A stretch of 64,000 nucleotides of DNA from Neoarius graeffei (taxonomy: Eukaryota; Chordata; Actinopteri; Siluriformes; Ariidae): NCBI RefSeq assembly GCF_027579695.1, contig NC_083596.1, positions 13,164,798-13,228,797 of the forward strand, in the 5' to 3' direction. A program made the translations under genes and the position numbers. The notes beneath the pieces are model-generated. The model was not told the DNA's origin, ran no database searches, and saw only the letters and a program-made list of their open reading frames with translations. Positions 1-64,000 of the stretch are shown here, one piece after another (positions within the stretch are counted from its first letter, which is position 1; each line of letters begins with the position of its first letter).

Positions 1-156
1 CCCGAGGAAGGAAGTGTTTACCGTACATATTGAATGATGAGAGAAGCCAGCTAGTTTTACTACCAGCTATAGTTTATTATTGTCCAAAAAAAGTCTTAGG
101 CACATACAAAGAAATGCCGTGAAGTAAAAATATTAGAAAAATATAATAAGAAATGT

Positions 157-531
157 GGGCGGCACGGTGGTGTAGTGGTTAGCGCTGTCGCCTCGCAGCA
201 AGAAGGTCCGGGTTCGTGCCCCGTGGCTGGCGAGAGCCTTTCTGTGCGGAGTTTGCATGTTCTCCCCGTGTCCGCGTGGGTTTCCTCCAGGTGCTCCGGT
301 TTCCCCCACAGTCCAAAGACATGCAGGTTAGGTTAACTGGTGACTCTAAATTGACCGTAGGTGTGAATGTGAGTGTGAATGGTTGTCTGTGTCTATGTGT
401 CAGTCCTGTGATGACCTGGCGACTTGTCCAGGGTGTACCCCGCCTTTCGCCCGTAGTCAGCTGGGATAGGCTCCAGCTCGCCTGCGACCCTGTAGAACAG
501 GATAAAGCGGCTAGAGATAATGAGATGAGAT
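157..531 (+). mobile_element. tRNA-headed SINE, full length, copy 1 of a tandem pair
   Basis: The head has a polymerase III type A box (TGGTGTAGTGGTTAGCGC) and a B box (GGTTCGTGCCCC). The body runs through a long conserved segment to a GATAAAGCGGCTAGAGATAA end and a GATGA-rich tail. AATAAGAAATGT lies directly before it and again directly after it, a 12-bp target-site duplication. The open frames inside are only the SINE body translated and are not genes. Confidence 0.9.
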
Positions 532-543
532 AATAAGAAATGT

Positions 544-925
544 GGGCGGCACGGTGGTGTAGTGGTTAGCGCTGTCGCCTCACAGCAAGAAGGTCCGGGT
601 TCGAGCCCCGTGGCCGGCGAGAGCCTTTCTGTGCGGAGTTTGCATGTTCTCCCCGTGTCCGCGTGGGTTTCCTCCGGGTGCTCCGGTTTCCCCCACAGTC
701 CAAAGACATGCAGGTTAGGTTAACTGGTGACTCTAAATTGACCGTAGGTGTGAATGTGAGTGTGAATGGTTGTCTGTGTCTATGTGTCAGCCCTGTGATG
801 ACCTGGCGACTTGTCCAGGGTGTACCCCGCCTTTCGCCCGTAGTCAGCTGGGATAGGCTCCAGCTTGCCTGCGACCCTGTAGAACAGGATAAAGCGGCTA
901 CAGATAATGAGATGAAATGAGATGA
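544..925 (+). mobile_element. tRNA-headed SINE, copy 2 of a tandem pair
   Basis: This is a second copy of the same SINE in the same orientation, starting right after the AATAAGAAATGT repeat that ends copy 1. It is nearly identical to copy 1 and ends in a (GAGAT)n-like tail. No matching duplication is seen on its right side, so the pair arose either by a second insertion into the same site or by unequal exchange. Confidence 0.9.
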
Positions 926-1440
926 GAAAAGATACTGTAATTCTGAAAGAGAATAAAGTCAATATTTGGTATGATGACCTTATGCTTTAAAACTAGCTAT
1001 GGGTCCAATTTGTGCAGTTTTAGAAGGAAATTAGAAAGTTGATAAGTTTTACTAAGCAATTTGGAGATCTTGTCGCACTTGATTCTCATTTGTTCTGCAG
1101 CTTTCATTATGTGTTTGTTTTTAATCTGAAAAGTGGTCTCTTATATAATACACTGCTTTCCTAACTGACATATAAACAGTTTTTTCTGAGTTCAATCAAA
1201 CAAAGCATTAGTCAGGTAGCTCACTCGGTTCAATGTCCAGTATTGTTATTATTATTATTACTGTTATTAAGTCTGTTGCTAAACTCAGTAACCGGAAACA
1301 GAATGAACGAGTCTATTGCATGACGTAAAATAAACAAAACAACACTTTCTTAACATTCTAAGCGTTAACGTTTTAAACATATTCAAAGATTAAAACCATA
1401 ATCCTATTAAAAAGCTGATAATGACAACGACAATACCTGC
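926..1440. other. unassigned AT-rich sequence
   Basis: No gene, repeat family or structured element was recognised here. It holds only a short (TTA)n run near 1245. Confidence 0.5.
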
Positions 1441-1641
1441 CAGTGGAAGGCGCCATGGTTACTGCTATGAACTTTGACCCCTGCTTAGTCACGTGCACCC
1501 TATTTTTTTAACTTGCGAGAATTATAGTTTAGTTTTAATATACATTGAAGTCGTTAGATTTTTTTTAAGTAAAGTGCATATTAAATGTTTTCAATGGTTT
1601 TAAATGTTTAATAATGATTCATATATAAAACAACGCTCGAT

Positions 1642-1720
1642 GATTGGTTGCTGTATATGACACGATGATGACGTCAAAGTTTATATAAATACTAAAGGAA
1701 GTGCCTGTGCTCGGTCTTTT
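1642..1720 (+). promoter_or_regulatory. putative core promoter: CCAAT, CRE and TATA boxes
   Basis: An inverted CCAAT box (ATTGG, 1643-1647), a perfect palindromic CRE (TGACGTCA, 1669-1676) and a TATA box (TATATAAAT, 1682-1690) lie in order within 50 bp. A pyrimidine-rich start (CGGTCTTTTTC, about 1712) follows some 25-30 bp after the TATA box. This arrangement is typical of a strong RNA polymerase II promoter reading rightward. That it drives the THAP gene is inference. Confidence 0.5.
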
Positions 1721-1861
1721 TCTATGGAGCTGCGTTGCTGGTGGTTATTTTGAAGGTTTATAGACTGGTACTGATGAGGTGCTGCATTATGATCGTCCGG
1801 AGATGATGTGGAGGCGGTTGATGAAATAGTAATCATAATAATGTCTTGGATATCTTAAACG
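1712..1861 (+). other. putative non-coding first exon
   Basis: The stretch begins in a terminal-oligopyrimidine-like start and ends at a good splice donor (AAACG|GTAAGCG at 1861/1862). It has no long frame. If it belongs to the THAP gene, the next plausible acceptor is at 14517 (CTTTTAG|GTG). A TTGTTTTCAG acceptor also occurs near 1973, so other exons are possible. It could instead start an unrelated non-coding transcript. Confidence 0.35.
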
Positions 1862-2403
1862 GTAAGCGAGTAGTCGTTTATTGAAGGCAGTGTGAGACTT
1901 TGGGTGGCTGAATGGGGGCTGCGCATGCGCAGACTGTACTCAGTTAATCCTAACTTATGTTTATTGTTTTCAGTGATGTTTCTGGGTTGTTGTGGTACTT
2001 TTTGTGTCTTGTCTAATTTTATTTAACTTTTCTATAATGTATAATTGTAGACCTGATGTAGGGTGGTGGTGGTGGTGGTGGTTTCAGAGCCTGATTCTTG
2101 GTCCTCATGGCCGCCATTTTGTTTTGGCTAGTGCTTTTATGTTCTCCAAGTCGCTTCATTTCTCAAATATGAAGCTTATGTTCTTATATTGAGAGAAACG
2201 AGTAACTTTGGAGACGCTTAAATGTTAATGCCTTTTCTCATTCCTTTTTTTTTTAAACTACTGTTGAGTTAGTCCTAGTATGAAGTAAAAAATCCAAGTT
2301 TAAGGCTTAAAATGACTCTTCTCCCTCCAGTCCTGAATTATGCCCTGAGCAACCAAGACTCAAATCTTCAGCAAGCTTTAGTAGTCTTCACTTCAGACCA
2401 TGG

Positions 2404-2551
2404 CTGCATCCAAATACTCCTTCCATACTGTTGCATTACATTTACATTGATGGCAGGGAGCAGTACTTTGCTGATCCAGGGACTCAAACCAGTGACCTTT
2501 TGGTTCCAAACCTCCTGCTGCTTTAAGCATTAGACCATGGCTTCCAACATT
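2404..2551 (-). repeat. degenerate tRNA-like short repeat
   Basis: The sequence carries a GGGACTCAAACCAGTGACC block and an AGACCATGGCTTCC end, also seen in related form at about 20050-20222. In reverse complement these look like a decayed tRNA-type head. No clear duplication flanks it. Confidence 0.4.
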
Positions 2552-2777
2552 TAATAGCAGTTGAGCCATAGACCATTTGCCCTTGCGTCACGAATCTCCC
2601 ATGCTGCTCTCCGATTTTATTCTGCCTGCCATCTTTGTGGGATGGCGACCAAGGAGAGTACATTGGCGAACTAATTTTTCACAAATGCATCCTGAAATGA
2701 GTAATAGTGACAAGGGGTGATACAGGGAAAAGATAAAAGAATGTTCATGGGTGGATCCATACAGCAATGCTGTAGAG

Positions 2778-3701
2778 CAGCGGTTCCCAAACTTTTTTGG
2801 CCGTGCACCCCCTTCTATACTCCAACCAGGTTGACGCACCCCCAGTTCCCCAGTTTCAAAAAACACACGCTTTCTTATAAAGGCAGCATCTTTAATCATG
2901 CTAAAATGATAACAAACATCGTTTGCCACACCTGCAGAAAACCACAAAAGTAAAAAAAAAAAAACACCAAAGCTTTCTTACAAAGGCAGCACGTCGTGCT
3001 CGAATGAGAACATCGAATCACATTAACATATGTGCTCTCGTATTTGAATTAGATAGAATTTGATTGAAATGTAACAGTTTTAAAACGTTGCAACACGGTA
3101 AATGCGCAAATTCATTACAAAGGGAGATCACATCGAGGCATGTAGTCTACCAGCCAGATATGGGGAAAATATGATTTTCATCCGTGTTTAAAACACTAGC
3201 AACACAACCCAGTCATTACAAGGTTATGAAAATGAATTGAGAATGAATTTAATTTGCAAAAAAGTTAACATATAACAGTAAAAATTGCAATGATAATTAT
3301 GAACATATGCATTTTAAAGAGATACAACAATTAAGGAGCATATCAGGAACAGATAAAGATCAATGCCATTTGGCCAAATACATACCAATATTAATGCAAC
3401 GGATGGGCCTGCATCTTGGCACAGAGCTCTCCGATGTTTGGGATAATTGAAGACAGTCTCAGCCTCAAATCTTTCTCAACATCTCCCAGTCTTTGCGGAT
3501 GTTTAGTTGCCGATCGGCATTTAGTTTTGCCGATTTCAACCAGTTGAGCATCGTGAATGAATGAAGCCACAAACTACTGCAGAACCGTTACGGCGTAGAA
3601 GAGGAGTTAAAAATCGCTGTTAAATTTTTTTATCTTGCGCACCCCCTAGTGGCAGTTTGCGCACCCCCGGGGGTGCGCGCACTACACTTTGGGAAACCCT
3701 G
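2778..3701. mobile_element. hAT-type non-autonomous transposon
   Basis: The terminal inverted repeats are CAGCGGTTCCCAAACTTTTT at the left and a matching CTTTGGGAAACCCTG at the right. A perfect 8-bp duplication CTGTAGAG (2770-2777 and 3702-3709) flanks it, as expected for the hAT superfamily. Its 924 bp contain no intact transposase. Confidence 0.9.
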
Positions 3702-3758
3702 CTGTAGAGTATGAAGACGATGTACAGATGTGGCAGAGTGTGAATTACCTGGTGTTAA

Positions 3759-4992
3759 AGTACACATCACAGGTAAATTCAGGAGCAAGATCAATGTAAT
3801 TCTCCTATTTTATATTAAACTTTGGTCAAATATCTGTCACATTCTGCGTTCCCTGCTATTTTTTTTTACCTTGCGCAATACTAGAAAAATTCAGTTGAAA
3901 TCAAGCCATTTGAGGCGAATTGGTCCGCCTCTGATAAAACTTGGCATTTGGATTTCCCGGCAAACACTGATTTTCGTGACATCACGTGCAGGACGCCGCC
4001 TTCTGAATCCTACGTCAGCGCTGGTTTGAGAAAATGACCTGGTGGTTTTCTGCAAGTTTCTTCAACGTTATCGTGTAATTATTAAATTGGTTAACAGATG
4101 TATTGGAGGGTGTAGCAACACCAGTCTTGATGGGATTAGTACTCCTTGTTTCCCAAAAGACTGGACAATGAGAGAAATGGGAGCGCTTGGTCTACACTGA
4201 AACCGTGCAAAGCTCTCGCAGCCTGCTGGTGCTTCCGCAGGTAACGTCACGAGTCTGGCTCCAGACTCCCTTGGGATTTTTCCAGACTTTTTTTTTTTTT
4301 CTGCTGTAGACAGATGGCCTTGTAGTCTGGCTAACGTGACTTCAAAGCTCTGCGAGCATTTGGTCTGGCAAAGATATTAAGCCCAACCGTTTTCCAAAGG
4401 CTTGGTTGACCCGCCTCCCTGAAATGCCTGTTTGTTACTGGTCGAAGCCAGAAAAGGCTGTGATGAAGCTTAAACCAATCACATCACTCTTTCCTCTGAC
4501 GTATGTGATGCGACGGAAACTGCTTGAGTAACAGGAAGAAGATAAATACCTCCAGGGCTGCTCTTTGCTCCGTTTTCAATAAGAACTTCCCGGTGAATGC
4601 TTTCAATACAGCATCTACCGCTGTCAAAGGCTTGCCGCTGCTTCATGTTCGTAATGTTTCTAGTGAATGAAGCGCTTCCGGCATAGATTCTGTAAACAAT
4701 CTATGGCTTCCGGTCGCAGTTCTACTACGTCACTGCCTTGAACACGCCTCTACCCAGGGCCGTTGGAGATGCTCAAAGTTGATTGGCTCCCGATTTTTCG
4801 GGAGCTTGGAAGAGCTGGAGATAGCTTGCCTGGCCAGACTAGGCTCGCAACAGGCCCTTGTGTTGCGTCACACTTAGGATGGGCGGGCCCAGGCTAGATG
4901 GCCTTGTGCAAAATTACCCTTCTGGATGAGTGTGTAAAGGGACATGCTTTCATATATTAAAAAAAAAAAGAAATTGGTCCAGAATATGCACT
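3759..4992 (+). mobile_element. Kolobok-like TTAA element with THAP exon remnant, copy A
   Basis: The element lies between TTAA at 3755-3758 and TTAA at 4993-4996, with ends AGTACACATC and GAATATGCACT that form an inverted repeat. It carries a degraded exon (about 4088-4200) of the form MVNRC..GGCSNTSLDGIST, the start of a THAP zinc finger. TTAA target sites plus a THAP domain point to the Kolobok superfamily. Another element (4323-4896) is inserted in it. Confidence 0.65.
4323..4896. mobile_element. TIR element with 9-10 bp target duplication (Mutator-like?)
   Basis: It starts TAGTCTGGC and ends CCCAGGCTA, with GATGGCCTTG directly on both sides. A 9-10 bp duplication suits Mutator-like elements. 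A second copy in opposite orientation is split at 59539-61381. It carries no open transposase frame. The superfamily call rests only on duplication length. Confidence 0.6.
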
Positions 4993-4996
4993 TTAA

Positions 4997-5450
4997 CTAC
5001 TAGCTTTGTCACTGGGAAGCAGATGAAAGCATGCACACGTTTAGCACAAGTTTACTGTAAGGATCTAGTAGGTTCCTGATGTGGGCAAATGTTACACAAA
5101 CCAAAAAAAACAATCTCATTGACGTCTTCTAAGGCAGCATTTTACCGAGCTCATCTACCTACGGTTTACTGGGCCTTTGTGCTCTGCGTTTGTAACCGCA
5201 ATATAAATTGGCATAGCACTTGCATGTATATCACTTGCAGTATGTCACATCTTTATATACATTTTGTCTATGGTTCACATAAATGGTACAAATATAAACT
5301 TACCCTTTATGAAATGATCTGCACGTACTTGTACATATTTGTAGCTGGTCTCTTGGGTCCGATCTGTTCAGATTTGCAAGCCATTTTCTATCGTCTACAG
5401 GTTAGAGCTTCCATTTGGAGTCTTTCTCGCATTTTTAAGTGGGTAAGCTA
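4997..5450. other. unassigned sequence
   Basis: An open frame of 133 codons crosses 5089-5490, but its composition is not protein-like and it runs into the next MITE, so it is not called as a gene. No known repeat was recognised. Confidence 0.4.
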
Positions 5451-5451
5451 T

Positions 5452-6114
5452 TGCCGCTTTTCCACTACAAACGCGGCTGAGTCGGGCTGAGCCGTGCCGT
5501 GCTGAGTCGAGCTGAGCGGGGCTATTGGAGTTGCATTTCGACTACCACCGCGCTGAATCGTGCTGGCTGGAAGTGGGTGGACACATTGGGTGGAGTTAGC
5601 GAAAGTGGGTGGACGTCAGGTGATGTCGTTAGGCGGCGCAAACAGTGACATCAGTGATCTTTTAAGCGGTAGTCTCACGACCTGGAGAGTAAACAATAAA
5701 CATGGAGGACATGGAGTCGTTAGTGTTGCTGGTCTTGGTGCTGTGGCTTGTTGTCACTGACAACGCCAACAGATACTGGCAAGAGCGTATAGATGAGGCG
5801 AGGCGCATAAGGCTTCAGAAATTCTCATAATTCTTCTTCCGGGTTTACGGTGATTACAGATCCCAGCGTGCTCGTGGGGCGTGTGTGGGCATGTGAGGAC
5901 ACTCCTCCTCACCAATCAGTGCACAGGGGAGTGTCTGCTCACGCCCCCAGCCTCACTCAGCTCGGTTTGGCCCGCTTCAGCCCCACTCCAAAACCGTGTG
6001 AGTTTTGGGTGCTAAGCAGGGCTGAAGCGAGCAGAGTCGTGCTGTTTTTAGATAGTCGAAACGCGAGCCGTGTCGGGCTGAAGTGAGCTGAAAAAGGGTA
6101 GTGGAAAAGGGCCA
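5452..6114. mobile_element. Harbinger-like MITE (TGGCCCTTTTCCACTAC family), copy 1
   Basis: The ends are TGCCGCTTTTCCACTAC and GTAGTGGAAAAGGGCCA in inverted orientation, followed at the right by TAA. The family relation is firm because a second, longer copy at 59596-60860 has the same ends and a clean TTA duplication. The inner sequence is rich in imperfect GCTGAG repeats. Confidence 0.75.
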
Positions 6115-6603
6115 TAAGCAGTCTGACTCCAGCCTGAGCAGAATTGTTTGAGCAGCTGATAACTGTGCAAATTTGCAGCGTTTCATATGAAGGTACTTGT
6201 TGCTATGTGTGTGTTCTTCCATAAAGATGGTGGACACGGCTAAATCGGAGAGGGTCATGGGTCATGTGCAAATGGTCTATACCTGGATGATTTGTGACAC
6301 CTGTAGCATGCAAACGTATCGCACTACACTATTCCATCTGGAGCCTCTGAATAGCCAAAAGAATTATTCCCCTGGGGAAATGGAAAGCTGATCGTTTGAA
6401 GCGAAGATCTCTTATTGTCTTATTCAAAAGGCCACGTTTTCAGCTTTGGATGCATCTGGCTCTTGCATGCATGGGCCTCAATCTCTTCCTCTCCTGCCAA
6501 CTCTTGAATCGCCTGTGTGACCTTGTACAATAGAAGAATTACTTCCCCAATCGTCCTCCGACTGTCAGTGGCATGCTCAATCAGAGCAGCCATTATAACT
6601 TTA

Positions 6604-7021
6604 GAAGTTGCATCATGCTTTTGGGTTCAGATTTTTTTTTGCAGGGAGCCTTGGGAAATAAGCCTACTTCCTCTTTAAAGGATGTATACTGATTTTCTTT
6701 TTGTTTGTTATACTATTGTTAAATTGACCCTTTGTGACTCGTATGCATTTTGTAGAAATTCAGTGCGACTTCATGCGATCCCTTTAAACCTCCTTTCTTG
6801 GCATGCACGTGGTTTGCTCAGTACTTGTGTGTGTATGTATGGAGGAATAGGATTTCCAGTGCTATGTCTTCGGTACCAGCATGCTCCCATCAGCTGGTCC
6901 TATCCTCAATCACTGGTACATGTGTTGCAGTTGCATGGACTGTACAGTAATTATAATGGGTCTGATTTATGGTTGAAAGGAAAAGGGCGTCTGAAATGTT
7001 AAATGATTGCGTAGAAATCCC
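6604..7021 (+). repeat. segmental duplication copy 1, left part
   Basis: This segment, continued at 9975-10108, is repeated nearly identically and in the same orientation at 11304-11858. It is split by a TTAA element at 7026-9970. Nothing in it identifies a known transposon or a coding exon, so its nature is unknown. Confidence 0.85.
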
Positions 7022-7291
7022 TTAAAGTGCACATCTTTGGTAAATTCAGGAGCAAGATCAATGTAATTCTTATTTCATATTAAACTTTGGTCAAATATCT
7101 GTAACATTCTGCGTTCTCTGCAATTTTTTTTTTTTTTACCTTGCACAATACCAGAAAAATTCAGCTGAAATCAAGCCATTTGAGGCGGATTGGTCCACCT
7201 CGGAAAAAACGTGGCATTTGGATTTCCCGGCAAACATTGATTTTCATGACGTCACGCACGGGACGCCTCCTTCTGAATCCTACGTCAGCGC

Positions 7292-8061
7292 TAGGGCTGC
7301 ACGATTATGGAAAAAATGATAATCACAATTATCTTGATCAAAATTGTAATCGCGATTAATCACGATTATTCTTGATGTTAGGGAAATCACTTATTTTATT
7401 TCACTATATTCAAACAATATGAACAGCTTTCAGTGCAGAATGAAATTTAAGAGAAATTCTGATTTCCAAATGACAAATAAATGAAATTTATCCAAGAAAT
7501 TACCAAAGGGTGAAGGAACTGAAAACTCAATTGCAACAATTACATAGCATTATACTGAGGCCTACAAGTTTTTAGCTAGAAAGACCAGCCTATCAACATG
7601 CTCTGGCTTTAAACATGAGCGAAGGCAGGTCACAACATTGCCTCCAGTGCTAAATAGTCTGTTGTTCCGACATAGTTAGCTTTTCTCTCTCACCTCAATC
7701 TGTTACCTACTCTCACGCTATCACCCCTTGAAGATACCGCTGCACTGAAGCTCTGCGCACTTGGCCAGTGTTGCCAGATGCTGCTGACGTTTTCCAGCCC
7801 AAAATATGTTCAAAGCCCGCCAAAATGCACTTAAAACCACCCAATCTGGCAACGCTGCACTTGGCTTGCTTGCTTATTTAGGCGGAGTAATGAAACCTTA
7901 CATGCGTCGGTTTGCCCCCTAATGGTTTGGCGGAGTATTGGTCAAAAAGTGCTTGATCAGATATACAGCAGAGCTCGCATTTTAAATGGAAATAAATTGC
8001 GATTTTAATTTAATCGTGGCAGCCAAAATCGTGATTTTCGATTAATTGTGCAGCCCTACTA
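7292..8061. mobile_element. hAT-type MITE (TAGGGCTGCACGATTA family)
   Basis: The ends are TAGGGCTGCACGATTAT and AATTGTGCAGCCCTA. The 8-bp duplication GTCAGCGC (7284-7291 and 8062-8069) flanks it. It is nested in the Kolobok-like element and itself contains a 92-bp hAT MITE (7766-7857). Confidence 0.9.
7766..7857. mobile_element. 92-bp hAT mini-MITE, copy 1
   Basis: The ends CAGTGTTGCCAGAT and ATCTGGCAACGCTG form an inverted repeat. The 8-bp duplication CACTTGGC is perfect on both sides (7758-7765, 7858-7865). The same 92-bp element occurs at 28846-28937 with a different duplication. Confidence 0.95.
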
Positions 8062-8674
8062 GTCAGCGCTGGTTTGTTTGAGAACAACCTGGTGGTTTTC
8101 TGCAAATTTCTTCAATGTTATCACATAATTATTAAAATGGTTAACAGATGTATCGTAGGAGGGTGTAGCAACACCAATCTTGATGGGATTAGTACTCACG
8201 GTTTTTCAAAAAGACCAGACAATGAGAGAAATGGGAGCGCTTCGTGCGAGGCACCTGGAAAAAGCAGAGGACCAAGCAGAGCCGAGAAAAAGTCCAAGAA
8301 AATTGGCAGCTGACTGTTTCCAGGGTAAGAAATAAGCGACTATACTCTAAATTAGGTGTTCCTGTGTATGTGGTACATCGATCATGTTATTTATTGACAC
8401 GTACAAAAGTAAACAACACGAAAGTGCTGAGTGATAATACTTCATATGTATTAAGGGATATGCGTGTCAGGGCTGGAGATCTTGGGACCGGTCACACATT
8501 AAATGTATATACAACCCTGCTTAGCCGATTCCATGTGTGTAGCTTATGAAGTCTTTCTTCTACAGTAGCCAGTACTCTTCTACATGAAGAAATATATAAA
8601 TACATTATAGTAATTAGAAAATTATGTAAGCCGTAGATAGATGAGCATTGATGCATGAATCCATGGGTTTAGAA

Positions 8675-9676
8675 CAGGGGTGGGCAATTATTTTTTCCAT
8701 GGGGCCACATGAGAAACAGAATTTTGTGGAGGGCCGGACCAAAAGGCTGAACTAAATTCTGCATAATATTAATTGTATTTCTTTATATAAAGCAGTAAAT
8801 AACATTGTTTTTACAAGCTGCTAAGACTGGTAAGAGTATGGAAAAAAACGAGGTTGCCTTACAAAAAATTTAATTTATTCAAATTTCCCAAAACAATGAT
8901 TAACAAAATGTGAACGTTTGTACTTTTTTTTTTTTTTTCAGTCACATTCACCCCAAAACACAATCACAATATTGTCTTTCTACTCCAAATATCAAGCAAG
9001 ATGCATCATATTATAATAATGATGCCCGCATTTGTAGTCTAATCACCTCATTTGGTGTTTCAGTTTTTTATTTGTTCAGTGAGAGAAATCTAATCTCTGT
9101 TGGTCTTTACCGAGTGCATCAGAGTCAGGTTGAATGTCTGAGGTGGAGATGCGAAGCACAGCTGACATGATCATCGGTGAGAGGATCTATACCTGGATTT
9201 GTTCAACTTCATCACTGAAAATGTTTGTTCACATAAACATACTTAGCAGTCCATGTTTTGTTGAAAGCCCTGCATTCGGCATCTACCTTCTTTTTGTGGA
9301 CATTTTGGGGGCTAAAGTCTTGTGATCTGCTCGCAACAACGTTGATTCGGTGTAGGCATCAGATCTACAGATCGGCTCGGGCTCCGGCGCCTGCTGGTGA
9401 CATCACACTGTGATTGGCTGGACCGTTTGAAGGATGACGTACAAGTTTGTGGTTGGTCTGGACAAAGTACGGAAGTAGTTATCGCGGGATTAGGTTTCGG
9501 GTGATTTCATGTCGCGCGCATTGCGTTTTTGTTGAACACAACTTCAAAATAAAAGCAATGCACATTCAGTTCAGAGAATACATTTATTTTGTAATTTCTA
9601 ATTAACCTTACGCGGGCTGGTCAGAATGAACCAAAGGGCCGGATGCGGCCCGCGGGCCGTAAAATGCCCAGGTCTG
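8675..9676. mobile_element. hAT-type transposon (CAGGGGTGGGCAA family)
   Basis: The ends are CAGGGGTGGGCAATTATTTT and AAAATGCCCAGGTCTG. The 8-bp duplication GTTTAGAA is perfect (8667-8674 and 9677-9684). Short transposase-like scraps occur inside but no intact frame. It is nested in the Kolobok-like copy B. Confidence 0.92.
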
Positions 9677-9974
9677 GTTTAGAAGCTCAGGTGACAATTC
9701 CATATTTCAGTGCAAAATCGCTAGCTGCTAAACTTGGTGTACACAGGCTGTGCACTGAAACCGTACAAAGCTCTCGCAGCCTGCTGGCGGATCTGCACGT
9801 GACGTCACGAATCTGGCTCCAGACTCCCTTGGGATTTTTCCAGACGTGTTTTGTTTTTATTTTTTCTGCTGTAGACAGATGGCCTTGTGCAGAATTACCT
9901 TTCTGGATGAGTGTGTAAAGGGGCATACTTTCATATAAAAAAAAAATGAAATTGGTCCAGGATATGCACTTTAA

Positions 9975-10108
9975 GGATTCATGAATTTGATCATTGTGTG
10001 GCATTTCGTCTATTTCAGGGAGAATTTGGTGAATGTATGCTGCATCAGTGTCATGTAAGTCAATTTTGTTCTTTGTTTAATTCCGTAGCCTTTCATTGCT
10101 GCTTTGTT
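9975..10108 (+). repeat. segmental duplication copy 1, right part
   Basis: The sequence GGATTCATGAATTTGATCAT onward matches 11732-11858 and completes the copy begun at 6604-7021. Confidence 0.85.
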
Positions 10109-10134
10109 TGGTGTTCTTTTTGGGCCATTATTAA

Positions 10135-11247
10135 ATGTTCTGTTTCCGGTCCACCGGCCGGGTGAGTGCCGTTTGTGCCGCTGAATTTTTTTTTTTTTTT
10201 TTTTTTTAACGCCGTTTTTTTTTTTTACTTTTTTTTCGGGTTCGTAAATCTAAAATCGAACTTGACATTTGCGCATTCCCAGGGCTTTCCACTAAGGCTC
10301 ATACTAGCCAGCCATGACAAATAAGTAGCCAGCCGGGGGGAGTAAACACAAAATAAACTCCTGTGCACGCAGTTCCCAGGGTTAAATGTATTTTCCACAG
10401 ACCATTTATTTATTCACTTTACTCAAATACAAAGTAAAATGGCAGTAAATCTTTTCTTTTCTTGCGTATTGCATCATGAGGCGTTCCTGGCTTGTAAATC
10501 TATTTTCGGTGCATGACACATTCACGCAGCTGAGTGCGCGCGCACACCGCATGTCGGAGAGCGGATGAGTTACTCTCCCTTGATCAACGGTTCAGTTTGA
10601 CATTATTGTCAGTCCATTAGATAAACATTTAATTTTATTAAAATCGAAAATTAATATTTAGAGCCTGTGGGCTACAAAAATAGTCATTAAAGTAGCCGGC
10701 TGGACTTAATTGTGTGGCCGGCAGCCGGCGCTTGTGGAAAGCCCTGTCGAATCAGCTCTGCGCATGCGCCGTGCGGCACAAAAAAATGGCAGCCGCCATG
10801 AAGGAAGGAGATCCGGAGTTTTCAAACATTTGCTGAAGTGTGAAATCACAAAATGGTATTCTAGCGAACAACAAAATAAAGATTCAGAAAAACAAATCAT
10901 TCAGTGATCATTTTAATAGTGTAATTTCATCCGAACTAGGCCTAACGGTCGATTTAGAACTACAAAAAGTCCGTGTGTCGGACATTTTAAGTACCTTTTG
11001 TAAAAGTTTTGCAAATGTTGCAGTCAGCATTTAAAATGCTAAGTTAAAGTTTTTGTACAAGTTTCAGTTGATTAAACTATTTTATTAAATGTCTGCTTTT
11101 GTAATAAAAAAAGTACTGAAAGAAAAAGCAAACACAGCATTGCGATTTCTTATCCATCCATATATAATAAAAAAAAAATAAAATGAATCCCTCCCTCCCG
11201 ACTGAAATTTTTTTTTTTTGCCCACCCGGTGGACAGGAAACGGATTT
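10135..11247. mobile_element. TIR element, TTAA-flanked, with inner hAT-like MITE
   Basis: The end regions TTTCCGGTCCACCGG and CCGGTGGACAGGAAA form an inverted repeat, with TTAA just outside each (10131-10134 and 11248-11251). Inside, about 10280-10745, the pair CAGGGCTTTCCAC and GTGGAAAGCCCTG looks like a second, nested MITE, although its flanks do not match as a duplication. No transposase was seen. Confidence 0.55.
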
Positions 11248-11303
11248 TTAAGGATGGCCTTGGCTTTTTTTTTTTTTTTAATCTGAATGATTTTGTATTA
11301 AGT

Positions 11304-11858
11304 TGCATCATGCTTTTGGGTTCAGATATTTTTCTGCAGAGAGCCTTGGGAAATAAGCCTACTTCCTCTTTAAAGGATATATACTGACAATTTTTTTCTT
11401 TTTGTTTGTTATACTATTGTTAAATTGACCCTTTGTGACTCGAATGCATTTTGTAGAAATTCAGTGTACGACTTCATGCGATCCCTTTAAACCTCCTTTC
11501 TTGGCATGCACGTGGTTTGCTCAGTACTTGTGTGTGTATGTATGGAGGAATAGGATTTCCAGTGCTATGTCTTCGGTACCAGCATGCTCCCATCAGCTGG
11601 TCCTATCCTCAATCACTGGTACATGTGTTGCAGTTGCATGGACTGTACAGTAATTATAATGGATCTGTTTTATGGTTGAAAGGAAAAGGGCGTCTGAAAT
11701 GTTATTAAATGATTGTGTAGAAATCTCTTAAGGATTCATTAATTTGATCATTGTGTGGCATTTCATCTATTTCAGGGAGAAGTTGGTGAATGTATGCTAC
11801 ATCAGTGTCATGTAAGTCAATTTTGTTCCTTGTTTAATTCCGTAGCCTTTCACTGCTG
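11304..11858 (+). repeat. segmental duplication copy 2, uninterrupted
   Basis: This copy matches 6604-7021 plus 9975-10108 at high identity and keeps the empty TTAA site at 11728-11731 (AAATCTCTTAAGGATTC). It therefore serves as the pre-insertion allele for the element at 7026-9970. Confidence 0.85.
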
Positions 11859-12285
11859 CCTTTTTTTTTTTTTTTAAGATGATTGATTTTGCATCCCGAG
11901 TTGTCGGACTGGTAAGAACTTTACGTGTATATATCAAGTCCGCCCTCCTCATATTGGCACACGCGGGGTTTCCTGTGCCCGTGTGTGTAATCTAAGGAGG
12001 CACATTATCCTGTCATGCTATAGCTGGAATCATGAATTGTGGTTTCTTGTGCCAGCTATCAGACTGATACAGTTTTACTGACCCTGTGTCTGAAATCGCT
12101 CCCTACTCAGTATATAGTGAGTGTGCCATTTTGTAATGCTGTCCAAATGTATAGAGATCTTGCGGTCACGTGACCGGAAAGTACACAGCCGCCATCTTGT
12201 CGGTAAAAAACACCGCTGAATACTGCTGCACTCGTGTACAAAATGGATAAATTTCAACTGATGGACTACACGGCTCATTTTTCTA

Positions 12286-12600
12286 ATGAACAGAACTAGA
12301 TACATGTCTAAAATAAACGACCTACAGATTAGTGACCCTTATCGATTACCGGACGTAGTTTTCACGACCGTGTCAGTGGATATGGAACTGCCAGAGGTGG
12401 AATACCCAAACATGTATAATTACCTCATTAACTTTCCCTCGCTGTTCAGTGGTGAAGCACTGCGTGCTTATAAATCTCTGGACAGTTATCTTTACAGAAA
12501 TTCAGGATTTGTGAGCTGCCCTCAGATGTGGCATCTTGTAAACAAGAAAATAACAATCCTCATTGGATGGGTCAATCACTTAAGTATTACTAGTACTGAT
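12286..12600 (+). pseudogene. remnant of transposon-borne YqaJ-type protein, N-terminal part
   Basis: The frame reads KINDLQISDPYRLPDVVF, then ELPEVEYPNMYNYLINFPSL and AYKSLDSYLYRNSGFVS. I recognise this as resembling the N-terminal region of fish transposon-associated proteins that carry a YqaJ-like nuclease domain further on; that recollection is not tested here. No nuclease domain follows, because a LINE fragment interrupts. A clearly related fragment lies at 24406-24636 in a different transposon. Confidence 0.45.
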
Positions 12601-12619
12601 ATTAGATATATCAGTAGTA

Positions 12620-13025
12620 TCTAGTATAGCACTGACCAGCCGAGAATAGAATAAGGTAATTCCAGCTGTAATTCCAAATCGTCCGTCTTGTTTACCATGG
12701 ATCTGGCGTTGGAGAGATAGAGGCTTGGCAGTGGAGATTTGAGTGGCTGTTTTCTGAGCTTAGTCAACAGGCCGGCTCTGCAGCCTCGCTTTTGTTTCCT
12801 CTCCTGACGCCACCTCCTTCGCCTGCCAGACCTGATAACAATCCACGGAGACCCCGCTGGTCTCGCTATCTCGTCCGGAATGTTGTGCATGCGATGGAAA
12901 TCGCTACAAACCGTCATTTTCTGCTGGAAACCAATGTCCAGCAAGTCCATACGGTTGTAGTGGATATTGAAGTCCGGTACAGACGAACAACATGCAAAAA
13001 TACACACAACATAAACGTGCACAGG
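12620..13025 (-). mobile_element. LINE fragment, start of endonuclease domain
   Basis: On the minus strand the frame reads KRGCRAGLLTKLRKQPLKSP followed by LPSLYLSNARSMVNKTDDL. This is the characteristic linker and first strand of the AP-endonuclease domain of fish non-LTR retrotransposons. Only this short piece of the second reading frame is present; no reverse transcriptase follows. Confidence 0.7.
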
Positions 13026-13512
13026 TAGGGAGAGCTTGTAGCCGCAGCTGTTGTAGTAGAATTGTATATAGTAGGGTTTTCCAGAAGAAGAGGTAGAAGT
13101 AGAAGGCGGAAATATGGCATTTGACCGACAAGATGGCGTCTGTTACAATCTGAATCGGCTGTGACGTCACATGCAAGACCTCTATAGTGAGAATTCTTAC
13201 ACCCTATATAGTGAACTCAAAGTATCCCACAATGCATCACAAAAAGTCGTGTCCAACCGATGGTCACTAACCAAGCAATATATTCCATCATGCATGTGCT
13301 GAAAGAAAAGGTGTATTGGGGTGAAGGGACAGAGGAAGAAACTCCATTATAATCGGACATTCAAGTACAATTAAAAATAGGCTAAAATGGCATGACTGAT
13401 AAAATACAAGAATAAGTTACAGTTCAGAGCGGGGAATGGACTGAATCGATCAGCTGATTCACTTCTGTTGAATCCTCAAGTTTGATTTCATAAAAAGCCT
13501 CATTTGATTTAA

Positions 13513-14117
13513 AGGAGAACTGAAGGCAATTTTTTTTAATCAGAATTCTTTCTAATTTTATTAAATATCGGGATGCATTTTTGATCGCTATTTTGTCGCT
13601 GCTATAGCAAGTTATGAGCGTTTGAAATATGCTCTGTAATATCAGTCCATATGTCAAAGCAGTGGCCATAAACAAGACTCGCTGAGACCTGAAATCAAAG
13701 CGACCGACATCTGCCAATGTTGTCAAAAGACGCGCGCGCCCTCCTTCGAATGCTGACGTAATCAAGCCAGAAGTTTTTTGTTTTGATAGCAATCAGGAAA
13801 GTCTGAAAAAGGTAAGCAGTAATCGTCATTTAAACTCGTTTTTGTGCAATATTTTGTTTGAAAACAATTTTCAAGATGGTGGCACTGACACCTGGCGGAC
13901 ACTTGACGTTTCGAAGACTCGCACAAGTCTCGTGAAGATTGCGTGGACCAAACTAACTAAATTCAACATGGCTAAAAACCGAATAGGCCGATAAATAATA
14001 TGAAATTGCAGTTATTTGCCAATACGAGTCATGATAAGGTTACTAAAACTGAAAACGTAATTTAGTAAGACGTTAATTGAGAAATAAAGCAGGTTTAAAA
14101 ATTACTTCAGTTCTCCT
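13513..14117. mobile_element. TTAA-flanked MITE (AGGAGAACTGAAG family), copy 1
   Basis: TTAA sits at 13509-13512 and 14118-14121, with ends AGGAGAACTGAAGGCAA and TACTTCAGTTCTCCT. The TTAAAGG start recalls T2/Kolobok MITEs. Other copies are at 19273-19780 and 35364-37134. Confidence 0.8.
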
Positions 14118-14652
14118 TTAATAAAAGGCAGTGGCAAAGAAGAACGGATTCAGCTTTGATTTAAAGAAGTGAAAGATGCAGGTACTTTGTATTGATTGAT
14201 GTGGGAAATGCGCTCAGTATAACGTGGATTTATTGCAAAAATACATGCATGGGGGGGGGTTTAAATTTTGAAAACCCACCAGCCGACTGATCTGGCACGC
14301 TTTAATTGCGCTACAGTAATGACGTAAATGGCTGCAGCGGAGTAGTGTCAAAGTGTTAGATTTTACCAATGAGCTCACTATATAGTCCTCTGTATGTCCT
14401 CTATATAGTAATTCCCTGTATAGTGAGTAAGGGGTAGTGAACGAGTGATTTTGGACACGGAGAGGGTTTTAAACTATACATGAGCCATAACTAATGCAGA
14501 AATTTTCCTGCTTTTAGGTGTCCATGAAGAACTATAGCATCATGTGACCTCACAGAAGGTGGCGGTCACTGCGGTTATACCAGCTAAGTGGCAGAAGGTC
14601 TAACTTGCTGTGCGGCAGCTTGAGTGCCATGAAAACGCGTAACCCATCTAAA

Positions 14653-14830
14653 ATGGGAAAGAGCTGTTGTGCGATTGACTGCAAAAACAGATTCAGCAAG
14701 AACTCTGAGCTGTCGTTTTACAGACTGCCAAAAGTCAAAGAAAAGAGAAACCAGTGGATCAGTGCACTTCGCAGGAAGAACTGGAATCCAGGCACCGAAG
14801 CGTGGATTTGCAGCTGCCATTTTGTATCGG
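14653..14830 (+). CDS. THAP-domain protein, coding exon 1
   Basis: This exon encodes a THAP zinc finger, a sequence-specific nuclear DNA-binding domain. Residues C5, C10, C53 and H56 fit the C2CH zinc pattern, and P26, W35 and F57 match the invariant positions of the family. I chose the ATG at 14653 over the upstream in-frame ATG at 14605 because THAP domains begin right at the initiator (MGKSCC). The exon ends in phase 1 at a GTATG donor (14831). Splicing to 17492 restores the continuous THAP reading SGKKSDDPLHPDYVPSLF, so the junction is well supported. The joined coding sequence is 1038 bases for 345 residues. Confidence 0.85.
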
Positions 14831-15984
14831 GTATGTTGGGTTTTTGGCAAAAAATGAATAAATTGTACACTGTTGACTCAATGAAATTAGTCTGTTTACC
14901 AAATACGGATAATTCACGGAAAATAAAATGTAGTACAAAACATGGATCTGTGATTCCGTCAAAGATATTTAGTTAAAATGAAATGGTAAGTTAATAAAGT
15001 GAACCTACAAGTAAAAGATTTTTATAATGAACTTCGGTAGTCCAAACACTTAGGCTTCTTAAACTTGGTTTTAAAAAGAAATTTCAGTCTGGCATCTCGG
15101 ATGGAACCATTTCCTACAATTAAACACACCGGTATTCTGGCATCCAACATGTGCGGGAAGATTTTATTTCATAAGTAAATTCCATAGCTTCATCTCGCTT
15201 GCGTTCATGGAAAATAAATATACAAAGCACGGATCTTTTTATTCATGGATGTGATATTTTCCGTGAAATATATAGAAATGGTTTACTTTTAATTTAGTAC
15301 TTTAATTTTAACATACAAATTCAATCTCTGGGTGAAATACGTAAACTTCACACACACCCCCATTAGAAAAAAATGGCATTTTAGAGTTCTCTGTATAGTC
15401 TAGATGTTTTACATCTGTTATCGAAAGACCCCTCTGCTGAATTTTGTGTATTGGCTCAACTTTATCTGGCGATTCTACCTCAATCATGCAGCTACCGTCG
15501 GCAGATAACGTCACTGTGGAAATGATCTTCCTGACGTGTCAATGTTCCGCAGCGTGTGACGCGAAATCCGTGACCAATCTGTAAATTGCGAGCATCCGTG
15601 ATGCATCTGTATTAAAATCTGTGACTGAGCCGTGAAATCATTTGATTTCCGTGAATCCATAATCTGATTCGTCCATATTTTGTCAACCACTGAAATTAAA
15701 TACCTCGTGTCTTTCATTTATATTGGGCATATCAGATGAAAATTCAATCCAAATTGCTTAAAACGGTTCTCATTGAATTCAGAAGTGAATGCAGAACATC
15801 AGAAGGTTGTATACTGAATACAAAGTTTGAAATTAGTAAAAACAAATTATCCAGGTTGGTATTTGGTGTTAATTATGCTAATTGAGTAAAAGTTTTAAAT
15901 TGGTACGCTCAAATTATTTATAATTTCCTCTGTGCTCTGTAGACCTTTGTCTTTCTCAAAAGTAGGGCCTACTAGTGTTTATAT

Positions 15985-16117
15985 CTCATCTCATCTCATT
16001 ATCTCTAGCCGCTTTATCCTTCTACAGGGTCGCAGGCAAGCTGGAGCCTATCCCAGCTGACTACGGGCGAAAGGCGGGGTACACCCTGGACAAGTCGCCA
16101 GGTCATCACAGGGCTGC
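15985..16117 (-). mobile_element. 5'-truncated SINE tail
   Basis: Only the last 130 bp or so of the common SINE are present, from the tail (CATCTCATCTCATTATCTC) back to TCACAGGGCTG. The 11-bp duplication AGTGTTTATAT flanks it, so it is a true truncated insertion by target-primed reverse transcription and not a decayed full copy. Confidence 0.9.
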
Positions 16118-16314
16118 AGAGTGTTTATATGAAAGAATATAAATATTCCCAGTTTTCAAGGCGAACCTCAAACTGTGAGCCACATCCTGTAAACAACTCC
16201 AATTAATTGAACTGAAATTGACTCTTGCATTTCTGACTTCCAGTTTTTTTAAAAGATCATTCCGATCACGAAGATCTCAATATCTTTCATCAGAACAACT
16301 AGTTATATTCTCAA

Positions 16315-16811
16315 ATGCCCCTTTTCCACCAAAGCAGTTCCAGGGCTGGTTTGGGGCCAGTGCTTAGTTTGGAACCAGGTTTTCTGTTTCCACTGACAAA
16401 GAACTGGCTCTGGGGCCAGAAAAACCGGTTCCAGGCTAGCACCAACTCTCTGCTGGGCCAGAGGAAAGAACCACTTACGTCGGGGGGTGGAGTTAAGACC
16501 AACAACAATAACAAGACCGCGAAAGGTCACCATTTTTAAGCGACGAGAAGCAGCAGCTGTACAAACGAAGTCATTTATTATTGTTGCTGCTGCTGCTTCT
16601 TCCGCGTTGTTTTTGCATCGATATTCGCGCCAAGGTTTATGCAAACGTAGCGACGTAACTGACGTATACAGCGACGTAATGACGTGGCTTCCCTTAGCAC
16701 CGCGAGCTATGGAAAAGCAAACTGGTTCTCAGCTGGCTTGCAAGTTGAATGAGTTGTGAACCAGCACTGGCCCTGAACCAGCCCTGGAACTGATTTGGTG
16801 GAAAAGGGGTA
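16315..16811. mobile_element. Harbinger-like MITE with CCCCTTTTCCACCAAA ends
   Basis: The ends TGCCCCTTTTCCACCAAA and TTTGGTGGAAAAGGGG are inverted repeats that continue as GTTCCAGGGCTGG and its complement. They resemble the ends of the 5452-6114 family. The flanking triplets do not match cleanly. Confidence 0.7.
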
Positions 16812-17307
16812 AAGTGGTTATTTACATGACTCAGTTTGAGTTGAAAAAAATAAGTAGGTAAAGCTCTGGAAACTCCAAAGTCTCCTGTGGATCATAACAT
16901 CAAAACTAGTTGATGGGAAAATTTTTGAGTACTTCATCAGAAACGGTGAGAGCGAGAGAACATCAAGTTTTGATATGAGTAATCCAGTTGGAAACCAATC
17001 AGGAGAGAGAGAGCCTGACTGCTTTCCCATGTCTCAAAAAACACCAGCAGTTTCCCAACATCCTGCAAGCAGGAGTGTGCTCTGTTGTACCACCTTCAAC
17101 CTGCTTTTACTCCCAGAGTACTGAACAGATCATAACGAGAGAATTTTTTGGAAAGCAGGGAAGCTTTTTACTGATGGTATTCAAGAATTAAGCAATGACA
17201 GGTTTGGAAACTTAGATGAGCATCTGCATGGACAATTATCACAGCACAGCCAGTGAGGGTCTGATATGCCTATTTACACTCTGTAACTAAAGCTTGTTGG
17301 CATTTAT

Positions 17308-17329
17308 GGGGGGGGGGGGGGGGGGGGGG
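17308..17329 (+). repeat. 22-base poly-G run
   Basis: Twenty-two consecutive G residues lie 162 bases before the splice acceptor of the THAP gene's second coding exon. The run could fold into a G-quadruplex in DNA or in the pre-mRNA; its exact length may also be a sequencing artefact. Confidence 0.9.
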
Positions 17330-17491
17330 AGTCCATTATGATGAGCCTTGTGTTCTACAGACAAGGCCAGTCTTGTTCATACCCCAAGTTGGTACATGTA
17401 TCAAGTGTTGCAAGGGATGAAACTGTAGATTTCCTCTGGAGAGATGTAAATAAATGAGTATTACATGACTAATAGTAAAACTCTGTTTTAG

Positions 17492-18351
17492 GGAAGAAGA
17501 GCGACGATCCCCTACACCCTGACTACGTGCCAAGTTTGTTTAGTTTCACATCCACCACTGCTCGAACTCGGGCCATCAACAACCTGGAAAGATATCTACG
17601 AGCTCAAGAAGTTTCAGAGAAAAACACAAGTAGAGCACTAGCTGCTACAGCTCTTCTGAACCTGCATCAAATCAAAGAAGAGGGAGTAGAAAGTGTGCAT
17701 CAAGTCAAGGAGGAAGAGACTCTGAATCAAGTCAAAATTGAGGTCGAGGCTCTGCAGGATGTTGAAGAGCCCGAGACCGTGCGTTGCATCAAAGAAGAGG
17801 TACTAAATCTTGAATTTCAAGACACTGAGGTCCAGACCGAGGAGACGCACAACGACATCGCCTCATTACATCAACAGATTAAATCTTTAAACGCTGAATG
17901 TCAGTCACTGCGGAATAAAGTTCACAAACTAGAAGGCGACTTGAAACGTCGCACTCTCGACACGTCACAATTTGATGATAATAAAATGAAAATCTTCACA
18001 GGCTTACCCAATTTACAGACCTTCATGTTATTATTCAGTTACGTCTCCTCACTTCTTCCTGATACTGAAAAACAGTCGCTCAAGCCGACTCAAGAGCTAC
18101 TACTTACGCTGATGAAGCTGCGCCACAATCTATCAGAGAAATTTTTAGGCCAACTCTTTGCAGTTCATCAATCGACAGTATCAAGAATCTTTCGCCGTTG
18201 GACGCGGGTCATGGCAAGCAGGCTCCCGGAGGCGGAGTTTCCCTTATTGAAGGCAGCCATCTTGCAGCACGTTTCACCAAGCAGTCCGACTGATGAGGCG
18301 TACTCCAGTGGGAAAGTGATATCCGTGCAAACCCTGTACAAAACTGTTTGA
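17492..18351 (+). CDS. THAP-domain protein, coding exon 2 (SUMO motifs, coiled coil, HTH)
   Basis: The exon opens with the end of the THAP domain (YVPSLF, residues 71-76, matching the AVPTIF box). Next come four psi-K-x-E SUMO-consensus motifs at K121, K132, K141 and K160 (IKEE, VKEE, VKIE, IKEE), a heptad coiled coil at about 181-211 and a transposase-type helix-turn-helix at about 228-306 (TLMKLRHNLS, HQSTVSRIFRRW). In fish THAP proteins of this kind the HTH is usually followed by a DDE_Tnp_4 nuclease related to Harbinger/ISL2EU transposases. Here the frame stops at residue 345, about 40 residues after the HTH, with no nuclease. The frame is open throughout, so a host DNA-binding regulator is more likely than a dead transposon. 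Function is inferred. Confidence 0.85.
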
Positions 18352-18479
18352 TCCTTGAACAAGATCAGCCGGAGGGCGTGTCGGGTTGTGGATGGTGACT
18401 GGACTTTCACAGAAATGGGGACTTGAATCGAAATCTGAGTGTACATGAGACAGATTTGGTGCCTTTCCTTTTCCTAACT

Positions 18480-18600
18480 GTGGTGGGTTTCCCAAAAGCC
18501 TCTTAACACTAAAGAGCATCTTAACTCGGAGTGTTCATTGTGCTGCTTACTCTACCATTTTAACAATCTTTGTGCATGATGTTTTTGGGAAACTCTGCAC
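18480..18600 (+). mobile_element. short MITE (GTGGGTTTCCCAAAAGC family), copy 1
   Basis: It has the end GGTGGGTTTCCCAAAAGCC and a degraded inverted end TTTTTGGGAAACTC. It lies in the presumed 3' untranslated region of the THAP gene. A second copy in the same orientation is at 22489-22615. Confidence 0.65.
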
Positions 18601-19272
18601 TGTTCTGTACTTATGTGCGCGCATGTTTCTCTGGATACGCAAAAGGGAAACGATGGTATGTACAGTGTACATTGGTTAATAAAGATATATTTTTGTTAAC
18701 TTGTCTTTCTGCTTTGCTTTCAAATTTTCTCTTGTATTTATCTTTAGATTTTCACTAGGTGGGAATTCACATCACTAAAGATGGATGTACAGTAGTTGTC
18801 TGAGGAATTGTTTTCTTTGCCTTGTAAGCCAAGACCTTGAACTCCATTCTCAATACACTGACTTTCATTTTAACACAATTTATGGAGGGTTTTTTTTTAT
18901 AAAGCCAGTGACATCAAGGTCAATTTTGATTGTTTAAAAAATTGTTCTGTACAATAAAACTCAACTTTAAGTTTATAGACTGTTTAGTCATTATACATTG
19001 AATGAGAAGCAATGCATCAAACATTATCTTTTTTTGGGGGAGGTGCACTCGCTCAGAATGGTGTAAACAGGGTTTCCTTTGCATTTGGATCTTCCCTGTG
19101 TTTTGGGGGGCTTATTTGGTGGTGTTAAAGCTGTTGCAGAGCAGGGGTTCTTCAGTGTTTTAACAGTAAGGGATACTTATAACTGGGCGAGTTTCCGTTT
19201 GAATTTTCTCCAGTTTTTGTCGCCCTCTTGAGGACTTTAAAGGTAGTGCACTCTGTTCAATTGAATTGCTAA

Positions 19273-19780
19273 AGGAGACCTGAAGTCATTTTTTAAACTT
19301 GCTGTATTTCTTAACGTGTTACTCACGTTTTCGGTTTTAGTAACATCATATTGTGACTTGTATTGGCAACTAACTGCAATTAAACTTTTATTATACTTAT
19401 TGACCTATTTGCATTTAGTTCGTTGGTCCATGGCAGGTGTTGCTGATCTGCGTGATCTTCATGAGACTTGTGCAAGACTTCGAAACGAAGTGTCAGCGCT
19501 GCCATTTTGAAAACTTTTCAAACAAAATGTTGCACAAAAACGAGTTTAAATGACTATTACTGCTTACTTTTTTCAAACTTTCCTGACTTTGCTATCAAAC
19601 AAACAACTTCCAGCTTGATTACGTAAGCATTCGAAAGAAGGCCCTCGCGTCTTTTGATAATGTTGGTCACTTTGCAACACTCGTAACTTGCTATAGCAGT
19701 GACAAAATAGCGATCAAAAATGCGTTCCTATATTTAAAATGAGAACTTTGATTTTAAAAAAATTTGCCTTTGGTTCTCCT
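19273..19780. mobile_element. TTAA-flanked MITE (AGGAGAACTGAAG family), copy 2
   Basis: The right end TTGGTTCTCCT abuts TTAA (19781-19784). The left end AGGAGACCTGAAGTCA follows a mutated CTAA. The interior matches the copies at 13513 and 35364. Confidence 0.75.
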
Positions 19781-20049
19781 TTAAGGTGTGAAGTGGGGCA
19801 TCAAATGACTGCAGGATAAGTATGGTGGCCATCTTGTATACCTGTAATTAACAGCAAGTGTAAGACCTGTGAGTCTGCACTGTAACTTTTTTGTGCACAG
19901 TAGAATCAGTGTAGGCTTGACCATGACGCATTGGTTTATCCTTATACCTTGTCCCTCTCTAACCAAAGTTTTGTACTTGACTGTATAATTTGGTTGAATA
20001 TTGAGACAGAGTACTTCATTTTGACCTTAGCTGAGAGAGATTCAAATTA

Positions 20050-20222
20050 TATTATAGGCATTTAGTAGATGCTCTTATCCAGATGCACAACATAGCCAGA
20101 GCAGTTGGGGGGTAGGTGCCTTGCTCAAGGGCACTTCAGCCATTCCTGCTAGTTCAGGGAATCAAACTGGTGACCTTTTGGTCCCAAAGCTGCTTCTCTA
20201 ATCATTAGGCTATGGCTTCCCT
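20050..20222 (-). repeat. tRNA-like short interspersed repeat
   Basis: It carries the block GCCTTGCTCAAGGGCAC, then GGTGACCTTTTGGTC and CATTAGGCTATGGCTTCC. On the minus strand the last part resembles the A and B boxes of a decayed tRNA-derived SINE head. It is related to 2404-2551. Confidence 0.5.
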
Positions 20223-20540
20223 ATAATGCCAGCTTGGTTTTTTTTTGGTCAGAATTTGTATGAGCTTCCTTATCCTTTTATAGTTCTGTATATTACCATC
20301 TCAAACACGATGATCTGACTCCACTGCCTATCCCAGTTTCTGCTATCGGGCCTGGATCCACCATGACCCTCACCTACTAAAGATGAATAAAGAAATGAAT
20401 GGATTTCCTCCTTGTTTCAGTGCACTGTACAAGTCTTGTGTCATGGAGATGTGTTTTGAATAAAGAATGGGCTCATAGTGCAGCAAGACCTTTTCAAAGT
20501 GACCTGAATGACCAAAAGCCTTCTAGTCTGGCTTGGACAT

Positions 20541-21503
20541 GTACGCACATTAATTTAGGAGAGGATAACTCGACTGTTATAGGCTAATTTGAACCCAAGG
20601 AACAACTTGGGGCGAACAGGCCAAAAATTACCAATCCAAGATGGCTGCCAGTATTATAGTATTATGGTTACTCATGTTCCTGACCATGGTTTGTCATAAA
20701 CAGTAATGATGTTAAAGGTTGTATTGTTGGTTGTTAAACATTTAGGCTCTCAAGATATTGCTGCCTACTAAAGTAATAAGTGAAAGTGTTTTTCACTTTG
20801 ACCCCTTCAATGTCCTTGGATGAGTCATGTACGTCATTTGACCGCTGTGCCTTATGACAGATGTTTTAGGCATTGACTAATTCATATGTGCCATTGTGAA
20901 GTAAAAGTAATGTGCCATGTAAGGTACATAAAAGGTGTTTATGACGAGTAGCATGTGTCATAAGGCACAGCGGTAAAAGATTTCATGATGTACATGACTC
21001 ATCCAAGGGCATTGAAGGGGTTAAGTTAACATTCCATTGGTAATAGTATGATTGAAAATACAATTTCCTTATATGAATCAAATGCTTGCTTTCTTATACT
21101 CTCCTAAATTATGTGCATAGGTCTTCCAGTTCCATGTTTGACTTAAGGTTATTCTGTTTTTCTCATGTTTTCCGTGAAACTGTAACTTTGGCTAATTATT
21201 ATTTTTTTAAACATTGCCCTTGACCATAGCTTTTTCCCTTTTCCTTCAATCATGAAAATAATGACACTGATGGATTCCCCATACCCCAAAACCCATAAAA
21301 TGAGGTGTTGCACATACTTCTGTAACGACTGGTTCAAAAATTGATATTTTCAATATGGCTACCGGCAGCTATCGCCATCTTGGATTGGTAATTTTCGGCC
21401 TGTTCGCCCCAGATAGCGATTTTGGCACACATCCCAAGTTGTTCCTTGGGTTCAAATTAGCCTAGAACAGTTGAGTTATCCTCTCCTAAATTATGTGCAT
21501 ACA
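20541..21503. repeat. foldback element with long arms and an inner palindrome
   Basis: The left arm (about 20541-20648) returns inverted at about 21364-21503; both arms contain AATTTAGGAGAGGATAACTC, or its complement. Nested inside is a second inverted pair, 20797-20860 and about 20950-21026, with ends CCCCTTCAATG and CATTGAAGGGG next to TTAA, which suits a piggyBac-like MITE. It lies between the tails of the THAP gene and zfpl1. Confidence 0.75.
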
Positions 21504-22099
21504 TATCTACGCCAAGTCCTCTACTATTCACAATCAATGGTGAAACAAACAAAAACAAATTTTTATAAAGTTCATAATTTAATAGAGTTTGACATAGAGC
21601 AAAATCCTGTTAGCTCAATCACTTTTCTATCAGATGAATACTGTACAAACACATCCTCACTCCCACGTTTGAGTGTCAACTAAAAGTTTCATCTTGTACA
21701 ATCTCTATCATGTATGTACTGGAGAACCTTTTAAAAGCAAAGAGAGCCTGGAACAGAGAAACCCAACTTAAGAAAGGATTGACTGCACTAGAACAGGTTT
21801 CACTCAGATGTACAGGAAAGCTTTACATTCAGATTCCTTTACCTAAAATTATTTACTACATTAGTTAACGTCATCACAGATTCAAATCTGATTGGTCTGA
21901 CATTAAATCTAACCAGCATCATGTGTCATTCATGAACCAGTTCATTGTAATAAATGAATTCGAATTGCTGAGGAATAAAAAACACTGTTATTGGTTATGG
22001 AGAGTTACTGTATATTGAGTTATCAGTTTAACTACTACACCATGCCCCGAAAGTGTTCTATTCCCTCCGTAATACACCATCATACACCTGCATTCACTG

Positions 22100-23267
22100 C
22101 TTTATTCAATCCATGACTTAAAAAAAAAAAAAATCCACAGAAATCATCATAAATTACAGTATCCTAAAGTTCTCTATGACTGACTATTGAAACTACTTTG
22201 TCAGTAAACAACTCCAACCGTTCATTACTGGTTCACTTTTTTTTTTAATTAAAGGCTTTAATTTTACTCATCAATGATGGTTTTTAATGCAGGTGTTTGT
22301 TAGTAGTTTTGGTTCGTTAAAAAAAAAAAAAATCAACATCAATGAACTGCATACCAGTGTCATTTTTTTGTTTTGTTAACCAACATGTTAACTAATATCA
22401 GATCAGAGAACCTTAATGTAAAGCGTGATCAGGTATACATACAAAATTCAAAAAGCAAAACCCCAATGACCTTCAGTTTAAAGACCAGGGGTGGGTTTCC
22501 CAAAAGCCTCTTAACGCTAAGAGCATCTTAACGCGGAGAGACAGTGTTCAGTGTGCTGCTCGCTCTCCCATTTAACGATCTTTGTGCTACGGTGCTTTTC
22601 GGAAACCCATCCCAATTCTGTGGATCGTATTTGGATTAAAATTGGAATCCGAAAACACTTTACAGAATAAACCGTATATTTAGGAAAATATAGATTGAAC
22701 ACCTTGACAGATTGGACAACGCTTAACCAGGTTAGTTAGTCAGATCGTGGCTCTGTGCCATTGTAACCCACACATCCTTCAAAAATACGGTATGAACCAT
22801 ATTAAAGGATTTCACACGTACACACACACACAGCAATGTCTCATCCATTTCTTTCCATTTGGAGCTGCAATGCACAGCTTTGGTATCCAATACCATGGAA
22901 TTCAATGCAAATGCTTCAATTCGAATCCAATTATACAGATTAGACATACTGCTTTCTCAGAATGCTCTCTCCTTCCTACCGAAAGTACTGTACACACACA
23001 CACAATTACAGTACTGCATTCACACAGACATGAACACACTGCAAAGTGTTAAATATGGTCTAATATTCAGAGTTCCTTCCAGATGTTAAGTCTTTTTCTT
23101 TTGCAAGTGGTCAGATTAAGGAGGAGACTTTAACAGGAAGAAAAGTGACTGGATCATCATCCTCCTCCTCCCCACAATGATGACAGGCATTTACATGTTG
23201 GTCCCGGCCCTCAGGAGAGTCCCACCACACTTCCTGCTTGCTTTCTTCTACAGGAGCTGTACGCTGT
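22100..23267 (-). other. zfpl1: presumed 3' untranslated region of zfpl1
   Basis: It follows the zfpl1 stop on the minus strand. An AATAAA signal on that strand (TTTATT, 22101-22106) is the best candidate poly(A) signal near this end, but the true end cannot be fixed from sequence alone. A short MITE (22489-22615) and CA-rich runs lie inside. Confidence 0.45.
22489..22615 (+). mobile_element. short MITE (GTGGGTTTCCCAAAAGC family), copy 2
   Basis: The ends GGGTGGGTTTCCCAAAAGCC and TTTTCGGAAACCCATCC form an inverted repeat about 125 bp apart. The copy matches 18480-18600 in the same plus orientation, which makes it antisense to zfpl1. Confidence 0.75.
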
Positions 23268-23454
23268 TCACATGTTGCCCACTCTGATATTAGGGTTGAG
23301 CATGGGGTTCAGGTTGGGGTCTTCGTCAGCAGAAGCCCGGCCCAGCTTGGCCATGATGATGATGAGGGTGAAGAAGCCGAGCACTCCCAGGATTAGGAGC
23401 ATGAAGATTCTCTGCTTTAGTGTGAATGTCCTTCTCTTCGGGCCCAAGCGGTTC
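23268..23454 (-). CDS. zfpl1: zfpl1, last coding exon: transmembrane segment and lumenal tail
   Basis: The exon begins after an acceptor (CCTGCCAG) and encodes [18 protein letters not shown], then a hydrophobic segment at about residues 283-301 ([15 protein letters not shown]), then a 27-residue tail ending NPNIRVGNM and a TGA stop. The tail matches the conserved end of vertebrate ZFPL1 (DPNL.P..NP.IRVG). In the family this single segment anchors the protein in the cis-Golgi membrane with its zinc fingers in the cytosol, where it binds GM130. Confidence 0.95.
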
Positions 23455-23699
23455 CTGGCAGGAACAACAACAAAACTATAAACAAGTGTTGCCAGGCAAA
23501 ACAAACCTCGTCTGGTAGCACTTACAATGAATATCAAGGAAGATATCGCAAAGAAATGATTCTGACCTTTTTGGTGACTGTGTGTGAACATACTTGGCCA
23601 ATAAACATGGCTCTGAGTCTCCGCTGCTCTCAGCCAATCCGAACACACCGTACTGCGCGATTGTTACACTCTTACAGCATGATGACATAGTAGCTACCG

Positions 23700-23905
23700 C
23701 CTCGATATGACGCAGTAGCCACAAAGACCTTGACCAGATGACCCCCAAGATATTGGTGGTTCTATTTGAGACCAATGCCCATCTATCCTGAAAGTTTCAT
23801 TAAGATTGGTCCAGCCCGTTTCCCGTAACATCATTAACAAAAAAACAAACCCGACCGAAAACAATACCTCGCCCCCTGGTGAACTCCGTCCCGGGCGAAG
23901 TAATA
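23700..23905 (-). repeat. dispersed repeat with CCGAAAAC and CCTGGTGAAC blocks
   Basis: The stretch ending in CCGACCGAAAACAATACCTC looks like the reverse complement of the CCTCCGCCAAGGAGGTTATG repeat at 39151-39375, and belongs to a type of dispersed repeat common in aquatic animals. The ends were not fixed. Confidence 0.4.
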
Positions 23906-23935
23906 ATAACACACAGAAAGAGGTGGCTTTAACGC

Positions 23936-25069
23936 AGTGTTTCTCAACCACTGGTAATGGGCTGCAAAGTGCCATCTTGTGGGCCGTGATACCACCCCCC
24001 CAAGTTGAAGCTAATATGATACAATTGCTGGGTTGCATCCAACGTCACATCCGCCTCATTAAGCTATATACACTACAGTTCGCGATGGGTTATTGATGAA
24101 AATGAGGCATTTTGGTAGTGATATATACGGTACGTGAGCTAAAAGTTGTGGTGAACACTAGACTGTCATGCCTTTGCGCACTCGAGTCTGGCGCAGCCCG
24201 AGCGGCTCGGGACCCGGTCATTATGGGAAACACCTGATACTGATTCGAGCGCTATCAGCACGCACAGATACAGAAGCTGTTTTCACAGAGGCTTATCATT
24301 ATCACGGTCACGTTTGTTTCTAGCCATGTTTAGAACACCGTTTAAATACTCTGCTTTATGATTTTGCTTTGCTTCCGTTTTTGTAAATAACCACTCTTTC
24401 TGCGCTTAGATCCATCTACCGCCATCTATCTTGTGTCCTGATCGGCACATCTTGAACCCAGCCACATATAAAAACTTGTACGCCTTCATGCTCTTCCAGG
24501 TTTTCATCTGGGTGTCCGTGTAGAACGATGTCCGCAGTGCCGGGTAGTTTGAGATGTCAGGGAACTCGGCAGATGGATAATTTTCCAACTCGTAGGAAAA
24601 ATCCTTCCTTGTTAGCATGTAAGGATCTAATCCCATTGAGTGGTTTCTGTATCCACGTCTTTTGAGTGTACATCTTAGTTTTAATAATTTGTTTGTTTGC
24701 TGAACACAAACATGGCGATAAGTTCTTGTGTTAATGGACCAGACTCCACTTTTGGATCATTAATCCCTTTTGACTGAGAATGCCCTGCATGCATGGTTTT
24801 ATATTGGCTTCTAGCACATCCGTACAGTTTTAAATACAATACCTACAATTAAAAGAGTTTGTTTTTATTGCATTTATTTAATTCCTGGGCTCCCATCTGT
24901 AACAGGGAGTGATGTTGCATCCCATTAATACACTATGATAGATTATTCGATTCTAATAGAACAGATGAGCCAAAATAATTGGGGATCTTTTTTTTTTTTT
25001 TAAATGGGCCCCGATTCGTTAAAAGTATAAACAAGTGGGCCTTAAAGCAGAAAAGGTTGAGAACCCCTG
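23936..25069. mobile_element. hAT-type transposon (CAGTGTTTCTCAACC family)
   Basis: The ends are CAGTGTTTCTCAACCACTGG and GGTTGAGAACCCCTG. The flanks CTTTAACG and CTTTAATG (23928-23935, 25070-25077) are an 8-bp duplication with one mismatch. It carries a YqaJ-like coding fragment on the minus strand. Confidence 0.88.
24406..24636 (-). pseudogene. fragment of transposon-borne YqaJ-type protein
   Basis: The minus-strand frame reads DFSYELENYPSAEFPDISNY and MKTWKSMKAY. It aligns by eye with the fragment at 12286-12600 (P.x.E.[YF]P..xNY, then [YW]KS[LM]..Y), yet it sits in a hAT element, not in the 12086-14458 family. It is one short exon-like piece with no nuclease motif. Confidence 0.45.
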
Positions 25070-25140
25070 CTTTAATGGACACTATACCAAAACAAACTAC
25101 ATTTTTTTAAAAAATGTAAGCATTGAGATATCTGACGTAA

Positions 25141-25317
25141 ATGTATTTCCTCACATCCAGAGACAGATGTTTCAAGGAGGAGTTTGAATACTGGGAAAAC
25201 CTGCTCCTGAAGACGGAAGAAAGTTTCAGAGGGCTAAACCCGCCTCAGGATGAATACTTGGGAGTTACACCATCAGTGATGTTAACTCTAATTAGACAAA
25301 AATCCCAGATCTGCTAA
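25141..25317 (+). other. exon-like open frame of unknown origin
   Basis: The plus-strand frame reads RDRCFKEEFEYWENLLLKTE then ESFRGLNPPQDEYLG, and runs on to a stop at 25315-25317. It is preceded by a plausible acceptor (TTTCCTCACATCCAG, ending 25160). The composition is strongly protein-like. No clear splice donor follows and I do not recognise the family. It lies in a zfpl1 intron on the opposite strand, so it may be a processed or captured exon fragment. Confidence 0.3.
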
Positions 25318-25604
25318 TCTTTATGCAATTTTGTATAAAGGCTTGACGATTTAAAACCATACATCATTATCGCTTGAAAATACATCAAGTCTTTTCTCCC
25401 CAATCCAAATTAATGTGGAATAATTGACACGGGTGTTTTGAACACCCTAATACTATCCCAAATTAAAATCCTGCCCCTCCTCCCATCTCATTATCTGTGG
25501 TTAAAAATTCTTCCAGTATATAATTAACAGTTGTTCCACAAAATTGAGTCGAATGTGTGCTGATAGCGCCGAGTTGGCTAGAAGCCATATACATGTACGA
25601 CGAG

Positions 25605-26068
25605 ATTGAGTGGAATAAATGTTTTATTCTATCCACATTCACTGGATTTTGAGAAACCGAGCATTTTTTTTTTTTTGCAAATTTGATAAATAAACTTTAT
25701 ACAAAACGCCTGACAAAATCATTTCTGCTTAGAATGTAAACAAACCGGTGAAATAACAGTAGCAACTTTTGAAAAATGCTACAATAATAATAATAATAAT
25801 AATAATAATTTCTTGAAAGAAAAAAATACATTAATTGATACACTCTTACTATCAAATACTTTCATTCCATATTTTGTTCCTTTTTTTTTGGTATTTTTCA
25901 GGGTTGTGTGTTCGAGGAGGGTTTTTATTCCGTCCTCGGTTGGATCAGCAACACGCTCCGCCATTTTGTTTTTCTCTACTCATGGTACATGAGGTGATAT
26001 CTTAGTAGTAGAGTAGCCAATCAGAGCGTGCATTTGCTCATATCCAGTGAATGTGGATAAAATATCTA
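25605..26068. mobile_element. MITE with ATCCACATTCACTGGAT ends
   Basis: TTCTATCCACATTCACTGGA near 25635 returns inverted as TCCAGTGAATGTGGATAAAA near 26043. The interior has an (AAT)n run at 25784-25809. The target duplication is not clear. Confidence 0.65.
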
Positions 26069-26084
26069 TTATTATACCTTACAC

Positions 26085-26347
26085 TATCAAAGTCCCTTCC
26101 CACGCCATGTTGTCACATAGGGCGGCGCCGATCTCAGTTTCCGTAGCCCTCGGCCTCTCGCCTATTACATAGCTAGCTGGTTCTCTGGTAACCGCAAGAG
26201 TTTGACTCCCCACTCGCATCTGTATTGCAGCGTGCCTTGCCAGATGGCAGTAGGTACCATTTTTATGATGGTCTTTGGTATGACCCGACCGTGAGTAGAA
26301 CTCACGATCTCCTGATCGAGAGGCGGACACACTAACCGCTAGGCCAA
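26085..26347 (-). mobile_element. tRNA-derived SINE, second family, copy 1
   Basis: On the minus strand it starts TTGGCCTAGCGGTTAGTGTG (A box) and continues GCCTCTCGATCAGGAGATCG. It ends in GTGGGAAGGGACTTTGATAG. A second, split copy on the plus strand lies at 59459-59538 plus 61382-61575, and together they define the family. Confidence 0.8.
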
Positions 26348-27344
26348 CTCATGGTATACCTTACACTATACTACATAATATTTACAGGAGAAGAGACATG
26401 AGCTTAATTTTATATACATTTGCACTTTAGGAAGGGATATAAAAATCTAATTAAAAAACAAACTATTCAATATAATGGGCATGAAATTAAAGGGGATTTC
26501 TGTATTGTGTGCTGGAAATTAAAGCTCGAGTAAGTAACGGTGGGAAAACCAGCAAGAGTAAGCTAGATTTTTGAAAGTATCCAACTGAAAATTCCCACCC
26601 CTTTCCCTTCAAAATACATGAACGCGCACTGCCTGACTACCGCTGGAGGACGAGTCCACGAGAGAAAGCAGTGGGGGGGAGGAGCGTAGCGCTTCATTGT
26701 CATATCCAACGACCTCATGTCTCGTTCACATATAAGAAAACACCTAACATTATCATAAAATCAATGTAAACAAAGAACATGGCTATTGTTAGTACTCACA
26801 GCTGTCGACTAGCTCACTAGCTTTAGCAGTATGTCAGCAATATGTCTGCCTAGGCTCCTGGGAAACTCCGCTCACACACAATGAGTGCATGGGTAGAGTG
26901 TACGCACGCACGCATACCAATCTTTTCACAGCCCTGCGACTGCCACAGATGACAGGTTTTTTTTGTCAGAGCATTTGATTTATTTTCACTGCTGTCGGGA
27001 TGCAAAGAGAGTTTCAGGAAATATAACAAAAACTGCTTTGAAGAAAATGACCTACCCTACTTTTAATGATTTACGCATTTGGACCTCATTTATCAAGCGG
27101 AATATCGACAAAATTATTTTTAACAAGAGTGCTCCGAGAGCACAATATCCCCCGCTGGCAAATATATCTATGCTATAAGTGCTTAATACACCCTCATGAC
27201 ATTGTCAAAGTACTAGTTTGGTAGTCAACGGCCATAACTCTTGTAAAACGCGACGGAATTGAACGAAACTGCAATATGTGTATTACTGACATATACAGGG
27301 TTTCCCCAGGTTTGACCGCCATAAATTTAAGACTTTAAGACCTT

Positions 27345-27530
27345 TTTTTTTTTTTAAAGATTTTTTTTGGGCTTTTTTCACCTTTATTAGATAGGACAGT
27401 GTAGAGACAGGACAGGAAATGAGTGGGAGAGAGAGACGGGGAGGGATCGGGAAATGACCTCGGGTTGGAATCGAACCCTGGTCCCCGGATTTATGTGCCT
27501 TAGCCACCTGAGCCACGACGCCCCCAGACT
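27345..27530 (-). mobile_element. tRNA-derived SINE, third family
   Basis: Read on the minus strand it begins GGGGGCGTCGTGGCTCAGG (A box CGTGGCTCAGGTGGC) with a B box GGGTTCGATTCC and an A-rich tail. The flanking duplication AGACTTTAAGACCTTTTT (18 bp) is near perfect, so it inserted into the hAT end. Confidence 0.85.
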
Positions 27531-27660
27531 TTAAGACCTTTTTAAGACCACTTAAATGAGAATTAAGATCTACATCGCACCCATTATGCGGTCATAGAAC
27601 ACCAGATCAAATTCCCAATAATGACAAATGTTTCAAGTAAAAATACTTTTATAATAAAAG

Positions 27661-28335
27661 TTATATACTTAAGTCATTATGTGCATTGCTTGTCAAATCT
27701 TCACATTCAAGACAAGCAAGACCGAATTTTGTTGTGCAAGACGTTTTGTTTTTTCCACAGGAGAATGTTGTAGCGACTTCCGAGTCTGGGAACGCAGCCT
27801 TAAAGAGTTCGCTTATGCCCTCATTCGAGCTGTACGAGTGGTGTTCCGTAATTGTTTTTAAAATCCGGAGCACCTCTGCCCGAAGTGTCGGGGTTCCACC
27901 CATCATGCCACTGCTCGGCCCTTGTGTTGTTGCTAGCCTTGCCGATGATGTCTGGCTTGGCTGATGCTGCTGACGTTCGACAGTGGTGCTAGTGCCAACT
28001 CCAGGTGCATTCGGAGATTGAACCGTGCAGAACTGAGCGATGGGCTGGTGGCGGTGGAGGGCAGATACAATGTGCTTTGAGCTCTTCATGCGAGACTCTA
28101 AAGCGAAATGACCTATAGTGGACAACTTGAAGGTCTTTCGACAAACACAGCATCTTGCTTCAACGTCGCTTCCAGGAACCTCCCTCACCCAATCACGATA
28201 TCTTTCATCTGAAAGCCACTGCTGATTAAAATGACACTTCCCCATGCTGCGATTCACGGAGTCTCCTCTCCACCACGCACTCCAACGATTGCGCCGGCGC
28301 GAAAATGCATCAATATTGTTTCTTTCTTTGCGCAT
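27661..28335 (-). pseudogene. hAT transposase, N-terminal fragment
   Basis: The 224-codon minus-strand frame contains MGKCHFNQQWLSDERYRDWV, then C-x2-C (CCVC) and later H-type residues, typical of the BED-like zinc finger of teleost hAT transposases. It then runs TFSCGKNKTSCTTKFGLA. The catalytic and dimerisation regions are absent. The true start is probably the MGKCHF methionine near 28245. Confidence 0.7.
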
Positions 28336-28360
28336 ACTCCAAGAAATTCACTGATGTTAC

Positions 28361-29353
28361 TAGGGCTGTAACGATACACCCAACTCACGATTCGAATCGT
28401 ATCGCGATTTTTGACCCATGATTTGATACGCCCACGATTTTTTAAAAAATTTTTTTTAAAGTAGTAAATTTGACTTCTTAACATTTACTTACTTACATTA
28501 ACTATTTAATAACAAATAATTCAGACCACTGCAGAGAATGAGTAATATGTATGCAAAAATGAACAAATGTATATCCAAAGATTGTTTTATTTCTCAAAAT
28601 AATACTGTTGAGCCGGAAGCTCTGTTTTTTTCGGTTCTGAAAAAGTCATTTTTCCAAATCGTGTAAATCCGTTAAGATTTTTTTTTTTGGGGGGGTGGCT
28701 CTCTCACTGTCTCACTCTTATAGGGCCAATGATTTTCTGTGATCGCGGAAAACAGATGGAAATTACGGAATTTTTATAGTGAAACATTGCTCGCGTGTCA
28801 AAATGTAACTGCCGCAGAAGGCTTCCGCCCAAGCAGACATGCCTTCAGTGTTGCCAGATATTGCTAACGTTTTCCACCCCAAAATATGTTCAAAACCAGC
28901 CAAAAAGCACCAAAACCTGCCCAATCTGGCAACACTGCATGCCTTTCCGGTCAAGTGATTGTGATTGGCTTGTGGCACACCTAGCCAGCCAATGAGCTGC
29001 TTGTTTACAGATTCGCTCCCCGCGTCGCAACCAGAATGGCGACCGCTTAAAAGAAATGAATGCTCTGCCAGTGGCGAGTGTGGACGTTGCGTGACTCGCA
29101 GAAGATTGTCGCAGGTCGGCGAAAAAACGACTTACTAATAGATATAAAAAATAAAAGTAATTTAAGTAAGTTTAAAATGTAATTTAAATAAAAAGTAAAG
29201 TATTCATAAATTGAAGTTTGGAAGCGCCTCTGTTTTTGGGCTGAGGAGAAGTTTGAAAGGGTGTACCGCGATTCTGCCTTCTTGTATCGCGATACGGATC
29301 GTGGCTCTGCGTATCGCGATTTCGATTTCGATACGCATATCGTTACAGCCCTA
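28361..29353. mobile_element. hAT-type MITE (TAGGGCTGTAACGATAC family)
   Basis: The ends are TAGGGCTGTAACGATACAC and ATATCGTTACAGCCCTA. The 8-bp duplication GATGTTAC is perfect (28353-28360, 29354-29361). It contains the second 92-bp mini-MITE. Confidence 0.95.
28846..28937. mobile_element. 92-bp hAT mini-MITE, copy 2
   Basis: The ends are CAGTGTTGCCAGAT and ATCTGGCAACACTG. The 8-bp duplication CATGCCTT is perfect (28838-28845, 28938-28945). It has the same length and interior as 7766-7857. Confidence 0.95.
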
Positions 29354-29913
29354 GATGTTACTCAAAACCCACGTTTTCACATTGTAGAATAGTATGAGTA
29401 AATTTAAGACCTTTGTTTAAAAAATTAAGACTTGGGCAAAGCAATTTAAGATTTTTTAAGGCCTTAATTTTGGAATATTAAATTTAAGACTTTTAAGACC
29501 CCGCGGCTACCATGATATAACAAAGAATCTTGTCAAGTTTCGTGAAATTCCTCCAAAAATCGTGAGAGGAATTGATTTCAGAAGGCGAGTACCCTTCCCG
29601 GGATGGACAGACATCACCAAGACATAATCCTCTTTCGGGCCTTTCGGCCAGCGGGGGATAAAAATTTGTGGGAGAATTTACACAAGAAATTTGGCATTCG
29701 TTTAAAAAAAATTAGAATCTTATGAGAGCTGCTGAGATTCTGATATTTTTTACGCAACTTTCTGAAATGATGGTGTGAGTTTCTGTATACAATATGACCG
29801 CATGCCCAGCCATCACCGTGTGAAATTAAGAACGTACTGTAGGTATAAATACAAACAAACACGCAGTTACAGAGTTAAAAAGCAAAGCTAAGCTGAAGTG
29901 GGAGGAAACTCAC

Positions 29914-30037
29914 TTTAGGATCTGTGCAAACCAGCTGAGCGCTGGCCTCCGCCGGTACTTATCATCATCGAAGTCGATCTGAGTGACCGAAGTGTGGCCT
30001 GAGCCTCGTGTGTCGTACACCTTTCTAGGTGAAGAAG
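29914..30037 (-). CDS. zfpl1: zfpl1, sixth coding exon
   Basis: The exon reads [10 protein letters not shown], then [20 protein letters not shown], between an AG acceptor (TCTCTCAG) and a GTGAGT donor (AAA|GTGAGT). PRKVYDTR and [12 protein letters not shown] are hallmarks of ZFPL1. Phase is 1 in and 2 out, matching its neighbours. The cytosolic part is rich in charge just before the membrane segment. Confidence 0.95.
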
Positions 30038-30172
30038 CTGAGAGAGATTTAAAAAAAAAAAAAAAAAAGGGGGGGCAAAAACACCACACTTCAGTAAGTA
30101 GCAATAAAGTTCACAAAATGGTTAGAATGATACAAACAGCACTTTACACAAGCATGCTAGAAGCTTGATATA

Positions 30173-30225
30173 CAGCGCCCTCCACAATTATTGGCACCCC
30201 TCGTTAAGATATGTTCTTAGGCTTC

Positions 30226-30267
<42 letters not shown>

Positions 30268-31781
30268 ACAACAATGCAGAAAAAAAAAGATCCAACCTTT
30301 AATTCAAGTGCATTTATTCAGTGGGGGGGAAAAATCCCACATTAAGAAATAATTCTTTTACATGAAATCATGTGTGCCACAATTATTGGCACCCCTGATG
30401 TTAATACTTTGTACAACTCCCTTTTGCCAACAAGACAGCGCTTAATATTCTCCTATAACATTTCACAAGATGGGAGAATACAGAGAGAGAGAGGGATATT
30501 CGACCATTCCTCTTTGCACAATCTCTCTAAATCATCCAGAGTCCTGGGTCCTCCTGGGTCCAGTGCACTCTCCTCTTCAGCTCACCCCACAGGTTTTCAA
30601 TTGGGTTGAGGTCTGGGGACTGAGATGGCCATGGGAGGAGCTTGATTTTGTGTCTGGTGAACCATTTTTGTGTAGATTTGGCCACATGTTTAGGGTCATT
30701 ATCTTGCTGAAAGACCCAGTGACGACCCATCTTCAGCTTTCGGGCAGAGGCCACCAGATTTTGATTTAAAATGTCCTGGTATTTCAAAGAGTTCATGATG
30801 CCATGCACCCTAACAAGGTTCCCGGGGCCTTTGGAAGAGAAACAGGCCCACAGCATCACCGATCCTCCCCCATGCTTCACAGTGGGCATGAGGTGCTTTT
30901 CCGCATACTCATCTTTTGTGATGCATTAGAGCATTTGTTGCCCAAAAGCTCTATCTTGGTCTCATCTGACCAAAGCACACGGTCCCAGTTGAAGTCCCAG
31001 TACCGCTTAGCGAACTCCAGACGTTTACATTTATGCTTGTAAGTGAGAAAAGGCTTTTTCCGTGCATGCCTCCCAAACATCTTGTTGGCATGTAGATAGC
31101 CTGATGGTTGCTATGGAGACTTTGTGACCCCAAGATGCTACTCTTTGATGCAATTCTCTAACAGTGAGCTTTGGAGAACTTTTTACTTCTCTTACCATCC
31201 TCCTCACTGTGCGTGGTGGCAAGATAAACTTGCATCCTCGTCCAGACTTGTTTGCCACTGTTCCAGTTGTTTTAAACTTCTTGATGATTCCTCTGACTGT
31301 AGCTATGGGTAGGTGTAGGCGAGCAGCTATTTTCTTGTATCCATTGCCTGACTTATGAAGGTCGACACACATCTGCCTTACTTGAATGGTGTGTACTCGT
31401 CTTTCCCATGTTGAAGAGTGGATAAGAGAAATAGGTCTCTGTGTCACATCGTATTTATACCCCAGGGAAACAGGATGTGATGAATTACTAATTAAACGTT
31501 CCTAGATACTCTGATCAACTTTATAAACTACAGTAGAAATGACAGAAATGCCTCAATTACATTTATTTTCTAGAAATTATGGATGCCAATAATTGTGGAA
31601 CAGGTGATTTTATGAAAAATAATTATTTCTTAGTCATTTTTTTTTTAATTCACTTGAGTTAAGGGTTACATTTTTCTACAATTTTCAGTGTGAGATTATG
31701 CTTCTGCAATAAAATTTTTTTTTTATTTTAAGGCTTTTAACACGTCTTAACCAGGGGTGCCAATAATTGTGGAGGGCGCTG
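30173..31781 (-). mobile_element. Tc1-like transposon (CAGCGCCCTCC ends), transposase degraded
   Basis: The ends are CAGCGCCCTCCACAATTATT and its exact complement, flanked by TA on both sides (30171-30172, 31782-31783). The minus strand codes a Tc1 transposase in pieces: the N-terminal paired-like HTH (31447-31031), the first catalytic block LWSDETK (31080-30877), and the second with QQDNDPKH and NPIENLWGEL (30889-30527). The pieces lie in different frames, so at least two frameshifts inactivate it. An (AT)n run lies at 30235-30264. Confidence 0.92.
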
Positions 31782-32164
31782 TATACTCTGAAGTCTACTT
31801 TCTCCACTGTCCGAACTGAACTTTTAGCACCAGCAACATGGAACAGTTCTGTCGTCGCTCCAGTGACTCATCGCTGAAACTCCATCTCATACCATTTCCA
31901 ATAGGGAAACCAGTAGGAACTGGAACGTCCACTTCGACAAACAGTTGTGAAATATGATCACGCAGAGACAATTTCTGATTCAATCATGCTCAATTGATAT
32001 GACTCATTATTACGGAGAGAAGTACACACAGTGTCAATAACAAAGAACGAAGGATGAGTGTATATTGTGGCGATGGAAAACTGAAATCCAGCACGCACTC
32101 TCGATCAAATACAAAAACAAAGAGCTCTGTGATGATGATTAGATAAGTCAGTGATGTTTCAATC

Positions 32165-32205
<41 letters not shown>

Positions 32206-32454
32206 TTTATTGTGCCTACACAAAAAGCTATCATACTGGATGTCATGCTTTTGTGTCCTGGTCCAAAATTTCAGCATTTTTAGTCTTTCAGCCAAAAACA
32301 AACCACCTTTTTTTTTTTATTTTTGGCAGCAAATGTTTTAGTATTATTACAAGATTGTGAAATATTTGTCATCAAGAAAACGTTTTACCAAAAAATCATA
32401 AGTTTAACTAAAATTTTATAATATAAAAATATAGAAATAAATTCTCCCCTTTTA

Positions 32455-33137
32455 GTTATGCCGTCATAGTTAGTTGCCGGAGTCCCTGCTTGTACTCGGT
32501 GCAATATGTATACTGTTCCTACTTATTCAGGTGACGCTGGGCGTACCTAACAACCTGTTTTTTCTCCCCCTCCCCTCCAAACCTGTCCCTCTGAGTTACA
32601 TGTCGGTCCTGAGATCGAGATGCTGACTTCTTCTGCTCCTCGGACCTGCCTGATCCATCCTGATGCCCTATGTCTGGTCGGAATCTCATCATATCGCTCC
32701 TGTAGACGACGGCCCCATACGGACAGTTGAAAGTCACACTTGGAAGACGCTCTGGACTCTTACAGTAATGCTTTTATGGCTGACGACTACAGTTAACTTG
32801 TTAACTTTAGGACTGCGGTTGTCATTGCACGCAAGTTTCCATCAGTGAAGAGTTATAACATCAACTAAACTGACTTCATGTTCAAACTGTTAATGTAAGA
32901 GTCATGTTGTCTGTTGTTGCCCAAATGAGGATGGGTTCCCTTTTGAGTCTGGTTCCTCTCGAGGTTTCTTCCTCATGTATTCTGAGGGAGTTTTTCCTTG
33001 CCACCGTCGCCACAGGCTTGCTCATTGGGGATAGATTAGGGATAAAATTAGCTCATCTTTAAAGTCATTAAAATTCTGTAAAGCTGCTTTGCGACAATGT
33101 CTATTGTTAAAAGCGCTATAGAAATAAACTTGACTTG
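32455..33137 (+). repeat. dispersed element I, uninterrupted copy
   Basis: It runs from CTTTTAGTTATGCCGTCATAG to a 3' end ATAGAAATAAACTTGACTTG, similar to LINE or SINE 3' tails in fish. It contains GCTGCTTTGCGACAATGTC and a GAGGTTTCTTCCTCATG block. A minus-strand copy exploded by insertions covers 50598-57866, and this copy provides the empty sites. Confidence 0.8.
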
Positions 33138-33684
33138 AGACACACACGTACCGGTACAGTACTGTGCAAAAATCTATTTTTTTTCCCCATACAAACTTTG
33201 TTATAGATTTCTATTTTACGACTTTGACATTGAGTCAGTACAAAAACGTTTTAGAGTTCCAAACGTTCGTGTTTTTTCCAGCACAAAATTAAATGTTAGA
33301 GAAAAAAAAAAAAAGTTTGTATCTGAGCAGCGTATTACATAAGAGCGCACTTTTCAGATTAAAAAAGAAAACATAATGAAGGCTACTGGGTTTGGGGGGA
33401 AAAATTAAGAAGCGAGTGCGACATTAAAAGTGTCCAGAAGAACTGGGGCTGGTTCTGTAAGATGCTCAGTAAAACCTAAAAATCATTTCTGCATAAAACT
33501 GCACTCATTGGACCTGAGACTATGATTTATTATTATTTTTTTTTTTTTTAAAGTAAAGGGTCGTCTCAGACCAAATACTGACTTTGTTTCCTTTATTATG
33601 GCTTACTTCTGTTTATAGTATTTTTTTTTTTAAATGTTGAAACATTTTTCATTATATTTAAGTCATTTCTTTACATGTGCCTAA

Positions 33685-34198
33685 AGGCCAATTTATGCTG
33701 ACAACGCAGTCCTCGCAGATAGCGTCTGCGTAGCCCCCCCACCTTCGCAGACGCTCTGCGCGCACCTCCCAAAAATTGTGACCACCGCAGACAGCCTCGC
33801 AGACAGCGTCGCAGACAAGAGGGCTCCGATTGGTCCACTCTACATCCGCTGTACACGCACTTCCGCTTCCCTACTTTCCTGGTTTGGTTTGTTTTCACTA
33901 CTGCCATTTTTAAAAACACGAGCCAAGATGGAGCAGCACGAAGAGCGGTTGATCGAGGAAGTGAGGAAGTACATACATCTATACGACTCCAGTTCTAGTC
34001 ATTATAAGTAACCGGAGGATAAACACTCCACTAACCACACCCACCAACTACTCCTAGCGATTTCGCAACTTCGCGCCCCCTTGCGTTGTGGCGGTGAATA
34101 ACATCGCGCACGCCTATTACTCCCCGCTCAACGATAAATTACAACTGTCTGCGAAAAGCTATCTGCGAAAGCCTTGTCGCAAGAGCATGCAGAGGCCT
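33685..34198. mobile_element. Harbinger MITE with TAA duplication, copy 1
   Basis: The ends AGGCCAATTTATGCTGAC and AGAGCATGCAGAGGCCT are flanked by TAA (33682-33684, 34199-34201). It carries a short plus-strand frame MEQHEERLIEEVRKYIHLYD at about 33929, which looks like the start of a MADF/Myb-like protein of Harbinger elements. Copy 2 is at 56874-57405. Confidence 0.88.
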
Positions 34199-34285
34199 TA
34201 AGACTTTCCTGTTAAGCAAAATGAGCTTAAAATGTCCAGTTGCCCATCTTACGGTCATTAACATTAAACACGGAGCATTGCATAC

Positions 34286-34480
34286 CTTTGCTGATGACCA
34301 TCGTGTCCGGTGCAGTGGCTGTGATCATGCTGATGACGGAATGCTCCTGTACCTCCAGTCCTCCGTTATTGTGTACACTGTGGCTGTGCCCCAAGTCCTG
34401 ATGGGAACATGCTGGAGTGACTGTTGGCTCTAGGGCATAGGAGTGCGATGGGGCAGAAACAGACGATTCAGCAGAAGGAG
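34286..34480 (-). CDS. zfpl1: zfpl1, fifth coding exon
   Basis: The exon runs from an acceptor (CCCCAG) to a GTATGC donor and encodes a serine-, histidine- and alanine-rich linker (SAESSVSAPSHSYALEP). It ends with EHSVISMITATAPDTMVISK, in the place of the VIHMG segment of mammalian ZFPL1. It is the least conserved part of the protein, so the call rests on frame and phase continuity (phase 1 in, 1 out) with the exons on both sides. Confidence 0.85.
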
Positions 34481-34950
34481 CTGGGGATCAGAGGAACAAG
34501 ACGTTAATATACAGTCCAAACAAAAAGAGTGAAGGAGGAGGTAAGCTGAAACTTCAGTCTACGATAATCAGTTTTTTAGTGGAGCTCCTGCACGGAGCCC
34601 CATAGGCACAGAGTGTGGATCCATAAAGAAACCCATTGAGCTGTTTTCTGATGGTTTCGGTCCTGTGCGTGCGTGCCTGCCTGCCACCACAGGAAACCCA
34701 ACAGCCGAGTAGTGAGGAACCCCATCGAGTTGTTTTCTGATGAGTTAATTCTGTCTCAACATACTGCATTACGTGCGTTATTCATTTTGATAACCGTGCG
34801 ATAAGGACCTGAGACCTTCGTGCAAAACGTGCACACTTCTTTAAAAAAAGTTGATCTTTTACGAACAAACTATAACTCTAGAAAAGTCTTTAACGGTCTT
34901 TCTGGTTTCATAACACAGTTTCTTAATATTAGTATGTTGATAATGCCGAT

Positions 34951-35322
34951 GGGCGGCACGGTGGTGTAGTGGTTAGCGCTGTCGCCTCACAGCAAGAAGG
35001 TCCTGGGTTCGAGCCCCGGGGCCGGCGAGGGCCTTTCTGTGTGGAGTTTGCATGTTCTCCCCGTGTCCGCGTGGGTTTCCTCCGGGTGCTCCGGTTTCCC
35101 CCACAGTCCAAAGACATGCAGGTTAGGTTAACTGGTGACTTTAAATTGACCGTAGGTGTGAATGTGAGTGTGAATGGTTGTCTGTGTCTATGTGTCAGCC
35201 CTGTGATGACCTGGCGACTTGTCCAGGGTGTACCCCGCCTTTCGCCCGTAGTCAGCTGGGATAGGCTCCAGCTTGCCTGCGACCCTGTAGAAGGATAAAG
35301 CGGCTAGAGATAATGAGATGAG
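34951..35322 (+). mobile_element. tRNA-headed SINE, full length
   Basis: A full copy from GGGCGGCACGGTGGTG to a GATGAGA tail, inside a zfpl1 intron and antisense to it. The B box reads GGTTCGAGCCCC. Confidence 0.92.
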
Positions 35323-35363
35323 AATGTTTTAAATATTTCCTCAATTGCACTTTTTTTTTTTAA

Positions 35364-37134
35364 AGGAGAACTGAAGTCATTTTTAAAATTGCTTTATTTC
35401 TTAATTAACGTGTTATTCAACTACGTTTTCAGTTTTAGTAACCTTATATCGTGACTCGTATTGGCAACTAATTGCAATTAAATATTATACTTATCAGCCT
35501 ATTCGGTTTTTAGCCATGTTGAATTTAGTCCGTTTGGTCCACGGCAGGCGTCGCTTATCCGCGCGATCTTCATGAGACTTCGAAACATGAAGCGTCAGCG
35601 CCACCATTTTGAAAACTGTTTACACAGCGGCCAGATCGCCATATCATTCCAATTTAGATTAATTTTGAGATTTTTAATCTTCATCAGTGATAGAGATTAT
35701 TCCATATGACTTCGAACCAACGTAGAGTAGAGAAGAGTTGGAAAGACGACAGGATAAGGACTAGTCTGTCGCGCTGGTATTTACATCATTACTGTCGCAC
35801 GTGCCAGATCAGGCGTCAGGTGGGGTTTTAAAATAAATACAGGCATTTATTTTTTTCGCGGCCCGGTTTCCATCAAATCCTGCACTCTGATTGGCTAGTG
35901 AGCGAGTCCGTATCCTACGGTACGGACCCCAGTTATGGACCCCAGTTACGGACCCCTGGAGACTCGCTCGTTCACAACAACTTAGTAGAATTTTTTGTTA
36001 AAATTTCTTTTTATAAGATTTATTTATAAGATGATAAAAAAATCTTGTAAATTTTTGCCAGCATTTCTCAGGAGAATATCATTAATTTTACAGCATGGAT
36101 AGCGATAACGACAGTGTTCACAGTGAAAGCGAGTTTTACTACCCTGAGGAAGAAGAAATAAAAGAAAACATTTCAGGAGAAAGCTTAAAAACCTCTAACT
36201 GTTGCTAATGCCGAGTAAAAACATGGCTGAATCCTGAATGACTCCTATTTGTATAAACAGGGGACTACATAGGCGGCAAAATGTAGTTTTTTTTCCTGCC
36301 ATGGAAGTGCACTTGTATACCGAGGAGGAAGCCATTTGCATTACAGCCGTGAATGAGGATTCAAAATGGCGGCTCGGCTCAGTTTTCCCTTTCGGGCGCT
36401 CTCGTTTTCTGTTAGAATTTGGTAAAGAAAAAAATACAAATATTATTTACCAGCTTAAGGTCAGTCTGTATGGTAAATACCTACTTTCAAGACCTCGGTC
36501 ATGGCATTTCACGATACGGACCTCCCAGCTGGTAAACAACATGTATTTTTGTGATAAATACATATTATACTGAGCGCATTTCCCACAGAATCCTCACTAA
36601 GGTTTCGGACAGCATTACAAAATGGCGTCCCCACTATCTGTTCTGTTCATTCCCGTAACTGCATTGCGGTCGTAGGGAGGCATGAGAGATGCCGACATAG
36701 TCACTCATCTCTCATGTCTTTTCTCTGGGCTTGGATTGCTCGGTGGCACCTATCTCCTCTCCAAGCATGTCCCCACCATATAGCGCCCTATATAGTGAGT
36801 AGGGAGCGATTTCGGACACAGGGAAAACTTCCAGCTTGATTACGTCAGCATTCGAAGGACGGTGTGTGTGTCTTCTGACAACGTTGGCAGATGTTGGTCA
36901 CTCTGATTTCCGCTGTACGTTTTACTTTCGTCCTACGAAGTCTCGCACAGGTCTCCGCGAATCTCGTTTACGGCCGTTGCTTTGACGTATGGACTGACAT
37001 ATTACAGAGCATATTTCAAACACTCATAACTTGCTCTAGCAGTGACAAAATAGCCGTCAGAAATGAATTCCTACATTTTATAAAATGAGAGAAATAGAAT
37101 TTTGATTAAAAAAAAAATTGCCTTCAGTTCTTCT
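35364..37134. mobile_element. TTAA-flanked MITE, copy 3, split by another insertion
   Basis: TTAA lies at 35360-35363 and 37135-37138, with ends AGGAGAACTGAAGTCA and CTTCAGTTCTTCT. Compared with copy 2, extra sequence of about 1.2 kb (about 35625-36826) is inserted. That insert ends in GGGAGCGATTTCGGACAC, the end of the 12086-14458 family, so it is probably a partial relative of it. Confidence 0.75.
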
Positions 37135-37405
37135 TTAACAAAACCTCTATCGTCTTTTCAAACTCAAAGCTCTAATCCTCGGAGCTACACGCGCTGCATT
37201 ATCCCGGGTAGCGTATTCATTGTATTATATTTTGCTTTCAATATGATATTTTATATAACAGTAAAGAAATAAAACAAAAGAGGCTGGCTAGGATATAAGA
37301 AAATTCTACAACCCAGAAACAGATGGGAGCTCCGCTTTTATGCACTTCCTAAAACTATATATTAGGTCTGTTTATCATTTTTATGAAGGCGCAGTCTGGA
37401 CTCAC

Positions 37406-37478
37406 CATCAAAGGTCCAGTCTGTATAATCAGTCACATCGTGTGTGGTGCTTTCTTCGACCTCAGGCTGGCCTTCGAC
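37406..37478 (-). CDS. zfpl1: zfpl1, fourth coding exon
   Basis: A 73-base exon between acceptor TTATTTTCAG and donor GTGAGT encodes VEGQPEVEESTTHDVTDYTD then WTFD. It corresponds to the acidic segment ending DFSDWSSF in mammalian ZFPL1. Phase 0 in and 1 out fits exactly. Confidence 0.9.
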
Positions 37479-37707
37479 CTGAAAATAAGAAAAACTCATT
37501 TAAACCCCACAGTCAGGAGGAACAGAAACGTCTTGCGTTTAAGTTAATAATAAATGATCATTTACACACTTCGAATACTTACGTTTATCCTGACCAGAGT
37601 TTACCGTTACACTTAAACAATATCATTAAACTCCAGTCTACTTTCCCCCCCCACACACGTTTGCTATAAATATGCCTCGCAGCTCACCCGTGGAACTGAT
37701 GACTCAC

Positions 37708-37901
37708 CAGTGGAAGGCCCAATCCTGCTCGTGCCCAGTTCACTGAGGACAGCTGAATTCTCAGCATGTCGGCTACAGGGCTGGCGAGGTTGGCAGGAGG
37801 AAAAACAGGCCCCTGGCATGTCGGACACTGATAACCTGCCGGCGCCGTGTACAGGGGCAGGCGTGATGCCAGTTCATTCAGACAGGACCAGTGGAACAGA
37901 T
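37708..37901 (-). CDS. zfpl1: zfpl1, third coding exon: RING-like C-terminal half
   Basis: It encodes [20 protein letters not shown], then [14 protein letters not shown] and [12 protein letters not shown]. Residues H75, C78, C97 and C100 complete the second zinc-binding (RING-like) module begun in the previous exon. The splice completes D72 across the junction (G|AT). The donor GTGAGT at 37707-37702 is preferred to reading on, which would add VSHQFHG. Confidence 0.97.
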
Positions 37902-37953
37902 CTGAGATGGAAGGAAAAGGGTCAGCCATCTGACACAAAAGTCTAGCCATCAT

Positions 37954-38742
37954 TTTAAACAGCTTTCTTTAGATTTCTATTTCACGGCCCAGTCACGTAT
38001 CAGATAAAATCACTCTGAGCAATATTAGATGACTACTAAACAACGTTCCCACTGTGTGCTTGACAGGGAACATAAAAGTGAAAATAAGTGGAGTGGGTAG
38101 TAAACAGAGAATAAAAGATGGCAGCAAGGACAATCCCCCAAAACACGATGCCATATTTCCATTAATACAGTTTGTATCGTGCATATTATTTATAAGAGGG
38201 AGAAGATAAAATGGGTCATTGTACAGGAATTCTACATTTGTATTACTGTCAAATCAGCATAGATGATTATGGGACAGCGGAACGAAATCTAAACAAATCT
38301 AAAACTTTAAGGGTCTTTGCTTGTCCCGAGGTTGTCCAAAGTTTCAAAAAATAAAAAAAATAATAAACCCACACTACAGCAGAGAGCTCCCTGGGCAATG
38401 AAAATTGCTTGTTCTCACAAATACTGCTGTAGAAAATGAATTAAACAAACAAACAAAGGCAGTAAAAAAAGGATACATGATAAACATACTCTAGTCATAT
38501 TTACCGGTACATGAGTTGAAGGATTGTGCATTTTAAAGTAACAGCAGTGTTTTCCCCAGAAAAAAATTAAAGCCCTAAATTCTGGCATGATAATACACAG
38601 ACAACGGAGCGAAAGCGAGTGCTCTCAGGTGCATTTTCAGGGTCTCCGAGAGGTTTTAGATCCATGATTATAGGATAGATTTTACCAGTGTTTCAATGAT
38701 TTCTGACCTAAATAGTATCAATGTATACACATTTGAAATTTA
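37954..38742. other. zfpl1 intron sequence without recognised repeats
   Basis: AT-rich intron between the third coding exon and the SINE at 38743. No repeat family or exon was recognised. Confidence 0.5.
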
Positions 38743-39124
38743 GGGGTGGCACGGTGGTGTAGTGGTTAGCGCTGTCGCCTCACAGCAAGAAGGTCCGGGT
38801 TCGAGCCCCATGGCCGGCGAGGGCCTTTCTGTGTGGAGTTTGCATGTTCTCCCCGTGTCCACGTGGGTTTCCTCCGGGTGCTCCGGTTTCCCCCACAGTC
38901 CAAAGACATGCAGGTTAGGTTAACTGGTGACTCTAAATTGACCGTAGGTGTGAATGTGAGTGTGAATGGTTGTCTGTGTCTATGTGTCAGCCCTGTGATG
39001 ACCTGGCGACTTGTCCAGGGTGTACCCTGCCTTTCGCCCGTAGTCAGCTGGGATAGGCTCCAGCTTGCCTGCGACCCTGTAGAAGGATAAAGCGGCTAGA
39101 GATAATGAGATGAGATGAGATGAG
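38743..39124 (+). mobile_element. tRNA-headed SINE, full length
   Basis: The copy starts GGGGTGGCACGGTGGTG, has B box GGTTCGAGCCCC and ends in (GATGA)n. It lies in the long zfpl1 intron, antisense to the gene. Confidence 0.92.
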
Positions 39125-39150
39125 CATATTCTGGATCAATTTCGTTTTGT

Positions 39151-39375
39151 TACCTCCGCCAAGGAGGTTATGTTTTCGGTAGCGTTGGTTTGTTTGTTTG
39201 TCTGTTAGCAACATTACGGAAAAAGTAATGAACGGATTGCTCTGAAATTTGTCAGGTGTGTGACTGGGCACAAGTAACAATCCATTAAATTCTGGCGGTG
39301 ATCCGGATCACCTTCTGGATCCCAGATTTTTTTAAAGGATTCTTGGCGGAGGTCTGTGCTCTCCGAGTGCTTTTC
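39151..39375 (+). repeat. CCTCCGCCAAGGAGGTTATG dispersed repeat
   Basis: The repeat begins CCTCCGCCAAGGAGGTTATG, has a (GTTT)n run and ends GGCGGAGGTCTGTGCTCTC. This kind of sequence is widespread in fish and marine invertebrates. Its class is uncertain. Confidence 0.6.
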
Positions 39376-39388
39376 TAGTTTTTTTTTT

Positions 39389-40022
39389 TATATGAAACTA
39401 TGTCCCTTTACACACTCATCCAGAAGGGTCATTTTGCACAAGGCCATCTGTCTACAGCAGAAAAAAATAAAATAAAACACGTCTGGAAAAATCCCAAGGG
39501 AGTCTGGAGCCAGATTCGTGACGTTACCTGCGTAAGCGCCAGCAGGCTGCGAGAGCTTTGCATGGTTTCAGTGCACAGCCTGTGTAGACCAAGCGCTCCC
39601 ATTTCTCTCTCATTGTCCGGTCTTTTGGAAAACGATGAGTACTAATCCCATCAAGATTGGTGTTGCTACACCCTCCTACGATACATCTGTTAACCATTTT
39701 AATAATTACGCGATAACGTTGAAGAAATTTGCAGAAAACCACCAGGTCGTTTTCTCATAAACAAGCCAGCGCTGACATAGGATTCAGAAGGAGGCGTCCC
39801 ACACGCGACGTCACGAAAATCAACGTTTGCCGGGAAATTCAAATGCCAAGTTTTTTCAGAGGCGGACCAATTCGCCTCAAATGGCTTGATTTCAACTGAA
39901 TTTTTCTGGTCTTGCGCAAGGTAAAAAAATTGCACAAAATGTGACAGATATTTTACCAAAGTTTAATATAAAATAGGAGAATTACATTGATCTTGCTCCT
40001 GAATTTACCCGTGATATGCACT
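39389..40022 (-). mobile_element. Kolobok-like TTAA element with THAP exon remnant, copy C
   Basis: The right end GATATGCACT abuts TTAA (40023-40026); the other end is lost near 39389. The minus strand keeps the best THAP exon of the three copies (about 39550-39690): MVNRCIVGGCSNTNLDGIST then HRFPKDRTMREKWERLV. The second half of the THAP finger (the C-x2-H pair) is missing. Confidence 0.7.
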
Positions 40023-40448
40023 TTAAAGTTCAACATGCAAGTTAAACTGTTTTGTTATAGATTACTTAGGTATATGATAGATTGAAAATCTACGGGGATC
40101 CCTCAATTACCTATGATCAAGTAGTGTTGTAACAAAAATGTGCATGAAAATATGAACAGTGGTTTGCTCCGTCTTATGCAGTCCAATGAAGAGAATCGAT
40201 CATCATGACCTCCTGTTGATCACAAAGGGATCTGAACCCAAGAACTGCCACCTTGTAATGATTTAGAATGTTTCTGATGCAATTACCATAATATATAACT
40301 AAGATACACTGAAAAGAAAAGTAAGGCAACTGCATATTATAAAGTTTTAATTTTAAGTGCCAAAATTTAAACATATTTAAAAGGAAAAGAAAACTTAATT
40401 CATACATTTAAGTTTGGAGAAAGATTACGTACTTATCAACACATTCTC

Positions 40449-40682
40449 TTCGTGAATGTGTTTATAAGTGTCAAATGTAGTATAATTTCAAATAATAATG
40501 ATAAGCGTATTTGGCAGTGTGAGGTCACTGTGAGCCTTTAACAAAAGAATAATCCGGAGCCGTCTTTTGTTAAATGGATCCCAGTGACATCACACTGCCA
40601 AAAATGCTTATGATTATTATTTGAAATTATGCTACATTTGACACATTTGGACAACTTCACTTCGTGAGTGTGTTTATAAGTA
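40449..40682. repeat. foldback element flanked by a direct repeat
   Basis: The arms 40466-40535 and 40581-40648 are inverted copies (TTTGGCAGTGTGAGGTCACTG against CAGTGACATCACACTGCC in part). Outside them CTTCGTGAATGTGTTTATAAG-type sequence occurs twice in direct orientation (40449-40468 and 40661-40681). Confidence 0.7.
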
Positions 40683-40689
40683 CATCATC

Positions 40690-40922
40690 TCCTTTAAAGC
40701 CTTGGCTTTTGCTCGGCCCAATGTTGGGCAACCCTCTCATAGTCCATCTCGCTGTCATCCATGCTGATGTGGATCAAATTGTCCAGCGAGTGCTTTTTGA
40801 GCCAGTCGCTGTGATCAAAATTGACGACGTTTTCGTTGTCATGACAGTTGTCTGGTTTTATGCGCCATCGCTCACGTGGGTTTGCTGACGTTTAGTCAAC
40901 CAATCTTTGATCGAAGCCATAA
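40690..40922 (-). pseudogene. coding remnant of unknown transposon protein
   Basis: The minus strand begins MASIKDWLTKRQQTHVSDGA and, in another frame, gives FDHSDWLKKHSLDNLIHIS and MDDSEMDYERVAQHW. The composition is protein-like and a frame break is present. The family is not recognised; it sits next to the foldback element. Confidence 0.35.
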
Positions 40923-41242
40923 TGATAATAGACTAGGTCAAACTTGTGTGATTAAAATCAGTCGGCTTTGTCCGTCTGGTGCGGGACAACATCGGCAGCC
41001 AATCAGATCGCTTATCATGAATCGGAAAATTCCGGGATGTCTGACGTTTTCTTTCGATATTTTTATTGGACGGTTTGAACACGTGATCTTGACACAGCCA
41101 ACAGATTACAGTTTGTTTACATCATACCACGCGGACATATTACTTTGACAGAATCAACACAAACGCTGGAAAAAAAAGACCGCTTGTTTAACACAAATAT
41201 CAATCAATATGTAAATGGATCTGTTATTTGCTCTCCTACGTA

Positions 41243-42853
41243 CAGTTAGGTCCATAAATATTTGGACAGAGAACATTTTTCTAATTTTGGTTCTGTACAT
41301 TACCACAATGAATTTTGAACAAAACAGTTCAGATGCAGTTGAAGTTCAGACTTTCAGCTTTAATTCAGTGGGTTGAACAAAATGATTGCATAAAAATGTG
41401 AGGAACTAAAGCATTTTTTAAAACACAAGCCCTTCATTTCAGGGGCTCAAAAGTAATTGGACAAATTAAATAATTGTAAATAAAATGTTCATTTCTAATA
41501 CTTGGTTGAAAACCCTTTGTTGGCAATGACTGCCTGAAGTCTTGAACTCATGGACATCACCAGACGCTGTGTTTCCTCCTTTTTAATGCTCTGCCAGGCC
41601 TTTACTGCAGCGGTTTTCAGTTGCTGTTTGTTTGTGGGCCCTTCTGTCTGAAGTTTAGTCTTTAACAAGTGAAATGCATGCTCAATTGGGTTGAGATCAG
41701 GTGACTGACTTGGCCATTCAAGAATATTCCACTTCTTTGCTTTAATAAACTCCTGGGTTGCTTTGGCTTTATGTTTTGGGTCATTGTCCATCTGTATTAT
41801 GAAACGCCGACCAATCAGTTTGGCTGGATTTGAGCACACAGTATGTCTCTGAATACCTCAGAATTCATCCGGCTGCTTCTGTCCTGTGTCACATCATCAA
41901 TAAGCACTAGTGACCCAGTGCCACTGGCAGCCATGCATGCCCAAGCCATCACACTGCCTCCGCTGTGTTTTACAGATGATGTGGTATGCTTTGGATCATG
42001 AGCTGTACCACGCCTTCGCCATACTTTTTTCTTTCCATCATTCTGGTAGAGGTTGATCTTGGTTTCATCTGTCCAAAGAATGTTCTTCCAGAACTGTGCT
42101 GACTTTTTTAGATGTTTTTTTTATCAAAGTCCAATCTAGCCTTTTTATTCTTGAGGCTTATGAGTGGCTTGCACCGTGCACTGAACCCTCTGTATTTACT
42201 TTCATGCAGTCTTCTCTTTATGGTAGATTTGGATATTGATACGCCTACCTCCTGGAGAGTGTTGTTCACTTGGTTGGCTGTTGTGAAGGGGTTTCTCTTC
42301 ATTCTGCGATCATCCACCACTGTTGTCTTCTGTGGGTGTCCAGGTCTTTTTGCATTGATGAGCTCACCAGTGCTTTCTTTCTTTCTTTCTCAGGATGTAC
42401 CAAACTGTAATATTGTAGCAATTTCTCGGATGGGTTTTTTTTCTGTTTTCGCAGCTTAAGGATGGCTTGTTTCACCTGCATGGAGAGCTCCTTTGACTGC
42501 ATGTTTTCTTCACAGCAAAATCTTCCAAATGCAAGCACCACACCTTAAATCAACTCCAGGCCTTTTATCTGCTTAATTGAGAATGACATAACGAAGGAAT
42601 TTCCCACACCTGCCCATGAAATAGCCTTTGAGTCAATTGTCCAGTTACTTTTGGTCCCTTTAAAAACAGGGTGGCACATGTTAAGGAGCTGAAACTCCTA
42701 AACCCTTCATCCAATTTTAATGTGGATACCCTCAAATAAAAGCTGAAAGTCTGGACTTTATGTCCATTATATAACTACAGCTTGAATATGTTTCAGTAAA
42801 CAGGTAAAAAAACAAAATTTGTGTCAGTGTCCAAATATATATGGACCTAACTG
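41243..42853 (-). mobile_element. Tc1-like transposon (CAGTTAGGTCCATAAATATT ends), transposase degraded
   Basis: The ends CAGTTAGGTCCATAAATATT and its complement are flanked by TA (41241-41242, 42854-42855). The minus-strand transposase is in several frames: N-terminal HTH (42541-42299), second HTH (42320-42108), and C-terminal catalytic part (41839-41495) with QMDNDPKHKAK and DLNPIEHAF, ending GFSTKY. A run of T near 42114 marks one frameshift. Confidence 0.93.
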
Positions 42854-43062
42854 TATGTATCTAGTTATGAAATTTAACGTATCGGTATAAATCTAAGAGC
42901 ATTGGATTTTAACTAAAGCGACTAAGCGTATCGGCAGGCAGAGCAAGCGTATATGCTAGAATGCTTTGGGGAAAACCATGAACAGGAAGTTAGGAACCCT
43001 GTATATACAAAGAATCCCATGAACAATTTTTCTAAGCCCATCCCGAACAGGAAAGTTTATGA

Positions 43063-43260
43063 CTAGGGCTGTCGAAGTTAATGCGATAATAATGCAAATT
43101 CTTTTTACCGCCACTATTTTCTTGACACGTGATTAATGCATGCACGTTCTGTACCCCTCCCCCGTAGTTTGGGAAATCAGGAAGTGACATCGTACAAGCA
43201 AGCGATGTAGCGAGTAGTTGGTCGGCGTAAGTCATGAAAAAGTGCATTTACGTACAGAAT
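43063..43260 (+). mobile_element. hAT-like left end fragment
   Basis: TAGGGCTGTCGAAGTTAATG followed by CGATAATAATGC matches the style of hAT ends in this window. No matching right end was found. Confidence 0.45.
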
Positions 43261-43434
43261 CAACTTATATTGTCGCATTCTGAGTGCTTCCATAAAATGT
43301 ATGCATTTTTATATGCTTTTGATGGTCCAGAGGGGAGAAAAGATGACGTGTGAAGGTCCAGGTGTGTTTCTAAGCACGCAAGCTGCACACTGGAATGAGG
43401 GAGTTTGTTTCATTCTGAGAAATTTGTGAATTTT

Positions 43435-43438
<4 letters not shown>

Positions 43439-43493
<55 letters not shown>
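43439..43493. repeat. (AT)n microsatellite
   Basis: A run of about 27 AT units directly abuts the left arm of the foldback element at 43494. Confidence 0.95.
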
Positions 43494-43497
<4 letters not shown>

Positions 43498-44086
43498 TCC
43501 ACGCTTATGGGTACTGAAATGGGGACATGAACTTATTCACCTAAAACCATTTCTTTTTTTACCATCAGGTCACAAAACATGTAATCTTTAATGAATGATA
43601 TGTTAAAAGATAACTTTAATTTTCTGAGATGTAATAAAAACATATTTATATGCCAAAGTCAAGCCTATGAGTTCCAAAATGATGTCTGTTACATTACTTC
43701 TGTTACGATTGTCCATCTCGCGTCTGTTACAAATTAATTACAATCTAGCTCTATACCATGTTAATCTTATTGAAAGAATGTGTATGTTTATTCTACTACA
43801 CGTTTATTAATTATATTTGCTAAAACATCACCTTCCTATGTTTCAAAAAGTAATTCTACATTGTTAAAATTGAGAATCTATATGTCCACAACACTTCTGT
43901 TACGTTCTGACTTTGGCATATAAATATGTTTTTATTACATCTCAGAAAATTAAAGTTATCTTTTAACATATCATTCATTAAAGATTACATGTTTTGTGAC
44001 CTGATGGTAAAAAAAAGAAACGGTTTTAGGTGAATTTTTAAAAATAAGTTCATGTCCCCATTTCAGTACCCATAAGCGTGGAATCA
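43494..44086. repeat. foldback element with 179-bp arms
   Basis: The arms 43494-43672 and 43908-44086 are near-perfect inverted copies (TGATTCCACGCTTATGGG at one end, its complement at the other) around a 235-base loop. Both sides abut AT-rich simple sequence. No open frame. Confidence 0.9.
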
Positions 44087-44481
44087 CTCATATATATGGT
44101 TTATAAATGCAGTTTTTGCTCATGAATGTTCTGTGAGTAAATGCATTTAACTGGAAAACATCTTTATGAGCTGTGTGGTTTAACAAATGTATTTATTTGC
44201 GTTTCATATTTTTATTTTCCTTATTTAAAAAAAGACAGCCACTACTGTTGTCCAGAGTCCAAATCACAGAGTTTGTTTAGTTTATTTTATTGCATAGTTT
44301 GGAGTTTAGTACAGAACTAGAGGGAAATACTAGATTGTTTTGTTCACACTGAATTGTGCGAAACCCTCAAAATAATAAAGTTAATGCTGCTTTATTTTTT
44401 AAATGCAGTGAGGGAATAAAATAGCCACAAAATTATTTTTGCTGTGTCCAGCCTTAACCTTCCTGACCTGGTCATATACTG

Positions 44482-44849
44482 TCTCATCTCATTATCTCTA
44501 GCCGCTTTATCCTGTTCTACAGGGTCGCAGGCGAGCTGGAGCCTATCCTAGCTGACTACGGGCGAAAGGCGGGGTACACCCTGGACAAGTCGCCAGGTCA
44601 TCACAGGGCTGACACATAGACACAGACAACCATTCACATTCACACCTACGGTCAATTTAGAGTCACCAGTTAACCTAACCTGCATGTCTTTGGACTGTGG
44701 GGGAAACCGGAGCACCCGGAGGAAACCCACACGGACACGGGGAGAACATGCAAACTCCGCACAGAAAGGCCCTCGCTGGCCACGGGGCTCGAACCCGGAC
44801 CTTCTTGCTGTGAGGCGACAGCGCTAACCACTACACCACCGTGCCGCCC
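44482..44849 (-). mobile_element. tRNA-headed SINE, full length
   Basis: A minus-strand copy from the CTCATCTCATTATCTCTAGC tail to the GTGCCGCCC head. It lies 40 bases beyond the second coding exon of zfpl1 and is in sense with it. Confidence 0.92.
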
Positions 44850-44888
44850 TGTGTATTTTATATTATAGTTATTCCAAAAATGACTCAC

Positions 44889-45000
44889 CATAGCACACTA
44901 ATCTCACAGTGTCCTGGGAATTCAGAGGCTGATTGCACAGACTGCAGTTAGGATTGTAATCACTGTCCTGGAGCCACTGCAGGTAGGATTGCACAATACA
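44889..45000 (-). CDS. zfpl1: zfpl1, second coding exon
   Basis: The exon encodes [20 protein letters not shown], then [17 protein letters not shown]. This is almost identical to the corresponding segment of human ZFPL1. C53 and C56 start the RING-like module and C70 continues it. Acceptor TCTTGTGCAG and donor GTGAGT are both good; phase is 0 in and 1 out. Confidence 0.97.
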
Positions 45001-45051
45001 CTGCACAAGATAGAAGAAACAGTCAATACAAAAGAGCTGCTTTGTAGTTCA

Positions 45052-45270
<219 letters not shown>

Positions 45271-45479
45271 TCAGTGTTTTAAGATGACTTTAGAATAAAC
45301 AGAAAATCTCTATCAATCCCCAAACAAACCTGCTGTTAAATAATATACTTATAAACAACCTCACGTGATGTGGAGATAATACATTAGCTAGCAGAGCTAA
45401 TAGCTAATGTATTAGCTACTAGCTAGCAATATTTAAAGTACACAATTTCACAAAGTATAATAAAACTTTTCTTACTTAC

Positions 45480-45560
45480 AGAATCACCACAAGTCAGTCT
45501 TCTCTCTATTGCGTAAAGTGTTTCTTCCAGCCTAGTTATTTAGCTTCATGTTTGAGCAAC
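45480..45560 (-). other. zfpl1: putative non-coding first exon of zfpl1
   Basis: A strong donor (CT|GTAAGTAAG) ends here on the minus strand at 45480. An acceptor (GATGCGCAG) at 45224-45223 would join it to the coding exon 15 bases before the ATG. The start site is not fixed. Confidence 0.5.
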
Positions 45561-45630
45561 ATTTTCTTCCGGAAAGAATGACTTCTGCCACGTCTCTTCC
45601 GCTATCGTCGCATGCTGATGACGTCACACA
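45560..45630 (-). promoter_or_regulatory. zfpl1: putative zfpl1 promoter: ETS sites and CRE
   Basis: The sequence CTTCCGGAA (45567-45575) and a second TTCCGC near 45597 are ETS-type sites, and a perfect CRE TGACGTCA lies at 45619-45626. There is no TATA box. ETS plus CRE without TATA is common for housekeeping genes. Confidence 0.5.
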
Positions 45631-45782
45631 TTAACAATCACGTCAACCTTGGAAAACACCGCCCTCTGTCTAGAAAATATGTTAAAAAAAATTTTTTTAA
45701 TAATAATAATAAATACACGTTATTGCTCAAGGCTTGTTGAGTCTGACTCACATTTCCTCGACATTTTTATTTGAATTAAGTT

Positions 45783-45870
45783 TAAAAAAAATGAAAGGAA
45801 AGGTAGACCAGTTGTTAACTGATCTACTTTTTCTTTCATTTTTTTTAAACTTAATTCAAATTAAGTTTTC
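45783..45870. repeat. short palindrome around GACCAGTTGTTAACTGATC
   Basis: TTGAATTAAGTTTAAAAAAA and its complement lie on both sides of a GTAGACCAGTTGTTAACTG core. A second copy of the same palindrome is at about 46429-46505. Confidence 0.75.
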
Positions 45871-46246
45871 ATCTCATCTCATTATCTCTAGCCGGTTTAT
45901 CCTGTTCTACAGGGTCGCAGGCAAGCTGGAGCCTATCCCAGCTGACTACGGGCGAAAGGCGGGGTACACCCTGGACAAGTCGCCAGGTCATCACAGGGCT
46001 GACACATAGACACAGACAACCATTCACACTCACATTCACACCTACGGTCAATTTAGAGTCACCAGTTAACCTAACCTGCATGTCTTTGGACTGTGGGGGA
46101 AACCGGAGCACCCGGAGGAAACCCACGCGGACACGGGGAGAACATGCAAACTCCGCACAGAAAGGCCCTCGCCGGCCACAGGGCTCGAACCCGGACCTTC
46201 TTGCTGTGAGGCGACAGCGCTAACCACTACACCACCGTGCCGCCCC
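45871..46246 (-). mobile_element. tRNA-headed SINE, full length
   Basis: A minus-strand full-length copy between the palindrome at 45783 and a decayed Tc1 fragment. The head end reads CACCGTGCCGCC. Confidence 0.92.
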
Positions 46247-46410
46247 CAAGCCTGCTATTCAACTCAAAAAAGATTTGTTACAAGCCTGGAAAAGCATCAC
46301 AAGAGAATAACACAACAGTTTGGTGATGTCAGTGGGTCGCCGGCTTGATGCAGTTATTGCAAGCAAGGGATACACAACCAAATATTCTGTGATTTAATTT
46401 CATTTACTTT
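46247..46410 (+). mobile_element. Tc1-like transposase, C-terminal remnant
   Basis: The plus strand reads KPAIQLKKDLLQAWKSITRE, a stop, then LVMSVGRRLDAVIASKGYTT and KY, the usual end of Tc1-type transposases. One in-frame stop is visible. Only this C-terminal piece remains. Confidence 0.7.
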
Positions 46411-46528
46411 AAGACTATCTATGCTGCCTCAAATTAAGTTTAAAAATTCAAAATGAAAAAGGTAGACCAGTTAACAACTGGTCTACCTTTTCTTTCATTT
46501 TTTTTTTTATATAATAGGCTTCACATGT

Positions 46529-46709
46529 ATGAAACATGTGGAGCCTATTACCTTAAATGTAAGAATTTATGCTGAGTTATTGCTACATTTATTATTTATG
46601 TATACAGCTACAACTGCCAGTTGTAGCTGTATACATAAATAAATAATAAATGTAGCAATAAATCAGCATAAATTCTTACATTTAAGGTAATAGGCTCCAC
46701 ATGTTTCAT
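46529..46709. repeat. 181-bp near-perfect palindrome
   Basis: The left arm (ATGAAACATGTGGAGCCTAT onward) returns inverted with almost no loop, centred near 46617 (CAACTG|CCAGTTG). The related unit at about 48620-48720 has only one arm, so the palindrome arose by inverted duplication. Confidence 0.9.
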
Positions 46710-46784
46710 TTATTTTAAAATAGATGATGGACGAATGAGGTCAGATTTATTTTTGAAAAATGTAGATATAGATAATAAAATTTT

Positions 46785-48480
46785 CTTCTTCTTTTGGCTG
46801 CTCCTGATGAGGGGTCGCCACAGCAGTTCTTTCGTCTCCATTGCTCCCTGTCTTCTACATCCTTCTCTACCACTTTCATACCCTCTTTCACCACGTCCAT
46901 GTATCTCCTCTTTGGCCTTCCTCGTTTTCGTGTGCCTGGCAGCTCCATCTTCAACATTCTCCTTCCAACATGCTCTGCATCTCAGTCTCATCTTACTTAG
47001 CTTAATTCCCAAGCTCTCTACATGTGCTGTCCATCTGATGTACTCGTTCCTTATCCTGTCCAACCTGGTCACTCCTATCGCAAACCTTAACATCCTCAAC
47101 TTTGCCTCCTGTCTCTTCGTTAAGGGTACGGTCTCCAATCCGTACATCACAGCTGGTCTCATTACTGTCTTATACATCTTACCTTTCACTTTTGCTGGGA
47201 CTTTCCGAACACAAATGACTCCTGAAATCCTTCTCCAACTGCTCCACCCTGCCTGCACTCTCTTTCTCACCCCACTATCGCAGCCCCCATTTTCCTGCAC
47301 AGTTGACCCCAGGTACTTGAATTCACCAACTTTCTTTGCATCTCCTCCTTGCATCTTCACTACACTCTCATCCCCATTCTCATTGATGCACATGTATTCT
47401 GTTTCGCTACTGCTCACCTTCATTCCTCTTCGTTCCGATGCATACCTCCATCTCTCCAAACCCAACTCAACCTCCTTTCTACTTTCACCACATATCACAA
47501 CATCATCCGCAAACATCATGTTCCATGGTGACTCTTGCCTCACTTCATCCGTCAAGCTATCCATCACTATGGCAAACAAGAAAGGACTCAAAGCAGATCC
47601 TTGATGGAGTCCCACCTTCACCTTGAACCATTCAGTCGTTCCGACTGCACACCTCACTGCTGTTTCACTGTTCTCATACATGTCTTGCACCACTCTAATA
47701 TAATATGGGCGGCACGGTGGTGTCGTGGTTAGCACTGTCGCCTCACAGCAAGAAGGTTCCAGGTTTGAGCCCAGTGGCCGGCGGGGGCCTTTCTGTGTGG
47801 AGTTTGCATGTTCTCCCCGTGTCTGCGTGGGTTTCCTCCGGGTGCTCCGGTTTCCCCCACAGTCCAAAGACATGCAGTTAGGTTAACGTGGGGCGGCCTT
47901 GGGCTGAAGTGCCCTTGAGCAAGGTACCTCACCCCTTACTACTCCCCAGGCGCTGTAGTCTGGCTGCCCACTGCTCTGGGTGTGTGTGCGCATGTGCTCA
48001 CTGCTTCAGATGGGTTAAATGCAGAGGATGAATTTCACTGTGCTTGAAGTGTGCATGTGACAATTAAAGGTTTCTTCTTTCTTCTACTTCTCATTCACTC
48101 CACTCTTTCTCATACTTCACTCCACTCTTTCTCATAACTCATCTCTCGGCACTCTATCGTATTCCTTCTCCAGGTCTACAAACACACAACGTACAGTAGC
48201 TTTCTCTGGCCTTCCCTGTACTTCTCCATTAACATTCTTAAAGCAAAAATTACATCCGACGTGCTCTTCATTGGCATAAACCCGTAGCCTACTGCTGTTC
48301 ACAGATTGCTACTTCTCTTCTTAATCTCGCCTCCAATACCCTTTCCCATAGCTTCATAGAGTGGTTCATCAATTTTATTCCTCTGTAATTACTGCAGCTC
48401 TGTACATCTCCCTGATTCTTGTTTATTGGGACTAGCACACACTTTCTCCATTCATTTGGCATTTTCTCATTCCAAATGAA
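46785..48480 (-). mobile_element. LINE (RTE-like?) reverse transcriptase, 5'-truncated
   Basis: On the minus strand the RT palm begins CVFVDLEKEYDRV (about 48165-48205) and continues, after a SINE insertion, with GLHQGSALSPFLFAIVMDSL, the catalytic FADDVVI motif, FKYLGSTV, MYGLET and GVTRLDRIRNEYIRWTAHV. The C-terminal basic part is followed by a GAAGAA-type tail near 46790. The endonuclease is missing. At least one frameshift occurs near the C-terminus (the KRGRPKRRYMDVV frame). The clade call is tentative. Confidence 0.8.
47707..48080 (+). mobile_element. SINE variant b: same head, different 3' half, copy 1
   Basis: The tRNA head and the first 170 bp match the common SINE (GGGCGGCACGGTGGTGTCG). 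After CATGCAGTTAGGTTAACG it switches to a different body (GGGGCGGCCTTGGGCTGAAG, then TGCTTGAAGTGTGCATGTGA) with a TTCTTCTTTC tail. It is inserted in the LINE. Copy 2 is at about 57455-57768. Confidence 0.85.
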
Positions 48481-48722
48481 TGGAGAGTGTGCTTTGTCTA
48501 GAAAAATATGTTTAAATAAATAAATACACGTTATTGCTCAAGGCTTGTTGAGTCTGACTCACATTTCCTCTACATTTTTATTTGAATTATTATTTTTTTT
48601 TTAAATGAAAGAAACGGTAAATAGACCAGTTGTAGCTGTATACATAAATAAATCATAAATGTAGCAATAAATCATAGCGTAAATTCTTACATTTAAGGTA
48701 ATAGGCTTCATATGTTTCATTT

Positions 48723-49091
48723 CGGCAGCATGGTGGTGTAGTGGTTAGCGCTGTCGCCTCACAGCAAGAAGGTCCTGGGTTTGAGCCCCGTGGCCGGCGA
48801 GGGCCTTTCTGTGCGGAGTTTGCATGTTGTCCGCGTGGGTTTCCTCCGGGTGCTCCGGTTTGCCCCACAGTCCAAAGACATGCAGGTTAGGTTAACTGGT
48901 GACTCTAAATTGACCGTAGGTGTGAATGTGAGTGTGAATGGTTGTCTGTGTCTATGTGTCAGCTCTGTGATGACCTGGCAACTTGTCCAGGGTGTACCCC
49001 GCCTTTCGCCCGTAGTCAGCTGGGATAGGCTCCAGCTCGCCTGCGACCCTATAGAACAGGATAAAGCGGCTAGAGATAATGAGATGAGATG
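48723..49091 (+). mobile_element. tRNA-headed SINE, full length
   Basis: The copy is flanked by GTTTCATTTC on both sides, a 9-10 bp target duplication, and sits in the repeat unit that is also seen at 45669-46780. Confidence 0.93.
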
Positions 49092-49160
49092 TTTCATTTC
49101 TTTTAAAATAAGAGATGATGGATGAATGAGGTCAGATTTATTTTGCAAAATATAGCTATA

Positions 49161-50073
49161 CACTACCGTTCAAAAGTTTGGGGTCACCCAGACAATTTTG
49201 TGTTTTCCATGAAAAGTCACACTTTTATTTACCACCATAAGTTGTAAAATGAATAGAAAATATAGTCAAGACATTTTTCTGGCCATTTTGAGCATTTAAT
49301 CGACCCCACAAATTAATGTAATGCTCCAGAAACTCAATCTGCTCAAAGGAAGGTCAGTTTTATAGCTTCTCTAAAGAGCTCAACTGTTTTCAGCTGTGCT
49401 AACATGATTGTACAAGGGTTTTCTAATCATCCATTAGCCTTCTGAGGCAATGAGCAAACACATTGTACCATTAGAACACTGGAGTGAGAGTTGCTGGAAA
49501 TGGGCCTCTATACATTCATTCATTCATTATCTCTAGCCGCTTTATCCTTCTACAGGGTCGCAGGCAAGCTGGAGCCTATCCCAGCTGACTATGGGCGAAA
49601 GGCGGGGTACACCCTGGACAAGTCGCCAGGTCATCACAGGGCTGACACATACACAACCATTCACACTCACATTCACACCTACGGTCAATTTAGAGTCACC
49701 AGTTAACCTAACCTGCATGTCTTTGGACTGTGGGGGAAACCGGAGCACCCGGAGGAAACCCACGCGGACACGGGGAGAACATGCAAACTCCACACAGAAA
49801 GGCCCTCGCCGGCCACGGGGCTCGAACCCAGGACCTTCTTGCTGTGAGGCGACAGCGCTAACCACTACACCACCGTGCCGCCCGGCCTCTATACACCTAT
49901 GGAGATATTGCACCAAAAACCAGACATTTGCAGCTAGAATAGTCATTTACCACATTAGCAATGTATAGAGTGGATTTCTGATTAGTTTAAAGTGATCTTC
50001 ATTGAAAAGAACAGTGCTTTTCTTTCAAAAATAAGGACATTTCAAAGTGACCCCAAACTTTTGAACGGTAGTG
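49161..50073. mobile_element. Tc1-like non-autonomous element (CACTACCGTTCAAAAGTTTG ends)
   Basis: The ends CACTACCGTTCAAAAGTTTG and its complement are flanked by TA (49159-49160, 50074-50075). No transposase frame is present. A SINE is inserted at 49512-49883. Confidence 0.92.
49512..49883 (-). mobile_element. tRNA-headed SINE with (ATTC)n tail
   Basis: A minus-strand copy with a CATTCATTCATTC tail in place of the usual GATGA type. GGCCTCTATAC lies on both sides as the target duplication within the Tc1-like element. Confidence 0.93.
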
Positions 50074-50104
50074 TAGACGTCATAAAATATCCTGCTCCAT
50101 ATCT

Positions 50105-50160
50105 GTAGCCCCGCCCCTTCTTCCGCCATTTTGGTTCAGGCGGGCGATTTTGAAACGCTA
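50105..50160 (+). promoter_or_regulatory. putative promoter with GC-box, YY1-like site and CDE/CHR-like pair
   Basis: A GC box CCCCGCCCC (50109-50117), a CCGCCATTTTGG site (50123-50134), and GGCGG (50139-50143) followed 5 bases later by TTTGAA (50149-50154) lie 160-210 bp before the ATG. The last pair resembles the CDE/CHR element bound by the DREAM complex at G2/M genes, whose usual spacing is 4. Confidence 0.45.
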
Positions 50161-50317
50161 CCGGGTGTTGAACTGAGTGTAGCGCGTGCGATTAATATTA
50201 ATTAATACGATTTAAGGTATTATTATCGATCTGTAGTTATTATTTGTGCGTGTGTTTGTTTTGTTTAGTGAATGCCGAGGTAATTTCTGAGTTACACGGA
50301 TTTATTTGCTTTGTAAA

Positions 50318-50381
50318 ATGAGCAGCAGAACAGCGCGAGCTGCGGCCACTGGACTGACGAACAACAACATCCAGAGCAGAA
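50318..50381 (+). CDS. first coding exon of a divergent gene (cdca5 candidate)
   Basis: The ATG follows a short 5' leader and the exon reads MSSRTARAAATGLTNNNIQS R, ending in phase 1 at a GTAAGAAAT donor. It points away from zfpl1. In mammals CDCA5 (sororin, which protects cohesin on chromatids) lies head-to-head with ZFPL1, and its first exon is equally short and begins MSGRRTRS. Position, orientation and the CHR-like promoter support cdca5, but 21 residues cannot prove it. No second exon is recognised before 64000, so the first intron would exceed 13 kb. Confidence 0.45.
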
Positions 50382-51972
50382 GTAAGAAATACATTTATTA
50401 GTTTTATGCAGTTAAAAAGGCAGAATGTGTACTAGTGTAGGTAATTGGCTCGCATTTTGAGCAAACATACCACGTTTATCGAGCTCAACTAGTCATTGTT
50501 GCCATTTTCTGCCATTTTAGTGAGTTAATTTTCTGTCTAGACTACTAGTTTTTATTTATGGATTTGTTTGTTGCACAAAAAAATCATAAAAGGATTAAAA
50601 GTCAAGTTTATTTGTATAGGGCTTTAACAATAAGTCAACTTTGTCAAATTATGCTATACATGCTCGACATACAGCACAGATGAAATTTCAGTCCTCTCTC
50701 TCTGACCCACAGTCATAGGCGGTTTTAAACGGGGGCCAGTGCCCCTGTAAAATTGCTTCTGGCCCCTGTTGTGGCCCCTGTGCTGAACAAATAAGATTTA
50801 TTAATTTCGACGTGCGCTGGCTCGAACATCGGAACTGACATGACGGAGTGTTCTACACGGACTCCTTAAAGCGCTGCACGCACACTGGTGGCCCGTTGCT
50901 GGGATACGTCAGAGTGTCCGCCATATTTGATGTGGCAAATCTTCCCCGTAAACCAATGCAAGTAAATGGACTGAACTCCATAAAGCCCCTTTCTACAATA
51001 ATATTTAACTCGATGCCTTTTATTCACCCATTAAGACGCACGTATGTATTTGGGAAACAAACAGGCATCAAAACACATAACTTTTAATGTGATGGCTATA
51101 AATAGTGTGCGAAATACCCTGTACACTAGATAGCTCGGGTAATTTTTTGGCTAAATTCTTCATTCACAAATGTAAATTCCTAAAAAGAAAACCTTTTATT
51201 TTTTATCTTTAAAAAAGATGTAAAACATTACTTATCATCAATTGATCACTCACTTTGCCCTAAAGCTATTAATACTCGTTTAAAATGTGCTATATTTGGT
51301 GTAAGTAACCTCTAGTCTGTTCATGTTCAATGTGTTTGTATGTCTTTGTTCTCTTGTTGTATGTGCAGATTTACGCTGCATATTTCTTACTGTATGTTTG
51401 GATTTTTTCTTTAATAAAGGAAGGGTGAAAAAAAAGATAGCTCAGGTAAGCTAATCAGTCAGCATACCGTAGCAAGCTACCAAAACCTGAGGCTAGAGGT
51501 CTGCGCGGGTCGGATTTTTCAGTCCCGCTCCCACCAGCGCCCGCATTGTGCAGTCCCGCTCCCGCCCGCAAAGAATTATGATTTTCAGTCCCGCTCCCGC
51601 CCGCGCCCACAAAAAAATTAGGATTTTCAGTCCCGCTCCCGGCCGCGCCTGCCATATTTTGTCCCGTTCCCGCCCACAAATCCCGCATGATGCAGACGTT
51701 CGCGTTATTTCTCAGGAAAGTTCTTGTCTTGACACAGCGTGGTGCCCCGCCCCCTACTTTGAGTGGATTTGAGCATAAATATCTACAGCTCACGTTTATT
51801 ATTTACCTTGTTTCTGAATTCAGCATGTAGTGTCTCTAATAATAATAATCATTAGTGCTGTCAAGCGATTAAAATATTTAATCGCGAATCGCACATTTTT
51901 ATCACATGAGAAACCATTGTAATTCTCTGATCAGCATAAAAAAGTGAATGGGCTTACTTTGTACCAATGGTG

Positions 51973-52003
<31 letters not shown>

Positions 52004-52020
52004 GCAGAGCTAGTAAGAGA

Positions 52021-52276
52021 AGTGAATTGATTTACTGCTTGAGTTAGTCTACAACTCTAATCAGAGAGACAGGTTACACAGTGATGGTAGGCTTGACTCA
52101 GTGCTATCCCAGAAATCCTTCCTGTAATATGCAAATTTGACCGCCTCTGATTGGACAGCCAAATTTGCATATTACAGGAAGGATTTCTGGGATAGCATTG
52201 AGTCAAGCCTACCGGCACTGTGTAACCTGTCTCTCTGATTAGAGTTGTAGACTAACGCAAGCAGTAAATCACTTCA
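52021..52276. repeat. long hairpin, 117-bp arms with 22-base loop
   Basis: The arms 52021-52138 and 52161-52276 pair almost perfectly (ATCCTTCCTGTAATATGC against its complement). It could be a foldback MITE; transcripts through it would form a long double-stranded stem. Confidence 0.92.
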
Positions 52277-52492
52277 CTCATGGTTCTCTTGCTAGCTGGG
52301 TGTGAACTGCGAGTCATTAGAGTGATCAAAGGATTTCCCGTTAGGGTGATCAGCGGCAAATTTAAGATGCCATTCCTCACTCAATCTGGCAATCTGACTT
52401 TCTCTGCAAATGTAGGCATCTTAAAATGTTTTTATTAATGCCAAATAAAATATCCAGCACAAATTATATATGATGGACATAAATTAATAATT

Positions 52493-52866
52493 GGCGGCAC
52501 GGTGGTGTAGTGGTTAGCGCTGTCGCCTCACAGCAAGAAGGTCCTGGGTTCGAGCCCCGGGGCCGGCGAGGGCCTTTCTGTGTAGAGTTTGCATGTTCTC
52601 CCCGTGTCCGCGTGGGTTTCCTCCGGGTGCTCCGGTTTCCCCCACAGTCCAAAGACATGCAGGTTAGGTTAACTGGTGACTCTAAATTGAGCGTAGGTGT
52701 GAATGTGAGTGTGAATGGTTGTCTGTGTCTATGTGTCAGCCCTGTGATGACCTGGCGACTTGTCCAGGGTGTACCCCGCCTTTCACCCGTAGTCAGCTGG
52801 GATAGGCTCCAGCTTGCCTGAGACCCTGTAGAAGGATAAAGCGGCTAGAGATAATGAGATGAGATA
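52493..52866 (+). mobile_element. tRNA-headed SINE, full length
   Basis: ATAAATTAATAATT (14 bp) lies on both sides as the target duplication. The SINE sits inside the hAT 51494-53067, so it is younger than that element. Confidence 0.95.
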
Positions 52867-54078
52867 AATTAATAATTTATAAATTTTATTTCAAACACGT
52901 TTTTAGTTAGCGGGACTGCAGCTTATCACCGCTCCCGCCCGCGCCGCATATGTGCACTCCCGCCCACACCGCATATGTGCACTCCTGCCCGCGACCACAA
53001 TGAGCTTTCAAAATTTGTCCCGCGCCGCACTGCTTTGCGGCGAGTCCCGCGGGAGTGCAGGGCTCTACCTGAGGCCACAATAACCAACCTACAAGACTGA
53101 ATATGATAAATGATGGAAATAGTGGAAAAACTGGAAATAGTGAATGAAAATAAAAATGTACTGTTTTATTTATTGAGTCACCACACAGACCTACTCTCAT
53201 TGAATAAAGTGAGAAATACTTCGTTGTTTGGAGACAGGTTTCACCGAGCGGCTATTATGTGCGAGACTTCATATTAGCCGCAAAGTCAGAAAAATCTGTT
53301 TGTAAAATTACGTTATAATGACCAAATACAATGAAAAGTATTTTTCCAGTCTCACCTGTGAAAGGTAATCCCATGTGATCTCGTTTGGACGGCAAACCTG
53401 TTGGTACAGTTAAACGCAGCACATGAATGAGGCATCTTTATTCTCGGCTACTGTCTAGACGCTATACCAGAGACGGTTGAAGAATCTCCACTTTGCCACG
53501 TCCAATATGGCGGCGGGGATGACGTATGATTCGACGCAGAATGCGGCGTCTATGTTTATATGTCTATGGTTACCTGCAGCAGAAAGACTAGCAGCAGCGC
53601 GAATTGTAAACTTCGGATGTGAGAGAAAACAGCTGTCACGTCCGAAGTTTTTTGATTGAAAATCCATCAGATACAGTAGCGTTGACACGTTTCACTGAGC
53701 CATATGAAGAAGTATTTTTTGAGCTCTTTAGACTATGCAAAATAGCTGTGGCACTCCCAGTGAGCTCTGCCTCTTGTGAGTGGAGTTTCTCCACTTGAAA
53801 CTGGTGAAGACCCGCCTCCGATCCACCATTAGTGAGGAGCGTCTAAGCAATCTTGGTGTGCTCAGCATTGAATCCAGAAGGTCCAAGGCTTTGAACCTTG
53901 ATGCATTTGTAGACCATTTCTCAAGGAGTCACAATCGCAGAATGTTGTTGTAGTGTTTCAGCCTGCTGTGAATGCTATAGGGTGATTCTGAGACCACTGT
54001 ATGTGAATTTATTTTTTCTTTCTATTTTCCCCCCCTACTGTACATAAAGAAAGAGTGAGCTGATGACAGTGTGATTTA

Positions 54079-54785
54079 GGTGGGGTTTACATTAGACCGT
54101 ATCAGCGGATCATCAGATTAACGTTTTTAAAACGATTCGCGTGCACACAGCAACGCCAATACACGATTCGCGTGCACACAGCAACGCCAATACACGGATA
54201 CGCTCGGCTCCGCAGGCATCCTGCGCTCCAAATCACTCCGCCCTGAACAGCGAGTGCCCTCTGGAGGGTGCGCACTCCGGCCCTGCGCAGCTCATAGAGC
54301 GCGCGAGTGAAGTGCACAAGCAGTGATTCAGGACTGAGCCGCTGTGTGTGTGTGATCTCAGTGCATATCGGGCATGCGCGTCACTTACCACTTGCAAGTG
54401 GAAGGATGGCAAGCCTAAAGACAATCATAACTACACAATGGGCAGTATTTGCATCAGTATTTGCAGTATTTTCATACTTTTATACTCTTTAATGAAAGGT
54501 GATACAAGGTGGAAGTCCGCGCCGTTTTTCAGCAGTCGCGTCACATGACCAACGCCAGCGAATCAGGAAGGTGGATGTCACAGTGACGACGTCCAATGAC
54601 GACGCCAGCTAGAGCTCAGCACAGCGTATCCGCGTATTCTCAATGTTTACACAGCACCGGAGCTGACACGATCTGGATTGGAATACGTGGACCCTGGCGG
54701 ATTCCCGTTTCCAGGCGTTTTAATGTAAACGGACAGTGCATCCGCAAAGAAAACGAGACAGATACGGTCTAATGTAAACTTGGCC
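54079..54785. mobile_element. Harbinger-like MITE (GTTTACATTAGACCGTATC ends)
   Basis: The ends GGTTTACATTAGACCGTATC in direct and inverted form are flanked by TTA (54076-54078, 54786-54788). A 31-bp unit beginning GATTCGCGTGCACACAGC is tandemly repeated near 54134-54196. Confidence 0.85.
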
Positions 54786-55161
54786 TTAGATAGTGATTGT
54801 ACATTCAAGTCTCATGCTGTGAAAAAAAGAAAATTCATTCATGCTGTGAATTTCAAGTGTCATTGTACAGATAAAATGTTCATTGTATGCAAAAATAGAA
54901 ATCTTATTTTACAAAAAAGAGAAACATGGTTTTAAGATTTTATTGAGCACAATTAATTTTATGTTTAGGCTATTGAGACAGAATGTTTCTCATTGTATTT
55001 ATGCTCAATGTATTTTGTTTTGGTTTTAAATAAACCAAACAAAACATTTTGAACGCTTAAATATTGCCATGTTTTGTCCTTATATGTGCCCCCCTGAAAA
55101 AACACTGGCCCCACCTCGGCCCCCCTAGTAATTTTGGTTTAGAACCGCCACTGCCCACAGT

Positions 55162-55280
55162 GCAAACAGGCAATGCAATAAATAAAAATAGAATATCTGA
55201 AATAAACAATATAAACACTCTAGATAAGAAATAGACATAGACTAAACACTCACAGGTGTGTATATTAAATAAATAAATTA
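55162..55280 (+). repeat. repeat J, middle part
   Basis: This continues the sequence interrupted at 50713 by the hAT. An inverted second copy of the same repeat, within 55396-55715, lies inside the adjacent Tc1-like element. Confidence 0.65.
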
Positions 55281-55446
55281 CACACAGTACCAGCCAAAAG
55301 TTTGGAAACGCCTTCAAATTTGATGTTTTTTCTTTATTTTAATTAATTAAGACACTTCGTGTCTTAAAGTAATGACTGACTGTTATTTCTCTTTACCTAT
55401 ACCGCAAGTGCCCTTGACTGTTTGTTTATTTGCACCAATTTGTGTG

Positions 55447-55518
<72 letters not shown>

Positions 55519-56103
55519 GAGTGTTTAGTCTACGTCTAGTTCTTATCTAGAGTGTTTATACTGTTTTATATTGTTTGTTTTTTCAACTATTTTATTTTTA
55601 TTTATTGCACTTCCTGTTTGCACTGTGGGTCAGAGAGGACTGAAATTTCATCTGTGCTGTATGTCGAGCATGTATAGCATATTTGACAAAGTTGACTTGA
55701 GTGGTTCTTGACATAATATGGATTCCTACAGTTGTCGAACAGGGCTCTTTACTGTATGTTTATTATTTACTCTTTACTGGTTGATGGTGTCAAATGCATT
55801 AAGAAGGCAAGAAATTCCATTTTTGACAAGACACACCTGTTAATTGAGAAGCATTCCAGGTGACTCCCTCATGAAGCTGGTTCAGATAATGCCAATAATG
55901 TGCAAAGCTGTTATCAAGGTAAATAGTGACGACTTTGGAGAATCTAAAAGATGAAACGTTGTTTTTTAACACGTTTTTTGTTTACCATATAATTCCATTT
56001 ATTTCGTAGTTTTGATGAGTTCAATATTGTTCTACAATATAGGGAAAAAAAATAAATAAAAACATCGAATTTGAAGGTGTTTCCAAACTTTTGACTGTGT
56101 GTG
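55281..56103. mobile_element. Tc1-like non-autonomous element with inserted repeat J and (TA)n
   Basis: The ends ACAGTACCAGCCAAAAGTTT and AAACTTTTGACTGTGTG are preceded by TA. The interior matches known Tc1-like style at GGTTCTTGACATAATATGG. It is split at about 55396-55715 by an inverted copy of repeat J with a (TA)n run of about 70 bases at 55447-55516. Confidence 0.8.
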
Positions 56104-56403
56104 TGTGTGTGTGATTGGAGCAAAGGGCATAAAATAAACAGTCAAGGGCACTTGAGGTATAGCAGGTAAACAAGAAATAAGCAGTATAAACAAACTAATA
56201 GCTGTTAAGGTGAGGTAGTGCGGAATAGTGCAAATTAGCAAGGTAAAGTGAAATGTGCCGACCCTGAGTTCAGTGTGTGAATGAATGTAAACATTGTCGC
56301 AAAGCAGCTTTACAGAATTTGAACGACTTAAAAAATGAGAATTTTATCCCTAATCTATCCCCAATGAGCAAACCTGTGGCAAGGAAAAACTCCCTCAGAC
56401 AAC

Positions 56404-56571
56404 ATGAGGAAGAAACCTCGAGAAGAACCCATCCTCATTTGGGCAACAACAGACATGAGGAAGAAACCGCGAGAGGAACCCATCCTCATTTGGGCAACAA
56501 CAGACAACATGAGGAAGAAACCGCGAGAGGAACCCATCCTCATTTGGGCAACAACAGACAACATGACTATA
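56404..56571. repeat. tandem triplication of a 53-56 bp unit
   Basis: CATGAGGAAGAAACCKCGAG starts three consecutive units of the element I body. The copy at 32910-32975 has one unit only, so the expansion is local to this copy. Confidence 0.9.
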
Positions 56572-56873
56572 ACATTAACAGTTTTAACATGAAGTCAGTT
56601 TCGTTGATGTTATAACTCTTCATTGATGGAAACTTGAGTGCAATGACAACTGCAGTCCTAAAGTTAACAAGTCAACTGTAGTCCTCAGCCATAAAAGCAT
56701 TACTGTAAGTGTCCAGAGCGTCTTCCAAGTGTGACTTTCAACTGTCCATATGGAGCCATCCTCTACAGGAGCGATGTGATGAGACTCCAACCAGGCACAG
56801 GGCATCAGGATGGATCAGGCAGGTCTGAGGAGCAGAAGAGGTTCAGCCTCTCGATCTCAGGACCGACATGTAA

Positions 56874-57405
56874 AGGCCTCTGCATGCTCTTGTGACAAGG
56901 CTTTCGCAGATAGCGTTTCGCAGACAGTTGTAATTTATTGTTGAGCGGGGAGTATAGGCGTGCGCGATGTTATTCACCGGCACAACGCAAGGGGGCGCGA
57001 AGTCGCTAGGAGTAGTTGGTGGGTGTGGTTAGTGGAGTGTTTATCCTCCGGTTACTTATAATGACTAGAACTTTTTTTTTTATAATGAGTAGAACTGGAG
57101 TCGTATAGATGTACGTACTTCCTCAATCAACCGCTCTTCGTGCTGCTCCATCTTCGCTCGTGTTTTTAAAAATGCCGGTCGTGAAAACAAACCAAACCGG
57201 GAAAGTAGGGAAGCGGAAGTGCGTGTACAGCGGATGTAGAGTGGACCAATCAGAGCCCTCTTGTCTGCGGCGGTGTCTGCGAGGCTTCTGCGGTGGTCAC
57301 AATTTTTGGGAGGTGCGCGCAGAGCGTCTGCGAAGGTGGGGGGGCTACGCAGACACTGTCTGCGACGCTATCTGTGAGGACTGGGTTGTCAGCATAAATT
57401 GGCCT
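56874..57405. mobile_element. Harbinger MITE with TAA duplication, copy 2
   Basis: The ends AGGCCTCTGCATGCTC and AAATTGGCCT are flanked by TAA (56871-56873, 57406-57408). The uninterrupted element I at 32595-32608 shows the joined site CTGAGTTACATG, confirming a precise 3-bp target duplication. It carries the same MADF-like start on the minus strand. Confidence 0.92.
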
Positions 57406-57423
57406 TAACTCAGAGGGACAGAT

Positions 57424-57443
57424 TTTGGGGGGGGGGGGGGGGG
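57424..57443 (+). repeat. poly-G run
   Basis: A G-rich run lies between element I sequence and SINE variant b, replacing a C-rich stretch in the other copy (CTCCCCCTCCCC, 32564-32576). Confidence 0.8.
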
Positions 57444-57454
57444 AGAAAACAACC

Positions 57455-57768
57455 TGTGGTGAGCACGGTCGCCTCACAGCAAGAAGGTTCTGGGTTCGAA
57501 CCCAGTGGCCGGCGAGGACCTTTCTGCGTGGAGTTTGCATGTTCTCCCCGTGTCCTCCAGGTGCTCCGGTTTCCCCCACAGTCCAAAGACATGCAGTTAG
57601 GTTAACGTGGGGCGGCCTTGGGCTGAAGTGCCCTTGAGCAAGGTACTTAACCCCTGACTGCTCCCCGGGCACTCTAGTGCGTGTGCATGTGTTCAGATGG
57701 GTTAAATACAGAGGATGAATTTCACTGTGCTTGAAGTGTGCATGTGACAAAGGTTTCTTCTTCTTCAG
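57455..57768 (+). mobile_element. SINE variant b, copy 2
   Basis: It lacks the first few bases of the head but keeps GTCGCCTCACAGCAAGAAGG, the B box GGTTCGAACCC, the switch at ATGCAGTTAGGTTAACG and the tail AAGGTTTCTTCTTCTTC. It matches 47707-48080. Confidence 0.85.
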
Positions 57769-57920
57769 TGTCACCTGAATAAGTAGGAACAGTATACATA
57801 TTGCACTGAGTACAAGCAGGGACTCCGGCAACTAACTATGACAGCATAACTAAAAGGGGAGAGCCAGAAGGTAACACAGGCATGAGGGAGCCCCAGGACA
57901 TAAAGCAGCAGCCCCTACAC

Positions 57921-58165
57921 CAGGGGTGTCAAACCTGATCCATAAAGGGCCGTGTGGCTGCAGGTTTTCATTCCAGCCATGCAGCAGCACCCTGATTTGG
58001 CTTATTCAATCAACTGACACACCCACCCTTTAATCAAGGGTGGGTGTGGCTGCAAGTATTTGACTGTGTGAAGACAGTTCAGTTGATTGAATGAGCCAAG
58101 TCAGGTGTGCTGCTGCATGGCTGGAATGAAAACCGGCCCTTTATGGATCAGGTTTGACACCCCTG
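57921..58165. mobile_element. hAT-type MITE (CAGGGGTGTCAAACC ends)
   Basis: The ends CAGGGGTGTCAAACCTGATC and its complement are 245 bp apart. The flanks CCCTACAC and CACTACAG match only partly as a duplication. The two halves are themselves largely inverted copies. Confidence 0.8.
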
Positions 58166-58234
58166 CACTACAGTCAACAAACTCGAGTGAGCAAGCGAGT
58201 GGGGGACTGACAGCATCCATACATCCTAGTTTAT

Positions 58235-59105
58235 CAAAACACTCAATAATTAGTTCAATTTATATAGCGCCTTTCTCAAAACCCAAGGTCGCTTTACAAT
58301 TATAGGCAGGGAAAAAAAAAAGTCCACCAAATAGAGGTCAGGATGTCATTCCAGTGGTGTAGTAGCCACAGTCCCACCAAAAGGCGCACGAAAACAAATC
58401 ACACCTCCAGCACAGCTGCTGTGACACCGCCAGCAACATCGCTCGGAACACCACGCCATGGATCCACAAAGCTAGCACAGGAGCACCGCCATGCAGAGCG
58501 CTGGTACGTCCCAAACCGCCTGCACAGCCACCGAGCAACATCGCTTGGAACATCATGCCAAGCAGTAAAGCACAGAGCGCTGGACAACCACGATGTTAAA
58601 ATGAGCAACGAGCTCACTGCAGTCCATAGCTGGGAGCACAGGCATCACCCACAGCGAACCAAGGCCCAAAACTGGATCAACTCTGTCTGAGGACCCTCCA
58701 GGTCTACACCTTTACCTCATAAACACCATTAACAAAAGGCTTGACTAAACAAATATGTTTTCAGCCTAGACTTAAACGCTGAGACTGTCTGATTCCTGAA
58801 CATTTATGGAACAGCCTTCCAAGTAATGTGGGGCTTTGTAAGAAAAGGCTGTGCCCCCTAATGTAGCCTTCACTATACGAGGTACCAGCAGATGCGCGTG
58901 GTGGGTCATAGAGGACCAGAAGTTCACTCGGGTACTGTGGTGCGAGACCATTCAGTGCTTTAAAGGTCAATAAATGTAGACCTGATAAACTCCCAACAAA
59001 TCTAATTTCAACATATTCCTGTTCACGGTCAACAATATTGCTGATGTTTTTAGCTGAGTGCAAAAGTTTGTACTCCCTATTTCTGGCTGCAAAAAATAAA
59101 TTGAA
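58235..59105 (-). mobile_element. LINE 3' end
   Basis: The minus strand reads LLTFKALNGLAPQYPSELLV then LYDPPRAS, the usual C-terminal region of a fish non-LTR retrotransposon, and ends in an untranslated tail with AAAGCGACCTTGGGTTTTGA and GGCGCTATATAAATTG. Only the 3' part is present and the frame is broken. Confidence 0.75.
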
Positions 59106-59169
59106 CATCTAAAGATTGCAGCAACTCTGTCATGAGCTCTCAAAAGTTCACATCCCTCTTCATGTCTTT

Positions 59170-59356
59170 CATATGCCTCATTTTCCTGGATACATTTATT
59201 ACTTTGCATTACCTTTCACCCCAAAATGACTATATTTGAGCAGATGAAGGTCAAGGGTCTTGCTCAAGAACCCCCCAAAAAAAGGGCAGATTGGCAGCAC
59301 TGGGACTCGAACTTACAACCTTCTGATCCATTATCTAAAGCCCTACCCACTGTGTT
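59170..59356 (-). repeat. tRNA-like short repeat
   Basis: It has TCTTGCTCAAGAAC, then GGGACTCGAACTTACAACC and ending AAAGCCCTACCCACTGTG. On the minus strand this is a degenerate tRNA-type head. A mariner-like element adjoins it. Confidence 0.5.
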
Positions 59357-59595
59357 ATACAGGGGGGCTGCAAAAGTAGGTATACAGTAATGAAAAACAA
59401 AACGTTATTTTATTGATTATACAAACATATCAATAATAACCATATCCCTCAAATAGGCTAGTGGCCTAGCGGTTAGCGTGTCCGCCTCTCGATCGGGAGA
59501 TCGGGAGTTCTACTCACAGTCTGGTCATACCAACGACCTAGCCTGGGCCCGCCCATCCTAAGTGTGATGCAACACGGGGGCCTGTTGCGAACTTA

Positions 59596-60860
59596 TGGCC
59601 CTTTTCCACTACCCTTTTTCAGCTCACTTCAGCTCGCTTCAGCTCACTTCAGCCCGACACGGCTCGCGTTTCGACTACCAAAAACCAGCACGACTCAGCT
59701 CGTTTCAGCCCTGCTTAGCCCCTAAAACTCGCACCGTTTTGGAGTGGGGCTGAAGCGAGCCAAACCGTGCCGAGTGAGGCTGGGGGCGAGCAGACACTCC
59801 CCTGTGCACTGATTGGTGAGGAGGAGTGTCCTCACATGCCCACACACGCCCCGCGAGCGCGCTGGGATCTGTAAACACCGCAAACCCGGAAGAAGAATAA
59901 TTATGAATTACGAGAATTTCTGAAGCCTTATGCGCCTCGCCTCATCTATACGCTCTTGCCAGTATCTGTCCGCGTTGTCGGTGACAACAAGCCACAGCAC
60001 CAAGACCAGCAACACTAACGACTCCATGTCCTCCATGTTTATTGTTTACTATTCGGGTCGTGAGACTACCGCTTAAAAGCTCACTGAATCAGTGACATAC
60101 AGAGCATCGTGCACGAGTTCGCGGAGCGCAAGGCTCGTCGTATGCCCTTCAAATAATGCGCGCAGTAGGCTATTGATGTTTTATTATGACCCATGTACAG
60201 TATGTCGCCTAATGTTTTTTTGTTTCTGAGTTACATGTTCGTTTGAAGGACTTAATGTACAAAATAACATAGTTGCACCCCGGAGTGTTGAAATTGGTAA
60301 ACACAGTGCATTCAGTGAGGTTTGCACCGCCCTCCTTTTATTTCTGACTCTTCCTGTCACCGTTGCAACCTCTGAGCGCTCATTCGTTTGCCCTTCAAAT
60401 AATGTGCGCAGTATAGGCTATTGATGTTTTATTATGAGCCATGTACAGTATCCTAATGTTTTTTGTTTCTGAGTTACATGTTTGTTTGAAGGACTTGATG
60501 TACTAAATAACATAGTTGCACCCGGTAGTGTTGAAATTGGTAAACACCGCAGTTGCGGACATTTTGCAGCCTAAAATGATGTTATGATAAGCTTTAATAA
60601 AGGGCCCGGTCATTTGCCCCGCCCCCGGCCCGGCTCTGACTTGTTCCGCCACTGTCACTGATGTCACTGTTTGCGCTGCTTAACGGCATCACATGACGTC
60701 CACCCACTTTCGCTAACTCCACCCAATGTGTCCACCCACTTCCAGCCAGCACGGTTCAGCGCGGTTGTAGTCGAAATGCAACTCCAGCAGCCCCGCTCAG
60801 CTCGACTCAGCTCGACTCGGCACGGCACGGCTCAGCCGCGTTTGTAGTGGAAAAGCGGCA
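59596..60860. mobile_element. Harbinger-like MITE (TGGCCCTTTTCCACTAC family), copy 2
   Basis: The ends TGGCCCTTTTCCACTACC and GTAGTGGAAAAGCGGCA carry TTA duplications (59593-59595, 60861-60863). Compared with copy 1 it has an extra hAT-derived insert of about 570 bp. Confidence 0.9.
60089..60654 (+). mobile_element. hAT-derived fragment, innermost layer of the nest
   Basis: The right end TTGTTCCGCCACTG is a hAT terminus, and TCACTGAA and TCACTGAT flank the piece as an 8-bp duplication with one mismatch. The plus strand near 60327-60390 reads ALLLFLTLPVTVATSERSF, the hAT dimerisation motif. A 247-bp tandem duplication covers about 60142-60640. Confidence 0.75.
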
Positions 60861-62009
60861 TTAGTCTGGCAAGGCAAGCTATCTCCAGCTCTTCCAAGCT
60901 CCCGAAAAATCGGGAGCCAATCAACTTTGAGCATCTCCAACGGCCCTGGGTAGAGGCGTGTTCAAGGCAGTGACGGAGTAGAACTGCGACCGGAAGCCAT
61001 AGATTGTTTACAGAATCTATGCCGGAAGCGCTTCATTCACTAGAACCATTATGAACATGGAGCAGCGGCAAGCCTTTGACACAGCGGTAGATGCTGTATT
61101 GAAAGTATTCAACAGGAAGTTCTCATTGAAAACGGAGCAAAGAGCAGCCCTGGAGGTATTTATCTTCCTGTTACTCAAGCAGTTTCCGTCGCGTCACATA
61201 CGTCAGAGGAAAGAGTGATGTGATTGGTTTAAGCTTCGTCACAGCCTTTTCTGGCTTCGACCAGTAGCAAACTGAGGCATTTCAGGGAGGCGGGTCAACC
61301 ATGCACTTTGGGAAACGGTTGGGCTTAATATCTTTGCCAGACCAATGCTCGCAGAGCTTTGAAGTTGCGTTAGCCAGACTACCAACGACCATCATAAAAA
61401 TGGTACCTACTGCCGTCTGGCAAGGCACGCTACAATACAGATGTGAGTGGGGAGTCAAACTCACGGTTACCAGAGGATTAGCCCCCCCACTGTAACCCTA
61501 GCTATGTAATAGGCAAGAGGCCGAGGGCTATGGAAACGGAGATCGGCGCTGCCACGTGGCGTGGGAAGGACTTTGAATCCCTCAAATGTTCAAACTGTTT
61601 GCCCCTGGCATTCACACACTCCACTAGTCAAGTGTGGACACCCATGCACACTCTGGCACAAAGGTCTTTATCAGCATCAATTTCTTGGCAAGCCTCCCGT
61701 ATGAACTGAATCATGGCATCAACAGAACGTGGCTTGCGTGCGAAAACCTCATCTTTTACACATCCCCAGAAAAAGAAGTCCGTGGGGTGAGATCCGGTGA
61801 ACATGGTGGCCAGTCAACGGCTCCCAGATGTCCAATCCACCTGTTGGGAAATTCTTTGTCAAGTAGCGCACACACATTGAGTGCGAAGTGTGGTGGCGCC
61901 CCATCCTGCTGAAAGTAGAAGTCGTCCTGCTGCTGCTGTTCGCGTATAATCCTTACTGTATATCTACTTTTGCAGGTATAAAACATGCCACGTGATTGAG
62001 TTAGGTTTT

Positions 62010-62255
62010 GCACGGTGGTGCAGTGGTTAGCACTGTCCCCTCACAGCAAGAAGGTTTCGAGTTCGAACCTCACGGCCGACAGGGGCCTTTCTATGTTCTC
62101 CCCGTGTCTGCATGGGTTTCCTCTGGGTGCTTTCCTGCAGTTGGGTAGAATACCCAGCTACTGGTTTTGTACAAGACGGTGCATTCTTAGTTCCAATCCC
62201 AGGCCCAGTGTGAGATTAGTGTGAGCTAAAATGGTTATTAACCTTCTGAAAATAA
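62010..62255 (+). mobile_element. SINE variant c: tRNA head with a third body
   Basis: The head GCACGGTGGTGCAGTGGTTA and B box GAGTTCGAACCTC match the common SINE, as does CCCGTGTCTGCATGGGTTTC. It then switches near TGCTTTCCTGCAGTTGGGTA to an unrelated end. It abuts the broken right side of the mariner-like element. Confidence 0.75.
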
Positions 62256-62279
62256 AGTCTATACAAGTTTTATTTATGG

Positions 62280-62670
62280 CACAGGTTCCCGACCCTGGTC
62301 CTGGAGAACGCCTCTGGACTGAATGGTTTACAGTGGTTTAGCCCCATCATTGAACTGAACTAAGTTTGATCATAATTTTGCCTTTTAAGACACCAATAAC
62401 AGTAATTTATCGGTTTTTAGAGTTAAAGATCAAAGATTATTGCTTGTGTTTGTTTAACATTTGATATATGACACGACTGAACATACGAAATACAAGAGGA
62501 AGTCAGAATCTCTTCAAATTATTACCGGCAATTAATTATTCACGTCAAACGGTACTAAAGATGAGAATTTGACATCATGCCAAATTATTACCGGTGAACC
62601 AGAATATCGTTCTTAGAATGACGATTGCATCTTTAGAATGTGCTTTGAAACTGCTCTGTTGAGCTGCATA
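62280..62670. other. unassigned sequence
   Basis: No gene or repeat was recognised here apart from short AT-rich runs. Confidence 0.4.
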
Positions 62671-62672
62671 TA

Positions 62673-63982
62673 CTAGTGCATCTCAAAATTAGAATACCAT
62701 GAAAAAGTTCTTTTTTTCATAATTTAATTCAAAAAGGTAAACTTTCATATATTCTATATTCATTACATGTAAAGTGAAATATTTAAAGCCTTTTTTGTTT
62801 TAATTTTGATGATTATGGCTTATAGCTCATGAAAATCAGAAATCCAGTATCTCAAATTATTAGAATATTCCCTAAGATCAATCAAAAAAAGGATTTACAA
62901 TACAGAAATGTCCAACTTCTGAAAAGTATATTCATTTATACACTCAATACTTGGTTGGGGCTCCTTTACCATGAATTACTGTATCAATGCGGTGTGGCAT
63001 GGAGGTGATCAGTCTGTGGCACTGCTGAGGTGTTATTGAAGCCCAGGTTGCTTTGATAGTGGCCTTCAGCGTATCTGTATTTTTGGGTCGGGTGTGTTTC
63101 ATCTTCCTCTTGACAATACCCCATAGATTCTGTATGGGGTTCAGGTCAGGCAAGTTGGCTGGCCAATCAAACACAGATATATCATGGTCAGCAAACCATT
63201 TGGTAGTAGTTTTGGCACTGTGTGTAGGTGCTAAGTCCTGCTGGAAAAAGAAATCAGCATCTCCAAAAAGCTCGTCAGCAGATGGAAGCATGAAGTGCTC
63301 TAAAATCTCCTGGTAGATGGCTGTGTTGACTTTGGACTTGATAAAATACAGCGGACCAACACCAGCAGATGACATGGCACCCCAAATCATCACAGACTGT
63401 GGAAACTTCACACTGGGCTTCAAACACCTTGGATTCTGTGCCTCTCCACTCTTCCTCCAGACTCTAGAACCGTGATTTCCAAATTAAATGCAAAATGTAC
63501 TTTCATCTGAAAAGAGGACTTTGGACCACTGAGCAACAGTCCATTTCTTTCTCTCCTTAGCCCAGATAAGACACTTCTGACATTTGTCTCTGGCTCAGCA
63601 GTAGCTTGATATTAGGAATGCGAAAGTTGTATCCCCTTTCTTGAAGATGTCTGTTCGTGATGGGTCTTGATACACTGACACCAGCCTCAGTCCACTCCTT
63701 GTGAAGCTCTCCCAAGTTCTTGAATCAACTTTTCTTGACAATCCTCTCAAAACTGCGGCCATCCCTGTTGCTTGTGCACCTTTTCCAGCCACCCTTTTCA
63801 GCAATGACCTTTTGTGGCTTACCCTCCTTGTGGAGGGCATCAGTGATCATCTTCTGGACAACAGTCAAGTCAGCAGTCTTCCCCATGATTGTGGTTGTGT
63901 GTACTGAACTAGACCGAGAGATACACTGTGTTCATACTGTTTTACTCAAACTCGAAATGAAATATTCTAATATTTTGAGATG
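62673..63982 (-). mobile_element. Tc1-like transposon (GCATCTCAAAATTAGAATA ends), transposase degraded
   Basis: The left end GCATCTCAAAATTAGAATA and the right end TATTCTAATATTTTGAGATG are inverted repeats. On the minus strand the catalytic block (63423-62944) runs from MIWGAMSS through FFQQDLAPTHSAK to DLNPIQNLWG and ends KGAPTKY. The third catalytic residue, normally E in NPIENLWG, is Q here. The N-terminal HTH (63840-63595) is in another frame. Confidence 0.9.
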
Positions 63983-64000
63983 TTTTTTTTTTTTTTGTAC

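Follow-up and report, generated by a model that had tools for sequence, protein, structure and literature searches.

A nest of five elements, each inside the next, occupies a stretch of ~2.6 kb at 59360-61976 of the window, by which we mean the whole stretch of DNA that was analysed (64,000 bases, 0 N, 41.9% G+C). From the outside in, the layers are a Tc1/mariner-group element, a tRNA-like SINE, a Mutator-like TIR element, a Harbinger-like MITE and a hAT-like piece. The nested arrangement of the five elements, with readable duplications, is confirmed by our analysis, and it was very probably produced by five successive insertions at one site. The nest illustrates stacked transposition cleanly, in that most of the steps are demonstrable within a single 64-kb window, and this window is the source of all of the sequence evidence on the nest given below.

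Empty sites and duplications of the three inner steps

We compared the region 58800-62600 with the entire window by BLAST, listing repeats as well, and for three of the four nesting steps the window proved to contain an uninterrupted copy of the host element. The segments 59462-59538 and 61380-61576 aligned to one contiguous SINE copy at 26346-26087, the segments 59538-59590 and 60862-61382 aligned to one contiguous Mutator-like copy at 4897-4322, and the segments 59592-60087 and 60655-60864 aligned to one contiguous Harbinger-like copy at 6118-5448. In each of the three cases, the breaks in the alignment coincided with the claimed duplication. The three reference copies named in the initial annotation (26085-26347, 4323-4896 and 5452-6114) are real and, by BLAST, uninterrupted.

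To examine the breakpoints, 20 bases from each side were joined, with the insert and one duplication removed, and compared with the uninterrupted copy. The joined flanks were identical to the SINE, Mutator-like and Harbinger-like copies at 38, 35 and 39 of the 40 bases, respectively, and when the right breakpoint was moved by 1 to 12 bases either way (24 shifts per case), the maxima were 28, 29 and 32 of 40, in the same order. Since the joined flanks matched at the claimed breakpoints only, in all three of the cases tested, adjacency is excluded for these three steps. The empty sites of the three inner steps, together with their duplications, are directly demonstrated. The five-layer nest with duplications described in the initial annotation is thus borne out: the duplications are present, taking out the inserts and comparing the remainder with uninterrupted copies, as it had proposed, restores the host sequence for three steps, and for these three steps the restored copies rule out one of the two findings that it said would overturn its reading, namely layers lying next to one another without being nested.

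At 150 random spacings in the window, the frequency of a chance match per position was 8.6e-6 for 11 bp, 1.3e-5 for 9 bp, 1.3e-4 for 7 bp and 1.8e-2 for 3 bp. At the exact spacings found in the nest, the SINE and Mutator-like duplications were the sole matches of their length in the window, and at the hAT-like spacing there was one further 7-bp match, at 24549. The Harbinger-like duplication, TTA, would by itself be uninformative.

The Mutator-like TIR element (59539-61381, plus strand; ~575 bp without its inserts) extends from TAGCCTGG to CCAGACTA and is flanked by exact copies of CCAACGACC at 59530-59538 and 61382-61390 (both plus strand). Because the element ends in TA and a TA also precedes the target, the exact repeat spans 11 bp (59528-59538 on the left), and the true duplication may be anything from 9 to 11 bp. 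CCAACGACC occurs once more in the window. Both flanking copies carry C where the uninterrupted SINE carries A, which fits a single target copied twice. MULEs make target-site duplications of 8-11 bp, and their terminal inverted repeats are often long. The duplications of the element in the nest (9-11 bp) and of the uninterrupted copy at 4323-4896 on the minus strand (10 bp, its own) lie within that range, and the two ends, TAGCCTGG versus TAGTCTGG, match at 7 of 8 positions, with little similarity further in. An inner TAGTCTGG motif at 60862 was considered as the end of a further element, but it recurs at the equivalent position in the uninterrupted Mutator-like copy, and no flanking duplication was seen beside it by eye; the candidate was therefore dismissed. 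The reference copy at 4323-4896 itself sits in another repeat, an unfilled copy of which, with the target GATGGCCTTG intact, lies near 39439-39450.

The Harbinger-like MITE (59596-60860, plus strand; ~691 bp without its insert) ends in TGGCCCTTTTCCACTAC and GTAGTGGAAAAGCGGCA, which are complementary at 15 of 17 positions, and lies between TTA copies at 59593-59595 and 60861-60863 (both plus strand). Both TTA copies carry T where the uninterrupted Mutator-like copy carries C, again as fits a single target copied twice. The uninterrupted Harbinger-like copy (5452-6114, minus strand) is bordered by TTA at one end and by ATA at the opposite end. PIF/Harbinger elements have a 3-bp TWA duplication and TIRs, and the MITE has both.

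The innermost layer, the hAT-like piece (60090-60654, plus strand; 565 bp), has the ends CAGTG...CACTG and is absent from the uninterrupted Harbinger-like copy. The motif TCACTGA is found on both sides of it, at 60081 and 60655, with 16 further occurrences in the window when both strands are counted. hAT elements are marked by an 8-bp duplication and by short TIRs of the CAGTG kind. Here the right copy of the duplication, TCACTGAT (60655-60662, plus strand), is identical to the uninterrupted Harbinger-like copy, and the left copy, TCACTGAAT (60081-60089, plus strand), has one base extra or differs from the right copy by one substitution; the ends of the piece agree little past the first five bases (CAGTG). 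The initial claim that every junction carries a duplication therefore stands in that none is missing, but the left hAT-like copy is one base off. The piece contains a direct duplication (60138-60304 and 60384-60547, 91%, with starts ~245 bp apart), and when it was folded as DNA, nothing notable emerged (z -0.58). The names Mutator-like, Harbinger-like and hAT-like are putative, being taken solely from duplication length and end sequences, which are the customary basis for naming short elements and not proof, and hAT appears to be the weakest of the three labels.

The SINE and the Tc1/mariner-group shell

The tRNA-like SINE (59455-61576, plus strand) is split into 59455-59529 and 61382-61576, ~270 bp without its inserts, and is flanked by an exact 11-bp repeat, ATCCCTCAAAT, at 59444-59454 and 61577-61587 (both plus strand). 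The core of this repeat, ATCCCTCAAA, which begins at 59444 and 61577 and reaches 11 bp when the next T is included, was found nowhere else in the window on either strand. The uninterrupted SINE (26087-26346, minus strand) is flanked by a 14-bp duplication of its own, TAGTGTAAGGTATA, and the length of the duplication thus varies between the two copies. Motifs resembling box A and box B, TGGCCTAGCGG and AGTTCTACTC, are present in both copies, as judged against the pol III patterns. ARAGORN detected no tRNA in the whole window; Rfam at gathering scores likewise gave no tRNA in its two matches, both to SNORA57, and with the reference SINE as the query and E up to 1 it gave two matches, to other families and far below gathering scores. 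The box motifs and the variable duplication suggest that the SINE is tRNA derived.

The shell of the nest (59360-61976, minus strand) is an internally deleted Tc1/mariner-group element of ~483 bp without its inserts. TA adjoins both of its ends (59358-59359 and 61977-61978), and its TIR arms at 59368-59393 and 61950-61975 agree at 92% over 26 bp, the right TIR being without 7 nt found in the left. Between the SINE and the right end, at ~61577-61944 on the minus strand, lies a C-terminal transposase remnant of ~130 residues, interrupted by one frameshift and one stop. Its catalytic aspartates show D-41-D spacing, with one frameshifted codon written X. The best solved-structure match of the remnant, a single weak one, was to the Sleeping Beauty (Tc1) transposase (PDB 5cr4, E = 3.5e-4); the other 59 among the best 60 of 152 structure matches (E up to 10) were antibody chains by name, with E of at least 0.024, and are read as chance. 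Three Pfam queries, one for each remnant piece and one for both pieces joined, gave no family at E up to 1.

The TA duplication, the TIRs and the DDE/D transposase place the shell in the Tc1/mariner superfamily. The second and third acidic residues are 34 residues apart in mariner proper and 41 apart in the shell, a spacing that puts the shell nearer DD41D (rosa/Visitor) than mariner proper. The term "mariner-like" used initially is accordingly right for the Tc1/mariner group, as shown by the TA and the TIRs, but not for mariner proper, and "DD41D-like member of the Tc1/mariner group" is probably a more fitting name for the shell than plain "mariner".

A second copy of the mariner was sought by BLAST of the region in the window and none was found; with no uninterrupted copy at hand there, the outermost step, SINE in mariner, is less firmly shown than the others. 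The evidence for it is the 11-bp duplication and the matching outer ends of the shell, from which we infer the empty site. With the SINE removed, the transposase frame crosses the junction and runs for 8 more codons before a stop, but this supports the step weakly, as chance alone would leave 8 codons open about two-thirds of the time. A sixth, outer layer was also sought, but the best second copies in the window, with E of 0.094 for the 160 bp to the left of the mariner and 2.0 for the 34 bp to the right, were unconvincing. When one mariner remnant piece was compared as protein with viral contigs, none of the 6 candidate stretches was confirmed, and none of three exact patterns, taken from the mariner TIR, the SINE and the Harbinger-like end, was found in such contigs.

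Order of the insertions and alternative readings

The events at the site can be reconstructed as follows. A DD41D-like Tc1/mariner-group element would have inserted at a TA, and most of its coding part would have been deleted, perhaps before rather than after the SINE arrived. The tRNA-like SINE would then have retroposed into this shell, at the 3' end of what remained of the transposase gene, making the 11-bp duplication. A Mutator-like TIR element would have entered the SINE with a duplication of 9-11 bp, a Harbinger-like MITE would have entered the Mutator-like element with its TTA duplication, and the hAT-like piece, which holds no recognised gene, would have entered the MITE with an 8-bp duplication, one copy of which later changed by one base. 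The superfamily of the enzyme that would have moved each piece is likewise our inference. The order of nesting is also the order in time unless two layers came as one composite, and we think that no two layers are likely to have arrived together.

The blocks might instead lie side by side, or have been assembled by recombination or segmental duplication, with the short repeats arising by chance. A 3-bp match such as TTA turns up at 1.8% of positions when the spacing is random, and other duplicated stretches do exist in the window. Against this, the sequences flanking each insert align with a single unbroken copy at another place, and the breakpoints fit at the claimed base only; the restored copies contradict a side-by-side arrangement at three steps. 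As for recombination, the reference copies lie apart and have other flanks, and two of the three have exact duplications of their own; those of the SINE and Mutator-like copies differ from the ones in the nest, which argues that these were independent insertions and, with the flanks, that the nest is not a rearranged copy of those places. We regard such an assembly as having a close to negligible probability. A narrower version of the argument applies to the outermost step, where the SINE and the mariner might be adjacent and not nested, the mariner-like ends then coming from different copies. The window holds no uninterrupted mariner copy with which to counter this, and the two shell ends differ by 7 nt, but the TIRs agree at 92% over 26 bp, TA lies beyond each of them, and the SINE is flanked by an 11-bp duplication for which the window offers no other equally long match at the same spacing. 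We therefore consider adjacency at this step to be very unlikely.

Unlikely, too, is a composite origin, in which at least two layers moved together, for example a Mutator-like element with the Harbinger-like MITE already inside it, although this would leave the order in time unfixed. Nesting establishes containment and not whether the inner element arrived before or after the outer one reached the site, and divergence is greater within the Harbinger-like pair than within the Mutator-like pair. The sole other Mutator-like copy found in the window is without the MITE, and the sole other Harbinger-like copy found there is without the hAT-like piece; each is one copy and weighs little against a composite. 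Five separate insertions remain the preferred reading. Divergence does not help to order them: K2P values from single reference copies (SINE, 0.078; Mutator-like, 0.036; Harbinger-like, 0.062) do not track the nesting order and give it no support, divergence being a poor clock with one reference copy per layer.

The statement that the site reveals the order of activity of five classes of element overreaches: with a single insertion from each class, what can be read is the order of five events at this place. Transposon families may stay active over long, overlapping periods. A chronology of families requires many nests, as in the TinT (transpositions in transpositions) approach outlined in PMC3014933, which mentions thousands of nests in present-day genomes.

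Relation to known systems and other repeats in the window

The Sleeping Beauty transposase is DD34E. Compared with the solved structure (PDB 5cr4), the remnant in the shell has its two acidic residues further apart, and the last of them is a D. The D-41-D spacing is one that the remnant has in common with the DD41D/Visitor (VS) elements of vertebrates, as characterised in PMC9777934; the likeness is one of spacing, and all that the shell retains of its transposase is a broken C-terminal part. That vertebrates harbour DD41D elements is already known from that source, which cites Shen et al. 2020 for multiple Visitor invasions of vertebrates and notes horizontal transfer of DD41D/VS in ray-finned fishes. 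In the rosa DD41D elements of flies and aphids, too, 41 residues separate the second catalytic D from the third, according to PMC5490172, and the rosa TIR given there, ~28-32 bp, is similar to that of the shell. One aphid rosa TIR, starting AAGGGTGTCTCAAAAAGAACG (PMC5490172), has a layout that by eye resembles the left end of the shell. The transposase of the shell, for its part, is a C-terminal remnant with a frameshift and a stop. There is a slim chance that the shell represents an undescribed DD41D lineage in this host, apparently a fish from the look of its repeats, perhaps one that arrived horizontally and separately from the published vertebrate DD41D/Visitor elements.

Reading the order of insertions from nests is an established method. 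TinT likewise reads relative order from element-in-element insertions and, as PMC3014933 presents it, tallies the frequencies of many nests to obtain a chronology of families, whereas here there is one site. The nest is ordinary genome history, and such nests are ordinary; with five layers, four of them DNA-transposon-like, and duplications still readable, it is a tidy example and not a new kind, and it leaves knowledge of transposons unchanged. It could be used to test annotation software that has to defragment nested repeats.

Several other repeats and open frames were seen in the window. A stretch of ~430 bp is present twice (6605-7025 and 11300-11731, 95% identity), and each copy contains one of the matches to SNORA57, an H/ACA snoRNA (6789-6923 and 11492-11626, 86.7 bits each). 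In the list of ORFs, open frames at 30527-30925, 41495-41857 and 62944-63483, all on the minus strand, look by eye like Tc1-type transposase (DNDPKH, SPDLNPIE), and a 390-residue open frame at 46710-47882, also on the minus strand, looks by eye like a LINE-type reverse transcriptase (FADDVV motif). A repeat of ~370-400 bp has at least nine copies with ~94-99% identity, at 143-929, where two copies lie head to tail, and at 34950, 38744, 44849, 46245, 48724, 49883 and 52493, which suggests a recently active family.
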